This document shows positions 1-51,020 of a stretch of DNA of 51,020 nucleotides, piece after piece. Position 1 is the first letter of the stretch, and each line of letters starts with the position of its first letter. Under the pieces are notes generated by a model. That model did no database searches. It had not been told where the DNA came from and saw only the letters and a list, made by a program, of their open reading frames with translations. The position numbers were made by a program, and so were the translations under genes. Source of the stretch: a virus; IMG/VR virus record IMGVR_UViG_3300021960_000105, positions 1 to 51,020 of that record; one strand, 5' to 3'.

Positions 1-309
1 CTTAACGATGTAACAGAACCAGATATATCTAGCTAATTGATTTGATGATGATACAACATTATCAATATTAAATACTAAATCAATTTGTGCCGAAGAAGAA
101 ATTATACCAGAAGGTATATTTGTTAAATCACTATAATTTGTTGATAAGCCGTCAAATCTAGTAGCTATAGAAGCACTTGTGGCAGTAAACGAACCTGATA
201 TATCAGAAGCAATTTGATTTGAACTAGATATAAAATCAATACCTTGTACATTAAACGAACCGCTTACAGTTACCGATCCTGATAATATTGGATTTTCGTA
301 TATTGCCAT
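1..309 (-). CDS. Tail fibre protein, N-terminal part, runs off the left edge; apparent frameshift
   Basis: The reading frame opens with ATG at 309 and stays open to the edge of the window, so the C-terminus is missing. The product begins MAIYENPILSGSVTVSGSF and then shows the fibre repeat seen in the 1522-residue protein (SSSNQIASDISGS, IATRFDGL, LTNIPSGIISSSAQID, FNIDNVVSSSNQ). After residue 92 the repeat stops making sense: the frame reads LARYIWFCYIVK, whereas a two-base shift restores SDISGSVTSL. Comparison with the same repeat at 42583-42603 suggests that two bases are missing near position 30. It is either a truncated fibre gene or a sequence error. There is no strong Shine-Dalgarno, and the gap to the next gene upstream is 10 bases. 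Confidence 0.7.
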   Translation of the reverse strand, partial: MAIYENPILSGSVTVSGSFNVQGIDFISSSNQIASDISGSFTATSASIATRFDGLSTNYSDLTNIPSGIISSSAQIDLVFNIDNVVSSSNQLARYIWFCYIVK

Positions 310-319
310 CTACTGTGCT

Positions 320-805
320 TTATATAGAACCGGTTACCCAATTCTCGATTGACTCATTCCATGAATATGACCCTGTATATGATCCTGTTACATCACCGGT
401 TGGATAAGCAACTGGAGCCTCCCAAGTGTAAGAACCTGTATTTAGGTTCCAACTACTAAAAGGTTGTGGAGCATAAAAAGCATCTAATGTTGAATCATAA
501 GTGTAACCAATACCGGCATAATTACCTCTCAATGCTTTGGTTTTACTCTGATCAACTGTTGTGATATCACCAGAACCAGACGCATTGGCTAATTCTAATG
601 TTGCATAGATACTTCCACTAGCATCTTGATAAACAGTTGGGGAAGGAGTATTTGAATTAGCTTGATAATGTACTCCACCTCTGGTGTTATAAGATGTTTG
701 AATCCACTTTCCGGGAGAATCATCTACAAAGGTATCAAAGAATGAAGCCTCAGCTACAATAACTTTAACAACTTTTCCATTTTTTACTTTAGCGTAGTGT
801 CCCAT
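320..805 (-). CDS. Conserved phage tail-associated protein of unknown function
   Basis: This 161-residue protein starts MGHYAKVKNGKVVKVIVAE and contains WIQTSYNTRGGVHY, LRGNYAGIGYTYD and the aromatic stretch PQPFSSWNL. From memory, proteins with this order of motifs are common beside tail-fibre genes in marine T4-like and podo-type phages, but no function is assigned to them. It has no signal peptide or membrane segment. The C-terminus is Tyr/Gly/Ser-rich (TGSYTGSYSWNES), a composition common in fibre tips. It lies between the subtilase gene and a fibre gene, and a TATTTATA element sits 22 bases upstream of its ATG, so it may start its own transcript. A structural or adhesin-associated role is inferred from position only. 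Confidence 0.75.
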   Translation of the reverse strand: MGHYAKVKNGKVVKVIVAEASFFDTFVDDSPGKWIQTSYNTRGGVHYQANSNTPSPTVYQDASGSIYATLELANASGSGDITTVDQSKTKALRGNYAGIGYTYDSTLDAFYAPQPFSSWNLNTGSYTWEAPVAYPTGDVTGSYTGSYSWNESIENWVTGSI

Positions 806-827
806 TTTTATTAATATAGTTATATTT

Positions 828-835
828 TATAAATA
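828..835 (-). promoter_or_regulatory. TATTTATA element (candidate late promoter)
   Basis: The coding strand reads TATTTATA here, flanked by A/T-rich DNA. It sits 22 bases upstream of the ATG at 805 and directly next to the stop codon of the protease gene. It belongs to a set of about a dozen such elements in the intergenic gaps of this window. Confidence 0.45.
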
Positions 836-2407
836 TCAAAAAGATAAGGTTAGAGGTATATCAAATGTACCTGATACTTCAAAACAATCAGCTTTTTGAC
901 CAAATTTGTTAAACAATATTCTTTTTTCACTTCCTAACAAGCTTCTTAACTGTGTGTAATCACTATTTTGAGCTGTGTCATATATTACATTACCTGAATT
1001 ATTAATTAGTGAGCTTTTAAGTTCTTCAGGTGTAGCGTTAGGATTTATTTGAGCCATTAATGTTAGCACACCACTTACTTGTGGTGCTGCCATTGATGTA
1101 CCAGATATAGCTACTTGCTTGTAACTGTTATTATAGTAGTAACTATATCCTCCTATTTCATTAATATTAGAAGAAGCAGCCATTATCCTTGTACCGTGAG
1201 CGTAAATATCCACTCCAGGTCCTTTTTCTGTATATGTAGATGCTTGATCTTGAGAAGCATCGTATGAACCACTATCTAATGATCCAACTAATATTGAACC
1301 GCCACCTTGTGGTGATGAACCTCTATGATAGTATACTGTCCCACTATTTGTTACTGCAGAATTATCATAATCGTTACCGGTAGAGATATCTACTTTATGA
1401 CTTCTATTACCTGCAGCTATGACAACATGTACTCCTTCATCTACTAATTCTTCAATATCTGTATCAACTGAAGTTATTCTAATGTTTGTTTGAAACGAAC
1501 CATCTCTAACATAATTTACTAGTCCATAATTAGACCATCTATTACTAGCAGTACCTATTGTAGCATCTGTATAAGTTGTTCCTCTATAAGTCATAGAAGA
1601 AACAGATGTATAGGATAATCCATACCCCCAGGACATATTAACTATTGTTGGTCTTTTAAGTCCAGTTTTTGGATCTACTGGTTTATTTCTATGCCATAAT
1701 TTTATAGCATCAAAACAATATGTTACAGATATTCCTGTACCGCTATCTCCTGCACCTTCTAAACCAGATACTTTTAGTGCATAAATTTTTGCATTTTTAG
1801 CCCAACCAAAATGCTTACCAGCAATTGTTGAAGCTACATGTGTTCCGTGCCCATGGTAATCTCTATAATGGTTAGCATTTTGTGTAAATCCTAATCCTGA
1901 GACATCAGCCCAATCTATTTGCTGTAATCTTGAATTGCCATTTTCATCTTCCCATTCAGGATGATTTGGTTCAATTCCTGTATCTTGTATTACCACATCA
2001 ACTCCAGTACCATCTAGATTATAAAGATAATCATCTGATAAAATATCTGATGTACCGTAATTATTAGTCTGAGATTTAGATCTCAGTAAAGCGTAATTAA
2101 TATGATTTTCTGTTGTACCGGCATTTTTGGTAAAAGTACCGCTTTGTCTTCCAAAAGGGGTCAAGATAATATCATCTCTATCTTGTGGTGGTATTTCAAC
2201 AGCTAAAACATCAGGGTGGTTTCTTACTTGCTCTGCTTCATCGTCTGTTAAAAAGTAATGAGTTTGTCTATAACTTCCTAAACGTTCGTTAGCAACAGTA
2301 ATATTACGGTTAGGTATGCCGTCCTTGTTGGTGATAGTTATCATATCTTCACCAAAGGCGGTGTAATCAACACCTTTTTTTAATATTACATTATATTCTT
2401 TTTCCAT
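836..2407 (-). CDS. Subtilisin-like serine protease (S8 family)
   Basis: This 523-residue protein has all three catalytic motifs of subtilases in order: Asp in VDVVIQDTGIEPNHPEW (about residue 143), His in DYHGHGTHVASTIAG (about residue 186) and Ser in SGTSMAAPQVSGVL (about residue 436). The first 80 or so residues look like a short I9-type propeptide (YFLTDDEAEQVRNHPDVLAVE), so the enzyme probably matures by self-cleavage. No signal peptide is visible, which argues against export by the host and for a virion-bound enzyme or one released at lysis. It sits inside the adhesin array, seven bases downstream of a glycine-rich adhesin gene. Roles consistent with this are maturation of fibres or digestion of a host surface layer; neither is shown by the sequence. 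Confidence 0.93.
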   Translation of the reverse strand: MEKEYNVILKKGVDYTAFGEDMITITNKDGIPNRNITVANERLGSYRQTHYFLTDDEAEQVRNHPDVLAVEIPPQDRDDIILTPFGRQSGTFTKNAGTTENHINYALLRSKSQTNNYGTSDILSDDYLYNLDGTGVDVVIQDTGIEPNHPEWEDENGNSRLQQIDWADVSGLGFTQNANHYRDYHGHGTHVASTIAGKHFGWAKNAKIYALKVSGLEGAGDSGTGISVTYCFDAIKLWHRNKPVDPKTGLKRPTIVNMSWGYGLSYTSVSSMTYRGTTYTDATIGTASNRWSNYGLVNYVRDGSFQTNIRITSVDTDIEELVDEGVHVVIAAGNRSHKVDISTGNDYDNSAVTNSGTVYYHRGSSPQGGGSILVGSLDSGSYDASQDQASTYTEKGPGVDIYAHGTRIMAASSNINEIGGYSYYYNNSYKQVAISGTSMAAPQVSGVLTLMAQINPNATPEELKSSLINNSGNVIYDTAQNSDYTQLRSLLGSEKRILFNKFGQKADCFEVSGTFDIPLTLSF

Positions 2408-2414
2408 ACTTTTT

Positions 2415-4445
2415 TTATGCTATTGCCCAATAAATATAAGATGCATTTAAAGTATTAATCTGACCGTCTGTTCGTTTTATTTGAAATCCAGTGGAGGACA
2501 AAGTAATATCATATCTACCAAAACCATTAGCTGATTCTGCACCAGTAGTGTTAGGAACTAAAATTTGGTCTATATTATCCCCCGTATCTCTTATATTATC
2601 CCAAATTGTCCAATTATCCGCTACTGAAGTTGGTTTTACAAGTATGAATTTTGGTCTAAAACCCGTTGTTATTGTTGGACCATTAGTTGAACCATTTCCT
2701 GTATAACTACCCATCTTCTGATACCCATTAACAGAGTGAAAGCAGTAGGCTATAATGTTTTGCCCACTTGTTCCCGAAGCCTCTCCTGTAGTTGTTGAAT
2801 TTGCTAATCCAAATGTATTTGAAGATACAGAAGGGAAGAATGAAAAGGCTGTTTCCGTACTGTTTAAAGCTAAAGTATTATTTGGAGATGGTATCCCACT
2901 ATGATAAACCCTCCAACTTGTACCAGCAGCAGAAAGATTTTTAAGTATAATAACATCTGGAGTATTTTCTAAACCGTGTCCAACTGTTTTTGAACTTGTA
3001 TTACTACCCGTGCTTGTCCAACTAACAATACTAAACCCTGCTGCTTGATTTGCACTTACTTGACTTGTAATAGTTCCATTTGTGTTTGCTACTGCTGTAC
3101 CTCCTGCTTTCCAACACCAAGCAACGTAGTTTCCTGTTGAGTTGAAACCCCCAGAGCTTTCTGTCCAAGTGAATCCCGTATTTGTCAAAGTGTGTAATGC
3201 AGTATTGTTTGCTGCAGATTGAGCATCAGTAGAGTTGGACTGCAAAAACCTACCATTAGGACGTAAAGTATCAAACCATCCATGTAAGTATGCATTATCT
3301 CTTGACTTAGCCCATATTAAATCAGGTTTGAACCCTACGTTAACAGAATATGGTACTGATTGACCTGTATATAAAACTGTTTGAAAATTATTCTGAGGAA
3401 TGATAGGATTATCATTTGGACCACCAATGGTTAAAGTACCAGATGAATTAAATGTGTGTACTACATGTCCATCAGATCTTGATGACTTGATTCCTCCTAA
3501 ACCAGATAATGAACCACTATTATAAGCAAAGATTGCTACTCCAGAGCCTCCTGCTCCTCCTGAATATCCTTCCCCTCCATTTCCTCCAGAACCTCCTCCT
3601 CCGGTATTAGCGGTTCCTGTATTTCCATTTGTATTCAATGCACTAACCCCGGTAGCTCCACCGCCTAAACCTCCAGTTCCGGGAGTACCGCCATTATATG
3701 TACCCGAACCCCCACCACCGGCATAGTAAGTAGCTGTTCCAGTTATAGGAGATTGTTTACCTATACCTCCGTTTCCTCCTACACCCGCTGAACCATTTCC
3801 TCCTACAGCTCCTGCTCCACCTCCTCCTCCTGAAGGGTAGTTAGTACTTGAGGTAGCACCGTCACCTCCATCATTTCCTTGACCGGCTGTACCAGAACCT
3901 CCTGTTTGAGCTCCTGAGGTTTGGTTACCTCCTCCACCACCAGAACCACCATCTCCGGGAACTGTTTGAGTAGCGTAAGAAGAACCTCCACCTCCGCCTG
4001 TTGCAGTAATGGTTGATATTGAAGCTCCTGCTATGGAAGAATCTACTCCGTTTATTCCTGAGGTATTACCTCCACTGTATGCACCTCCAGCTCCTCCACT
4101 TCCTACTGTTACTGTAAAGGATGAACCGGATGTTACAGAAGCTAATGAAGAGGATAAATATCCACCTGCTCCACCGCCGCCACCGTGTTGTATTGCGCCG
4201 CCACCACCTCCTGCTACTACAAGATATTCTATATCAGCAGATGCTACTGCTGGTGCTGGTGTTGTTTGTTCACCAAGTACTTGCCACTGTGTTCCGGTAT
4301 ATACTTTAACTACATTATCTGTAGTATCATGATAGATACTTCCAGTATTAGGGTTAATAATAGCAGATGCAGTAGGATGCTGAGGAAGATTTAAAGATCC
4401 TGATGTTGTTGTATCACCGTTAAGAAATGGACTAAATACTTTCAT
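2415..4445 (-). CDS. Glycine-rich tail adhesin-like protein, long form (676 aa)
   Basis: The protein has three parts. Residues 1-60 form the N-terminal module shared by five tandem genes here (SGSLNLPQHP, TGSIYHDTTDNVVKVYTG, WQVLGEQ). Residues 75-310 are a glycine-rich block that begins IEYLVVAGGGGGA and has many GGGGxGG runs broken by T, S and N. The remainder is a domain common in marine phage fibres, with GFKPDLIWAKSRD, YVAWCWKAGGTAV, IIAYCFHSVNGYQKMGSYTG and GFRPKFILVK. The whole is closely related to the protein at 5467-7524. The glycine runs recall the polyglycine sandwich of T2/S16-type gp38 receptor-binding adhesins, so a receptor-binding role is a reasonable inference. Antisense proline-rich reading frames over this region are shadows. 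Confidence 0.85.
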   Translation of the reverse strand: MKVFSPFLNGDTTTSGSLNLPQHPTASAIINPNTGSIYHDTTDNVVKVYTGTQWQVLGEQTTPAPAVASADIEYLVVAGGGGGAIQHGGGGGAGGYLSSSLASVTSGSSFTVTVGSGGAGGAYSGGNTSGINGVDSSIAGASISTITATGGGGGSSYATQTVPGDGGSGGGGGNQTSGAQTGGSGTAGQGNDGGDGATSSTNYPSGGGGGAGAVGGNGSAGVGGNGGIGKQSPITGTATYYAGGGGSGTYNGGTPGTGGLGGGATGVSALNTNGNTGTANTGGGGSGGNGGEGYSGGAGGSGVAIFAYNSGSLSGLGGIKSSRSDGHVVHTFNSSGTLTIGGPNDNPIIPQNNFQTVLYTGQSVPYSVNVGFKPDLIWAKSRDNAYLHGWFDTLRPNGRFLQSNSTDAQSAANNTALHTLTNTGFTWTESSGGFNSTGNYVAWCWKAGGTAVANTNGTITSQVSANQAAGFSIVSWTSTGSNTSSKTVGHGLENTPDVIILKNLSAAGTSWRVYHSGIPSPNNTLALNSTETAFSFFPSVSSNTFGLANSTTTGEASGTSGQNIIAYCFHSVNGYQKMGSYTGNGSTNGPTITTGFRPKFILVKPTSVADNWTIWDNIRDTGDNIDQILVPNTTGAESANGFGRYDITLSSTGFQIKRTDGQINTLNASYIYWAIA

Positions 4446-4448
4446 AAT

Positions 4449-5462
4449 TTATGCTGTGTATGTTCCTGAACCGGAGAATATTAATATTGTATCTGTACCT
4501 GAAGTTGTGACTGTAGGTGATCCTGTTGTTGTGCCGGTATAACTGTCAGTAGGTAATCTTAAAATAACTACACCTGATCCTCCAGATACGTTAGAAAGAG
4601 CTCTATTTGCTATTCCACCTCCACCGCCACCGGTATAGGCTGTTCCATTAGAAGGTTGACCTTGACCGTAAGTTTTTCCATCTGTACCACCTCCGGCTCC
4701 ACCAGTTCCTGCTGTACCGCCATAGGTACCTCCACCTCCACCACCGGCAAAATATGTTGCAGTGCCGGTTATAGAGGACTGTGTGCCATCCCCACCATTA
4801 CCACCAGTACTAGATGAAGCATTTGCTCCTGCGGCACCTGCTCCTCCACCGCCACCGCCAGCATATTCATTGGTCACTCCATCACCACCATCGTTACCTT
4901 GTCCAACAGTTCCAGCTCCTCCGGTTGGAGTAACTCCTGTAGCGTTACCACCACCTCCTCCAGAACCTCCATATGAACCTGTTGCTTGTGTAGTACCAGC
5001 ACCACTGTAGTATCCCTGTCCACCAGCTCCACCACCTAAAGCAGTAATAGTTGTAATAGTGGCACCAGCTATAGATGAAGCTACACCAGGAGCTTTTCCA
5101 GTACCACCTGCTCCTACAGTTATAGTAAAAGAAGATCCTGCTACAACAGCTTCTAATGTTCCTGATTTTAATCCTCCAGCTCCTCCGCCACCATTACCTG
5201 CTCCATTATTACCAGGTGAAACTGCGTTTCCTGCTCCTCCTGCAACTACAAGATATTCTATATTAGGAGGCGGTTCTGTTTGTGAACCTACCACTTCCCA
5301 GCCATTTGTATTGGCTACATACACTAAATCATTTGACGTATCTAAAAACATACTACCTGATAAAGGATTCTGAGGATAAGAACCAGTACCGTATCCGTAA
5401 GGTATCTGAAAAGATCCTGTGATGTTTAATGTACCTTGTATGTTTACGTCTTGAAATTTCAT
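4449..5462 (-). CDS. Glycine-rich tail adhesin-like protein, short form (337 aa)
   Basis: It has the shared N-terminal module (NIQGTLNITGSFQIPYGYG, SGSMFLDTSNDLVYV, GWEVVGSQ). This is followed by a glycine-rich domain that starts IEYLVVAGGAGNAV and runs to a beta-rich end (GGSGVVILRLPTDSYTGTT, GTDTILIFSGSGTYTA). It lacks the C-terminal domain of the two long paralogues and ends almost exactly like the 332-residue protein at 7745-8743, which shows two subtypes in one array. It is three bases from the next gene upstream and downstream and has no membrane segment. Probable virion surface protein; receptor binding is inferred from composition and context. Confidence 0.82.
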   Translation of the reverse strand: MKFQDVNIQGTLNITGSFQIPYGYGTGSYPQNPLSGSMFLDTSNDLVYVANTNGWEVVGSQTEPPPNIEYLVVAGGAGNAVSPGNNGAGNGGGGAGGLKSGTLEAVVAGSSFTITVGAGGTGKAPGVASSIAGATITTITALGGGAGGQGYYSGAGTTQATGSYGGSGGGGGNATGVTPTGGAGTVGQGNDGGDGVTNEYAGGGGGGAGAAGANASSSTGGNGGDGTQSSITGTATYFAGGGGGGTYGGTAGTGGAGGGTDGKTYGQGQPSNGTAYTGGGGGGIANRALSNVSGGSGVVILRLPTDSYTGTTTGSPTVTTSGTDTILIFSGSGTYTA

Positions 5463-5466
5463 ACTG

Positions 5467-7524
5467 TTATTTTGCTATTGCTAAATATAGGTAGGTAGAA
5501 CCATTTGTATTAAATGCACTTGAATTTTTTGTTAACGTAAATCCCGTGGAAGTAAAATCTAAATGACCACTCAATGATTCTTCTGCAGAATCTAAATTTG
5601 CAGACAGTGCTTTTTCAACGCTTGTGTTTTCTCTTTGGTCATCCATTATATACCAATTTTGTCCTGAAGAACTTATTAGTTTCACCATTAAAAATTTTGG
5701 TTGGAATCCTAAATTTACAGCGTTACTTGATCCTCCATCACCTGTATAACTCCCCACTTTCTGATACCCATCTACGGAGTGGAAGTTGTATGTTATAATA
5801 TCTACACCTGGAGAAGTATTAGCACTTGGGTAATCCCAAGCATGAACAAATGTTGAATTTATACCAACAAAATTGGTGCCTATGGTATAGTCATAAAAGC
5901 CACCAGTTGAATTTAATGCCCCTCCTTTTACAGTTGAGCCAGTACCGTTAGGATAATATAAAGTATCCCAGCCTCCAGTTGCAGATGTTATTTTTGTAAT
6001 AACTAATTCTGGGGTTTGATTTAAACCGTGAGCATATTTAAATTCACCGTATTGAACTTCTGCTGCTGAAGTTGATGTTCCTGTTTGTGTTTTTACAATA
6101 CTAAAACCAGAATCAGGATTTGCGGATATTTCTGCATCAAACAAATAATTTGTATTTGTTACCGCAGTTCCTCCTGCTTTCCAAGTCCAAGCAACGTAGT
6201 CATGACCAGTCATATTAACTGAGTTATCTCCTCCTACAGTAAACCCATTAGAATCAAATGAAGTAAACCTATTAGAATCTTCACTTGGTTCTGCTACTGT
6301 TAAGTTTGTGTGTAACCTTTTTAAAGCACCTCTTACTGAATCTTGTACATAAAAATTATCAACTTGTGTTCTTGATCTCAACAAGACAAAATCAGGTTGA
6401 AAATTTAATGAAGTTATACTCTGTGTTGATGATGTACCAGAATAAAGTACTGTCTCAAAATTATTCTGAGGTATAATAGGGTTGTCATTTGGTCCACCAA
6501 CAGTTAAAGTACCTGAAGAATTAAATGTATGTACTACATATCCATCAGATCTTGATGATTTTACTCCTCCTAAACCAGAAAATGAACCGCTATCATAAGC
6601 AAAGATTGCTACTCCAGAGCCTCCAGCACCACCAGTTTCAGTGTAATCTCCAGCTCCAGCACCCCCACCTCCTGTATTAGCCGTACCAGCTCCGGGTGAA
6701 CCTGAAAATCTATCATCTCCTGTAGCTCCTCCTCCTTGTCCACCAGTACCACCTGTACCGGAATTATCTGCTCCTCCACCACCACCGGCATAATACGTAG
6801 CAGTACCCGTTATAGAAGATTGTTTTCCATCTCCACCATTACCCCCACTACTGTCTCCATTTCCTCCTGCAGCACTTGCACCACCTCCACCTGCTCCATA
6901 TCCTGAAGTAGTTGTTGTCCCTCCATCATTACCTTGACCAACTGTACCTGACCCTGCTGTTCCAACAGTAGGATTACCTTGAGCTGCACCTCCTCCAGAA
7001 CCACCATCTTGAGCATTTTTATCAGCTGAAGTAGTATCACCTTGTGAACCACCACCCCCTCCACCACCACCTCCGTTAGAGGTTATAGTTGATATAGTAG
7101 CTCCAGCTATACTAGAGTCATTACCATCTCCTCCAGATCTCGAACCAGCAGTTGTACCACCTGTAGCTCCTCCAGAACCTACTGTAACTGTAAATGAAGA
7201 ACCAGATGTCACAGAAGCTATAGAAGAAGATAAGTATCCTCCTGCTCCTCCTCCTGCACCATAAAATCCTGTACCTCCGGCTCCTCCTCCTGCTACAAGA
7301 AGATATTCTATATCGGTAGAAGCTACTACCGGTGGTGTAGGAGTTGTCTGTTCTCCAACTGTCACCCAGGCATTACCAGTATATACTTTTAATATATTAT
7401 CTGTAGTATCATGATACATACTTCCGGTAGTCCTAGATACGCTTCCAGTATTAGGGTGACTCGGTAATACAAACGAGCCACTCACTATAAAAGATCCGGT
7501 AAGTTCTATATTTTCGTGTATCAT
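5467..7524 (-). CDS. Glycine-rich tail adhesin-like protein, long form (685 aa)
   Basis: This is a paralogue of the 676-residue protein at 2415-4445, with the same three-part plan: N-terminal module (MIHENIELTGSFIVSGSFVL, TGSMYHDTTDNILKVYTG, WVTVGEQ), glycine-rich block from about residue 75 to 300 (with an uninterrupted run of nine glycines near residue 155) and a C-terminal domain with NDNPIIPQNNFETVLYSG, YVAWTWKAGGTAV, DIITYNFHSVDGYQKVGSYTG and GFQPKFLMVK. The two genes also share near-identical DNA over the junction between the glycine-rich and C-terminal parts (about 3419-3560 and 6490-6630). The receptor-facing segments differ more, as expected for swapped or diversifying adhesins. The TATTTATA element is only four bases before the ATG. 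Confidence 0.85.
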   Translation of the reverse strand: MIHENIELTGSFIVSGSFVLPSHPNTGSVSRTTGSMYHDTTDNILKVYTGNAWVTVGEQTTPTPPVVASTDIEYLLVAGGGAGGTGFYGAGGGAGGYLSSSIASVTSGSSFTVTVGSGGATGGTTAGSRSGGDGNDSSIAGATISTITSNGGGGGGGGGSQGDTTSADKNAQDGGSGGGAAQGNPTVGTAGSGTVGQGNDGGTTTTSGYGAGGGGASAAGGNGDSSGGNGGDGKQSSITGTATYYAGGGGGADNSGTGGTGGQGGGATGDDRFSGSPGAGTANTGGGGAGAGDYTETGGAGGSGVAIFAYDSGSFSGLGGVKSSRSDGYVVHTFNSSGTLTVGGPNDNPIIPQNNFETVLYSGTSSTQSITSLNFQPDFVLLRSRTQVDNFYVQDSVRGALKRLHTNLTVAEPSEDSNRFTSFDSNGFTVGGDNSVNMTGHDYVAWTWKAGGTAVTNTNYLFDAEISANPDSGFSIVKTQTGTSTSAAEVQYGEFKYAHGLNQTPELVITKITSATGGWDTLYYPNGTGSTVKGGALNSTGGFYDYTIGTNFVGINSTFVHAWDYPSANTSPGVDIITYNFHSVDGYQKVGSYTGDGGSSNAVNLGFQPKFLMVKLISSSGQNWYIMDDQRENTSVEKALSANLDSAEESLSGHLDFTSTGFTLTKNSSAFNTNGSTYLYLAIAK

Positions 7525-7528
7525 ATTA

Positions 7529-7536
7529 TATAAATA
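7529..7536 (-). promoter_or_regulatory. TATTTATA element very close to a start codon
   Basis: The same octamer as at other gaps, but only four bases before the ATG at 7524. If it is a -10-type element, transcription would start inside the gene, so here it may act otherwise, be a leftover, or serve an internal start. Confidence 0.3.
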
Positions 7537-7542
7537 GTTTCA

Positions 7543-7743
7543 TTAACTACCTTGATCACTTACAGCTCTCCATCCATTGAAATATTGCCAACCTGTAAAA
7601 ACTTCTAAAACGTTGTCTGTAGTGTTATAAAATAAACTACCTGTTTGAGGTGAACTTGGTCTATTACTCGAACTACCGTAAGGTGCCTGAAAAAAACTTT
7701 GAGCATTAAAAGAACCTGAAATAGATAAATTATGTGCTTTCAT
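7543..7743 (-). CDS. Stand-alone fibre N-terminal module (66 aa)
   Basis: The protein is only the N-terminal module of the adhesin family: NLSISGSFNAQSFFQAPYG, TGSLFYNTTDNVLEVFTG, then GWRAVSDQGS and stop. No glycine-rich part follows. It has an ATG start and the neighbouring adhesin genes are one base and 18 bases away. It could be a remnant of an adhesin that lost its body, or a small capping or adaptor protein that uses the same assembly interface. The intact start, frame and module length favour a gene that is still expressed. Confidence 0.65.
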   Translation of the reverse strand: MKAHNLSISGSFNAQSFFQAPYGSSSNRPSSPQTGSLFYNTTDNVLEVFTGWQYFNGWRAVSDQGS

Positions 7744-7744
7744 T

Positions 7745-8743
7745 TTACGCTGTATATGTCCCTGATGATGTATATTTTAATACTGTATATAGACCATCTG
7801 TTGTCACAGTAGGAGAGCCTGTTGTAGTACCGGTATATGCTGAGGTAAGTATTCTTAGTATTACAACGCCAGAACCTCCAGCTCCAGGGGTATAACCAGA
7901 ACTAACATACATATTTCCTCCGGCTCCACCACCTCCTGTGTAAGCAGTACCAGAAGGAGATGCTGCGTTTGTAACTGCAGTTGCTCCTCCCCCAGAACCT
8001 CCTGTACCGGCATAACTACCATTTCCTCCACCGCCGCCTGCATAAAATACAGTACCGCCTGTGATAGTAGAGGATGCACCTATACCTCCGTGACCATTTC
8101 GTTGTCCACTGGTAGGAGAAGTTCCAGCTGAATATGCTCCTCCTCCGCCACCACCTTGGTCACCGAATGCAGAAGAAACTCCATAACCACCGTTATTACC
8201 TTGACCAGAAGTTGCTTGACCTACAGTAGAATTAGAACCACCATACCTTTTACCAGAGGAACCTCCTCCAGAACCTCCATTTCCTCCTATACCCCAATAG
8301 TTTCCTCCACTGTCGGACGTTCCTCCTTTTCCACCTCCATATGAGGTTATAGTAGTTAAACCTGTACCGCTGATAGAACTAAGATTCCCATTGGCATTTG
8401 TACCTCCACCTCCACCTACTGTTACTGTGTACTGTACTCCGGTTGTGTAAAAAATATTACCTGCTAATAGACCGCCTGCGCCTCCACCGCCGCCGTAGTA
8501 GTTTCCTCCACCTCCACCCCCGGCAACAACCAAGTACTGTAAACTAGGGGGTACGGGTGCTTCTTGCTCTCCAACTGTCACCCAAGCAGTTCCATTATAT
8601 ACATATAATATACCGTTTGTTGAATCAACAAAAATACTACCGGTATTAAAGTTAGTAATAGACCCACTATCAGAATAAAGAGGTAACTGTAACGAACCTG
8701 TTACACTGAATGAACCTGTGACTTGTAGATCATGATATCTCAT
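7745..8743 (-). CDS. Glycine-rich tail adhesin-like protein, short form (332 aa)
   Basis: N-terminal module MRYHDLQVTGSFSVTGSLQL, NTGSIFVDSTNGILYVYNG, AWVTVGEQ, then a glycine-rich domain opening LQYLVVAGGGGGGNYYGG and ending with GGSGVVILRILTSAYTGTT and KYTSSGTYTA. It matches the protein at 4449-5462 in size and in both ends, while the glycine-rich middle differs. It is the first member of the tandem array to be transcribed, directly after the large repeat fibre with a one-base gap. That is consistent with a fibre shaft followed by several alternative or combined tip proteins. No signal or membrane segments. Confidence 0.82.
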   Translation of the reverse strand: MRYHDLQVTGSFSVTGSLQLPLYSDSGSITNFNTGSIFVDSTNGILYVYNGTAWVTVGEQEAPVPPSLQYLVVAGGGGGGNYYGGGGGAGGLLAGNIFYTTGVQYTVTVGGGGGTNANGNLSSISGTGLTTITSYGGGKGGTSDSGGNYWGIGGNGGSGGGSSGKRYGGSNSTVGQATSGQGNNGGYGVSSAFGDQGGGGGGAYSAGTSPTSGQRNGHGGIGASSTITGGTVFYAGGGGGNGSYAGTGGSGGGATAVTNAASPSGTAYTGGGGAGGNMYVSSGYTPGAGGSGVVILRILTSAYTGTTTGSPTVTTDGLYTVLKYTSSGTYTA

Positions 8744-8744
8744 A

Positions 8745-11700
8745 TTACTTACTAACTACTATTATCCCACTTTCTGGTGTAGAAAATGTTACGGTTACTT
8801 GATCTAATGAATTTGCTCTTATTGAAGAAGGTTGAATGACATAATCGTTATTATCCCATACTTGTACTAAAACAGCTTTGGTATTATGGTTGTGGGTGAC
8901 TATACTGGAAGTTACATTTGTAAACGAACCTGTGACAATACTACTACCTGCGTTTGCAGCATAAGATGCTGTAGTTGCAAAAGAAGCTGATACTGCTGTA
9001 TCTGCATAAGAAGATGATACTGCAGCTGTTCCTGACACTATGTGTCCTGCTTTTGCAATAACTGCTTTACCAGATCTTGCAGTACCAAATGTAATTAATG
9101 TTTGATTAGCATTTACGTTTCTAATATTTGACGGTACAATTACATTGTTATTACTATCAAATACTTGAGTAATTACATTTAAACTATCTAAATTATGACT
9201 TATAGAAGCCGATGTAGCATTTGTAAATGTAGCAACTGCTGTTGAAGATGAAACAAAGTTTCCTGTATTTTGTAATATGTGTCCTGCTTTACCAATAACT
9301 ACTCTACCTGATAGATTATCTCCAAATACTATGTCTACTTGATTTGTATTTGTTGTAGTTACACTTTGAGGAATTAATAAAGTATCGTCTGATTCAAATA
9401 CCTGTACAAATACGTTTTTAGTTCCAAAATTATGTACTGCTGAATGAGAAGGTGCATTAGTAAATGTATCTTCAAAAGTAGCATATTGATCTATAGTAGC
9501 AGTTACTCCGGTTAATCCAGAACCATCTCCTTTAAATGACCCTGTAATTGCAGAACCTGATAATTGAGCTGAACTAGAAACTATACCTCCTGGTATGTTA
9601 GTTAGTTGAGTATAATCAGAAGTTAAACCATCAAATCTTGTAGCAATTGAAGATGATAAAGAAGTAAATGAACCAGTAATTTCAGATGCTATTTGATTTG
9701 AAGATGAAATTACATTATCAATATTGAATACTTGATCTATTTGAGCAGAACTAGAAATTATACCTGCTGGTATATTGGTAAGCTGAGTATAGTCAGAAGT
9801 TAAACCATCAAATCTTGTTGCTATGGAAGCTGATAGGGTTGTAGTTGAACCAGAAATATCTGATGCTATTTGAGTTGAGCTAGATATTAAATTATCAATA
9901 TTAAATACAAGATCTATTTGAGCCGAACTAGAAATAATACCAGATGGTATATTTGTCAATTCTGTATAGTCAGAGGTCAGTCCATCAAATCTTGTTGCTA
10001 CTGAAGCAGATAATGCAGTAAATGATCCTGATATATCTGATGCTATTTGGTTAGATCCTGATAGTAAAGTAGGCTTACCTGTAACGCCTGTGAATGATAC
10101 GTTATCTGCTGTAGATGCATGAGATGATGATAATTCATAAGTTATCTCATGTGATGCTGAAACTGCATAAGAGGCTGTGATTGCATAGGAAGCAGAAGTA
10201 ATAGTCGTAACTTGATCAGTGTTTCTATTACGTGTTTCAATTCTTCCGTCAGCAGTTGCAGATAATTTGACGTCTCCTAAATAAATTGTAGATCCACTTA
10301 AATAAAGGTCTCTCCAACGGTGACTATTAGATCCTAAGTCGTATGTTTCATTTGCTCCGGGAAGTAAGCTCCCTGTAATATATTGAGTGCCAACAAACGA
10401 ATTAGAACCCGTTGTTGCATAAGCACTAGCAGGCTGTCCTCCTAAATAAGAAGCTGAACCTGATACTATATGTCCACCTTTTGCTACTACAACTCTACCA
10501 GTTCTTGGTGAAGCAAATGTTACTGTTACTGTATTAACATCTGTTGTAGTAATACTGTCTGGGTATATAACTGTATCGTCATTTAAGTAAGTTGACACAA
10601 TTACATTTTTAGTATTTAAATTGTGTGTTACAACTTTTGTAGTTGCACTTGTAAATGTATCGGTTACCGTAGCAACTTCGTTTACCGTGATGCCGGTTAA
10701 ACCAGATCCATCACCAACAAAGCTACCAGAAATATTCCCACCAGACACATATAATGATCCAGTTATTTCTGCTGCTCCACTATAAGGGAATCCTGCTCCT
10801 GCTCCAGCATTTAATGCATACGATGCTGTAATAGCATTGTCGACATAAAAGCTAGAAGTTAATACTGCTTGGGCTACTCCGTTACTATCTCCAACCCAGG
10901 CATATCCTTGAGCGATGTTGGGTACGTCATTAGAACGTCCTGCACCCATGATAACTCCAGATCCGTTTGAAGCATCTACTTTTATTACTTTACCTAAGTT
11001 TTGTATAAGGTTTGTACCGGTAGGTTTAATATTTGTGTACCCACCACTTGCTCCAACATATACTACATCTCCTTCACTAAACGTTGATGTGTTAACTCCA
11101 TTTATAAACCCTGCTAATATTGCTTCACCTTCTCCTTCAGTTGCTAATGTTTCATTCAACACATAAGAAGCAGGCATTCTATCTGCTCTAGATGCTGAAG
11201 CTGCATAAACGTTTAATGAGTTACCTGAAGAACCTGAAGCATATACTGGAGTACCTTTTACAAGAGTTCCAACCTCCATGTTCTTAACGGTAGCTATAAC
11301 TTTTCGAGGAGTTACATCTATAGTTGATGTTGCACCATCACCATTGTAAAATGTAATTTGAGAAAAATCAGTAGATGAACTATGGTAGTTATTTGCTGCT
11401 AAAGATGCTGAAGTAGCACTTTGAACATGGTCTACTGAAGCAGATATAATATGACCTGCTTTTGCTACTACTACTCTACCTGAGGCAGGTGATGAAAGAG
11501 TAACACTTACCGTATCACCGGTTGGTGTAGATATTGTTTGAGGAATAATTACCTCATCAGAATCATTATAAACAGACACTATTACATCTTTTGTTGCAAA
11601 GTTGTGTGTTACTGTTTTAGTTGTAGTATTGGTAAATGTATCTGATGTTATAGCAACCTGGTCTACAAATATTGATCCAGTTACTAAATGACCTCCTTTG

Positions 11701-11895
11701 GCTACTACTACTGTACCTGTTTGAGGAGATGAAAATGTTATCTTAGCAGTATTAACTGTATCGAGTGTTACCTGCTGTGGAATTATCTGATTATATGAAC
11801 CATCATATACAGATATTAATACGTTTCTTGTGTCAAAGCTGTGGGTAACAGCTGTTGTGGTTGTGTTTGTAAATGAAGCTACGTAAGTTGCCTCT
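8745..11895 (-). repeat. Six copies of a ~75-residue beta module in the long fibre
   Basis: Each copy reads roughly: FTN..T..VTHN..TKNV.V.VYD..., then I.P..I....N.V.VTF..P.SGRVVVAKGGHIVSG. Copies lie near 11680-11895, 11440-11665, 10460-10680, 9270-9490, 9025-9240 and 8745-8930; the last lacks the GGHI end. They are degenerate in DNA sequence, so the amplification is old and the copies have diverged under selection to keep the fold. The spacing is uneven: two pairs are adjacent and one copy stands alone. Confidence 0.85.
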
Positions 11896-13313
11896 TGAGA
11901 TACTGTACCACCGGGTAAGGTTACATCAAAGGTAGAACTATCACCTTTAGTAAACGTCATTGTGGAATTAGAAACCGAAGCGGTAACTAAAGAATCTGCA
12001 GATGATGCAGAAGCTGCAATTGCTATTGCAAATGTTGAACCATCACCTTTAGTAAATGTTATATTACTTCCGGCTGCTGAAGCAGTTGTGATTAAACTAC
12101 CAGTAGCGGCATTTACAGAACCAGAAATATCAGAACCAATTTGGACTGAAGAAGATACTATTCCAGATGGTACGTCTGTTAAATCATTATAACTACTTAC
12201 ACCTGCAGCTCCAGAACCTGTGTTAACTGTTACGTTAAAAGTAGAACCATCACCTTGAGTAAACGTAATTGTGTTTAGGTTAGTAGACGCTGTAGTGATT
12301 AAACTTGCTGTTGCTGCATTTACTGAACCTGATATATCAGATGCTATTTGTACTGAGCTTGATACAATACCTGTAGGTATGTTTGTTAACTGTGTGTAAT
12401 CTGAGGTTAGACCGTCAAATCTAGTAGCAATAGATTCACTTAAAGATGTTACCGAACCTGATATATCACTTCCTATCTGTATTGAAGATGATATTAAAGT
12501 AGGTTTACCTGTTATACCTGTAAAAGGAACTTCATCTGCAGTTTCAGCATGTGATGATGAAAGTTCGTATGTTATTTCATGCGACGATGATATTGCATAA
12601 GAAGCAGATGTAACGGTTATTGTGCCATCTATTATATCAGAAATAGAGGCTGTTGCTGCTCCTATTGCCTGAGCTAGTGATGCTGAAGTTGTTATAAATG
12701 ACCCTGATATATCACTTGCTATTTGAATAGAAGAAGATATTAACGTAGGTTTATTATCAACATTTTCAAAAGTCACATATGATGAACTTTCTGCTGTTGC
12801 AGTAGTTAATGTAACTTGAAAAGTTGAACTATCTTCTTTAGTAAATGTGATAGTGCTACCAGCTGCAGAAGCTGTTGTAATAGTAGAATCTAATCTATTA
12901 GCTAATGATTCAGAAACTGAAGTGAAAGAACCAGATATATCACTACCTATTTGAATAGATGATGAAAGTATACCATCCGGTAAAGTAGAAGCATCACCTT
13001 CTACTAATACGCTCAACCATTTTGATGATGTATATATTAGTACGTCTGCTCTATCGGAATTATAAATTAGGTCTCCAGCCTGTGGAGTAAGTGAGCCAGT
13101 TTCGGCGTTTGTAAATGCATCAAGTCTTAAAACACTGTCTTTGATTACGACTGCATTTGATGCACTTAAAATAATATTATTGGGAGATATTAATGTAGGG
13201 GTACCGACACCGTTAGAGGAACGGAACGCTGAGGCTGTTACAGCATTTGCTACATTAAGAGAATTGAGAGCGGCGTCACTACCACTAACAATGAGTTTTT
13301 TCCAGTTCGGCAT
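8745..13313 (-). CDS. Long repeat-built tail fibre (1522 aa)
   Basis: This very long, Ser/Thr-rich protein starts MPNWKKLIVSGSDAALNSLN, the same opening as the 290-residue fibre at 13642. Two repeat families make up most of it. One contains QI(A/G)SDISGS, IATRFDGLTSDYTQLTNIP and SSSAQID; the other is a ~75-residue beta module ending GRVVVAKGGHIVSGS, present six times. Between repeats lie a segment like those in other phage fibres (EVGTLVKGTPVYAS, EGDVVYVGASGGYT) and one with ETYDLGSNSHRWRDLYLSG. The chain ends inside the last beta module and has no S74 chaperone domain, unlike the fibres near 42 kb. No catalytic motif was seen. Role: fibre shaft, inferred from composition, repeats and neighbours. 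The leader is about 98 bases with a TATTTATA element 67 bases upstream. Confidence 0.9.
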   Translation of the reverse strand: MPNWKKLIVSGSDAALNSLNVANAVTASAFRSSNGVGTPTLISPNNIILSASNAVVIKDSVLRLDAFTNAETGSLTPQAGDLIYNSDRADVLIYTSSKWLSVLVEGDASTLPDGILSSSIQIGSDISGSFTSVSESLANRLDSTITTASAAGSTITFTKEDSSTFQVTLTTATAESSSYVTFENVDNKPTLISSSIQIASDISGSFITTSASLAQAIGAATASISDIIDGTITVTSASYAISSSHEITYELSSSHAETADEVPFTGITGKPTLISSSIQIGSDISGSVTSLSESIATRFDGLTSDYTQLTNIPTGIVSSSVQIASDISGSVNAATASLITTASTNLNTITFTQGDGSTFNVTVNTGSGAAGVSSYNDLTDVPSGIVSSSVQIGSDISGSVNAATGSLITTASAAGSNITFTKGDGSTFAIAIAASASSADSLVTASVSNSTMTFTKGDSSTFDVTLPGGTVSQEATYVASFTNTTTTAVTHSFDTRNVLISVYDGSYNQIIPQQVTLDTVNTAKITFSSPQTGTVVVAKGGHLVTGSIFVDQVAITSDTFTNTTTKTVTHNFATKDVIVSVYNDSDEVIIPQTISTPTGDTVSVTLSSPASGRVVVAKAGHIISASVDHVQSATSASLAANNYHSSSTDFSQITFYNGDGATSTIDVTPRKVIATVKNMEVGTLVKGTPVYASGSSGNSLNVYAASASRADRMPASYVLNETLATEGEGEAILAGFINGVNTSTFSEGDVVYVGASGGYTNIKPTGTNLIQNLGKVIKVDASNGSGVIMGAGRSNDVPNIAQGYAWVGDSNGVAQAVLTSSFYVDNAITASYALNAGAGAGFPYSGAAEITGSLYVSGGNISGSFVGDGSGLTGITVNEVATVTDTFTSATTKVVTHNLNTKNVIVSTYLNDDTVIYPDSITTTDVNTVTVTFASPRTGRVVVAKGGHIVSGSASYLGGQPASAYATTGSNSFVGTQYITGSLLPGANETYDLGSNSHRWRDLYLSGSTIYLGDVKLSATADGRIETRNRNTDQVTTITSASYAITASYAVSASHEITYELSSSHASTADNVSFTGVTGKPTLLSGSNQIASDISGSFTALSASVATRFDGLTSDYTELTNIPSGIISSSAQIDLVFNIDNLISSSTQIASDISGSTTTLSASIATRFDGLTSDYTQLTNIPAGIISSSAQIDQVFNIDNVISSSNQIASEITGSFTSLSSSIATRFDGLTSDYTQLTNIPGGIVSSSAQLSGSAITGSFKGDGSGLTGVTATIDQYATFEDTFTNAPSHSAVHNFGTKNVFVQVFESDDTLLIPQSVTTTNTNQVDIVFGDNLSGRVVIGKAGHILQNTGNFVSSSTAVATFTNATSASISHNLDSLNVITQVFDSNNNVIVPSNIRNVNANQTLITFGTARSGKAVIAKAGHIVSGTAAVSSSYADTAVSASFATTASYAANAGSSIVTGSFTNVTSSIVTHNHNTKAVLVQVWDNNDYVIQPSSIRANSLDQVTVTFSTPESGIIVVSK
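9540..12980 (-). repeat. DISGS/TRFDGL fibre shaft repeats
   Basis: Multiple copies of a 30-55-residue unit with SSS.QI(A/G)SDISGS, a short Ser/Thr spacer, IATRFDGLTSDYTQLTNIP and GI(I/V)SSSAQI. Three nearly identical copies occur in tandem at about 9560-10060, and looser copies with ITFTKGD(S/G)STF at about 11900-12970. Related units occur at 1-309, 14800-15000 and 42360-42620, so the repeat is shared by at least four separate genes. Confidence 0.85.
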
Positions 13314-13380
13314 GTCTTTTTTACTACGGTTGGTTACAGGTTTGCCTGCCCACTTCCCTTACGGGCCAATAATAATCTAT

Positions 13381-13388
13381 TATAAATA
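13381..13388 (-). promoter_or_regulatory. TATTTATA element before the long fibre gene
   Basis: The coding strand reads CTATTTATAATAG, 67 bases upstream of the ATG at 13313 and a few bases after a hairpin. This is one of the few elements placed far enough upstream to leave a real 5' leader. Confidence 0.45.
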
Positions 13389-13392
13389 GTGA

Positions 13393-13409
13393 AAGGGCGT
13401 AAAGCCCTT
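13393..13409 (-). terminator. Hairpin after the 71-aa gene
   Basis: On the minus strand AAGGGC-TTTAC-GCCCTT forms a 6-bp stem with a 5-base loop, two bases after the stop codon of the gene at 13412. The stem is followed by TCACTATTTATA rather than a clean U-run, so termination would be weak. It separates two transcription units when taken with the TATTTATA element that follows. Confidence 0.5.
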
Positions 13410-13411
13410 CC

Positions 13412-13627
13412 TTATGTTTGTTGTAAATTTTTAAGTTTTTCTGTTAGTTTTACCCAAGTGGTGTAAAACATTTCAAACTCAAGACCTTTATATGTGGCAT
13501 CTTGAAGTTTTTTAAGTATAAACTCAATTTCTTTTTTAGTCAAATCTGATTTAGTGATGATGTCTTGTGTAATTTTTGCTCTTGCATCTTCACCAACTAT
13601 AACTTTACCTTGTGGTTTAATTGGCAT
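13412..13627 (-). CDS. Small conserved-looking protein of unknown function (71 aa)
   Basis: The product is MPIKPQGKVIVGEDARAKI followed by an amphipathic helical region (KSDLTKKEIEFILKKLQDA, WVKLTEKLKNLQQT). It is Lys/Glu-rich, with no cysteines and no membrane segment. It sits between two fibre genes, 14 bases after one and before a hairpin, in the normal coding phase and strand. A helper or chaperone for fibre assembly would fit the place, but nothing in the sequence shows it. Confidence 0.65.
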   Translation of the reverse strand: MPIKPQGKVIVGEDARAKITQDIITKSDLTKKEIEFILKKLQDATYKGLEFEMFYTTWVKLTEKLKNLQQT

Positions 13628-13641
13628 AACTAATTTTTACT

Positions 13642-14514
13642 TTAAGTGTAAATCCAAATATCGTCTGAACCGTCTATTTTAATATTACCTCTTTTTTGGT
13701 ATTCTGCAGAATCTGAATGGTTACCGTTATCTAAGTCAATAACTGCTGCTGCATATGCTGTAGTATTGGCTGTAGTATCTGCAGTATCAACAGAAGCGTT
13801 GAATCCCCATCTTTGTATACCAGCATCTGCTTCATAAATAAATGCATGACCTGCTCCAGTACCTTCGTCTATTATAAGACCACCTTCATCTGGATTAGCT
13901 GAACCAGAGTTTAAAAGAATAAATTTATCTTTTATTTCTGTATTAGTGGTGTTAAGAGTAGTTAGCGTACCATTAACTGTCAAGTCACCATCTACTGTAG
14001 TATCACCGGTAACTGTTAAACCTGCAAATGTTGGTGAATCTGTTGCACCTAATTCTTTAATTGTAACAGCTGATCCACTTTGACCATTTATTACTTGAAC
14101 AACTTGACCTTGTGTGCTTGTTGTACCAACAGAAGATGCAGAAACAAATGTAGCATCTAGGTTGTAAGTAACAGTGTTGTTGGTAACGGTGGCAGAAATA
14201 TTTGTACCTCCAGCAAAGGTTAAGTCATCAGATAATAATGATACTGTATCAGCTCCTGTTGAACCAGAAATTCTTAAGTCAGTTACAAGACCTGTTAAAT
14301 TAGATCCATCACCTTCGAATGAACCTGAAAATGAACCACTGTGTACTAAGTTGGTAGCATTAGTTGTTGCTACAATATTACCTGTACCGTTTATAGGGGT
14401 GGTGGTTAAATTACCATCTGCTCCGGTTACAACACCGGACGATAAAGAATCAACATCTAAATTAGCTAGATGTGCTGATGACCCTGATACTATTATCTTT
14501 TTCCAAACTGCCAT
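13642..14514 (-). CDS. Tail fibre / structural protein (290 aa)
   Basis: It starts MAVWKKIIVSGSSAHLANLD, like the 1522-residue fibre. The middle has SGSFEGDGSNLTGL, a trimeric-fibre signature also present in the long fibre. Then come LTVTGDTTVDGDLTVNGTLT, a beta-stacking stretch, and an end domain (DKFILLNSGSANPDEGG, IIDEGTGAGHAFIYEADAG, IQRWGFNASVD) seen in other phage fibre or virion proteins. There is no S74 domain. It may be a short shaft or an adaptor that joins the long fibre to the baseplate; that is an inference from order and shared N-terminus. Confidence 0.8.
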   Translation of the reverse strand: MAVWKKIIVSGSSAHLANLDVDSLSSGVVTGADGNLTTTPINGTGNIVATTNATNLVHSGSFSGSFEGDGSNLTGLVTDLRISGSTGADTVSLLSDDLTFAGGTNISATVTNNTVTYNLDATFVSASSVGTTSTQGQVVQVINGQSGSAVTIKELGATDSPTFAGLTVTGDTTVDGDLTVNGTLTTLNTTNTEIKDKFILLNSGSANPDEGGLIIDEGTGAGHAFIYEADAGIQRWGFNASVDTADTTANTTAYAAAVIDLDNGNHSDSAEYQKRGNIKIDGSDDIWIYT

Positions 14515-14534
14515 GTTACTATACTATTATATTT

Positions 14535-14542
14535 AATAAATA
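14535..14542 (-). promoter_or_regulatory. TATTTATT element (one base off the octamer)
   Basis: The coding strand reads CATATTTATTAAATATAA in the 36-base gap, 20 bases upstream of the ATG at 14514. It is the same motif class with the final A changed to T. Confidence 0.4.
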
Positions 14543-14550
14543 TGTTGTTT

Positions 14551-15405
14551 TCACTGATTAACTCCTAGGTAAAGACTATAATCACTACCGTAGTAAATAC
14601 CACCTTCAATAGGTGTTGGTGCTGCACTTTGTGAAAAAAGCTGCATTATACCTTCTTCATTAACTTTTATCTTTTCTTCACCGTTAACATCTATTTGAAA
14701 ATACCTAGTAGCACCATTAAAATTAAGATGTAAAGAACCTGTTATTTGTAAATCCGTTTCTTGAAGCTGTACTACACCGTTTGAAGCAGAAATAAGACCA
14801 TCAATGTTAAATAAATCATCTATTTGAGCTGAAGAAGATACGATACCGGATGGTATTTCAAGTATTTCTTGCCATCTTGATGCTGTAATAAATCCTAAAT
14901 CCCAAATTTGTGTGGAACTAGATACTATTCCTTGAATACTGGAAGATAAAAATCCTAAATCAGAAATTTGAGCCGAACCACTAACTAAAGGTTTACCTTC
15001 TAATGTATCTAACCTAGTTGCATGAAGTGAAGCAGTAGTAGTTAGTAAAGAAGAAGTAAATTCTAGGTTAGCCGTGTCTGTTACTACTGAACCTGTATAT
15101 ATATTTAATGCAGAAACTGTATCGTCAAGACCTGAAATTGAAGTTTTAGCCGATGCTGACCAATCATTCATTGAAGAAGTCCAAAGAAGTATTTCTCCAA
15201 ACTGTACTTGATCAGCTCCTTGTCCTGCCTCTAGTGTTGTGATACGGTAAGCCATATCACTACCGTTGAGAAACACACTCGAACCACTTATTCTTAGAGA
15301 ACCGGTAATGTTTATTGCATTTAAACTAGGAGTTATTCTTGATAACTCAGTACCGTTATCTCTAAATATTAACGAGCCGGAAAGTATACTATTAAGGTTG
15401 GCCAT
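14551..15405 (-). CDS. Tail fibre protein (284 aa)
   Basis: The N-terminus MANLNSILSGSLIFRDNG and NITGSLRISGSSVFLNGSD resemble the other fibre N-termini in the window. The centre has VSGSAQISDLGFLSSSIQG and a copy of the SSSAQID.LFNID unit, then LQITGSLHLNFNGATRYFQI and an end with EKIKVNEEGIMQLFSQ and IYYGSDYSLYLGVNQ. It is composed of short beta segments rich in Ser and Gly, as expected of a trimeric fibre. It lies directly after the gp15-like gene with a three-base gap, which marks the switch from tail-completion genes to fibres. Confidence 0.8.
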   Translation of the reverse strand: MANLNSILSGSLIFRDNGTELSRITPSLNAINITGSLRISGSSVFLNGSDMAYRITTLEAGQGADQVQFGEILLWTSSMNDWSASAKTSISGLDDTVSALNIYTGSVVTDTANLEFTSSLLTTTASLHATRLDTLEGKPLVSGSAQISDLGFLSSSIQGIVSSSTQIWDLGFITASRWQEILEIPSGIVSSSAQIDDLFNIDGLISASNGVVQLQETDLQITGSLHLNFNGATRYFQIDVNGEEKIKVNEEGIMQLFSQSAAPTPIEGGIYYGSDYSLYLGVNQ

Positions 15406-15408
15406 TTA

Positions 15409-16272
15409 TTAGATATCGTTTATATTACCTGTGGTTTCTGATGTAACTTTAATAGCTGCTTTAGAAAACACCTTCTTACTATTAAATATTTGTGCATTCA
15501 CAACGTCAGTAACTATATGACCAAGTAAATTAATGGTAAATTCTGTTTTTACCATACGGTCATTACCTTGTACTATTTCAGTTGACGTAGAATAGTTATT
15601 AATCATTGCTCTAAATCTGTATCTAGATGGGTCTCCCCAATATGAATCTGATGCAAAGTTAACTCCCTCTATAATTTTGTTGTTCTGTTCTATATAATCG
15701 GTAAAAATTATACAAGAGTATGTAATATTAACATAATCTGGTATAGCCACTGCGTAATACTCTTTTACCGGGACTCTATTGTTTAGGATACTAAAGCGGT
15801 CGTATATATTTTTTTGAGAAAATTTCTTTTCGAAAACCCCATAGTTAGTAGGGGAGTTACCATCCAACTTATTTCCTAAATTTCTATTCTTTTCAATGTT
15901 ATCTCTTCTAAATACAATTAACGGTGCCTGCATTTTGCCGTTCTTATCACGGTAGTAACCATCTTTTTGCATAGAAGCCCATCGTTCTGGTGAGCCGTAC
16001 ACTAATGGTACGTTAATCATTTTACCATTTTGACTAACTTGCGGTCTCAACACCTCGTTAAAGTAGTAGTAAATAGCTTCATCTATGTCTTTAATACCTA
16101 TAGTGAGGTTTTGAACTTCATCAGTTGCTCTACTAACTTGATAAGCTCTATTTGTACTATCCACTAACGGAGATACCTGTGCAGAAACACCAGATTCTGG
16201 GTTAGTATATGTGTTAATACTATCCTGACGTATTTGAGTCTGTGTTTTAGGTAAGTTGACGTTATCTGCCAT
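15409..16272 (-). CDS. 15: Proximal tail sheath stabiliser / tail completion protein, gp15-like
   Basis: This 287-residue protein is close in length to T4 gp15 (about 272). The family pattern can be followed: DIDEAIYYYFNEVLRPQV, MINVPLVYGSPERWASMQKD (compare the VPITYAS segment of gp15), a middle domain with PDYVNITYSCIIFTDYIEQ, and a C-terminal strand pair with RMVKTEFTINLLGHIV. gp15 caps the tail tube and sheath and joins the tail to the neck. The context agrees: it follows gp13-like and gp14-like genes in the T4 order 13-14-15, with a 92-residue gene inserted. The C-terminus lacks the proline-rich end of T4 gp15. Confidence 0.7.
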   Translation of the reverse strand: MADNVNLPKTQTQIRQDSINTYTNPESGVSAQVSPLVDSTNRAYQVSRATDEVQNLTIGIKDIDEAIYYYFNEVLRPQVSQNGKMINVPLVYGSPERWASMQKDGYYRDKNGKMQAPLIVFRRDNIEKNRNLGNKLDGNSPTNYGVFEKKFSQKNIYDRFSILNNRVPVKEYYAVAIPDYVNITYSCIIFTDYIEQNNKIIEGVNFASDSYWGDPSRYRFRAMINNYSTSTEIVQGNDRMVKTEFTINLLGHIVTDVVNAQIFNSKKVFSKAAIKVTSETTGNINDI

Positions 16273-16540
16273 ACTTTCTAGTTACGTGTTTTCTAAATTC
16301 TCTTTTAAATGCAGCAAAGATATCAAACAATTTGTCTAATTTCTGATCATCAGGATATTTTTTTAGTACACCCTTGTATTGGTTGTAAGCTTTTTCTATA
16401 GATCTATCGACTCCTATCAGTGGAGTATACTCTACATCCCAAGATATTTGTCCTGTCACAGGATCTACACCTGTTTCTTTGGTTTTAAACTCAGGAGCAT
16501 CTTGTTTCCACTCTTGTTCTAGTATATCTTTTATTTTCAT
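16262..16540 (-). CDS. Small protein with capsid-targeting-like leader (92 aa)
   Basis: It starts MKIKDILEQEWKQDAPEF and overlaps both neighbours: four bases with the gp14-like gene and 11 bases with the gp15-like gene. The first nine residues resemble the short leader found on many proteins in this window, with ILE as a possible gp21 cut site. The rest is charged and helical (IEKAYNQYKGVLKKYPDD, FDIFAAFKREFRKHVTRK) with a basic end. Function unknown; the location suggests a neck or head-completion factor. Confidence 0.7.
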   Translation of the reverse strand: MKIKDILEQEWKQDAPEFKTKETGVDPVTGQISWDVEYTPLIGVDRSIEKAYNQYKGVLKKYPDDQKLDKLFDIFAAFKREFRKHVTRKYGR

Positions 16541-17022
16541 CTTACTAAACTTAATCCAACCTTATCGGCTCTTGTTAAATGACAGTCAACTATAATAGAT
16601 AATGATGATCCATAACTTTCTGCATAGGAGGCAAGGTTATAACTCTTGTCTCTACCTAAGAATAACTGGTTCTCCCTAACAGTATCCACTTCGTAATAGT
16701 CATTATGCCACTCTACTATATCTCCCACCTCAGGTACTACGGATACATCAACTAAATCCTGTCTAATGAAGGCAAATGATGCTTGTCTACCTAAATCTGG
16801 TCCAAATTCTTGTATATCTATTACTTGATCACCTCTAGTTATAAGACAATTTAGTTTTACAGCATTCCAAAATGACTTTTGCAATGATTCCCCGTATAAA
16901 TTAACGTCTGTGTCTTCTAAACTGAGTTTATGGTATAGTATCTCCTGTTCTACTATATCTTTTAGTAGTTCTCGGTTAATACTAACCAGTAAATCAAAGT
17001 CTCTATTAGATCCAAATAGCAT
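16537..17022 (-). CDS. 14: Neck protein, gp14-like
   Basis: This 161-residue protein is shorter than T4 gp14 (about 256). Segments that align by eye with gp14 are NLYGESLQKSFWNAVKLNCL, LGRQASFAFIRQDL and the strand pair GDIVEWHNDYYEVDTVRENQ, which matches GDLIYFPMDN.LFEI in T4. gp14 forms part of the head-neck gateway with gp13. Position supports this: it lies two genes after the gp13-like gene and two before the gp15-like gene. The missing residues correspond to the C-terminal third of T4 gp14. No membrane or signal segments. Confidence 0.65.
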   Translation of the reverse strand: MLFGSNRDFDLLVSINRELLKDIVEQEILYHKLSLEDTDVNLYGESLQKSFWNAVKLNCLITRGDQVIDIQEFGPDLGRQASFAFIRQDLVDVSVVPEVGDIVEWHNDYYEVDTVRENQLFLGRDKSYNLASYAESYGSSLSIIVDCHLTRADKVGLSLVR

Positions 17023-17025
17023 TCC

Positions 17026-17331
17026 TTACCCTTTCTTAATTATTGACTTATTTGCAACGTTAAACACGTTAATTGCTTGGTATTTAGTGATTGCATTCTT
17101 TTTTAAAGCTTCAAAAGCTTCGATTCCATTCTTTTGACTGATTAACTTTATTTTTAACACCACTAAATGACGTGTTGCATCATGACTTGTAAGTGTAACG
17201 GTAGTTACTCCAGGTAAGGCACGTATTAATTCAGCTAGTTCAGTTGTAGCAATTTCTCTAGTTGTAACTTGAACCATTGCTGTATAGGTAAAGAACGATG
17301 CTTCTTGTAAAATGATATCTGATAGCTTCAT
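17026..17331 (-). CDS. Small protein with capsid-targeting-like leader (101 aa)
   Basis: The first eleven residues, MKLSDIILQEA, match the recurring leader of the window and end in LQE|A, a good site for gp21-type cleavage. The mature part would begin SFFTYTAMVQVTTREIA and has an alternating beta-alpha pattern (LAELIRALPGVTTVTL, RHLVVLKIKLI, AFEALKKNAITKY) that looks like a small ferredoxin-like fold. The first base of its ATG is shared with the stop of the gp13-like gene. A head-internal or neck location is inferred from leader and order; the function is not known. Confidence 0.72.
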   Translation of the reverse strand: MKLSDIILQEASFFTYTAMVQVTTREIATTELAELIRALPGVTTVTLTSHDATRHLVVLKIKLISQKNGIEAFEALKKNAITKYQAINVFNVANKSIIKKG

Positions 17332-18473
17332 TATCCTATGTAAATGGTCATTGGAACCTCTTTTAATGTTTTACTTAAGTTTTCTCCTTCTTGAGCTTTT
17401 CTTTCCAGTTGAGATTGACGTGAAGTTTGATCTAACATCTCTCTTAAGTTAGTAATCAATGCTTCTTTTTCAGATCTTGAATCAGTTAGTAAGTCTGCTT
17501 GGTTTAAAGTAGCTTCTGAGCCAGGTACTGGTACGGTTTGGTACTTTCCTCTAATATAAGCTAATAATTCTTTTGCTAATGCAAGTGTGTATCTAAATAT
17601 CCACTGTCTACCTACACTGTTTATAGTGGTATAGGTTGGGTTATTATATGGTACTTCTGCTACATTGTTAATTAAATCAGTTCCATCTATAAAACTAGCA
17701 GCCTTCTTATCAGATACCTTATAATATTCAAATCTTAGGTTGTAACTAGTTTTAGGTACTGGAAATATTTTAAGTCTATTATTAACTATTTCAAAAGAGT
17801 ATGATGATCTTCTTATTTGATCATTAAATTCAATAGCTTGTACTTTTAATATATCAAATGAAGCAGGCATTAATAGAAAGTTTACACCTGGACTGTATGA
17901 CCCGAAGTCAAATGCATCCATTAGTGATTGAATTCCTGTTCCTGTTCCAGCATAAGGATCAAAATAACGTAGAATAGCAGGAGGTGCTTCATAAAACACT
18001 CTTCTAATTTCAATACCACCGGTTATACCTTTATCGGTAGCCCAAGCATTTAAATCGTACTCCTGTTTTGAAGAAGTAACTGCTAATGAACCTGTGTGTC
18101 GTGTCACATTGCCGCCAGTTTCAGATTCTGTACCGTAATTTTTACTAATATTAATTACTCTATCTAAAGTAGGGTTTACAATTTTATTGTTAGCCGAAAC
18201 AGTACTGTCTGAACCTTCTAGTGAAAGATAGTTTTCTCTAATTTTGTATTGGAATACTTCATTACCATAAGTACTTATAGCTTCTTCAAAGCAAGCAAAA
18301 AATGAACCAGATTGTAGTTCCACATCCATCAATGGGTAACCTAATCTACTTCCACAAAATTTTGCTACTTTTACGGCATCGGTTTGGAAATCACTGTCAC
18401 TGTCATAAAACCCAAATGGGGTCATTCCAGAAGCAAATGTTGCACTTCCATTCCATATAGTTATATTGGCCAT
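17331..18473 (-). CDS. 13: Neck protein, gp13-like
   Basis: This 380-residue protein is longer than T4 gp13 (about 309). The N-terminal family pattern is present (CGSRLGYPLMDVELQSGSFF, CFEEAISTYGNEVFQYKIRE), as is the diagnostic C-terminal part: WIFRYTLALAKELLAYIRGK, VPVPGSEATLNQADLL, then a helix with EKEALITNLREML, matching the ALAKELNG and GQRLIEEARLEKEALREEL parts of T4 gp13. gp13 binds the head and gp14 to seal the packaged head. The extra length lies in the middle and in a charged C-terminal extension. It is the first gene after a strong terminator and a TATTTATA element, so it probably begins a new transcription unit. Confidence 0.78.
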   Translation of the reverse strand: MANITIWNGSATFASGMTPFGFYDSDSDFQTDAVKVAKFCGSRLGYPLMDVELQSGSFFACFEEAISTYGNEVFQYKIRENYLSLEGSDSTVSANNKIVNPTLDRVINISKNYGTESETGGNVTRHTGSLAVTSSKQEYDLNAWATDKGITGGIEIRRVFYEAPPAILRYFDPYAGTGTGIQSLMDAFDFGSYSPGVNFLLMPASFDILKVQAIEFNDQIRRSSYSFEIVNNRLKIFPVPKTSYNLRFEYYKVSDKKAASFIDGTDLINNVAEVPYNNPTYTTINSVGRQWIFRYTLALAKELLAYIRGKYQTVPVPGSEATLNQADLLTDSRSEKEALITNLREMLDQTSRQSQLERKAQEGENLSKTLKEVPMTIYIG

Positions 18474-18487
18474 TCTTACAGTTTTTA

Positions 18488-18495
18488 TATAAATA
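18488..18495 (-). promoter_or_regulatory. TATTTATA element before the gp13-like gene
   Basis: The coding strand reads ATACTATTTATATAAAAAC immediately after the terminator that follows the capsid gene and 14 bases upstream of the ATG at 18473. A terminator followed by this element strongly suggests a restart of transcription. Confidence 0.5.
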
Positions 18496-18500
18496 GTATA

Positions 18501-18525
18501 AAAAAAAAGAGGCCCGAAGGCCTCT
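18501..18525 (-). terminator. Rho-independent terminator after the major capsid gene
   Basis: On the minus strand AGAGGCC-TTCG-GGCCTCT forms a perfect 7-bp stem closed by a C(UUCG)G tetraloop and followed by a run of nine U residues. It starts 24 bases after the stop codon of the capsid gene. This is the best terminator in the window and fits a need to limit read-through from a very highly expressed gene. Confidence 0.93.
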
Positions 18526-18549
18526 CTTTATTAAATTCTAAGATTACTC

Positions 18550-20142
18550 TTAGATTGTATTCACGTCAGAAATAAAGATCTTACCGTAGAATTCAGGTCT
18601 AATCATCTTCTTAGCGTAACGAGTCATTAAACCTTTTCTAGGAGTGAAGGTTTCTGGATCGTACACAAGAGGAGTCATCATTAATGGTACGTAAGGAGCA
18701 TAAACTGCACCAGTTTCAAGGAATTGAGATCCTCTAAATCCTAACAAGATTGTATTTTCAGTCATATAAGGATTCTTATATACTTTAAATCTGTTAGCTA
18801 AAGATCCAACTCTTTGTACACCCATGTTGAATTCTGCCTGATCACCATCTGTAGCAGCAGCATATCCAGGAATTGATTCTAGGATAGTTGCAACTGTTGG
18901 AGAACATACTAGGAAGTTTGCACCACCTCTTAATGTTTTCTGATGAATCTTGTTAGATACTTTTTGTACTTTAGTACCTAAAGTTTGGAACCACTGACCT
19001 TGAGTGTTGTAGAAATCAGAAGTAGCAGTAGTCCAAGCTGAACCATTCCATACTTTGTTGTTTTCTGCACTCCAATGCTCAGTTGTACGAGCTTCAGAAA
19101 TTAACATATCAAGAATCTCAAGATCGATTTCCATTGAAATATATTCACTTAAAAGTGAAGTTAATTCAGCTTCTGCATCGATTGAGTGATATGCGTTAAG
19201 ATCTTGCGCAAATTCTGGAGTCCATTGTGCTTTTAACTTTCTTGTTTTAGCAACAATTGCTTCAGAAGCAAGTTTAACGTCAATTTCTGGAATAGTGATT
19301 GAAGTATCAACAGCAGCTGTAGAATCAGCTTCGAAGTCACCTCTATCGTTATCTACTGGTTGTTTGTGGTAAGCTACAGTGTGCGTATCAGAGTTTGTGA
19401 TGGCATTGTTAGCTACTACGAATACGATGTTTGAACCTTCAATTTTAGTATATTGAGGATAAACAGCAATTTGAGTATCAGAAGATCCAGAAAGAATTCT
19501 AAATGCTCTAATACCAAGTGGGTCGTAATTAGAAATTGAAGATAAAGCAAAAGTTACTTCATCATAATCTCCAGGATTTACTCCAGTTTCGTAATTGATA
19601 GAAGCTGAGTCAGCGTTAGAAACACCAGCAGCAGTTGCAGTACCTTTTACTTGGTTGATAGAATATCCAAACTGTCCAGCTCCATAAAGACCGCCAGCAG
19701 CGTCAGTGTTAAGAGCAAGTTTAGAGTTAGCAGTAGATACGTTACCGTACATGTTATCTTGATCAGCACGTCCGTTTGTTGCAGTACCGTATTTGAAATC
19801 TAGATAAAATACTAGACCAGAAGGTAAGTTCATTGGTTGTACAGATACGAAGTCTTGAGCTACGATTTGAGCGAATACCTTTCTTACAAGAGGTAGAGCT
19901 ACTCCAGCCCATTGCTCACCAGCACCAGCAGTGAATGATCCACCACCAACGTTAGTTGAGTTAGCTTCAGCTACGATTTGTTTAGCTTGGTTTTCAAGAA
20001 TCATTGCCATGTTATGTGCATATCTTTCATCTTTAATACCTTCTAACAAACCAGAAGCTTGCCATTTTTCAGCCAAACGAGCTGCATCAGCTTGCATGCT
20101 TTTGTAACTGTTTGCGCTTTCTAATAGGTTGTTAATTTCCAT
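18550..20142 (-). CDS. 23: Major capsid protein, gp23-like
   Basis: This 530-residue protein is close to T4 gp23 (521). Residues 1-59 are a helical prohead segment (NLLESANSYKSMQADAARLA, NMAMILENQAKQIVAE). The likely gp21 cleavage site is IVAE|A at 59/60. The mature chain starts ANSTNVGGGSFTAGAGEQWA and continues with family segments such as ALPLVRKVFAQIVAQDFVSV, MNLPSGLVFYLDFKYG, ANFLVCSPTVATILES, FKVYKNPY and MTRYAKKMIRPEFYGKI. It forms the icosahedral shell. It follows the scaffold gene by 23 bases and is followed by a strong terminator. The start has no Shine-Dalgarno; the upstream sequence is A/T only apart from a few bases, although the gene must be expressed strongly. Confidence 0.95.
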   Translation of the reverse strand: MEINNLLESANSYKSMQADAARLAEKWQASGLLEGIKDERYAHNMAMILENQAKQIVAEANSTNVGGGSFTAGAGEQWAGVALPLVRKVFAQIVAQDFVSVQPMNLPSGLVFYLDFKYGTATNGRADQDNMYGNVSTANSKLALNTDAAGGLYGAGQFGYSINQVKGTATAAGVSNADSASINYETGVNPGDYDEVTFALSSISNYDPLGIRAFRILSGSSDTQIAVYPQYTKIEGSNIVFVVANNAITNSDTHTVAYHKQPVDNDRGDFEADSTAAVDTSITIPEIDVKLASEAIVAKTRKLKAQWTPEFAQDLNAYHSIDAEAELTSLLSEYISMEIDLEILDMLISEARTTEHWSAENNKVWNGSAWTTATSDFYNTQGQWFQTLGTKVQKVSNKIHQKTLRGGANFLVCSPTVATILESIPGYAAATDGDQAEFNMGVQRVGSLANRFKVYKNPYMTENTILLGFRGSQFLETGAVYAPYVPLMMTPLVYDPETFTPRKGLMTRYAKKMIRPEFYGKIFISDVNTI

Positions 20143-20165
20143 GATTAAAATTTGTTATTTTTTTA

Positions 20166-21251
20166 TTATTTAATAATTCCAGCTAATTTTTGCATTCTAC
20201 GAACAGCATCTGATACTTCATTGATCACTTCTGGTTTACTAGCTGTAGTACCAGTTGCTTTTGATGCCATTCCTTTTACTTTAGATTCTGAAACTTGTTC
20301 TTTTTTGTTACTTACTACATTTTCAGAAACTGTTTCAAATACTAATTTCACTTCTTTTACTGTTTCAGCTTTGTCGAAAGCAGCAATAATGTTAACTTTT
20401 TGAGACTCACTTAAGTTGTTAGCCTTAAAGATTTTGTTAACATATAAAAGTTTAGAGTTAAGAAGATTAGTTTCGTGTAGATCTTTTTTAAGATGCTCAA
20501 TAGTTGCAAGAGCTTCTTCTAGTTCTTCACTTACTACTCTATTGATATTAGTTCCTTGAGCTTGAGAATCAGCAGTATCTTGTACTTCTGTAGAGTTAGC
20601 AGTTGATACTTCTTCTACAGTTTCTTCTTCTTTTTTATCTCCTTCAGCTACAGTAGCTTCTAGTTCAGCTAAAAGTTCATCTAAATCAATTTCTTCTTCG
20701 TCACCGCCTGGTACTTCCATATCAGCAGCTGGTTCTTCGATAGGAGCTTCGTCGCCCATACCTTCGATGTCACCTGCATCCATATCCATTCCCATTTCTT
20801 CTCCTCCGCCGCCGCCAATTTCTTGAGCTACGATGTCACGAATCATGTCTTTAAACTGATCAACAGTTATATTTCCAATTTCTTCGTCACCTTCTACGGC
20901 TTCTTCTTCTTCACCAGCTTCTACTTCGCCAGCGTCTTCGATTTCGTCTTCAGCTTCGTCCTCTGATTCTTCAGAGTCATCCTCGGCTTCATCTTCGTCT
21001 TCAGCTTCAGCTGTTACTGTTTCAAATCCTGATGTGTTTTCCTCTACAGCTTCTTCTACTTCCTCTTCAACTTCGTTTACTACTTCTTCTTCGACTTCTT
21101 TGTCTTCCATCTCTTGAAGTTTAGCAGCTAACATGTCTTTAAGGTGAGGCGTTAGAGTTTCCTCTAAAGCTTCTTTAGCGTTAGCAATAGCGGCTTCACG
21201 TACAGATTTTGCTTCAGCAATAGCTTGCTTGAATAAATCTTTGTTTGCCAT
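20166..21251 (-). CDS. 22: Prohead core scaffold, gp22-like
   Basis: The product is 361 residues (T4 gp22 is about 269) and is strongly acidic and helical. The first 13 residues, MANKDLFKQAIAEAKSV, match the T4 gp22 opening style and hold an IAE|A cut site. Residues 60-210 are dominated by Glu, Asp and Ala (EDEDEAEDDSEESEDEAED), with GGGGEEMGMDMDAGD in between. The C-terminal 120 residues are more regular (ATIEHLKKDLHETNLLNSKL, VNKIFKANNLSESQKVNII). It sits directly upstream of gp23, as in T4. The scaffold fills the prohead and is degraded by gp21 before packaging. It has a 5' leader of about 90 bases with a hairpin, and a TATTTATA element behind a terminator. Confidence 0.9.
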   Translation of the reverse strand: MANKDLFKQAIAEAKSVREAAIANAKEALEETLTPHLKDMLAAKLQEMEDKEVEEEVVNEVEEEVEEAVEENTSGFETVTAEAEDEDEAEDDSEESEDEAEDEIEDAGEVEAGEEEEAVEGDEEIGNITVDQFKDMIRDIVAQEIGGGGGEEMGMDMDAGDIEGMGDEAPIEEPAADMEVPGGDEEEIDLDELLAELEATVAEGDKKEEETVEEVSTANSTEVQDTADSQAQGTNINRVVSEELEEALATIEHLKKDLHETNLLNSKLLYVNKIFKANNLSESQKVNIIAAFDKAETVKEVKLVFETVSENVVSNKKEQVSESKVKGMASKATGTTASKPEVINEVSDAVRRMQKLAGIIK

Positions 21252-21272
21252 TATAAAAATTTTGTGATTTTG

Positions 21273-21292
21273 TACGGTTATTAGGAACCGTA
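21273..21292 (-). promoter_or_regulatory. Hairpin in the 5' leader of the scaffold gene
   Basis: On the minus strand TACGGTT-CCTAAT-AACCGTA forms a 7-bp stem with a 6-base loop, 21 bases before the ATG at 21251. There is no U-run, so it is not a terminator. It could stabilise the abundant scaffold-capsid mRNA or modulate translation. Confidence 0.5.
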
Positions 21293-21341
21293 ATAGAAAG
21301 GTTAAAATACTTTTAATATAGAACTTGTCTATATATTCGTA

Positions 21342-21349
21342 TATAAATA
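21342..21349 (-). promoter_or_regulatory. TATTTATA element before the scaffold-capsid unit
   Basis: The coding strand reads GTATATATTTATATACG, 90 bases upstream of the scaffold ATG and a few bases after a terminator. It is the clearest candidate for a promoter for the gp22-gp23 transcript. Confidence 0.55.
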
Positions 21350-21355
21350 TATACT

Positions 21356-21384
21356 AAAAACAAAAACCCGACAAAAGCCGGGTT
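21356..21384 (-). terminator. Rho-independent terminator after the 193-aa core gene
   Basis: On the minus strand AACCCG-GCTTTTGT-CGGGTT forms a 6-bp stem followed by TTTGTTTTT. It lies about 25 bases after the stop codon of the gene at 21409 and just before a TATTTATA element. Confidence 0.85.
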
Positions 21385-21408
21385 CTAAATACAATGTAAA
21401 AAAAATTA

Positions 21409-21990
21409 TTAAGAATCTAAAATACCCTTAATTTGTTTTTTAAACGCTTTTTCTTTTGATTGTTTACTTTCTTCAAGGTGAGAAGTACCAGCTTGCTTTT
21501 CGAATCCAGATTTTACTCCAGCTGAATAACTCATATCAGCTTTCATTTTTTTACATTCATCACTTGAATCCCATCCAGCATCCATACATTGATTAAATTT
21601 ATCAATACCAAATAATTTATCGATAGCTTTCATTAAAAGATCTTTTAAACCTTCGTTTATATTATCTTCTTCTAAAGCTTCCTCATTTTTCTTTTTACTC
21701 TTACCATGAGTATGAGATTCAGAAGTAATAACATTTAGTTCGTTCACTGGGATACTTCCTACTGTGTCACCACTTTTGAAAAATACATCATAGTGAGTTA
21801 CTTCATGTACTCCGTTTTCGTTTTCAACTAATGTGTGCTTACCTTCAATACATACTCCGTATCCATATACTTCATGAACTACGTGAGCAGCACAATCATG
21901 TTCAAATCCAGGAGCAGATTCAGTTGTAGTTTCAACAGCTTTATTTTCTGTTATGAACTTTCTTAAATCAAAATTTGTATATTTACTCAT
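21409..21990 (-). CDS. Probable prohead core protein with capsid-targeting leader (193 aa)
   Basis: It lies between gp21 and gp22. The N-terminus MSKYTNFDLRKFITENKA ends in ITE|N, a possible gp21 site. The next 90 residues form a small beta-rich domain (HDCAAHVVHEVYGYGVCIEG, DVFFKSGDTVGSIPVNELNV), with His and Cys that might bind a metal (HDC, HVVHE, C). A charged linker follows (SKKKNEEALEEDNINE), then a helical end with three Cys-containing turns (FNQCMDAGWDSSDECKKM). No family was recognised. Core location is inferred from leader, charge and gene order. A TATTTATA element lies 24 bases upstream. Confidence 0.75.
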   Translation of the reverse strand: MSKYTNFDLRKFITENKAVETTTESAPGFEHDCAAHVVHEVYGYGVCIEGKHTLVENENGVHEVTHYDVFFKSGDTVGSIPVNELNVITSESHTHGKSKKKNEEALEEDNINEGLKDLLMKAIDKLFGIDKFNQCMDAGWDSSDECKKMKADMSYSAGVKSGFEKQAGTSHLEESKQSKEKAFKKQIKGILDS

Positions 21991-22014
21991 GATATTAATT
22001 TTTCTTTGTTTTTA

Positions 22015-22022
22015 TATAAATA
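22015..22022 (-). promoter_or_regulatory. TATTTATA element before the 193-aa core gene
   Basis: The coding strand reads CATATTTATATAAAAACAAAG, 24 bases upstream of the ATG at 21990. Confidence 0.45.
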
Positions 22023-22032
22023 TGTTGTTTTT

Positions 22033-22611
22033 TTACGCTCTTAGGATATCGTTAATAATAGAATCTAATTGAGTGTATTTTGAAATTTTTACTTTACCTT
22101 CATTTAGTGATATAGGGTTCATAAATGCACCATGTGTAGATGGATTAGATACAAAGTCCCAACATACTAGTTCAAAATCAGGTTGTACTTCTAAAGTACC
22201 TTCATTTGTCTGTTGAACTGAGCCGGTACCTCTAGATGAAATACCGATGGTATGACCAGCTTTTATAATTTCTTTAACAATGTTACCTGATGGTGTGTTT
22301 AATAGCTCTACACGTCCTTTTAGGTCGTCTCCATCCCACCATAACTCTTTTACTATATGAGAGGCGTTCTTAAGAGAGACTACTGGAGATTCAGGGTGAT
22401 CAAGTTCTCCGAAAGCATTGCCACGCTTAACAAATTCGTCAACGTATCTTTTAGCTTCACGCACTAAGATATCTTTTTTGTAGACTCTACCGTTTTGGTT
22501 TTCAGCTTTAGCTCTTTGCATAACACCTTCTACTTCAAAGACTCCCGGTTTAGTTTTGGACTCTCTAATGATAGGTCTAAATGGCGTAACGTCTACTAAT
22601 AATTGTGCCAT
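22033..22611 (-). CDS. 21: Prohead maturation protease, gp21-like
   Basis: This 192-residue serine peptidase has the prohead protease signature in order: His72 in AFGELDHPESP, Ser125/126 in GHTIGISSRGTGSV and Asp152 in FELVCWDFVSNPSTHGAF. The N-terminal strand pair (KPGVFEVEGVMQRAKAENQN, GRVYKKDILVREA) matches T4 gp21. The enzyme cuts core and capsid proteins after (I/L)xE and then itself. Its substrates are probably encoded around it: gp22, gp23, the 85-residue and 193-residue proteins and the leader-bearing small proteins. It overlaps nothing and is three bases after the 617-residue core gene. Confidence 0.93.
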   Translation of the reverse strand: MAQLLVDVTPFRPIIRESKTKPGVFEVEGVMQRAKAENQNGRVYKKDILVREAKRYVDEFVKRGNAFGELDHPESPVVSLKNASHIVKELWWDGDDLKGRVELLNTPSGNIVKEIIKAGHTIGISSRGTGSVQQTNEGTLEVQPDFELVCWDFVSNPSTHGAFMNPISLNEGKVKISKYTQLDSIINDILRA

Positions 22612-22614
22612 ATC

Positions 22615-24468
22615 TTAAAAGTTTGGTGTGAATATAGTTGATTTAGGTTCTTCAATAATATCTGTTTCACCTAATGGTCTTTCACCTGAATTGTGAGCAT
22701 CAACGTCTGCTTGTGTGATTGTTCTAACTTTAGGTAAATTTATTTTACTAAAAAAAGATCCTTTTTTGATTACTTTACTAAGGTCTTGTCCAAAAGCTGA
22801 TTCTAAGCCTGGGGCAATAAATCCTCCAATCTTTAAACCTTCTTCGTTTTCAAAGTTAGCAGTCTTTTCAAATACTTTGGCAATCTTATCAGACATCTTA
22901 TCGTAGAAAGTTTCAATCTCTGTTACGATATTTTCTAATTCATTTACTACTGGTTTAACACCTGGGAATGTTTCGTATGCTTCAGCCCAATCGGCTAACT
23001 TAACAGTAGCAGCTTCATTTAATAGTGTCTTTTTAATAATAGACTTAATAGCTTCTTTTAACTGCTCTTCTCTAGGATCCTTACTCATTTTCTTCTGTAA
23101 GTAGCTAGTTCTAAGGCCAAATTTTTCTCCTGCTTTTTCAATAGCTGTATCTCTATCAACACCTTTATTAATCATAGCTTTAATAAGCTCTAATGCTCTT
23201 TTATCTTCTGCAGCTGCATTTTTGTCGTATCCTCTTGGATCATGAAACATTCCAATTTCGTCTACTCCTTTACCCATTGCTTTTTTGATAGCTTTATCTT
23301 TAGCATGCATATAATCATCTCCGTCTACATCTCCGTCTCCATCAAGATCTTTACCTTTCTTTTCTGTTACAGAAGCACTATTATAAGCTTTAACCATATG
23401 TACTATTGTCTGGGTATCGATTTCTCTATCTTCTAAATAAGATACTAGATGTTCTTCTGAGTTGATTTCAATCATATTATCAACAACCAACTGAGCATCA
23501 TTTGAATCGCCGAATTCAGATATTTCTTTCTCTATTTCCCAAACAGCTTTCATACCTGGGGACATACCGGAAATATTGACTACTACATCACCATCGCCGT
23601 ATACATCATCAAGTTCTTTTTCCTCATTCATAAAGTCTGAAGGACCTTCATAGTTAGCATCGATATAGTTGTGAAACTCATCCATTGGGTCAGCTCCATC
23701 TAAAATATCTTGTCCATGCATATCTATAAAGTCATCAACAATACCAGATGTTACTTCTGGGTGCATTGCTTTGATTTGTTTTACAGCTGCCAGTAGGGTT
23801 GGGTTAGAAAGCTTTTCAGTTAGTCTTTCTTTTACTGAATCTAGATTATTGTAGAATTCTTCTCTTTCATCGTCACCCATTTCGTCATTAGACTTAGGAG
23901 TGCCGTCTTCATGTTCACCTGCTCTTCTTTCTTTAATTCTTTGAACTGCTGAAGATATTTGTTCTTCTGTATATCCTTCTTTTAACGTAGCTTTTTTCAT
24001 ATCATTAAAAGTATCTTTATCGGCAGCTCCTCTTTTAACTTCTTTTTCTTTGTCGTGCTTATCTACTTTATTAGATTCACCAGCCATTAAGTTAACATAG
24101 TGGTTAGCGTCTTTTTCAAGATTATCTTTTGCTTTCTTTTCAGCTTGTTTGAATTCTTCTGGCTTAACTGTTCTTTCAGCCATGTCTATTCCCATTACTC
24201 CTAACTCTATTCTGATACCCCTATCTAGTGCATCTAATGAATAGGTTAAGGCAGGTCTATCGTCGTAAACTTTAACTCCTGAGAAGGCAGGTTTTTGAGC
24301 TTCAAAGATCATTTGACGATTTTTAAGGATTTGAACTGTACTATCAAACCCATCGTATTGAGAGATGTACATAGGGTAAGTTTGTCTCATTTGACGAACA
24401 AACTCTTTTTTTGCCATTTTACCTTCTAAAACGGCGTTATATTTTTCAGTTGCGGTTACTTGTCTCAT
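22615..24468 (-). CDS. Large charged head-core protein with EF-hand-like loop (617 aa)
   Basis: The protein lies between the portal group and gp21, where T4 has its core genes 67 and 68. The first ~110 residues (YNAVLEGKMAKKEFVRQMRQ, RPALTYSLDALDRGIRIEL) look folded. A long Lys/Glu/Asp-rich middle follows, and a calcium-loop-like segment KDLDGDGDVDGDDYMHAKDK lies at about residues 372-391, with D-x-D-x-D-x-x-x-D spacing. The next helix ends with IIKKTLLNEA, giving an LNE|A site. The C-terminal ~120 residues are again regular (WAEAYETFPGVKPVVNELEN). No known enzyme motif is present. A structural core protein cut by gp21 is the best inference. It overlaps the 85-residue gene by 23 bases. Confidence 0.8.
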   Translation of the reverse strand: MRQVTATEKYNAVLEGKMAKKEFVRQMRQTYPMYISQYDGFDSTVQILKNRQMIFEAQKPAFSGVKVYDDRPALTYSLDALDRGIRIELGVMGIDMAERTVKPEEFKQAEKKAKDNLEKDANHYVNLMAGESNKVDKHDKEKEVKRGAADKDTFNDMKKATLKEGYTEEQISSAVQRIKERRAGEHEDGTPKSNDEMGDDEREEFYNNLDSVKERLTEKLSNPTLLAAVKQIKAMHPEVTSGIVDDFIDMHGQDILDGADPMDEFHNYIDANYEGPSDFMNEEKELDDVYGDGDVVVNISGMSPGMKAVWEIEKEISEFGDSNDAQLVVDNMIEINSEEHLVSYLEDREIDTQTIVHMVKAYNSASVTEKKGKDLDGDGDVDGDDYMHAKDKAIKKAMGKGVDEIGMFHDPRGYDKNAAAEDKRALELIKAMINKGVDRDTAIEKAGEKFGLRTSYLQKKMSKDPREEQLKEAIKSIIKKTLLNEAATVKLADWAEAYETFPGVKPVVNELENIVTEIETFYDKMSDKIAKVFEKTANFENEEGLKIGGFIAPGLESAFGQDLSKVIKKGSFFSKINLPKVRTITQADVDAHNSGERPLGETDIIEEPKSTIFTPNF

Positions 24469-24703
24469 AAGTTAGATAATCAAATCCTTTAGTATGTGAT
24501 GGTCGTTTTGGGCGTTCTAGCTTCTTCCAACCTAATTTTGTTAATGTTTTTTTTGCTCTTGTTCCTTTGCCAAATGCCTTTGGTGTAGCATATTGAGCTC
24601 CGTCACCAGGAGTAAATGAAGCACCACCTATGTTGGTAACATTTGCTTCATTCATTTCTTGCATTACCTCTCTAATCAACTGAACTAGTTGGGACCTTGT
24701 CAT
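24446..24703 (-). CDS. 85-aa core protein that copies the mature capsid N-terminus
   Basis: The first 12 residues MTRSQLVQLIRE form a capsid-targeting-like leader. Then comes MNEANVTNIGGASFTPGDGA, which parallels the capsid protein after its own cleavage site (EANSTNVGGGSFTAGAGE): E|A, N, TN, GG, SFT, G.G. and Q are kept in place. The remaining 45 residues are basic (GKGTRAKKTLTKLGWKKLER). Its place between portal and protease matches T4 gp67/gp68, but those are acidic. It begins with an ATGA overlap with the gene at 24700. Cleavage at E19|A20 would leave a 66-residue basic product whose start resembles the shell protein's N-arm. Confidence 0.8.
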   Translation of the reverse strand: MTRSQLVQLIREVMQEMNEANVTNIGGASFTPGDGAQYATPKAFGKGTRAKKTLTKLGWKKLERPKRPSHTKGFDYLTYETSNRN

Positions 24704-25554
24704 AGGTTTTTTAGTTCGTTTACTAGATCGTAATACTGCATTAAATTAACTAGATGGTTATCTGTTATTCTCTCTTTATTTGATAAAGGTTTTATAGTCT
24801 TAACAACTTCATCTAGTTTGATCTTAACTACTTCATTTTTAACTTTAGAAGTTAATTTTTTAATAGAAGATCTAATTTTGTTTATTTCTTCGTTAACTAA
24901 AGTGCGTAAACGTGATTGTGAGTTAACTGAAGTGATAAACTCTTTCAAAATATTTTTTTGTTGAGGAAGTAAGTCTTTATACTTATCATTAAACTTTTCA
25001 AGTAAAATCTTGAAAGTTAAAAGTTTAAGATCTTTATCATATTTAGAATACTCCTCAATAAGAGTGTCCTTTACATCTTCTTCCTTTTGCGGTTCAGATG
25101 TTAGGTGCTCTAGTATTGTTGTCTTGTTATCAATTAGAGTTTGAGGGTCAACTAAAGTATCGTTATTTTGAGCCTCTAACAAACAGTACAGTGCTGCAAG
25201 AGCTTTATAATCTCTTACTTGCATGCCAAAAAACTCTTCTACGTTGTAGTTTTCCTTGATAGTGGAAATCAATTCGTATTTTTGAGTCTTTAATGTCTTT
25301 TGATCTAATTTCCTAGAAACTTCAGTAATAGTAGATACTATAGCCTCAGCTTTAGATTGAGATACATTTTTATTTTTTACAATAAATTCGTACAGTCTAT
25401 ACTCCTTAGACAAGGATGAATTGCTACCAAAATACTTCTTGAGTATAGAAACAGCTGCTGAGTCTTTATTAGCTAGAGTGTCGGCAGCTATTTGTTTTAC
25501 AAGCAATTCAAAAATTAGACCTGTATTACGAAATTTCGAGTGTTTTATTTTCAT
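24700..25554 (-). CDS. Conserved protein downstream of portal, unknown function (284 aa)
   Basis: It begins MKIKHSKFRNTGLIFELLVK and is almost entirely alpha-helical, with long Lys/Leu/Glu-rich segments (EYRLYEFIVKNKNVSQSKAE, LKLLTFKILLEKFNDKY, NEVVKIKLDEVVKTIKPL). It has no cysteine clusters, signal or membrane segment. From memory, proteins with this start occur after the portal gene in marine T4-like phages and have no assigned function. The helical, charged make-up and place between portal and core genes suggest a prohead core or portal-initiator component. It does not carry the short leader or a clear (I/L)xE site near its start. Confidence 0.75.
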   Translation of the reverse strand: MKIKHSKFRNTGLIFELLVKQIAADTLANKDSAAVSILKKYFGSNSSLSKEYRLYEFIVKNKNVSQSKAEAIVSTITEVSRKLDQKTLKTQKYELISTIKENYNVEEFFGMQVRDYKALAALYCLLEAQNNDTLVDPQTLIDNKTTILEHLTSEPQKEEDVKDTLIEEYSKYDKDLKLLTFKILLEKFNDKYKDLLPQQKNILKEFITSVNSQSRLRTLVNEEINKIRSSIKKLTSKVKNEVVKIKLDEVVKTIKPLSNKERITDNHLVNLMQYYDLVNELKNL

Positions 25555-25570
25555 TATACACGTTTACTAT

Positions 25571-25578
25571 AATAAATA
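25571..25578 (-). promoter_or_regulatory. TATTTATT element
   Basis: The coding strand reads ACATATTTATTATAGT in the gap between the portal gene and the 284-residue gene, 16 bases before the ATG at 25554. It differs from the octamer in the last base. Confidence 0.4.
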
Positions 25579-25582
25579 TGTA

Positions 25583-27481
25583 TTAGTTACCTAAATCTTT
25601 TATGTTATCTTCGTTTAAGAGATTAGGTTCAAATTTAGGTTCTTTTTTAAATACAATATTCTTTAATGATTCTTTTGTTTTATGATATACTGTTTGTGTT
25701 GCTAAATTTTCCATTACTGCATCATTGTCAGATGGATACCCTCCGTGCATGCCATGTACACCAAGAGGATCCATACCTCCAACAGGATTTTGAATAGTGC
25801 CGTATACAGAAGCTTTTTCTCTAGGTCTTCCACCTTCTTCTCCAGATTCATCCCATTTAGGTTCAGTTTCTGAATATCCTTGCGGTACTGCTCCAGGTTC
25901 TCCTCCTTTAGGAGTAGATACAGATCTTCTACCGTACATTGAAGCTAAGTCGTGTGGTGTACCGTATGTGACTCCTGATTTAGCAGGATCGTTACCTTCG
26001 TTTTCTATTTGAGCTAATCTAAAGAAACGTTTACTGTCTTCTCTAACTAATTCTCTTTCTTCAATATACTGATCTTCAGAAAGGTCAAACAATTTCTCAT
26101 ATATATAATCGGTAGAGAATAATTTAGTATCTTTCATTTGATTTGCAAGATCGATCTTTTCTTTAAGTAAAGCAATCTTTTCTTGCTCAAATATAATAGA
26201 TGGAGTAGTTAGCCTAATCTCAAAATTAGTTAATGATTCACCAGTAAATCCTTGTGTATATAAGTGTACCAGAGCAATTTTAGTAAGCTCTGATTCCATA
26301 ATCTTTTGAATACGTTCTACTGTACGTGCAAATCTAATATCTTCTGCAGCTAGTGTTGCTTTTCCAGATAAATCTCCTTCGAACCCAAAGTATGCTTTTG
26401 GGATCTTTAATGCAGCAAACATCTTAGCTTGTAAGTATTGAACGTCGGTTACTCCATCATATTCTAAACCTTTTGTGGTTTCAATACGAGTAGAAGTATC
26501 TCCTCCACGAACTGGAAGGTAGAAATCTTCCATCATATTCTGGAGGTTAAATCTTAAATTGTATTGACCATCTTCTCCTACATAAGGAGTCTTTTTCATC
26601 TGATTGATGGTCTTTTGCATGAATTGTTCTACTTCGTTTGGTGGAATTGAACCAACGTTAATGTAAAACATTCTCTTCTCTGGAGCTCTCATGATACGGT
26701 GAATTAACATCGCATCTTCCATTAAAGTAACTTGCTTAAATATCTTTCTTGCTGGCTCTAAATAAGAACGTCCGTAAGGTAGGTAATTTGTATCTGAAAT
26801 AAGTCTAAAGTGAGCAATTTCGTAATTGTCAAATTGAACTACTCTTTGCTCAGACTTTCTCTTAGGTAAGTAATTAGGGTGTTGAGAGGAAGCTAAACCG
26901 TCTGGGTCTAATTGAAATATCACTTTAGCAGGATTTTCAGGATCTTCTCCTTCTCTTCTAACCATGTGGTAAACTGTGTATGGGAGTACATTATACACTC
27001 CAAACTTCTCTGCTATCTCTAACTTAAGGAAGAAGTCTCCATACTTACACATGTTACGAGTCCAAGACCAAAGATTGAATTCAATATTAAGTACATCATA
27101 AAATAAATTATAAAGTACTCTTTGTATGTTTTCATCTGAAGATTTTATTGCTAAAACTTCATTTTGATCATTTTTAACTGTTGCCTCATCTGCTATAATA
27201 TCTAATGCAGAAGCTATAATTGGATCAGTATCCATTGCTTCATAATCAGAATATAACTGAATTCTTAATGTTTGGTAGTTAAGATTAGGATTAAAAATAT
27301 TTTTGTTATTGTAAATATACAGACGACTAAATCTGTCGATCAGTGAATTAGTCTGGTATCTACCGGTAGTTTGTATCTGATTCACATCAGCTACTTTTAG
27401 TTCATCTCCTCCTACGTTTCTTATTACTACGTCAGAGGCAAACAATCTTCTTAATCTACCAAATAAGGAAGTATCCGCCAT
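25583..27481 (-). CDS. 20: Portal vertex protein, gp20-like
   Basis: This 632-residue protein is about 100 longer than T4 gp20 (524). Family segments are easily followed: YRTNSLIDRFSRLYIYNN-like start, DYEAMDTDPIIASALDIIAD, ILYN-like motif RVLYNLFYDVLNIEFNLWSW, MVRREGEDPENPAKV, IAHFRLISDTNYLPYGRSYL, MLIHRIMRAPEKRMFYINVG, LSGKATLAAEDIRFARTVER, and the wing LKEKIDLANQMKDTKLFSTD. It forms the dodecameric DNA channel and is the docking site for the terminase. The extra length is a Gly/Pro/Glu-rich C-terminal tail from about residue 505 (SVSTPKGGEPGAVPQGYSET). It follows gp17 by 27 bases with a TATTTATA element between. Confidence 0.93.
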   Translation of the reverse strand: MADTSLFGRLRRLFASDVVIRNVGGDELKVADVNQIQTTGRYQTNSLIDRFSRLYIYNNKNIFNPNLNYQTLRIQLYSDYEAMDTDPIIASALDIIADEATVKNDQNEVLAIKSSDENIQRVLYNLFYDVLNIEFNLWSWTRNMCKYGDFFLKLEIAEKFGVYNVLPYTVYHMVRREGEDPENPAKVIFQLDPDGLASSQHPNYLPKRKSEQRVVQFDNYEIAHFRLISDTNYLPYGRSYLEPARKIFKQVTLMEDAMLIHRIMRAPEKRMFYINVGSIPPNEVEQFMQKTINQMKKTPYVGEDGQYNLRFNLQNMMEDFYLPVRGGDTSTRIETTKGLEYDGVTDVQYLQAKMFAALKIPKAYFGFEGDLSGKATLAAEDIRFARTVERIQKIMESELTKIALVHLYTQGFTGESLTNFEIRLTTPSIIFEQEKIALLKEKIDLANQMKDTKLFSTDYIYEKLFDLSEDQYIEERELVREDSKRFFRLAQIENEGNDPAKSGVTYGTPHDLASMYGRRSVSTPKGGEPGAVPQGYSETEPKWDESGEEGGRPREKASVYGTIQNPVGGMDPLGVHGMHGGYPSDNDAVMENLATQTVYHKTKESLKNIVFKKEPKFEPNLLNEDNIKDLGN

Positions 27482-27497
27482 TACGGTTGTTTTTAAT

Positions 27498-27505
27498 TAT
27501 AAATA
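27498..27505 (-). promoter_or_regulatory. TATTTATA element before the portal gene
   Basis: The coding strand reads GATCTATTTATAATTAAAAAC, 16 bases upstream of the ATG at 27481 and directly after the terminase stop codon. Confidence 0.45.
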
Positions 27506-27508
27506 GAT

Positions 27509-29083
27509 CTATTTTAACAACCATCTGATGTCTTCGTCACCGTAGGCTGTCTTAGTAATATAAGGATTTTCTCTTTGAGAACCAACTGAAGATATAACTG
27601 CTTTGTTTTGAGCATTTAAATTAGTAAAAGAAGATAACTGTGCTCTTGCTAAATCCATACCTTGTTGTCTTAACTTTAAAGCAGTATCTCTTACGTATAA
27701 TGCTGTCGCACATGACATAATAAGGTCATCATTATACCTATCCTGTGCTTGAGGTTTACCGTTCTTCCAAACAAATACTCTCATTTCTCCCATAAGACGT
27801 TTAGATTGAATAGTTACTGATTTCTCTCTAACATATTCTATCATTTTAGCTACCACTAAAGGCCTGGTTCTCATTGACATAGTGAAACCTGGTACAAGTT
27901 TATCTCTTTCGTATTTATGCATGTAAGATTCAACTGATTCCATATTGGAGGTAGAACTGTAGTAAATATTTCTATACTCTCTTTCTAACAACTGTTCAAT
28001 TGTTGCCCATCCAATATTAGCGTTTTCACATACCAGAAGTGCTTCATTGTATTCTGATGCTAATCCCACTAAAAAGTTACCAAAATCTTTAGGTGATAAC
28101 TTACCTTTGTACTCTGCTACTTGAGTGCAAGTTTCAATATCAAATACGTGGGCAGCTGAATAATCAGCAGAGTCCCCTCGAGCAACGTCAGCTACTACCA
28201 TATACGATTTCATATAATCTACTCCCTCCCATATCCACAAGTTTCCATCTACACCCCTTTTTTCAATCGGATCTTTTTGGTATGTTTGTTCATAATAAGA
28301 CATGTCCTCAGGTTCAAATACCGTATCTCCTGAAGCTAAGAAATCACAATCACATTCCTGTCCTGCCATTCTTGGCCCTAAATCAGCATCCTGCCTATCT
28401 CTCCATTCTTGACCTCTTTCAGGATGTACACTCCATGGTAACCTTATTGGTAAAAATGAATTTTCACCTGATTCAGCTTTTTCCCAAGTTTGGTGAAACC
28501 AGTTACCAATACCGTTGGGAGTAGATAAAGCCATACACTGTCCCCCTGTGGCTAATGTCTGTTGTGCTGCAGTAAATGTTTCATCTACGTTTTCTATAAA
28601 AGCTGCCTCATCCATTAATAGTAACGATACTGCTTCAGATCGTGCAGCATCAGGTGATGATGATTTAGCGGTAACTTTAGAACCGTTTTTTAATCGTAAA
28701 GACAATTTGTTCTTTTCTGTTGATGGTAACTTTAACCATTTAGGTAATTCATCGTACATGAATATTACTTTGGTAACTAAGTTACGTGCAGTTGCTTGAG
28801 TGGTTGCTAAAGCTAATACGTTTTTATCTTTATGAAATAACATTAACCACAAACTGTAAGCAGCAGCAAGTGTAGATATACCAAGCTGTCTAGATTTAAG
28901 AGTTATAAGGTATTGGTGATCTCTAAATAAATGAAGTACTTTCTCCTGAAACGGGTAAAGGTTAAATAGAATACGTCCTCTGGTAGGGTGCTGAATATGA
29001 CAATACTTCTTCATGAAGTATGCCGGATCTTTGGCGCACTTGATATACTCTTGTGCGATTATTTTTTTTATGTCTTGTGCCAT
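27509..29083 (-). CDS. 17: Terminase large subunit (ATPase-nuclease), gp17-like
   Basis: The enzyme powers DNA packaging and cuts the concatemer. The ATPase half has TLKSRQLGISTLAA (residues 61-74) as a deviant Walker A, with Lys63 at the front and no Lys before Ser/Thr. Walker B is VSLLLMDEAAFI (about residue 152-163) and the coupling motif is ALSTPNG (185-191). The nuclease half shows MVVADVARGDSADYSA (first Asp), LLVCENANIGWAT and DRYNDDLIMSCATALY (last acidic pair). It is 524 residues against about 610 in T4, mainly because the ends are shorter. It lies six bases after a PD-(D/E)XK protein and before the portal gene. No gp16 small subunit was recognised nearby. Confidence 0.95.
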   Translation of the reverse strand: MAQDIKKIIAQEYIKCAKDPAYFMKKYCHIQHPTRGRILFNLYPFQEKVLHLFRDHQYLITLKSRQLGISTLAAAYSLWLMLFHKDKNVLALATTQATARNLVTKVIFMYDELPKWLKLPSTEKNKLSLRLKNGSKVTAKSSSPDAARSEAVSLLLMDEAAFIENVDETFTAAQQTLATGGQCMALSTPNGIGNWFHQTWEKAESGENSFLPIRLPWSVHPERGQEWRDRQDADLGPRMAGQECDCDFLASGDTVFEPEDMSYYEQTYQKDPIEKRGVDGNLWIWEGVDYMKSYMVVADVARGDSADYSAAHVFDIETCTQVAEYKGKLSPKDFGNFLVGLASEYNEALLVCENANIGWATIEQLLEREYRNIYYSSTSNMESVESYMHKYERDKLVPGFTMSMRTRPLVVAKMIEYVREKSVTIQSKRLMGEMRVFVWKNGKPQAQDRYNDDLIMSCATALYVRDTALKLRQQGMDLARAQLSSFTNLNAQNKAVISSVGSQRENPYITKTAYGDEDIRWLLK

Positions 29084-29089
29084 AACTTT

Positions 29090-30076
29090 TTATCCAAAAA
29101 CAGCCATAAAGTCTACAGCTATGTTGCCATCAACTATAGAGCTATGTTTAAGTAAATCGGCTGCTCTTAATTTTTTGAAATCGATATAGAAGAAATGTAC
29201 ATCTGCATTAGGTAGTACAGACGCTATATAACCACCGTTACCAGGTTTTAATTCAAATTTAGTCTCAATAATTTTAGATAATAATAAAGAGGCAGCTCTT
29301 TCTGGTGTTTCTGGGTCATGTAATATTCTATCTACACTTTCAACTTTTTCTTTTATATCCTTTATTAATTCAAATTTGTCTGCTGCTTCTAATAGCCCTG
29401 GGCTTTGTTTAAACTTAAAGAAATAACTAAATGCTTCTACTAGTTCGTCTGCTTTAAAATTTGATGTTGTAATAACTTTTTTAGTAGATTCTAAATTTAA
29501 TACTCTTTGCAAAGTACTCAACCCAAACACAATGTTTAACATTCTTAGTTCCTTGCGTTGTTTAGAAAACCTACCTAATTTTATTTTACCGGTATGGTGA
29601 CCATAAGCTTTTACTTCAACCATATCATCACCAATCTTTAAATCTGGTTTATCTCCTCCTCTATTATCAACTGTGTCTACAGAAGACTGTTGGTGTTGAA
29701 ATAACCAGTATAAAGCTAACTCTCCAGGACCTATGGATTGATCAGGTGCATGTGGATAAATTTGTCGGAAAATTTTTGCATCTTCCTCATCCTTTATATG
29801 TAAACGACCTCCAGATGATGGAACTGTGTATCTACCTTTTACTGGAGGTATAGTATCTACATTAAGTGCTTTTAATATTTCCTTATCATAATTACTTGAT
29901 ACCTCAGTTATGAGTACTTCTGTGTTGTCTACAGGTGTCTCTTCTATAGGGGTGTTGTCGGTGAGTTCTTTTATTAACTCATCTAAAATAGATTTATCCT
30001 CTGGGTTAGATATAGTAGGAGTACCGGATTTGGATCTCCAAGCCCATTCTGTATATAATTTATCTAATACGTCCAT
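29090..30076 (-). CDS. PD-(D/E)XK nuclease-fold protein next to terminase (328 aa)
   Basis: The middle of the protein has the restriction-endonuclease-like signature: GPGELALYWLF (helix with Glu), then GGDKPDLKIGDDMVEVKAYG (PD, then E-V-K) and a basic follow-up HHTGKIKLGRFSKQRKEL. This is the arrangement of an active PD-(D/E)XK core. The N-terminal 110 residues are charged and loosely structured (MDVLDKLYTEWAWRSKSG), and the C-terminal half is helical. It overlaps the preceding gene by one base and is six bases from the terminase gene, so co-expression is likely. Possible jobs are DNA end processing or host DNA cleavage; neither is shown. No homologue was named with certainty. Confidence 0.72.
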   Translation of the reverse strand: MDVLDKLYTEWAWRSKSGTPTISNPEDKSILDELIKELTDNTPIEETPVDNTEVLITEVSSNYDKEILKALNVDTIPPVKGRYTVPSSGGRLHIKDEEDAKIFRQIYPHAPDQSIGPGELALYWLFQHQQSSVDTVDNRGGDKPDLKIGDDMVEVKAYGHHTGKIKLGRFSKQRKELRMLNIVFGLSTLQRVLNLESTKKVITTSNFKADELVEAFSYFFKFKQSPGLLEAADKFELIKDIKEKVESVDRILHDPETPERAASLLLSKIIETKFELKPGNGGYIASVLPNADVHFFYIDFKKLRAADLLKHSSIVDGNIAVDFMAVFG

Positions 30077-30957
30077 TATGCTTCTGGTTCTTCTCCGTCT
30101 TCGAAGTCTATTGGTTCTCCAGACAGGTCTTCTCCTCCTTCTTCACCTCCTACATCACCTCCTAAATCTTCACCACCTTCGGCTCCTCCTTCGGCTCCAG
30201 GAAAATCTCCTCCTCCGGTATCGGCTGAAGCTATATCTTCTCCAGATGCTGGTTCTTCTTCTCCAGCTCCTTTCATTGGAGACTCTCTATAAAGAATAGC
30301 TAGTTTGTCTAAGGCTTGTTGGTAATCGGCTATGTTGGAAAGTAAATAACGTTTACCCATAATCTGAGCTTCAAACGTTTTACCTGTCCATTTTAAAATG
30401 TAATCTTGACCATTTTTAATATTAATTCTGAAAGCAGTAGGTCTTGGTGAAATCCAATCTATAGTGTCTACAAACTCTTTAAAGTCTTCTGTTTGTAATT
30501 TTATAATAGCTTGTCTAAGTGTAGGAAATTTAGCTAAGATAGTATCTGTAGCGTCTTCTAATACTGTTTCTGGACCTGCTTTTGGATTTGGGTCTTCTTC
30601 TGGTGTTGGATCTTCTTCTTCGACTTCGTCTAGAAGTGATTCATTTAAGAGTTCGTCTCCCTCTAACTCACTATCAATACTGGTTTCATCAACTATAATA
30701 CCGTTTTGCTGTAGTTCTTCTACTGCATCGTGCATATCTGCATTATCAGCATTATGGATGTAGATAGTGTCTGGGTCGTTTAGTTCAAACTTTATTTCAG
30801 GAGTGTCGGCAAAGGCTTCTTCTAATATACCTAATGCTTCCATTAGTTCAGTACTCTCTACCTTTATATAATGGACACCAGTTGGTGATTCATTAAGCTC
30901 AGATATTACTTCAGCGTATGCTTCAAGTATGAGATTATTTAGCTGCGTTCTTTTCAT
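30076..30957 (-). CDS. Leader-bearing acidic head protein (293 aa)
   Basis: An upstream in-frame start would overlap the previous gene by 59 bases. I chose the ATG at 30957 because it gives a 19-base gap and begins MKRTQLNNLILEAYAEVISE, a typical leader of this window with ILE|A. The body has two regions: residues 30-100 form a compact beta-alpha domain (VHYIKVESTELMEALGILEE, IKFELNDPDTIYIHNADNA), and residues 150-220 another (IDWISPRPTAFRINIKNG, YILKWTGKTFEAQIMGKRYL). The last 60 residues are nearly all Gly, Glu, Asp and Ala. No family recognised. The charge and the leader suggest a prohead core component or packaged protein. Confidence 0.72.
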   Translation of the reverse strand: MKRTQLNNLILEAYAEVISELNESPTGVHYIKVESTELMEALGILEEAFADTPEIKFELNDPDTIYIHNADNADMHDAVEELQQNGIIVDETSIDSELEGDELLNESLLDEVEEEDPTPEEDPNPKAGPETVLEDATDTILAKFPTLRQAIIKLQTEDFKEFVDTIDWISPRPTAFRINIKNGQDYILKWTGKTFEAQIMGKRYLLSNIADYQQALDKLAILYRESPMKGAGEEEPASGEDIASADTGGGDFPGAEGGAEGGEDLGGDVGGEEGGEDLSGEPIDFEDGEEPEA

Positions 30958-30976
30958 CTGCGAATTTTTTAGCTTC

Positions 30977-32266
30977 TTACATTTGACGTGAAGGTCCTGC
31001 TCCGAATTCGAAATCAATACCGTATTCTTGACCAATAAACTCCATCACTTCCATAGCTTCTTCTTGTTCATCAAATCCTGAGTCAGCTGCTTTATCTCTG
31101 ATAATGTTCCTAATGTCGTTTTCTACTCCTCTGTATTCGTTAATACTAGGATCCAGTTCTTGACCTTTACCTATATTAGAAGCCTTTTTAATCTTTTCTT
31201 GCTCTAACTTCTTTTTAATATCTGTAAGTTTCTTTAAATGAGGTACTACTGATTTATCTCCTGCTTTATATTTTTTAGCAAGTCTTTTCATAGTATTTAC
31301 CGTAGTATCGTAAAGATCGTCAACATTTCTACCTTCATCTATATCATCTCTTCCGTCTAGCATAGCTTCTAGCTTTCTAATAGCTAACTCTATTGCTTCA
31401 TCTTCAGACATTTCTCCTGTATGAGCTAAATTTCTAATCACTTGCTCTAAGTCTTCCATAGATGCAACAAGAAATCTATTCTCGTCCATCTCTTCTTTTC
31501 TTTTACCAAAAGTTTTATGAACTAAAGTATCTAAGTCTTTATGAAATTTAGTTTCTTCGCCTTTACTCGCTCCATCTTTTCCTTCTAAAGCAAGTTGGTC
31601 AATAGCAGGTTGTTTTTCTTCTCCTTCTAAGTAATGCTGTGCTGCAGACATATACTCTCTAGCAAGAGTTACTTTCTTCTGCCACCAATGAGGAAAATCT
31701 ACTTCACCGTCATGCTGATCGTATTTATCTAACTGCTTATATAATTTAGCAGCATAAGTAATTACATCGTATAGGTCTTTCTTAAGCATGTTTGGTTCGT
31801 CATCTTGATGACCTACGTCAAGATCTCCACCATCCTCTACTGCATCTACATCACCTTCTCCTATTTCTCTGTCATAAGTTTCTTGATCATGATCCATTTG
31901 ATCTTGTGCAAGTTGTTTATCTTTTTCAGCTTGCATCATAGCACGGATCTTACTAATCGTTTCTTGATCTTTAGGAGATAATTTTTTCATTCTTTCGTGT
32001 TCACCTGCTTCTTCTGATCCTGGTTTCATTTCTGAGGTTAGTTTAACGTTTACTCCTTTGTCAGCTAATTCTTTAGCTTTATTCTCATCATCAGTAGCAA
32101 CCATACCTTTTTCAGCTTCCACAAGTTGTTTCCGTAATGATTCTTTGATGAGTTTTAACTTTTGAGTTTTTTCGGTAATATCTTTACCTGTATATGTACC
32201 GTCTTTTATTTTTTCTAATGTGAGTTCACATTTAGTTAGACGATCTTTTATTTCTTGATAGGTCAT
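30977..32266 (-). CDS. Charged helical protein, possible head-core component (429 aa)
   Basis: The product starts MTYQEIKDRLTKCELTLEKI, helical from the outset. This recalls the MKTYQEF opening of T4 internal proteins, though no clean cleavage site follows at once. It is highly charged, with long Lys/Glu/Asp-rich helices (KELADKGVNVKLTSEMKPG, MMQAEKDKQLAQDQMDHDQE, YRGVENDIRNIIRDKAADSG). An aromatic stretch in the middle (YAAKLYKQLDKYDQHDGEVD, FPHWWQKKVTLAREYMSAAQ) suggests a folded helical bundle. No catalytic motif was seen. The gene leads a run of core-like genes and has a double TATTTATA element 22 bases upstream. Confidence 0.7.
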   Translation of the reverse strand: MTYQEIKDRLTKCELTLEKIKDGTYTGKDITEKTQKLKLIKESLRKQLVEAEKGMVATDDENKAKELADKGVNVKLTSEMKPGSEEAGEHERMKKLSPKDQETISKIRAMMQAEKDKQLAQDQMDHDQETYDREIGEGDVDAVEDGGDLDVGHQDDEPNMLKKDLYDVITYAAKLYKQLDKYDQHDGEVDFPHWWQKKVTLAREYMSAAQHYLEGEEKQPAIDQLALEGKDGASKGEETKFHKDLDTLVHKTFGKRKEEMDENRFLVASMEDLEQVIRNLAHTGEMSEDEAIELAIRKLEAMLDGRDDIDEGRNVDDLYDTTVNTMKRLAKKYKAGDKSVVPHLKKLTDIKKKLEQEKIKKASNIGKGQELDPSINEYRGVENDIRNIIRDKAADSGFDEQEEAMEVMEFIGQEYGIDFEFGAGPSRQM

Positions 32267-32288
32267 TTGAAATTGTTTTATATACGTA

Positions 32289-32296
32289 TATAAATA
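32289..32296 (-). promoter_or_regulatory. Overlapping TATTTATTTATA element
   Basis: The coding strand reads GACTATTTATTTATATACG; two copies of the motif overlap by four bases. It lies 22 bases before the ATG at 32266 and after the putative glycosyltransferase gene. Confidence 0.45.
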
Positions 32297-32302
32297 AATA
32301 GT

Positions 32303-32956
32303 CTAAGTACTGCTATAGTTAATTACCCTATAAGGTAGATTACTTTTAAATAACGCATACCCTATAGCTACACCCTCTCCATTACCAACTGCACCTTTAT
32401 GTCCCCAAAATTTGTAAGAGTTTTCAGTAAATGGTTTAAGTAAAGAAGTAAAGTATTTTAAAAATTCTGTATAATCTTGTAAAGGAAAGAACATCTTATC
32501 TTCATGCACTAAGGTAATATTATTTCCATCAATGTTTTCTTTTTTTAATATATTTTGAAAAAAATCAAAAAAAGAAATACCATTTAGTTCAATAAATTTT
32601 AATTTACCAAAAGTATTTGCTGCATGCCATGTGTTACTAAATTGTATGACGTCTGAATTAAAATCAAAATTATTAATATCTCCTTCGAGCCACTCTAATA
32701 TATCAGCATCGTACATTAATACAGAAGAGTTATACTGTTGTATTTTGTTAATTCCGTATATAAACTTATCAAAATAGTTAAAAGTGGTCTTTTCGTACAA
32801 ATCAACAGTAACATTTTTAAACATGTGTGGTTTGTCGGTAAGTACGTGGATGTTAAAGTCCTTAGAAAATTCTGTGTTTAGGAACTCTAAAACCTCATTT
32901 ACGTAAAAATCACCTACAGCACAAGTAGTGAGTAATGGTTTATTTTTTTCTTGCAC
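32303..32956 (-). CDS. Putative glycosyltransferase (217 aa)
   Basis: The sequence looks like a GT-A-type nucleotide-sugar transferase: an N-terminal Rossmann-like strand (LLTTCAVGDFYVNEVLEFL), a second strand (FNIHVLTDKPH), and SSVLMYDADILEWLEGD, with a DxD motif following a hydrophobic strand as in metal-binding glycosyltransferases. Later segments HEDKMFFPLQ and FWGHKGAVGNGEGVAIGYAL could complete the acceptor side. It starts with GTG and overlaps the preceding gene by 17 bases. Its target could be phage DNA, virion proteins or host surface glycans. The family call rests on the DxD context alone and is moderate. Confidence 0.55.
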   Translation of the reverse strand: MQEKNKPLLTTCAVGDFYVNEVLEFLNTEFSKDFNIHVLTDKPHMFKNVTVDLYEKTTFNYFDKFIYGINKIQQYNSSVLMYDADILEWLEGDINNFDFNSDVIQFSNTWHAANTFGKLKFIELNGISFFDFFQNILKKENIDGNNITLVHEDKMFFPLQDYTEFLKYFTSLLKPFTENSYKFWGHKGAVGNGEGVAIGYALFKSNLPYRVINYSST

Positions 32957-33491
32957 TTTTCATGTTTGCACACCAGTGATACATTTTACCTTTTTCTCCG
33001 CCATATTTTTTGGCTTTCGCTCTAAGGTCTGTTACAGATCCTTTACATGAGGCTCCTGATTTTTTAACTCTGCCGGGTCTAGATTTACCTTTTACTGTAC
33101 CGTCGGCGTAGTTTTCGTTTTTAGAAAAAACTGTAGGATCACCTGATATCTCACCATGATTAAATCTAAGTTCAGATTCTATTCCTAATACTCCTAGTTT
33201 TGCTCCTAAACGTTCTTCTGTTTCAGAGTCTCTTTTTAATCTAGCGTTATAGTACTTTATATATTCTAAAGCTTCTACTTTAGTAACCTTCTTTTCATTT
33301 TCATATTCACCTTCTTCATTGGTGTAAATGTAAAATGTACCGTGTACATCACCTTGAAAGATCATTTGTATTTGATCATTATCAAGATTACGTTTACCGT
33401 CTATAACACTAATAACTGTTATATATTTATCAATAGTAGCTTCTTCTCGAAGTACTTCTTTAACAAGTTGTATGAGTTGAGATTTTTTCAT
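32940..33491 (-). CDS. Leader-bearing protein with basic Cys-containing tail (183 aa)
   Basis: It starts MKKSQLIQLVKEVLREEATI, the recurring leader with LRE|E. Residues 20-110 look like a small alpha-beta domain (YITVISVIDGKRNLDNDQIQ, EALEYIKYYNARLKRDSETE). The last 50 residues are strongly basic and hold a motif I have seen at the C-termini of many marine phage proteins: GKSRPGRVKKSGASCKGSV, TDLRAKAKK and MYHWCANMKSARKK, with two Cys and one His. The basic tail suggests DNA contact inside the head. The ATG at 33491 lies in an ATGA overlap with a small leader-bearing gene. No function is known. Confidence 0.72.
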   Translation of the reverse strand: MKKSQLIQLVKEVLREEATIDKYITVISVIDGKRNLDNDQIQMIFQGDVHGTFYIYTNEEGEYENEKKVTKVEALEYIKYYNARLKRDSETEERLGAKLGVLGIESELRFNHGEISGDPTVFSKNENYADGTVKGKSRPGRVKKSGASCKGSVTDLRAKAKKYGGEKGKMYHWCANMKSARKK

Positions 33492-33637
33492 CCTTTAACT
33501 TTTATACAGACGTCTTTTCCGTTTTTAGTACCGGCATATCTGTATCCTTTCCAGCATGCTTTACCGTCAACGCCTTTTTTCTTTTCTGTAATTTGTACTA
33601 ATTCTCGTACTAAGGTTAAAAGTTGTGATTTTTTCAT
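33488..33637 (-). CDS. Small leader-bearing basic protein (49 aa)
   Basis: The reading frame begins at 33637 with MKKSQLLTLVRELVQITEKK and continues KGVDGKACWKGYRYAGTKNG and KDVCIKVKG. The start matches that of the next gene (MKKSQLIQLVKEV), so the two are adjacent paralogous leaders on different bodies; ITE|K would be the cut site. The remainder has two Cys in a basic Gly-rich context (ACWKGYRYAGTK, DVC), a motif recurrent in marine phages. It overlaps both neighbours by four bases as ATGA. The tight coupling, leader and motif support a real gene despite its size. Confidence 0.75.
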   Translation of the reverse strand: MKKSQLLTLVRELVQITEKKKGVDGKACWKGYRYAGTKNGKDVCIKVKG

Positions 33638-33990
33638 AGTTTATCTGAGTGCATCATTAGCATTCTTATAATAATACCGGCCATAATACCGAAAATAATC
33701 CACAATGCTCTAGTGACACCAGCTTTCCAATGTTCTATTTCAGCTATCTTAGCCATCTGCTGATCAAAGTCTTTTTGGTTAGATTGTAGGTACTGTCTAT
33801 ATTCAGTATTCTTATTTGTATTCACAATAACCCCATTATCCGGATTTAATAATGTATATTTCATATCAGATACATCCTCTTTCATAGATTCAATATCTCT
33901 CTGCATTTGTTTAAGTTCCCCGTTAGGCATGTGTGCTTTAACATGCCTGATTTCTTCCAATAAAGAGTCGAGTATTTCTTTTTGGGTCAT
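33634..33990 (-). CDS. Coiled-coil protein with C-terminal membrane anchor (118 aa), holin-like
   Basis: The start at 33990 (MTQKEILDSLLEEIRHVKAH) is preferred over an in-frame TTG two codons upstream. Residues 5-50 form a coiled coil (LKQMQRDIESMKEDVSDMKY) and the C-terminus holds one membrane segment (ALWIIFGIMAGIIIRMLMM) ending in a few charged residues. This layout, a coiled coil then one C-terminal helix with Trp at the interface, resembles XhlA/haemolysin-type holin-associated proteins. A lysis role is plausible but no endolysin gene was recognised nearby. An inner-membrane anchor for another task is the alternative. A TATTTATA element lies 14 bases upstream. Confidence 0.7.
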   Translation of the reverse strand: MTQKEILDSLLEEIRHVKAHMPNGELKQMQRDIESMKEDVSDMKYTLLNPDNGVIVNTNKNTEYRQYLQSNQKDFDQQMAKIAEIEHWKAGVTRALWIIFGIMAGIIIRMLMMHSDKL

Positions 33991-34004
33991 TGCCAATGTT
34001 TATA

Positions 34005-34012
34005 TATAAATA
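34005..34012 (-). promoter_or_regulatory. TATTTATA element before the membrane protein gene
   Basis: The coding strand reads GCTAATATTTATATATAAAC, 14 bases upstream of the ATG at 33990 and next to the stop codon of the zinc-ribbon gene. Confidence 0.45.
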
Positions 34013-34591
34013 TTAGCTAATGTGTTTACGGAAGACATTTAAATACCCTTGAAGATTTTCTAGTATTTTACTTTTGTAATCGTTAGACATTCCGCTCCAA
34101 CTCTCAACATCACCTTGTTCGGTAACATAGGTACCTGTATCTTCTAATGATTCGATAACCCAATTTTCAACGTCTTGTATGAAACCGGCTATGTTACCAT
34201 TTATCATACGTTTTTCGTATGCTTCATATAACCCTGCTTTTTGTAATTCAGCTTCCATTTGCACAGTACATGGATCAAAACAAAAGCCATGTATTTTATA
34301 CATTTTTTTAGCTAACCAATGTTTCATTGAACCACCACAGTTCGGGCAAGTAAGAGGAGTACGAACTGCTTTTTTAGCAGCATCTAATTTAGTGACATTT
34401 TGTTTAATGCCATTTTTTATAGTCCAAGTCTTACCAGACTCTTCCCATATGTCTCCTTCTTCGTGGTGTGTGTAAGCTTTTTGATATCCTGTTTGAGATT
34501 TAGTTTTAGATGTATAATCTTTATTAACTAAATTTCTAACTCTTTGGATATCACTTTCTTTAAATTCTTTCTTAAGTAGTGATTCACTCAT
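34013..34591 (-). CDS. Zinc-ribbon protein of unknown function (192 aa)
   Basis: The centre holds TPLTCPNCGGSMKHWLAKKM followed by YKIHGFCFDPC, which gives CxxC and HGFCxxxC pairs and a likely bound zinc. The N-terminal 80 residues are charged with aromatic spots (TGYQKAYTHHEEGDIWEESG, KTWTIKNGIKQN), and the C-terminal part is helical (EAELQKAGLYEAYEKRM, DVENWVIESLEDTGTYV). This looks like a small nucleic-acid or protein binding factor. It lies two bases after a tiny basic gene and before a TATTTATA element. No enzyme motif was seen. Confidence 0.78.
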   Translation of the reverse strand: MSESLLKKEFKESDIQRVRNLVNKDYTSKTKSQTGYQKAYTHHEEGDIWEESGKTWTIKNGIKQNVTKLDAAKKAVRTPLTCPNCGGSMKHWLAKKMYKIHGFCFDPCTVQMEAELQKAGLYEAYEKRMINGNIAGFIQDVENWVIESLEDTGTYVTEQGDVESWSGMSNDYKSKILENLQGYLNVFRKHIS

Positions 34592-34593
34592 AA

Positions 34594-34725
34594 CTATTTT
34601 CCTCGACCGGTTTTTCTAACGCTTGTAGATCTTTTAAAGTTTTGTCTACTACCAGGTGCATTTTTAGTATTAACTTTTTCGTTATTGTCTTTTTGATGTC
34701 TACTAGCAAAAAATTTACTACTCAT
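34594..34725 (-). CDS. Tiny basic protein (43 aa)
   Basis: It opens at ATG 34725 with MSSKFFASRHQKDNNEKVNT and ends KNAPGSRQNFKRSTSVRKTG then RGK. It is strongly basic (Lys/Arg rich, few acidic residues). It overlaps the HAD phosphatase gene by eight bases, has GGAT a few bases before its ATG, and is two bases before the zinc-ribbon gene, filling a gap that would otherwise be unusually long for this region. A DNA- or RNA-binding role is the simplest guess. Other small basic genes of similar style occur at 40042 and 40434. Confidence 0.6.
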   Translation of the reverse strand: MSSKFFASRHQKDNNEKVNTKNAPGSRQNFKRSTSVRKTGRGK

Positions 34726-35263
34726 ATCCTAGTTCTTTTAATTTTTCTATAACATGGTTAACATCTCCGTCTTTACATCTAATTGCAATACCACCTTTAG
34801 ATGTCCATTCATTAATGTTTGATTTTTTGTCATCTATTAAGATAGATTTTTCATTTGCATATCTCTGTTTATCGGCTGAATAAGCAAATATGACTTTTGG
34901 TTTTGGATTAAGGTTATTTTTAACCCATAGGTTTTTACCTAATCTTGAAGTATTGTCTCTTGAAGGAGAAGTTAATAGGTCTGGTTTGTATGGTGAGATA
35001 AAGTCCCATAATTGTTTACCGTGAGGCATCCAATCCATACCTACCCAAAATCTAACTCCTATTTCAGTATCTATTAAGTGCCAAAATGCAGCTATTCCTT
35101 TTTCTTTTTCATACTCTTGAGGATGCATTCCAGTAAAGTGTTCAAACCTTTTTTCAAAGTCTGTTAACACTCCGTCCATATCACAATATATCTTGTAAGG
35201 TGGAGTTGGCTTTTCTTCTCTAAGAGGGTAACCTTCTTTTAATAAATTTTTAAGACTTTCCAT
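34718..35263 (-). CDS. HAD-superfamily phosphatase, 5'-nucleotidase-like (181 aa)
   Basis: The start was set at ATG 35263; an earlier in-frame start would be TTG and would deepen the overlap with the previous gene. The HAD motifs are present: KIYCDMDGVLTDF (Asp28 and Asp30), LLTSPSRDN as motif II, and KVIFAYSADKQRYANEKSIL followed by IDDKKSNINEW as motifs III/IV. This matches small 5'(3')-deoxyribonucleotidase-like enzymes, which would remove phosphate from nucleotides or nucleic acid ends. The first residues MESLKNLLKEGYPLREE include LKE|G, so it might also carry a packaging leader, but less clearly than the other proteins. It overlaps the preceding gene by 14 bases. Confidence 0.8.
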   Translation of the reverse strand: MESLKNLLKEGYPLREEKPTPPYKIYCDMDGVLTDFEKRFEHFTGMHPQEYEKEKGIAAFWHLIDTEIGVRFWVGMDWMPHGKQLWDFISPYKPDLLTSPSRDNTSRLGKNLWVKNNLNPKPKVIFAYSADKQRYANEKSILIDDKKSNINEWTSKGGIAIRCKDGDVNHVIEKLKELGYE

Positions 35264-36464
35264 AACCGTTTTTTGTTTTATCTTCCCAATTTCTAAATGT
35301 AATATTTCCAACCAAGTAAGCTTCTTTTTCCAATTCTAATAACGAGTCATCTTCGTTGGTGTTTGATGTTTGTATATTTCCTAATCTACCTTCTATATTC
35401 TGTATGTGGTGAACCATTTCATGAGTAAATGATCTCATAACATCTTTAGGGTGTCTTCCTTGAGTGTACAGTACTATGGTATTTTCGTTAGGGTCGTAAT
35501 AAGCTGTTCTTCCAAAAAAGTCAGAAGCTTCTACTAAATCTTTTTTAACTTTAACTTCTGGTAGTGGGGTAATTTTCATTCCTTCATCTAGCATGTATTC
35601 TAATATAGATGCCATATAAGGAGTATAATCGAATCCCGCTCTTTCACCTTCTTCTTTTAATCCTACTCTAACGTGATCTTCTTCAAAAGTAATTCTGTAG
35701 TATTGATCACCTAAGATCTCTCTTAATCTTTCGTATGTTCTAATAAGTTTTTCTCTGTCTTCAGATTTAACAACTGATCTAGGAGCTATTGGTGCTCCAG
35801 AAGAACCTTCTTGAATAGGTTCTTTTTCAAACCACTTATCAAAAAGATCATCAACTTTTTCTGCCATTATTTCAGCAATGATACTTTTCTTTAACATAGT
35901 AATAATTTTTAATATTTCTTCTCTAGATAACTCAGCAGGAAAAAAATCTTTTACAGTATCTAAATTACCTGATAGTATTGCTTGTCTAAATTTTGTTGCT
36001 CTTTGCTCTCCAGAACCCGTAATTACTAAACCTTTAACATTAGGGGTATTTTTGTATGTTGTAATACGTCTAAGATCCTGTATATCTTCTTGTCCCCTAA
36101 CTCCAGTAACTGCATAAAAACTAATATTAGGGTTAGCCTTAGCATAATCCTTGGCAGCAAACATAGGGTTTTTTTGACCATCCATTATTTCAACTCCTGG
36201 TAAATGTTTAGCATACATTTTCCATACAGCAGTTGACTCTTCCTTAGTCAATCCATTTCTTTCTCCTCCTCCAATAAAAACCAGTACTTTTGATATAGGT
36301 TCAACTTTATCACTTTCTCCAGACAATGCTGCTTTACCTACATCTTTATATGACTGTACATCATATAACTTTCCACCGTGAGAACCATTCAGTAGTTTTT
36401 TTACAACTTCAAAATGACCTCTATGAGGTGGTTTAAATGCTCCTGGGTAAAGTGCTACTGCCAT
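35250..36464 (-). CDS. Nucleotidyltransferase fused to a zinc metallopeptidase-like domain (404 aa)
   Basis: Residues 1-190 are a cytidylyltransferase/NMNAT-type domain: ALYPGAFKPPHRGHFEVVKK (HxGH at 14-17), IGGGERNGLTKEE, and TGSGEQRATKFRQAI as the second nucleotide-binding motif. Residues 190-230 form a linker. The C-terminal domain has AYYDPNENTIVLYTQGRH, then SFTHEMVHHIQNIEGR, an HExxH zinc site at 348-352, and a likely third ligand in LLELEKEAYL (Glu379 or Glu381). Such zincins cleave peptides, and some inactivate repressors. Fusion with an adenylyl- or cytidylyltransferase is unusual. It starts by a TAATG overlap with the P-loop kinase gene. NAD salvage or protein AMPylation are possible roles of the first domain. 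Confidence 0.82.
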   Translation of the reverse strand: MAVALYPGAFKPPHRGHFEVVKKLLNGSHGGKLYDVQSYKDVGKAALSGESDKVEPISKVLVFIGGGERNGLTKEESTAVWKMYAKHLPGVEIMDGQKNPMFAAKDYAKANPNISFYAVTGVRGQEDIQDLRRITTYKNTPNVKGLVITGSGEQRATKFRQAILSGNLDTVKDFFPAELSREEILKIITMLKKSIIAEIMAEKVDDLFDKWFEKEPIQEGSSGAPIAPRSVVKSEDREKLIRTYERLREILGDQYYRITFEEDHVRVGLKEEGERAGFDYTPYMASILEYMLDEGMKITPLPEVKVKKDLVEASDFFGRTAYYDPNENTIVLYTQGRHPKDVMRSFTHEMVHHIQNIEGRLGNIQTSNTNEDDSLLELEKEAYLVGNITFRNWEDKTKNGYGKS

Positions 36465-37390
36465 TATGATAAGAAGTTTTGAATATTTTGATCTATCTCA
36501 GCTGGAGTAGAATGTTGTAATATAGCTTGGAAAGTGGGACTATAGAGCATTTCAGCAATATTTTCAAGGATGTCATTCTCTCTTTCACTGGTTTTTTCTT
36601 TTTCAGCTCTATACTTTTTAACCGCATCTCTTAATTTATCTTCTCCAGGTCCAACTCCATTGGCTTGGTAAGCTTTTAAAAACACCTTTTTAAGTGCTTT
36701 ATCTTCTGATCTATTATCTTTATTATAATCTATATTGGCAGTTGCTTTAAGAAACTCTTCTTCTTCTTGTTTAGACATTTCAACAGGTACAAAAAATGAT
36801 GAACCACCAATATCATTTTTATTATTATAATTTTGAAGATAATCTTTAATACCCTGTACGCCGTTTTTGGCTGCTGTGTCAAATCCTTCTACTTCGTCTT
36901 TATATTGTCCACCTCTATCGTTAATAAAAATTGACATATTACCACCAGTCATTTTTTGATAATCTTTTATTAACTGGTATACATTACGCCAAGTTGAAAA
37001 AACTGCTGATGAAGGTACCTGTCTTTTACGTCCAGCATTTGCAATATAAGCAATCATAGGGTGGGTATAAACCATCACCATGTAGACATCATATCCTTTA
37101 TTAATAATGTCTTTAACCTTTTTAGGGTTAGATGCAGTGGTATCCCAAACAAAGCTAGTTTTGTCGTCTGTTAATTGGTCTGCTTCCTTGTTCGCTAGAG
37201 CGACGCCCGACGTTAGTTTGTTGTATGCTGGACTCTTTGGATCCTCCACGTATTTGTCTGGGTTGACTAGGGGGAGTGATCCTAGATCGAGTTGGTTGAG
37301 AAGGTATGACTTCCCTGTTCCAGCTCCTCCTGCCATTACTACGATCTTGGGACGGTTGCGTGCTTCTAGGATTAGTGTTGATAATTTCAT
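36464..37390 (-). CDS. P-loop kinase, zeta-toxin-like, with capsid-targeting leader (308 aa)
   Basis: The N-terminus MKLSTLILEARNRPKIVVMA combines the window's leader (ILE|A) with the first strand of a P-loop fold. Walker A is GGAGTGKS (residues 21-28). Further on come PLVNPDKYVEDPKS, TSFVWDTTASNPKKV and YDVYMVMVYTHPMIA, the layout of zeta-toxin/AAA_33 kinases that phosphorylate small molecules or sugars. The C-terminal 120 residues are charged helices (KQEEEEFLKATANIDYNKDN, YRAEKEKTSERENDILENI). A leader on a toxin-type kinase suggests that it is packed in the head and delivered on infection. Its first 78 codons overlap the lipoprotein gene in another frame. Confidence 0.8.
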   Translation of the reverse strand: MKLSTLILEARNRPKIVVMAGGAGTGKSYLLNQLDLGSLPLVNPDKYVEDPKSPAYNKLTSGVALANKEADQLTDDKTSFVWDTTASNPKKVKDIINKGYDVYMVMVYTHPMIAYIANAGRKRQVPSSAVFSTWRNVYQLIKDYQKMTGGNMSIFINDRGGQYKDEVEGFDTAAKNGVQGIKDYLQNYNNKNDIGGSSFFVPVEMSKQEEEEFLKATANIDYNKDNRSEDKALKKVFLKAYQANGVGPGEDKLRDAVKKYRAEKEKTSERENDILENIAEMLYSPTFQAILQHSTPAEIDQNIQNFLS

Positions 37391-37781
37391 TTCTTCTTCC
37401 GTTTATTCTGACTCTTGGTTGTTCTGATCTTGGTCTAACTTGTGGAATTTCACGTCGTGGTATGTACCTTGTCTCAGGTTGATAATAATACCTTTGGCGA
37501 TACCAATATGGACGATACCAATCATTATACCAAATGCTATAAGTGGGGTAACGTAATCTCCAATCACTCCAGTAATACCAACTATTGTTTCCATAGTAAA
37601 ATTGCCAATCAGAAAATGTATTATAGTTATACTGACGTTGTAACTCTGAGATTGGAACTTGTATTGTATCTCCGGCCTTTGTCACTGCCAGTACGTTTTC
37701 TACTTCGTAACGAGCTACCGTATATGTTCCGCAGCTTGTTATAGAAACGAGTATTAACGCTAAGATACAAAGTTTTCTCAT
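37155..37781 (-). CDS. Phage-encoded lipoprotein, Tyr/Trp/Arg-rich (208 aa)
   Basis: The N-terminus MRKLCILALILVSITSCGTY is a lipoprotein signal with Cys17 in TSC|G, typical of Bacteroidota lipoproteins. The mature protein has a Trp/Tyr-rich part (DWQFYYGNNSWYYWSDWRLR, YRPYWYRQRYYYQP) and then an Arg/Pro/Ser/Gln-rich tail. The last ~78 codons overlap the N-terminal coding part of the kinase gene by 236 bases in a different phase; both readings look genuine at their starts. Phage lipoproteins often protect the infected cell from other phages, which is an inference here. An alternative internal 63-residue hydrophobic frame is considered a shadow. Two TATTTATA motifs lie 25 and 67 bases upstream. 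Confidence 0.75.
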   Translation of the reverse strand: MRKLCILALILVSITSCGTYTVARYEVENVLAVTKAGDTIQVPISELQRQYNYNTFSDWQFYYGNNSWYYWSDWRLRYPTYSIWYNDWYRPYWYRQRYYYQPETRYIPRREIPQVRPRSEQPRVRINGRRNEIINTNPRSTQPSQDRSNGRRSWNREVIPSQPTRSRITPPSQPRQIRGGSKESSIQQTNVGRRSSEQGSRPINRRQN

Positions 37782-38560
37782 AGTTTTAATGTCGTTGGAT
37801 AACTATTATAAATAGGTTCGGTAGTAGGATGATCTATTTTATAAAAGTTATAAATAGATTTAAACAGTGCAAAATTCTTATCAATATCATCGATTACTTT
37901 AACTTGCCAACCTCTTCCTTGATACACACCTTCTTTCTTTGATGCAGATCTTGTATGTGATTTCAACCAAAGTATTCCAGTACGGTCTATTTTTATACCT
38001 CTCATTTCCTCAATAGCTTTAGCATACGCAGCTAACTGAAGGTTATATGAAGAATGAAGATGTTTAGATGTTTTAATATCTAAAAGCCAAACTTCATTAT
38101 CCATTTTGACTAAAAGGTCAGCAGTACCGGCATATTGATGTTCATCAGAGTATACAAAATCTTCCGAAGATATCAGTTCAGGTTTATGGGTTAACCAAAA
38201 TTCATGAAAACGTAAAATCATTTCCCACACTATTTGGGAGTATTTTGCTTTGCCGTAATCATCCATCCAAGATACTTCTTCACCTAAAACTAAAGCTTCT
38301 GCTGCTTCATGTACTTGGGTTCCTTCTTTTGCAGCATGACGAGCAATGAGGTCGGCATTATGACCTACGTCTTTCAACCAATTTTCAAAAAATTGATTTC
38401 TTGGCATGTATTGGAGTATGGTGGTTACGGATGGATAATACACGCCTTCCGACCTCTTATAAACTCGTCTATCTAAAAAATTAATCTGCTGTAATTGTGC
38501 ATTAAAATCTAATCGTTGATTAGAATGTTCTTTTAGGATATTTGTTCCTTGTTTAATCAT
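37778..38560 (-). CDS. RecB/Cas4-like PD-(D/E)XK exonuclease (260 aa)
   Basis: The nuclease motifs of the RecB/Cas4 group are in order: GTQVHEAAEALVLG (His and Glu), HQYAGTADLLVKM (Asp of the core), EVWLLDIKTSKHLHS (D-x-K) and SYNLQLAAYAKAIEE (QxxxY). The first part has YYPSVTTILQYMP, typical of this family. The enzyme would resect or process DNA ends, in recombination or in host DNA degradation. It overlaps the primase gene by four bases (ATGA) and is followed by the lipoprotein gene, also by ATGA. No Cys cluster for a Fe-S centre is visible, so it is the non-Fe-S type. Confidence 0.88.
   Translation of the reverse strand: MIKQGTNILKEHSNQRLDFNAQLQQINFLDRRVYKRSEGVYYPSVTTILQYMPRNQFFENWLKDVGHNADLIARHAAKEGTQVHEAAEALVLGEEVSWMDDYGKAKYSQIVWEMILRFHEFWLTHKPELISSEDFVYSDEHQYAGTADLLVKMDNEVWLLDIKTSKHLHSSYNLQLAAYAKAIEEMRGIKIDRTGILWLKSHTRSASKKEGVYQGRGWQVKVIDDIDKNFALFKSIYNFYKIDHPTTEPIYNSYPTTLKL
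37807..37814 (-). promoter_or_regulatory. TATTTATA element inside the end of the nuclease gene
   Basis: The coding strand reads CCTATTTATAATAG, 25 bases before the lipoprotein ATG at 37781. A second copy lies at 37849-37856. The first is at the usual distance for this motif even though it falls in coding DNA, so it may give the lipoprotein its own promoter. Confidence 0.35.
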
Positions 38561-39480
38561 AAATCTAATTTGTGCAGCATAAGTTTAGAAAAATCTAACT
38601 GTTCTGCAGATTGAATATGCTTAGTAAAAAATTCAAAACCCATCTCAGATGGATCTTTATCTGGTAAATCTACCAAAAATACTCTTTTACCTTCACTTAA
38701 AAATTGTTCAGCTATTTGTAATGCTTTTTTTCTAGCATCTTGATCTAATGCTATGTATATGTCTTTTAATGGACTGGTAATTATTTGTTTGTGTAGTGAT
38801 GTTGATATACTTTTCCCTAAAATAGGAATAGCATTTCTGCGTATAGACATAGCGTCAAAAACACCTTCACACAAAATAATTGGTTGAGCCCAGTTTATTA
38901 GGTTTTCGAAAAATATTATGTCTTTTGAAGCTTCGGGGTTTTTGTATTTAAAATAGTTCCCATCAAAAGCTCGTGCAACAAAAAAATTGAGTTGACCGGA
39001 TTCAGAATAACTTGGGATAATAACTCTTCCTCCATATTCTCCACTTGTTGCGTATCCAATGCTATATTTAATAAAATCATTTGTACTAAGTCCTCTCTCA
39101 TGTAAATATTTTCTGACTAAGTTAGCAACTACTGATGTTTGTGAAGCGGAATATAAAGGTTGATATTCTTTCGGTAATTCTATTATAGATAGTTGTTTAT
39201 ATTCAATGTACGTACCTTTAGGAAGATACTTAAGTATGTCTGCAGCTTGTTCCTTAGGAGTTTTTAGCTGATATAAAAGAGATTTAATTGTTCTACCTCT
39301 TGTTTGACATACCCAACATTCCCAAGGGTTATTACCCTCTTCATTGGTTGCTAGATTAATTTCTAATTTAGGTTTACGATGATTGCAAAAAGGACAGTGG
39401 AAAGCATAGTTATCTCTAGCTCTCTTATGGCTTTTGCCCAATATATTTTCAATGGATCCTAAAAGGAAAGTATAATCCAT
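38557..39480 (-). CDS. DNA primase (zinc finger plus Toprim), DnaG/gp61-like
   Basis: The N-terminal zinc ribbon is visible as HCPFCNHRKPKLEIN and WECWVCQTRGRTIKSL (Cys29, Cys32, Cys55, Cys58). Then comes the fold start KYSIGYATSGEYGGRVIIPS. The Toprim domain has PIILCEGVFDAMSIRR (catalytic Glu) and IYIALDQDARKKALQIAEQF (DxD), then FLVDLPDKDPSEMG. It makes RNA primers for lagging-strand DNA synthesis with a helicase that lies outside the window. The 307-residue size is close to T4 gp61 (342). It follows a leader-bearing 66-residue gene after a 50-base A/T-rich gap without a recognisable terminator or TATTTATA element. Confidence 0.9.
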   Translation of the reverse strand: MDYTFLLGSIENILGKSHKRARDNYAFHCPFCNHRKPKLEINLATNEEGNNPWECWVCQTRGRTIKSLLYQLKTPKEQAADILKYLPKGTYIEYKQLSIIELPKEYQPLYSASQTSVVANLVRKYLHERGLSTNDFIKYSIGYATSGEYGGRVIIPSYSESGQLNFFVARAFDGNYFKYKNPEASKDIIFFENLINWAQPIILCEGVFDAMSIRRNAIPILGKSISTSLHKQIITSPLKDIYIALDQDARKKALQIAEQFLSEGKRVFLVDLPDKDPSEMGFEFFTKHIQSAEQLDFSKLMLHKLDL

Positions 39481-39530
39481 AACCAGTCCGTATCTTCAAT
39501 AAGATAAGAACTTTATTTAAAACAAACAAC

Positions 39531-39731
39531 TTATATTTCGTTATTTTGTAATAATTCACCAATCGCTGCAGAAACTGATTGGAATAATAGTGTTCTATTA
39601 TCTATATCAAGATAGTCTTCAAGTTTGTCAGTAATAGCTTCTGCAAGTTTTACTACATCAGCATTTGAGAGATTTAACTCTTCTCTTACTATAAACTTTT
39701 TGTTTTCTAATATGATTTTTGATAGTTTCAT
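39531..39731 (-). CDS. Small leader-bearing protein (66 aa)
   Basis: It starts MKLSKIILENKKFIVREELN, the clearest copy of the shared leader with ILE|N. The rest is one or two helices (ADVVKLAEAITDKLEDYLD, LLFQSVSAAIGELLQNNEI). Without the first nine residues it would be an acidic 57-residue protein. It shares an ATGA overlap with the gene before it, which begins MKLSRIILE, so the two carry duplicate leaders in tandem. Function unknown; head packaging is inferred. Confidence 0.72.
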   Translation of the reverse strand: MKLSKIILENKKFIVREELNLSNADVVKLAEAITDKLEDYLDIDNRTLLFQSVSAAIGELLQNNEI

Positions 39732-40045
39732 ATTTCAAATTCAAATTCTATATTAGGGTAGTAGTATCTTTCTTTATCATAATCAGCAAAGTTAGCACCT
39801 CCTGTTATCTTAAAACCTTTGGCAGATAGGAAATTTTTCATGTTCTGGTATTCAGATGGTCTAATATCTTCTCTACTTTTAATGGTTACTTTACCAATAG
39901 CTTTATCACCGTTTGAATGTTGAATTATATGAACATGTATATCGTCACGATTGTAAGTATCTCTCATCTCATTTTGCAAATCTTGAGCTTCAGTTTTGAA
40001 CTTACCGTAATAATCGTCTTCTAATATAATTCTACTTAATTTCAT
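39728..40045 (-). CDS. Small leader-bearing protein (105 aa)
   Basis: The N-terminus is MKLSRIILEDDYYGKFKTEA, again with ILE|D. The body has an alpha-beta pattern (QDLQNEMRDTYNRDDIHVHI, DKAIGKVTIKSREDIRPSEY, NMKNFLSAKGFKITGGANFA) with charged residues spread over its surface, and it ends in a Tyr-rich strand (YYYPNIEFEFEI). It resembles no family I can name. It is placed between the 48-residue basic gene and the 66-residue leader gene, with ATGA overlaps on both sides, so the three are translated together. Confidence 0.72.
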   Translation of the reverse strand: MKLSRIILEDDYYGKFKTEAQDLQNEMRDTYNRDDIHVHIIQHSNGDKAIGKVTIKSREDIRPSEYQNMKNFLSAKGFKITGGANFADYDKERYYYPNIEFEFEI

Positions 40046-40188
40046 TTTCCTTGTCCTACGTATATCTTTTTATAGTTCTTAGAACTTTTTAATTTCGATG
40101 TTTTAGACTTAGCATGTATGCCTGGTCTTTTTCTTTTAGCTTTCGGTTTGTAACTTACAATGTCGTAACCGCTTTTTTTCTTAGCCAT
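40042..40188 (-). CDS. Very small basic protein (48 aa) recurrent in marine phages
   Basis: It runs from ATG 40188 with MAKKKSGYDIVSYKPKAKRK and continues RPGIHAKSKTSKLKSSKNYK and KIYVGQGK. More than a third of residues are Lys or Arg. A stretch of the type KRKRPGxHAKxKxSKxKxSKNYKKxYxGQG is one I recall from many marine phage genomes, always on a short reading frame. A DNA-binding or packaging role is suggested by charge. It overlaps the cupin-like gene by eight bases and the 105-residue gene by four. Confidence 0.75.
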   Translation of the reverse strand: MAKKKSGYDIVSYKPKAKRKRPGIHAKSKTSKLKSSKNYKKIYVGQGK

Positions 40189-40447
40189 TTAATTTCCAAA
40201 TCTTTAAAACCAAATCACCACTTCCTTTAATGAGACGGTGATATGTCTCTTTTGGTATAAATAGTTTATTATTTTGTAATTGACGTGGGGTATCATTATC
40301 TAACTGAAATAACCAATCTGTATCGTGTGTGGGTTGTATCCAACGATCTTCTTTATCTCTATGCCAAACGAATTCAAATGAGGGAGTAGATTGTAGAAAC
40401 TCTCTAATAATATAACCTTCTTTTATTTCCTCTTTATAAGGACGCAT
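40181..40447 (-). CDS. Cupin-like small protein (88 aa)
   Basis: The order of strands and motif residues fits a double-stranded beta-helix: FEFVWHRDKEDRWIQP (His and acidic residues of motif 1), WLFQLDNDTPRQLQNN, LFIPKETYHRLIKGSGDL (His of motif 2) and VLKIWKLNG. From memory, proteins of this size and pattern are widely found in marine phages and annotated as cupin-fold proteins without a known substrate. His27 and His69 are in positions typical of metal ligands. It overlaps small basic genes at both ends. No leader. Confidence 0.65.
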   Translation of the reverse strand: MRPYKEEIKEGYIIREFLQSTPSFEFVWHRDKEDRWIQPTHDTDWLFQLDNDTPRQLQNNKLFIPKETYHRLIKGSGDLVLKIWKLNG

Positions 40448-40562
40448 TTAAAGCCTTTAAAACCTGTTCATTATTCTTTAATAAAGATAATGATTTTTTT
40501 TGAGACTTCCTACGTTTAGGGTATTTAGTTGTCTGCGGGGATGAGTGAGAACCTCTTGCCAT
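40434..40562 (-). CDS. Tiny basic protein (42 aa)
   Basis: It runs from ATG 40562 (TAATG overlap with the gene before it) as MARGSHSSPQTTKYPKRRKS, then QKKSLSLLKNNEQVLKALNA and SL. It is highly basic in its middle (KRRKSQKK) with a short helix at the end. It overlaps the cupin-like gene by 14 bases in another frame. Its size makes it less certain than the other short genes, but start coupling and lack of another reading in this gap support it. Confidence 0.5.
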   Translation of the reverse strand: MARGSHSSPQTTKYPKRRKSQKKSLSLLKNNEQVLKALNASL

Positions 40563-41347
40563 TACCAGTAACCTGAGAAGTTAGAACTACCACCTAATGA
40601 TTTCCAGTAACGTCCAATGTTACAAGACCAGTAGCCAGCTTTTGTTTTATCTTTTTTAGTTGCACATTTATGTCTTGCAGCAAATGAAGCTCTTGCTCCT
40701 TTTTGTTTAAACTTAACAGAAAGACCTGTGTCACCAAAAGATACTTTTTTTACATTACCTTTTTTAGACTTTACATAAACGTAGAATTTTTTACTACCAC
40801 CACGTTTAGGTTTATTCAGCTGTACCTTTTTGCCTTGATATTCAGCTTCATTCATATACCCTACTGAGGCTTTTAAGAGATCAAATCCATTATAATCAAA
40901 TGATTCATTTTGAATTTGAACTGCTTTTCTAAATTTGTCCATATCGATTTGGCCTCCAATTGACTCTACTAACTCTTTGATCATGTCAAAGTCAATCATC
41001 TCTTCTATTGAAAGAGCTTCGTCAATTGTATCCTCGTTCTCAATCATCTCGTCAATTAGTGCGCCAATTTCGAATAGTGGATTATATTTTGTTGAGACCA
41101 TAGGAAGATCTAAAGGAACTTTCATTCCATTGTAGTCTCCATACTCTCCTATATCTGTTGTTTCTAAAAGATGTTCATCTTCTTCGTTTAATGTAATATA
41201 ACCGTCTCTCCAAGCTTCTCTTGCCTCAGCAAATAATTGTATAAAGGCATCGCTAGAATAACGGTAGACATGTTCAGATAAAGTGAGTCCATTATCTATG
41301 TGATACTGCAATGAAGGGTAGCCGATAATTTCTTTTAGTCTAATCAT
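40562..41347 (-). CDS. Two-part protein with a conserved basic Cys-containing C-terminal domain (261 aa)
   Basis: The first 150 residues form an acidic helical part (LFAEAREAWRDGYITLNEED, IDEALSIEEMIDFDMIKEL) after a start MIRLKEIIGYPSLQYHIDNG that partly resembles the shared leader but has no cut site. The last 95 residues are a basic domain, GKKVQLNKPKRGGSKKFYVY, KKVSFGDTGLSVKFK, ARASFAARHKCATKKDKTKA and GYWSCNIGRYWKSLGG. I recall this domain, with its AARHKC and YWSCN parts, from many marine T4-like phages, in varied architectures. The two Cys and one His could bind zinc. Its function is not established. It overlaps the GIY-YIG-like gene by eight bases. Confidence 0.75.
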   Translation of the reverse strand: MIRLKEIIGYPSLQYHIDNGLTLSEHVYRYSSDAFIQLFAEAREAWRDGYITLNEEDEHLLETTDIGEYGDYNGMKVPLDLPMVSTKYNPLFEIGALIDEMIENEDTIDEALSIEEMIDFDMIKELVESIGGQIDMDKFRKAVQIQNESFDYNGFDLLKASVGYMNEAEYQGKKVQLNKPKRGGSKKFYVYVKSKKGNVKKVSFGDTGLSVKFKQKGARASFAARHKCATKKDKTKAGYWSCNIGRYWKSLGGSSNFSGYW

Positions 41348-41834
41348 TTTTAAAATCTTTTCTGTAAAACTTTCCTAATATATTGTCATTAATAAATTGA
41401 TGACTATATGTCTCTAGAACGTCATTTATAAATAGGTGTTTGCATTCATAATACGTTAAGAGCTTCTTATTAGGTACTAAATCAAGTATTTTACGTTCAA
41501 AATCTTTTCTAAGATCAGTAGACTCTTTTACATATTTTATAATAGTGGGATGAGAACCGTAGTACTCTTTCCAATCAGATTCGGTAACTACTTTTTGCTT
41601 TAACGGTACCCGTCCACCGATGCCTTTTTCTTTTCTTTCTTCACGCAAGGCTTCTAATGCTCGTTTACCAAGCTTTTTGTTTCTTTCAAAATAAAGGACT
41701 TTTTTGCCTATGTACTTTAGGCCGGTAGGTTTGTGATACACCTCATAGATAAATCCATAAGTGCCTTCTGGGAAGTCTGATATATCGTTGAAGATCCTAC
41801 CCTGGTAAGTCCAGGTAGGGTAAGTCATTTCCAT
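41340..41834 (-). CDS. GIY-YIG-like nuclease-fold protein (164 aa)
   Basis: The N-terminal motif is YGFIYEVYHKPTGLKYIGKK (residues 26-45), a GIY-YIG-type pair of strands with about ten residues between. KRALEALREERKEKG and ESDWKEYYGSHPTIIKYV follow, close to T4-like GIY-YIG proteins that carry ESDWK.Y. A conserved Arg/Glu pair may be R53-type and E in DFERKILDLV. The C-terminus (YECKHLFINDVLETYS) resembles homing-endonuclease-associated ends. It could be a host-DNA nickase, like T4 endonuclease II in fold only, or a free-standing mobile endonuclease. No intron or disrupted gene was seen next to it. Confidence 0.68.
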   Translation of the reverse strand: MEMTYPTWTYQGRIFNDISDFPEGTYGFIYEVYHKPTGLKYIGKKVLYFERNKKLGKRALEALREERKEKGIGGRVPLKQKVVTESDWKEYYGSHPTIIKYVKESTDLRKDFERKILDLVPNKKLLTYYECKHLFINDVLETYSHQFINDNILGKFYRKDFKND

Positions 41835-41852
41835 ATAATTTGGTTTCTGTCG

Positions 41853-43175
41853 CTAGAGCTTTGACTTCAGCTCATCGATTTGTAACTGCTGTTCTTTTAC
41901 AGCTTGAATCAATAACGCGACAATTTTTTCATAACGAACTGCCTTATAGCCATTATCTCTATTGACTACTATTTCTGGCAGCACTTTTTCGATCTCTTGA
42001 GCGATAACACCAATATCGTGACCGCTATGCTCAGAATTATCATTCCAATCAAATTCATATCCTCCTATTTGATTTACTTTATCTATTGCCCCTACTATGG
42101 GTGTAATATTATCTTTTAATCTTTCATCAGATGAATAAAATGCTGTTATATCTCCGATAGAAGTTACACTGCCTGAAAAATATGCACCTGATGCAGAAAC
42201 AAATCCTGTAATATTGAGATTACCAGTTGTGTTTATGTTACCAGATCCTGATATATTACTGTTGTTTAAATCTAAATTACCTCCTAACTGTGGTGTAGTA
42301 TCTTCTGACAGGTTAAGTAACCCTGTATCTGATCCAGTTATAATAGTTATATCGAACGTTGATGAATCTCCTTTAGTGAACGTTATTACATTTTGATCAG
42401 CAGATGCTGTTGTAATTAAACTACCTGTTGAAGTTAATGTAAAAGAACCGGTATCAACCGTTACGGAAAAAGTACTTAAGTCACCTTTAGTAAACGTTAT
42501 TATATTTGTGGAAGAGGATGCAGTAATAATTCTAGCATCTAATCTTTCTGCAACAGAAGAACTTAACTCAGTAAATGAACCTGTTATATCACTAGCTAAT
42601 TGAACCGATGATGAAACTAAGGTTGGTTTATTAACCAATGTGTTGAAATCTGTTGAACCTGTTATTCCATTTGATACAGACACTTTACCGGTAAATATAT
42701 GTGTGTCATCTTCTGTATCTCCAAATTGGGTACTACCAGATTGGTACACTATTGAGGAAGTAGTAATTGTAGTAATAAATTGTTCTGCTCTTAAATTACC
42801 ATCAATGGTTACATCTCCAGTTATTTTTGCTGAACCTGTAATAGAAACATGTCCTGTTGTTGATGTATCTCCAACAATAATAGAAGAACCTGTTAATTTA
42901 AGGGTACTATTTTGATAATCAAATCTTAAGTCAATTGAACCGGTATGAACTGCATTAGCACCAGATATAGCATTACCGGATTTAAGTTGAATATATCCAT
43001 CTTTACCAGATGGGGGGTCTACTGGAAAGCTGATTGAGCTAGAAAGTGCAGTGTATTTATGAAACTTTACAGCACTACCTTCTACAGATGCAGAGTAGAA
43101 AAACTCTTTAAAATTCTGATCAAGCTCACTATGAGAAAGTGGCGAACCTTTTGATGCTCTTAATGTTATTGCCAT
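41853..43175 (-). CDS. Tail fibre with C-terminal S74 chaperone domain (440 aa)
   Basis: The start MAITLRASKGSPLSHSELDQ is shared with the next gene upstream (MAITFRANKGLPLSYQEMD), so the two are paralogous at the N-terminus. The middle repeats ITFTKGDxSTFxVT and SSSVQLASDITGS, units also found in the 1522-residue fibre. From residue 348 a peptidase S74 domain follows: SSDERLKDNITP with Ser-Asp-x-Arg-x-Lys as the self-cleavage site, then HDIGVIAQEIEKVLPEIV and a terminal coiled coil. The domain helps the fibre trimerise and then cuts itself off. This fibre lies 30 kb from the main fibre block. Confidence 0.88.
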   Translation of the reverse strand: MAITLRASKGSPLSHSELDQNFKEFFYSASVEGSAVKFHKYTALSSSISFPVDPPSGKDGYIQLKSGNAISGANAVHTGSIDLRFDYQNSTLKLTGSSIIVGDTSTTGHVSITGSAKITGDVTIDGNLRAEQFITTITTSSIVYQSGSTQFGDTEDDTHIFTGKVSVSNGITGSTDFNTLVNKPTLVSSSVQLASDITGSFTELSSSVAERLDARIITASSSTNIITFTKGDLSTFSVTVDTGSFTLTSTGSLITTASADQNVITFTKGDSSTFDITIITGSDTGLLNLSEDTTPQLGGNLDLNNSNISGSGNINTTGNLNITGFVSASGAYFSGSVTSIGDITAFYSSDERLKDNITPIVGAIDKVNQIGGYEFDWNDNSEHSGHDIGVIAQEIEKVLPEIVVNRDNGYKAVRYEKIVALLIQAVKEQQLQIDELKSKL

Positions 43176-43181
43176 TTCTTA

Positions 43182-43850
43182 TTATTTATTTTCCAAATTT
43201 TGCACCCTTGTATATAGGTTCTGAATTAGTTCTTGTTGTTCTTTAATTGCTTCAATTAATACACCAACTATACCGTTGTAGTTTACACTAAGATAGTCTT
43301 TATTATCTTTAGATACAACTTCTGGAATGGTGTTTTGTATTTCTTGTGCCACAACTCCTGCTTCATCTATACCATTATTTCTATCAAATAAAACTCCTCT
43401 AGAAGAAATAATTCTAGTCAAAGCATCATCTACAGTGCGAATATTGTGTTTTAAACGTTTGTCAGATGATTGGTAAAGAGCTGCTGATGTTCTTATACTT
43501 CCAGATACCTCTAGATTATATGTAAGCGGTAGATCATTAGTTTCATCAATATTTATACCTACACTAACTCCTGCAGAACTTGCACTTGCTATTAATCCTG
43601 GAGCAGTTGTAGAAGCATTACTCCCTGTGAAAAATATTATTCTTCTATTAACACCGCTTAATAACCCTTTGGTTAATGAAATTTCATGTGATGACTGATT
43701 AACCGGTACTGCGGCACTACTGGTGTAGTGAAGTATTAATGTAGCTCCACTATTAGCAACAGAACTAGAATAGAAATAACTACCAAGGTTGGTGTCCATT
43801 TCTTGATACGAAAGAGGTAGGCCTTTATTTGCTCTAAACGTTATAGCCAT
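43182..43850 (-). CDS. Short fibre with C-terminal S74 chaperone domain (222 aa)
   Basis: The N-terminal 35 residues match those of the 440-residue fibre. A brief beta middle (HEISLTKGLLSGVNRRIIFF, YNLEVSGSIRTSAALYQ) leads to the S74 domain at about residue 129 (SSDKRLKHNIRTV, GVVAQEIQNTIPEVVS) and a C-terminal helix (KEQQELIQNLYTRVQNLENK). Its length leaves little room for a shaft, so it may be a head or baseplate fibre with only a cap. It shares its start base with the stop of the preceding structural gene. It and its neighbour are a gene pair created by duplication. Confidence 0.86.
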   Translation of the reverse strand: MAITFRANKGLPLSYQEMDTNLGSYFYSSSVANSGATLILHYTSSAAVPVNQSSHEISLTKGLLSGVNRRIIFFTGSNASTTAPGLIASASSAGVSVGINIDETNDLPLTYNLEVSGSIRTSAALYQSSDKRLKHNIRTVDDALTRIISSRGVLFDRNNGIDEAGVVAQEIQNTIPEVVSKDNKDYLSVNYNGIVGVLIEAIKEQQELIQNLYTRVQNLENK

Positions 43851-44890
43851 TATAAGTCTAATTTAATTACAAATGTCATATCACTATTCCTTGACTTTGG
43901 TATTGGTTTACCTGTTTTAGCGACTGCAATTAATTCATTTGCATCATTATAAAGTCCTATGGTGGTAACGTACGGTGTAAAATAACTACCGGTTGTATTG
44001 TTACGCAGTTGTCCATATGACCCTGTAACCGCTGATGGATTATAAGTAAAGTTCATTTCTGAATCTTTTACCTTACAGTGCACATTATATGTATAAATAG
44101 GTTGGTTTGATTTCCAACGTAAAATAGGATTTAAATAAGTAGTGTAATAACTTGCTAAAACTTCATCTGTTAATACTACTTGACCTTGATTATAAATAAT
44201 ATCACCGACCACTCTTCTTTCCTTGGTAAAAGAAAACTCAGAACCTGAAAATATTAATGCTCCTTCTCCGTCGTCTACAATTTCATTACGTTGTTGATTT
44301 TTATCTATATCAATATACTGACCTGGAGAAGTTCCTAATACTGATTCAGTAACATATGTACTTTCTGATATTATATAATCTTGAGTATCTATAGGGTTAC
44401 TACCGTAAAGGTATTCTATATTTTCAGTAAATAAATCATCACCTGTATTATAGTCTGTACAGTATCTATCTACAAAGTAATTACTACCGGTTCCTACTAG
44501 ATAAGGTTTTAATATAAAAGTATTGGGTTGAACATGTGTACCATACACCTCATTAGGTATGGATAAAACGCCCACCTGTTGACGTAAGTGTCGAGAACCA
44601 CTAACTGTTAAAGTTGACTGTAGAGCTAAATCTCTTGAACCACTGTATATACCGGTAAATAAACTATCGGCATAATATAAGTGATGTAAACTACGGTGGA
44701 TTAACTTTTGTGAACTACCCAAGAAGTAGTCATTTGGGTATTCATACCCGAAATTAGAACCAGTTGCTAAACCTCGTAATGTCTGAATATTATAATCACT
44801 AACTACGCTACCTGAGGCTTCCCATTGCTTACGTGCAATATAGTCAGAGACAAATACATCTTGTCGGTTTAGTTTTTTGTAGGCACTCAT
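43850..44890 (-). CDS. Baseplate/tail structural protein, paralogue A (346 aa)
   Basis: The protein starts MSAYKKLNRQDVFVSDYIAR and has a beta-rich middle rich in Ser, Gly and Tyr. The C-terminus (FTYNPSAVTGSYGQLRNN, VTTIGLYNDANELIAVAKTG, FVIKLDL) is closely matched by the protein encoded next to it (NPSLITG.GEIRHN, ITAVGLYNDNNDLLAVAKLS, RIKLDY). The C-terminal LYND.NELLAVAK.SKP pattern is one I recall from many phage structural proteins. Adjacent paralogues in the tail region probably assemble as neighbouring parts of the baseplate. No enzyme motif. Confidence 0.75.
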   Translation of the reverse strand: MSAYKKLNRQDVFVSDYIARKQWEASGSVVSDYNIQTLRGLATGSNFGYEYPNDYFLGSSQKLIHRSLHHLYYADSLFTGIYSGSRDLALQSTLTVSGSRHLRQQVGVLSIPNEVYGTHVQPNTFILKPYLVGTGSNYFVDRYCTDYNTGDDLFTENIEYLYGSNPIDTQDYIISESTYVTESVLGTSPGQYIDIDKNQQRNEIVDDGEGALIFSGSEFSFTKERRVVGDIIYNQGQVVLTDEVLASYYTTYLNPILRWKSNQPIYTYNVHCKVKDSEMNFTYNPSAVTGSYGQLRNNTTGSYFTPYVTTIGLYNDANELIAVAKTGKPIPKSRNSDMTFVIKLDL

Positions 44891-44893
44891 TCA

Positions 44894-45919
44894 TTAATAG
44901 TCAAGTTTGATTCTTACAAGTGCCTCTTTTGTAAAATCTTTTAACAAAGGTCTTGAAAGTTTAGCTACAGCTAACAAATCATTATTATCATTATATAATC
45001 CAACTGCTGTTATGTAAGATTGTGGAGTATCTATCATAACGTTATGTCTGATTTCTCCTGAACCTGTAATTAAAGACGGGTTGGTTGAGTAATTAAACTC
45101 ACTGTTTCTAGCTCTAACAAAGACAAAGTTAGATGATATAGTTTCTTCAGCTTGTATTCTAAAATATGAACCGTAATCTAATGCATTATAAAGTAAACGG
45201 TTGTTTAAGTCTGCTGAATTTGCATTACGTAAAGTAGTTAAATCAATACCACCGTCTGCTGGTCTAGCATCTAATGCTTTACCGTTTAATAAAATTACAC
45301 CTACATCTGGTAATAGTTTACCATATGAACCTGAACCGTTAGTATATCCATCTGCTTGTTTTTTACCTGCTGATAAATTACCAACTGATCCTGAAATTAA
45401 TTCATATACTCTACCGGCATCAGTAAATGTGGTAGTTGTTGTAATTTGACTATTATCAGTTAATTGAAGTGTAGTGCTACTACCTGATACATTTAATCTA
45501 AGGTCTAAAGTCCCAGGTAAAAGTTTTTCTTTATATCTTGCTCTATCAATAGATAATACATAAAAGTAGTCGGAAGTAACTGTGCCAAAAGTAAAATCAC
45601 TTTCTTCATCACCTAACACTAAGTTTCTGTACTGTCCATATACGGTACCGGATGGAGATTTACCAGGTACGTTTGTATTAAAAGCTAAGGAACCACTTCC
45701 TTTTTTGTCAGCATAAGCTACAGCAAATTGTACTCTTGAGCCAACTAAGCTGGATCCTGTGTTATATATGTTGTAGTAGTAGTCAGCTGACGTTCCTCCT
45801 ACCTGTGTTGAAGAGGTGAAAAACGTAGTTAATGCTACTTTATCTCCTGTCCATATTGGAGAAGTAATCGATTCAGCACTTACTACAACGTCTTCTTGAT
45901 CAAATCTTTTGTATGACAT
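44894..45919 (-). CDS. Baseplate/tail structural protein, paralogue B (341 aa)
   Basis: It is the partner of the 346-residue protein at 43850-44890, three bases away. The N-terminus MSYKRFDQEDVVVSAESITS and C-terminus AVGLYNDNNDLLAVAKLSRP show the same ends, while the middle (YYYNIYNTGSSLVGSRVQFA, VTSDYFYVLSIDRARYKEKL) differs. The length and order of strands are alike, so an early duplication followed by divergence is likely. It follows another structural gene by two bases. No signal or membrane segment. Confidence 0.75.
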   Translation of the reverse strand: MSYKRFDQEDVVVSAESITSPIWTGDKVALTTFFTSSTQVGGTSADYYYNIYNTGSSLVGSRVQFAVAYADKKGSGSLAFNTNVPGKSPSGTVYGQYRNLVLGDEESDFTFGTVTSDYFYVLSIDRARYKEKLLPGTLDLRLNVSGSSTTLQLTDNSQITTTTTFTDAGRVYELISGSVGNLSAGKKQADGYTNGSGSYGKLLPDVGVILLNGKALDARPADGGIDLTTLRNANSADLNNRLLYNALDYGSYFRIQAEETISSNFVFVRARNSEFNYSTNPSLITGSGEIRHNVMIDTPQSYITAVGLYNDNNDLLAVAKLSRPLLKDFTKEALVRIKLDY

Positions 45920-45921
45920 AA

Positions 45922-46578
45922 TTAGTTAGTTTTAGTAATTGTTACTGGAATCGTTAATCTAGCTCCTGAACCTCTACCAATTACCGTTACTGTTGTTTGT
46001 AACTGTGTTCTAGATCCAAATAAAGTGTTAACAGAGGTTGCAGTTAAGTTTATAGTAGTACCAATTACTGTTTTTGAAACGTTGGTACCAATTGTAGTTG
46101 AAGTATTTAATCTTTCAGCTTCTTCTGTATTTATTCCTACACCTGAGAATGAATTAAGTACTCTTACGTCTGCTATTGTAGCAGTATATCCTTCATTTTC
46201 AAATATTGTTGTTGCTCCTAAGTAGTTAAGTGTTTGAGGGGTAATTGCTACTGAAGCTCCTTGTTTTAGTGTAATTGAAGAATAACCTAAATCTAGTATA
46301 GGTAATTTAGAAGTACCTCTAGGTAGAGTTGTTAATTTATACTTCATTATTTGTGTCTCATCAGCAAAAGCCTCTAGTAACGGCATGTTTTCGATAGCTT
46401 CTCCGTAGAGTGCAGAACCAGAGGGATGTGTTGGATTGTAAAGAGTGTAATCAATCTCATCATCTGATAAAGCGAATTGAGTGATTTTGAAAGAACCGTC
46501 CCCTCTAGCTAACAGCTCTCTTCCTTTTTTGGTTAGGATCGCATCAACAGTTACGATCGAATTATCTAAGTATCCCAT
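45922..46578 (-). CDS. Conserved virion structural protein (218 aa)
   Basis: It begins MGYLDNSIVTVDAILTKKGR, and ELLARGDGSFKITQFALSDD follows; I recall this opening from many marine myovirus structural proteins. The rest is beta-rich with Thr/Val repeats (TTIGTNVSKTVIGTTINLTA, TTVTVIGRGSGARLTIPV). No known enzymatic motif. It is the first gene after a 42-base gap with a TATTTATA element, so it may open a transcript that includes the baseplate paralogues and the S74 fibres. Confidence 0.78.
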   Translation of the reverse strand: MGYLDNSIVTVDAILTKKGRELLARGDGSFKITQFALSDDEIDYTLYNPTHPSGSALYGEAIENMPLLEAFADETQIMKYKLTTLPRGTSKLPILDLGYSSITLKQGASVAITPQTLNYLGATTIFENEGYTATIADVRVLNSFSGVGINTEEAERLNTSTTIGTNVSKTVIGTTINLTATSVNTLFGSRTQLQTTVTVIGRGSGARLTIPVTITKTN

Positions 46579-46596
46579 TTTAATTAATATGTTTTA

Positions 46597-46604
46597 TATA
46601 AATA
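46597..46604 (-). promoter_or_regulatory. TATTTATA element before the 218-aa structural gene
   Basis: The coding strand reads AGATATTTATATAAAACAT, 18 bases upstream of the ATG at 46578, in a 42-base gap. Confidence 0.45.
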
Positions 46605-46620
46605 TCTGTATATTTTAGTT

Positions 46621-47562
46621 TTAAGATATGGATGAAACTTCCCCAAATTCATTTGTAGTAAATATTTTATTTAGTTCTACTGCAAACACTTTTCTATTAA
46701 CAACACGGATAAATCTGTTACCTTGTTCTTGGAAAAGTAAATTAGTGTTGTCTGGGAATGTTTGCACCGTTCTAGTTGCACCTGAACTGGAAATATTAGC
46801 ATTAAAATAAATGTTTATAATTTCCCTATCTGATAAATTTATTGCTTTTATTGTAGTGTCGGAAGACCCTGGAGAATATAAACTACCTTCGAATTCTTTT
46901 AAACTTAATGCAGGATCGTTTTTAGGTAAACTACCACTAGTCAGTTTTGTTCCTTCATATCGTCCATTTACTATACCAGCCTTGGTGTAAGTACAATTCT
47001 GTATTTCTGCCGGTGTTGCAGTTTGATTTATTATTGCAGTCAAATTGGTAGGATTTGCCGCATCAGATGTCCTATCTACTTTTTGTGCTATAGCATTTGT
47101 CTTAGAAACAGTAGCGTTATTAAACAGTACATTATAGTCGTTGTTTATAAAAGAAAGCTGCACATAAGGTAAAAATACAAAACCGGTATTATCATACCTA
47201 TATATGTTTTGTTCGTAAGGAGTACCACCTTGTACAACTTCAACTAAAGTAGGAAGCGTATTAAAAACTGCTGGGTCAGTTCTAAAAAAGAACCATCCAT
47301 TTTTTTTCTGTCTTGCAGTAATATTTAAGGTAACTACTCCTTCAGTAAAATTAAACCTAAGTTTGTCTACTTCTTTTAGTGCTGCTGATATATTTATTCC
47401 ATCACTACCTGCAAAAGGTACCGATATTCCTTGTATAACAAAAGGAGCTGTAGGAGTATTATCTACCCCAGGGTCAGCCACACTACTACTGTATAGAAGA
47501 TTTACGTTAGGACCGGCTCCGTAATTTCTAGGATCTACGTTAATAAATTCTAATTCTGTCAT
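46621..47562 (-). CDS. Tail/baseplate structural protein of unknown class (313 aa)
   Basis: The protein starts MTELEFINVDPRNYGAGPNV and is composed of beta segments with many Asn, Thr and Ser. Notable parts are NGWFFFRTDPAVFNTL, YDNTGFVFLPYVQLSFINND and NLLFQEQGNRFIRVVNRKVF. It has no Cys pairs, signal or membrane segment. It is three bases after the 945-residue protein gene and ends before a gap with a TATTTATA element. A baseplate or tail role follows only from position and composition. Confidence 0.65.
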   Translation of the reverse strand: MTELEFINVDPRNYGAGPNVNLLYSSSVADPGVDNTPTAPFVIQGISVPFAGSDGINISAALKEVDKLRFNFTEGVVTLNITARQKKNGWFFFRTDPAVFNTLPTLVEVVQGGTPYEQNIYRYDNTGFVFLPYVQLSFINNDYNVLFNNATVSKTNAIAQKVDRTSDAANPTNLTAIINQTATPAEIQNCTYTKAGIVNGRYEGTKLTSGSLPKNDPALSLKEFEGSLYSPGSSDTTIKAINLSDREIINIYFNANISSSGATRTVQTFPDNTNLLFQEQGNRFIRVVNRKVFAVELNKIFTTNEFGEVSSIS

Positions 47563-47565
47563 TGT

Positions 47566-50403
47566 TTATACAAAGTTTGCATAGTAGTTACTTCCTGAGG
47601 CTCTTTGATAAGGATATGTTAAAGTTAGTATACTACCTGTAGAAATTAAACTACCACCTCCAGATGCTTCTGTGTACCAACCGTCAAATGTATACCCATA
47701 TTGTGCAGCAGCTTCTACTGTTACATATTCATAAATATTGTGATTATTAACATATGTAATACTGGTATCGGTAGCTGCTTCTGATGTCGGGTATGTTACT
47801 TCAACAGTACCTTGGTTGCTTTCACCGTAAAATACATAGTACTCACCTAAGTAGGTAGACACTAATGTTATATTACAAGCAGGAGGTATGGGTAATGATA
47901 GGTTAAAAATAGTAACATCAAATTGCAATAAAGGTTGATTTACTGTTTTAAATATGTTAGGAGCATTTAACTCCATAGTCGATACTACAGTTGCACTACC
48001 AGAAAATTCTCCCGTATATCTAGGACTTTGATCAGTTATGTCCCTGGTTATTACACCTAGGGGTGTTTTATAGCTAGCGGAATAGTTAGTATTGTACCTT
48101 ACTTTCTTTTCACTACCAAAAGATTCACCGTGGCTACCGGTAATAAACGCAGTGTCTATACTACCTATGTACTCTGGTCTTATCCACGAAACAGTGGGGG
48201 TTTTGGTTTTACTCCTGTTAAGTATAGTGGGTTTAACCACAATTCCAACATTAGCATTAGTTCTAGCTGGTATAAAATCTTTTACGATTCTAAAAATAGA
48301 ATTATCGAAAAATTTAACTAACCTTACAAACCCAGAAGGGTTTCTTGATATAGAACTATCTACTGTGTTTTCATCTAGGATATCTAATAATCTATACTCA
48401 GTGGCACTCATATCACGAGGATCACCTATGTAGTCATCAATACTAAATTTACTAGAACTTAAAGAATTTTTAACATAGGAATCTCTTTGTTCTGATAAGT
48501 TAAATCCTATTTCTACGGTGTGGGAATCATCAGAATATTTTACTTGCGGTTTACTTATAGAAGTATATCTGGATAGTGTAGAACCTGATGTTATGCTTCC
48601 TGTATTGTCGGTTCTAATTTTTTCAAATGAACTAGTAACATAGTAGTTAGGGCCGTAAAATAAGTTTGTATCGCTTTTAACCCCACCAAATATTTTTACA
48701 GAAAGGATATCTCTAGGTATACCAAAAGAATTTAAAAGAGCTCTTAAACCTCTTTCTGTACCTTTACTTTTTAGTAATAGAGGTAGGTTGTGGTAGATAC
48801 GTTTATAAATTTCTTTTAAGTAATTATCTTTAGGTACTGGTTGTAAGTATTCACTACCACTGCCGGAAGTTGCAGTAATTACGGAAGAAATAACTTCACT
48901 ACCTGATATGTAATTCTCTCCAGTTAGTAAAGAAAATAAATTATCTAAATTTTGATTAGAATCATAAAGTTTAATTCCGAAACTTTCTATTGTACTTCTT
49001 ACTATGTCTTTACTTATACCAAAATTTAACCTATTATCAGCATCATATTTATCCGATACTGCTTTAAAATAAATCCATAAATTATCAAAATGTTGTCCAA
49101 TCATATGGATAAACATCAAGTATGGATCATTATTAGAATCTTCTCTAATAAATGTTGGTATAGTATTCGTTAATATGTCAAAATTAGTTACATCGTAGTT
49201 GGATGCAGATACTAATTGATTAGTATACCAAGTAGTGGCTTCACTGGTGTTTGATAGTTGGGTGATGTAAGGCCTAGTTGTATTACCTTTAGGCCATGAT
49301 GTTGAACCACTTTCATAGTAAAGGTACCTATCATAGTGATCAAAATTATTAACTATACCTTCTATTAAGTTTTTATAATAGTCTAAACTACCGGTAATAC
49401 CTGTTCTAATATACCCTGTGGAGTTTATACTGTCAATACTAGATTGATAAGAATGTATTAAATCAAGTTTGTATTTAAAGTTACGTAATCTTTCCTCAGC
49501 AGAAGAAAAATGAATAAAATCACTATAGTCGGAATGATTAATAGCAATTTGTGCACTTTTATCATTAAATAAAGATCTAAGTTCATAATACGAACTTGTA
49601 ACGGGATAACTAAATAGTTCATTGTAATTTAAATACTCTGTAGGGTTACTGTTTTCATCGGTGACTTCAACAGCAAAATTTGGCCCTTTTAGATATGGTA
49701 TTTTTAATTGGTCGGATATTACCTCTGCCTGTACTTCAAATAAAACTTCATTACTTACTTCTTCTTCAATGGTAAACGTATTGTTTACTGTATAGGTTGA
49801 ATCTAAAGGTTGGTACAACTTTAAAACTACAGACCTACCTTTACTAATTACTTCAGTATCTATATTTAGACCTATGAAAGTTTTACCGTCACCAAAGTTT
49901 AGGAAGTACTCTGAGAAATACGAAGTGGAGTTTAATTTATTTTTAAGTTCAATAGTACTGTTTGAAACTTGTTCATCAGTTAGTTGATTTGATAAGGCTC
50001 TAACTTCGGTCCTATCGGCAGATATACTTTCGATAAAAAATTTAGGTTGTTTATTACTACTACTAAATAAATTATTAGTAAATCTATATAGTAATTTAAC
50101 ATCCCCATTTTCAAATCCATTACTTACTGCATCATTAGTAGGATTTAATATTAGATTAGAGGCTCCTTTTTTACCTGCTCCAGCTGCATTACCTAACTGG
50201 CTTATATTTTTAAAATTGGGTATACTTTTTAAAAGAGTACCATCAAAAGCATAAAAATGTAGTTCAATATTGTGTATGCTTTGATCATAGGTTGAACTTA
50301 TTTCAAAATTACCTATGAGTGTAGAGTCTTTAGAATCAATGTTTTTTACATCACTGATGCTATTGGTGTCTATTTGATTTACTATATATTTAAATGTTGC
50401 CAT
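47566..50403 (-). CDS. Large baseplate/tail structural protein with InlB-type C-terminal repeat (945 aa)
   Basis: The N-terminal half is beta-rich (FKYIVNQIDTNSISDVKNID, ELHFYAFDGTLLKSIPNF). A helical segment near residue 440 has HFDNLWIYFKAVSDKYDADN, and near residue 535 come IYKRIYHNLPLLLKSKGTER and GLRALLNSFGIPRDILSVKI, a pattern seen in P2 gpI-like and T4-type baseplate proteins. The last 60 residues hold EYVTVEAAAQYGYTFDGWYT and SGGGSLISTGSILTLT, which match the Listeria-Bacteroides (Flg_new/InlB B-type) repeat usually found in surface proteins of bacteria. The main role is probably baseplate assembly; the end repeat may bind something at the cell surface. Confidence 0.78.
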   Translation of the reverse strand: MATFKYIVNQIDTNSISDVKNIDSKDSTLIGNFEISSTYDQSIHNIELHFYAFDGTLLKSIPNFKNISQLGNAAGAGKKGASNLILNPTNDAVSNGFENGDVKLLYRFTNNLFSSSNKQPKFFIESISADRTEVRALSNQLTDEQVSNSTIELKNKLNSTSYFSEYFLNFGDGKTFIGLNIDTEVISKGRSVVLKLYQPLDSTYTVNNTFTIEEEVSNEVLFEVQAEVISDQLKIPYLKGPNFAVEVTDENSNPTEYLNYNELFSYPVTSSYYELRSLFNDKSAQIAINHSDYSDFIHFSSAEERLRNFKYKLDLIHSYQSSIDSINSTGYIRTGITGSLDYYKNLIEGIVNNFDHYDRYLYYESGSTSWPKGNTTRPYITQLSNTSEATTWYTNQLVSASNYDVTNFDILTNTIPTFIREDSNNDPYLMFIHMIGQHFDNLWIYFKAVSDKYDADNRLNFGISKDIVRSTIESFGIKLYDSNQNLDNLFSLLTGENYISGSEVISSVITATSGSGSEYLQPVPKDNYLKEIYKRIYHNLPLLLKSKGTERGLRALLNSFGIPRDILSVKIFGGVKSDTNLFYGPNYYVTSSFEKIRTDNTGSITSGSTLSRYTSISKPQVKYSDDSHTVEIGFNLSEQRDSYVKNSLSSSKFSIDDYIGDPRDMSATEYRLLDILDENTVDSSISRNPSGFVRLVKFFDNSIFRIVKDFIPARTNANVGIVVKPTILNRSKTKTPTVSWIRPEYIGSIDTAFITGSHGESFGSEKKVRYNTNYSASYKTPLGVITRDITDQSPRYTGEFSGSATVVSTMELNAPNIFKTVNQPLLQFDVTIFNLSLPIPPACNITLVSTYLGEYYVFYGESNQGTVEVTYPTSEAATDTSITYVNNHNIYEYVTVEAAAQYGYTFDGWYTEASGGGSLISTGSILTLTYPYQRASGSNYYANFV

Positions 50404-50407
50404 TCAA

Positions 50408-50740
50408 TTAAGGAGCACTTAGTTCTATAATCTGTTGTTGATACTCTAATATTTGTTGTCTTAAAATAGCTATTTCATCTAATAACGGTTGAATATCTTC
50501 TGTATCTTTTTCAAAATTTATTAATTCAGAACTCCTTTGTACTAAGTACGTATGGGACTGAGTAGTACCTTCTATAGGTATTTCGTAATATAACTTTTCA
50601 TATAAATCAAAAAATTCTTCAACAGTGGGAATATCTTCTATAGGAATAGGTTGAGCAAAAGTTTTAAAAGACCTGTCAACTACTTTATCAAATTGATCTC
50701 TATCAAAAACGGTTTTTTGTAATTGTATTTCATTAGCCAT
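50408..50740 (-). CDS. Small tail-region protein with coiled-coil end (110 aa)
   Basis: It starts MANEIQLQKTVFDRDQFDKV, has an acidic middle (PIPIEDIPTVEEFFDLYEKL, NFEKDTEDIQPLLDEIAI) and ends in a coiled coil (LRQQILEYQQQIIELSAP). It overlaps the partial gene at the right edge by eight bases and precedes the large baseplate protein by four. It may be a chaperone or an oligomerisation factor for the large protein; this is inferred from size and position. Confidence 0.7.
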   Translation of the reverse strand: MANEIQLQKTVFDRDQFDKVVDRSFKTFAQPIPIEDIPTVEEFFDLYEKLYYEIPIEGTTQSHTYLVQRSSELINFEKDTEDIQPLLDEIAILRQQILEYQQQIIELSAP

Positions 50741-51020
50741 GTCTGGTTACTTTAAATATATTTTTATTATCAATTACAATAGTATTGTTGTTGACTGTTG
50801 TCTTAACTAAAAGTCTATAAAATCTTTCGGGTTGTAAATTGTCCATGTAGATATCAAAATAGCTACTAGTGTTGTCAGCACTAACTTTAGTGTAAGTTGT
50901 ATCAAAGTCAATTACCATTTCACCTGTGTATTCATCTTTAATACCCCAATAAGATGCTGCAGGTAGTTTATATTCTGTTAAATATATAGACGATGTTGTA
51001 AAACTTCTTGTAGGATATTT
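50733..51020 (-). CDS. Structural protein, C-terminal part, runs off the right edge
   Basis: The frame is open from the window edge to the stop at 50733 and gives 95 residues, of which the first are KYPTRSFTTSSIYLTEYKLP. It goes on through AASYWGIKDEYTGEMVIDFD, and the end is YMDNLQPERFYRLLVKTTVN then NNTIVIDNKNIFKVTRHG. The internal Met in GEMVID is unlikely to be the start since the frame continues upstream. Beta-rich, no membrane segment. Probably a tail or baseplate protein by neighbourhood. Confidence 0.7.
   Translation of the reverse strand, partial: KYPTRSFTTSSIYLTEYKLPAASYWGIKDEYTGEMVIDFDTTYTKVSADNTSSYFDIYMDNLQPERFYRLLVKTTVNNNTIVIDNKNIFKVTRHG

Follow-up and report, generated by a model that had tools for sequence, protein, structure and literature searches.

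Why would a small protein encoded between the portal and protease genes of a phage head cluster begin, directly after a predicted protease cut, with much the same residues as the mature major capsid protein (MCP)? We addressed this question for the window, that is, the whole stretch of 51,020 nucleotides analysed (positions 1 to 51,020 of IMG/VR virus record IMGVR_UViG_3300021960_000105), and for its relatives.

A small head-cluster protein resembles the capsid protein behind a predicted gp21 site

The genes and segments concerned are located as follows:

18550–20142, minus strand: MCP of the gp23 family (PHROG_138, E=9e-76; T4 gp23 in the PDB, E=1e-37)
19912–19965, minus strand: MCP segment A60–Q77, between the invariant residues E59 and W78, aligned with the N-fist of T4 gp23* (residues 66–91)
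22033–22611, minus strand: gp21-type prohead protease (Pfam Peptidase_S77, E=3e-33)
24446–24703, minus strand: N-fist-mimic protein of 85 amino acids, an ORF whose relatives are found at the corresponding place in over 100 IMG/VR loci
24647–24703, minus strand: predicted propeptide of the mimic, residues 1–19, a helix and then M-N-E, ending at the predicted gp21 site E19|A20
24593–24646, minus strand: N-fist-like segment A20–Q37 of the mimic, ANVTNIGGASFTPGDGAQ, assigned by similarity to and co-variation with the MCP
24449–24592, minus strand: tail Y38–N85 of the mimic, assigned by alignment of relatives
24700–25554, minus strand: p284, a conserved 284-amino-acid protein of unknown function, directly followed by the mimic gene in most relatives
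25583–27481, minus strand: portal protein gp20 (PHROG_213, E=1e-64)

The head cluster is ordered terminase – portal – p284 – mimic – p617 – gp21 protease – p193 – gp22-like – MCP. No Pfam or PHROG family was matched by the mimic protein. One member of the cluster, p193 (21409–21990, minus strand), was unexpected at this place; it has matches in functionally unassigned phage families and in PHROG_764 (cytidyltransferase, E=3e-8).

Residues 19–37 of the mimic (EANVTNIGGASFTPGDGAQ) and residues 59–77 of the MCP (EANSTNVGGGSFTAGAGEQ; DNA 19968–19912, minus strand) are identical at 13 of 19 positions, which confirms the match that the sequence-only reading of this DNA had proposed; the ORF at 24446–24703 lies on the minus strand. 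The matched residues are followed in both proteins by Y or W and then by A. When the record was searched with the whole mimic protein, the MCP was the only second match (E=2.7e-5). The alignment score of the two segments was 64, the maximum among 5000 segment shuffles being 47, and a DNA pattern of the segment had two matches with no mismatch in the record, one in the mimic and one in the MCP gene, and none in 100 shuffles. Alignment of 29 mimic proteins with 55 MCPs by hhalign joined only the N-fist stretch (E=1.5e-5). Fifteen records were searched with a less strict pattern (G-x-x-F-x-x-G-x-G-[AE]-Q, then an aromatic-type codon). Twelve of these, the window and 11 others including one of 191 kb, contained exactly two matches, one per gene; two further records had one match each and Flavobacterium phage immuto had none, and the reversed pattern, used as a control, matched nowhere in the 15 records. 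A scan of IMG/VR with GDGAQYATP located the mimic gene after p284 in the loci examined, apart from two unrelated matches. As judged from the sequences, the resemblance between mimic and MCP is not due to chance.

The residues M-N-E|A directly before the N-fist-like segment of the window protein form a predicted gp21 motif (L/I/V/M-x-E), the motif of T4 gp21 being L/I-x-E (PMC9026906). Of 97 mimic relatives, 85 have L, I, V or M at position P3 of the predicted site. The gp21-type protease of the cluster is the expected enzyme for both cuts, in the mimic and in the MCP. The predicted mature mimic of 66 amino acids would have a net charge of about +9, and its tail retains the motifs YxTPxAF and K-LGxK in the alignment of relatives. 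Structure prediction of the mimic gave little (pLDDT 64), the N-fist-like segment on its own being predicted as disordered; a helix was predicted for residues 3–23, covering the 19-residue propeptide.

The mimic protein at L171:6169-6537 contains a second, tandem module (TPRAF..GFKTV and FGTPHAF..GYKLV). Downstream of the MCP gene, the window encodes a 92-amino-acid protein (16262–16540, minus strand) homologous to the N-terminal domain of long mimic proteins (E=1e-8), a homology found in about 40 genomes; none of the 14 cases in which this domain is joined to the mimic showed a further, free-standing copy. The fused domain was considered as a pointer to the neck, and this was unconvincing.

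The copied segment corresponds to the N-fist of T4 gp23

Alignment to T4 gp23 showed that the MCP segment starts at the gp21 cut and stops where the T4 N-arm starts. Within the window family this N-fist is a variable stretch flanked by the invariant E59 and W78. In T4, the N-fist comprises gp23* residues 66–91 and touches four subunits, two of the same and two of the next capsomer; it is disordered inside the prohead, and on expansion it moves outward and becomes ordered, as described in two structural papers (PMC7136217, PMC9958956). According to the same papers, it is disordered in the expanded shell only in the five gp23* subunits that face the portal. The T4 N-fist and the mimic segment share their position after the gp21 cut, and NATNIxxG...Q aligns with NSTNVGGG...Q; the T4 N-fist is part of the shell subunit, whereas the copy in the window is placed on a separate small protein.

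The alternative left by the sequence-only reading, that the capsid segment is a disordered passenger without contacts, does not hold, since the segment corresponds to a known contact element. Nor does the predicted disorder of the lone segment refute mimicry, because the T4 N-fist is likewise disordered in the prohead. The predicted MCP monomer was weak (pLDDT 62) and showed only kinship with the T4 and P1 shells. Each of 14 related large records contains one gene of the gp23 family (PF07068), whereas T4 has two, and no gp24 was found in these 14 records of the window family.

Mimic and N-fist co-vary across relatives

Each MCP from the IMG/VR scans was paired with the gene after p284 (two after the portal gene), and N-fists of at least 15 residues were classed as long. 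When this gene was ranked among the approximately 23 ORFs of its locus, it came first for similarity to its own MCP N-fist in 71 of the 102 long-N-fist loci, with a chance expectation of 5. Shuffled N-fists gave 12–22 loci (about 17), and the 20 residues of the MCP on either side of the N-fist gave 1 and 3, whereas N-fists taken from other genomes gave 51–65. The score of own mimic/N-fist pairs was 42.2 and dropped to 33.0 ± 0.8 after shuffling of partners. To control for ancestry, own and swapped partners were compared in 43 non-overlapping sister pairs from a tree of the MCP without its N-fist. Own partners fitted better in 23 pairs and worse in 9, with 11 ties (sign-flip p=0.0008); an earlier version of this test with another partner definition gave p=0.0026. 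The shared segment thus occurs in many relatives and changes together with the MCP, as opposed to the absence from relatives that would have spoken against the original reading.

Single pairs illustrate the co-variation. The pair of locus L099 has GGDAFAGG in common (EQSSTQTGGDAFAGGVGAQW / EQSSTATGGDAFAGGEGAQY) and that of L378 GAGSSAFT (EQSSTQAGAGSSAFTANAGNGANW / EVSATSGGAGSSAFTSNAGTGAQY); a third pair (L166) reads EANVNTSGGAGFSAGAGETW / EANVTQVGGSGFTAGAGETY, and TGGGAGS is present in both copies of L195. Residues common to both copies are encoded by identical codons in 45% of cases, and codon usage predicts 47%. Since codon identity is no higher than predicted, it is selection acting on the peptide that maintains the likeness; a recent gene conversion between the mimic and MCP genes is ruled out.

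The copy is not universal. The gene did not rank first in 31 of the 102 long-N-fist loci, and in several it plainly lacks an N-fist copy (e.g. EGIGYLTP forms). In L318, L325, L337 and L353, mimic orthologues have EGIGY[LMS]TP in place of the copy while the MCP N-fist is retained. Some lineages have lost the N-fist copy, and in those the mimic is therefore dispensable. With short MCP N-fists (Mel-JY01-like phages) mimicry was undetectable (4 of 36 loci). The closest isolated phages with the gene are Flavobacterium phage immuto and Microcystis phage Mel-JY01, and in these two lineages the F-containing segment occurs in neither mimic nor MCP.

T4 gp61.1 and KVP40.0019 carry copies of their own N-fists

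Searches of T4 and KVP40 with their own N-fists each returned a single second match, gene 61.1 in T4 (E=3.3e-4) and KVP40.0019 in KVP40 (E=2.7e-5). The beginning of gp61.1, MKTFKEFIKE|DMVAGDSGGNPENISIGTTSGAVVNKGPEQIPKKKKEESKEKEE, parallels ..FLTE|AEIGGDHGYNATNIAAGQTSGAVTQIGP of gp23, and after the predicted gp21 cut gp61.1 would start with DMVAGDSGGNPENISIG. With the gp23 N-terminal region as query, a corresponding match was obtained in 11 of 12 further T4-like genomes; no second N-fist copy was found in cyanophage P-SSM2. In proteins of the gp61.1 type, the mimic is preceded by either a short propeptide or a domain of some 120 amino acids and is followed by a basic tail. Among 13 T4-like genomes matched pairs fitted better than shuffled ones (p=0.004, a statistic that ignores ancestry). 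Close relatives of gp61.1 are present in at least 909 phage records (E<=1e-8).

Both proteins, which are annotated as hypothetical, share with the window mimic the propeptide or N-terminal domain, a predicted gp21 site, a copy of their own gp23 N-fist and a lysine-rich tail. However, gp61.1 and KVP40.0019 adjoin the primase gene, whereas the window gene is flanked on one side by p284, itself adjacent to the portal gene, and on the other by p617. gp61.1 belongs to PHROG_1823, of unknown function, and KVP40.0019 to PHROG_2086; neither family was matched by the window protein in profile comparison. Alignment scores of mimics to their own MCP were 64–82, compared with 15–31, i.e. background, across the two lineages. 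On this comparison, the window protein is unrelated to gp61.1 outside the mimic segment. The proposal that the small protein mimics the mature MCP N-terminus is strongly supported by the co-variation of the copies and by these T4 and KVP40 proteins with the same kind of copy; the further suggestions of the sequence-only reading, namely a core protein, a DNA tether or a determinant of capsid geometry, are conjectural.

For gp61.1 only genome annotations and tables were found in the literature; it has no named chain in the PDB and is absent from the published table of T4 head composition, as far as the accessible part of that source goes. Several public genomes label it 'major capsid protein' (e.g. 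MW082584.1, 33365–33841), apparently because of the N-fist in common. The end of a 140-amino-acid ORF of Aeromonas phage PX29 (L425:1477-1899), APKLIADEICGVQPMSEHTSKIYTLR, resembles the part of gp23 that follows the N-fist and covers the T4 Gol peptide.

Relation to known head proteins

The carrier protein looks like a processed internal head protein, which is a known kind. To our knowledge, the mature internal proteins of T4 (IPI–III, Alt) have not been reported to mimic gp23. Their capsid-targeting sequence is a short propeptide at the N-terminus that runs up to a gp21 site (PMC9026906), an arrangement predicted for the mimic as well. The T4 genes for gp67 and gp68 lie, as does the mimic gene, between portal and gp21, and gp68 also has a basic tail; homology to gp68 was ruled out by hhalign (probability 0.2%, E=0.34), and inspection by eye revealed no N-fist copy in gp67 or gp68. 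The mimic is also not a paralogue of gp24-type vertex proteins, as it has 85 amino acids and no Pfam (PF07068) match and as related genomes have a single PF07068 gene. Phage P1 DarA/Hdf is a head protein that is cut by the prohead protease and binds the inner capsid at penton–hexon junctions, and SaPI CpmB competes for MCP sites (PMC12810830). Their descriptions, which report no copying of the mature MCP N-terminus, set both apart from the mimic. No separate protein that copies the N-fist was described in the literature searched, which for the most part did not cover subscription journals, so that an earlier notice is possible. On sequence grounds, the new element would be the copying of the shell's own docking peptide, for which no precedent was found.

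A probable stand-in for the N-terminal docking peptide of the MCP

The small protein is best explained, with reasonable probability, as a stand-in for the N-terminal docking peptide of the MCP. We infer the following course. The helical propeptide would carry the mimic into the prohead like the capsid-targeting sequence of T4 internal proteins, and the gp21 cut after E19 would leave a protein of 66 residues that copies the start of the mature MCP in its first 18 residues. At expansion, when the MCP N-fists become ordered on neighbouring capsomers, the mimic peptide would bind the same kind of site, and docking of the mature mimic in MCP N-fist sites is the probable outcome. Favoured sites would be those that receive no N-fist from an MCP, such as those around the portal, where the shell lacks a pentamer; in phages with gp24, donor-less sites would also exist beside gp24 pentamers, which have no N-fist. 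As the window family has one gp23-type gene and no gp24 (14 large records), its pentamers presumably carry N-fists, and donor-less sites are therefore expected mainly at the portal vertex. Location of the docked mimic at this vertex is suggested tentatively; the position of its gene near the portal gene agrees with it and proves nothing. The basic tail might reinforce the vertex or serve to hold DNA or a further protein of the head. The accessible part of the 2020 portal-vertex paper describes the portal-facing N-fists as disordered and does not mention an extra peptide that fills the sites.

Unlikely, yet the most serious of the other explanations, is a timing factor: the cut peptide would compete with the MCP N-fists for their pockets in the prohead or at the onset of expansion, would delay or seed expansion and would not have to remain in the virion. 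Both copies are predicted to be freed by the same protease, T4 expansion probably begins at the portal, close to whose gene the mimic is encoded, and the lack of gp61.1 in the T4 head table, in its accessible part, would suit a transient role; a stable complex, however, explains the long-lived co-variation equally well. Improbable is a third protein (e.g. a gp21 exosite or a decoration protein) that recognizes both segments while the mimic does not touch the N-fist site. Both segments directly follow a predicted gp21 site and the N-fist contributes to the T4 Soc site, but a genome has just two copies, even though the substrates of T4 gp21 are many and are cut after a short L/I-x-E motif (PMC9026906), and the co-variation reaches about 18 residues past the cut. 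Recognition by the protease alone is disfavoured, as no third copy was seen in the genomes.

The mimic might also be a decoy that soaks up a host defence sensor of the capsid N-terminus, which we regard as very improbable. Capsid-sensing host systems do exist, for example CapRel-SJ46 and Lit, the latter acting with the Gol peptide of T4 (PMC10286901), yet a decoy would hardly be expected to have a predicted prohead cleavage site or to be encoded among head genes. In the capsid protein, moreover, the N-fist segment is upstream of the Gol region. Hardly credible, finally, and largely refuted is a functionless scrap of a duplicated capsid gene or a chance likeness between glycine-rich peptides. 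Such peptides align readily, and even shuffled N-fists single out the gene in about 17 loci out of 102, but the true residue order does so in 71; moreover, co-variation at the residue level without codon identity, the block-diagonal specificity of the scores (own MCP 64–82 versus 15–31 across lineages) and the conservation of gp61.1 in at least 909 records argue against it.

Implications

The co-varying copies, together with the otherwise unrelated T4 gp61.1 that does likewise, suggest that T4-type phages produce a substitute for the arm of their own capsid protein. It is possible, though we put this forward with caution, that these phages have at least twice acquired a dedicated, co-evolving N-fist copy that fills sites left empty by the lattice, chiefly at the portal, gp61.1 being the copy of T4. 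If true, the symmetry-mismatched vertex would carry a previously unseen head component, and a part of the best-studied phage head may have escaped notice. Gene 61.1, which carries no annotation beyond hypothetical and is found in at least 909 phage records, gains a testable function. The mimic would supply a natural and co-evolving peptide that competes for the contact by which T4-type capsids are locked at expansion, and would allow the expansion steps and the portal-vertex mismatch to be probed directly in a laboratory phage.
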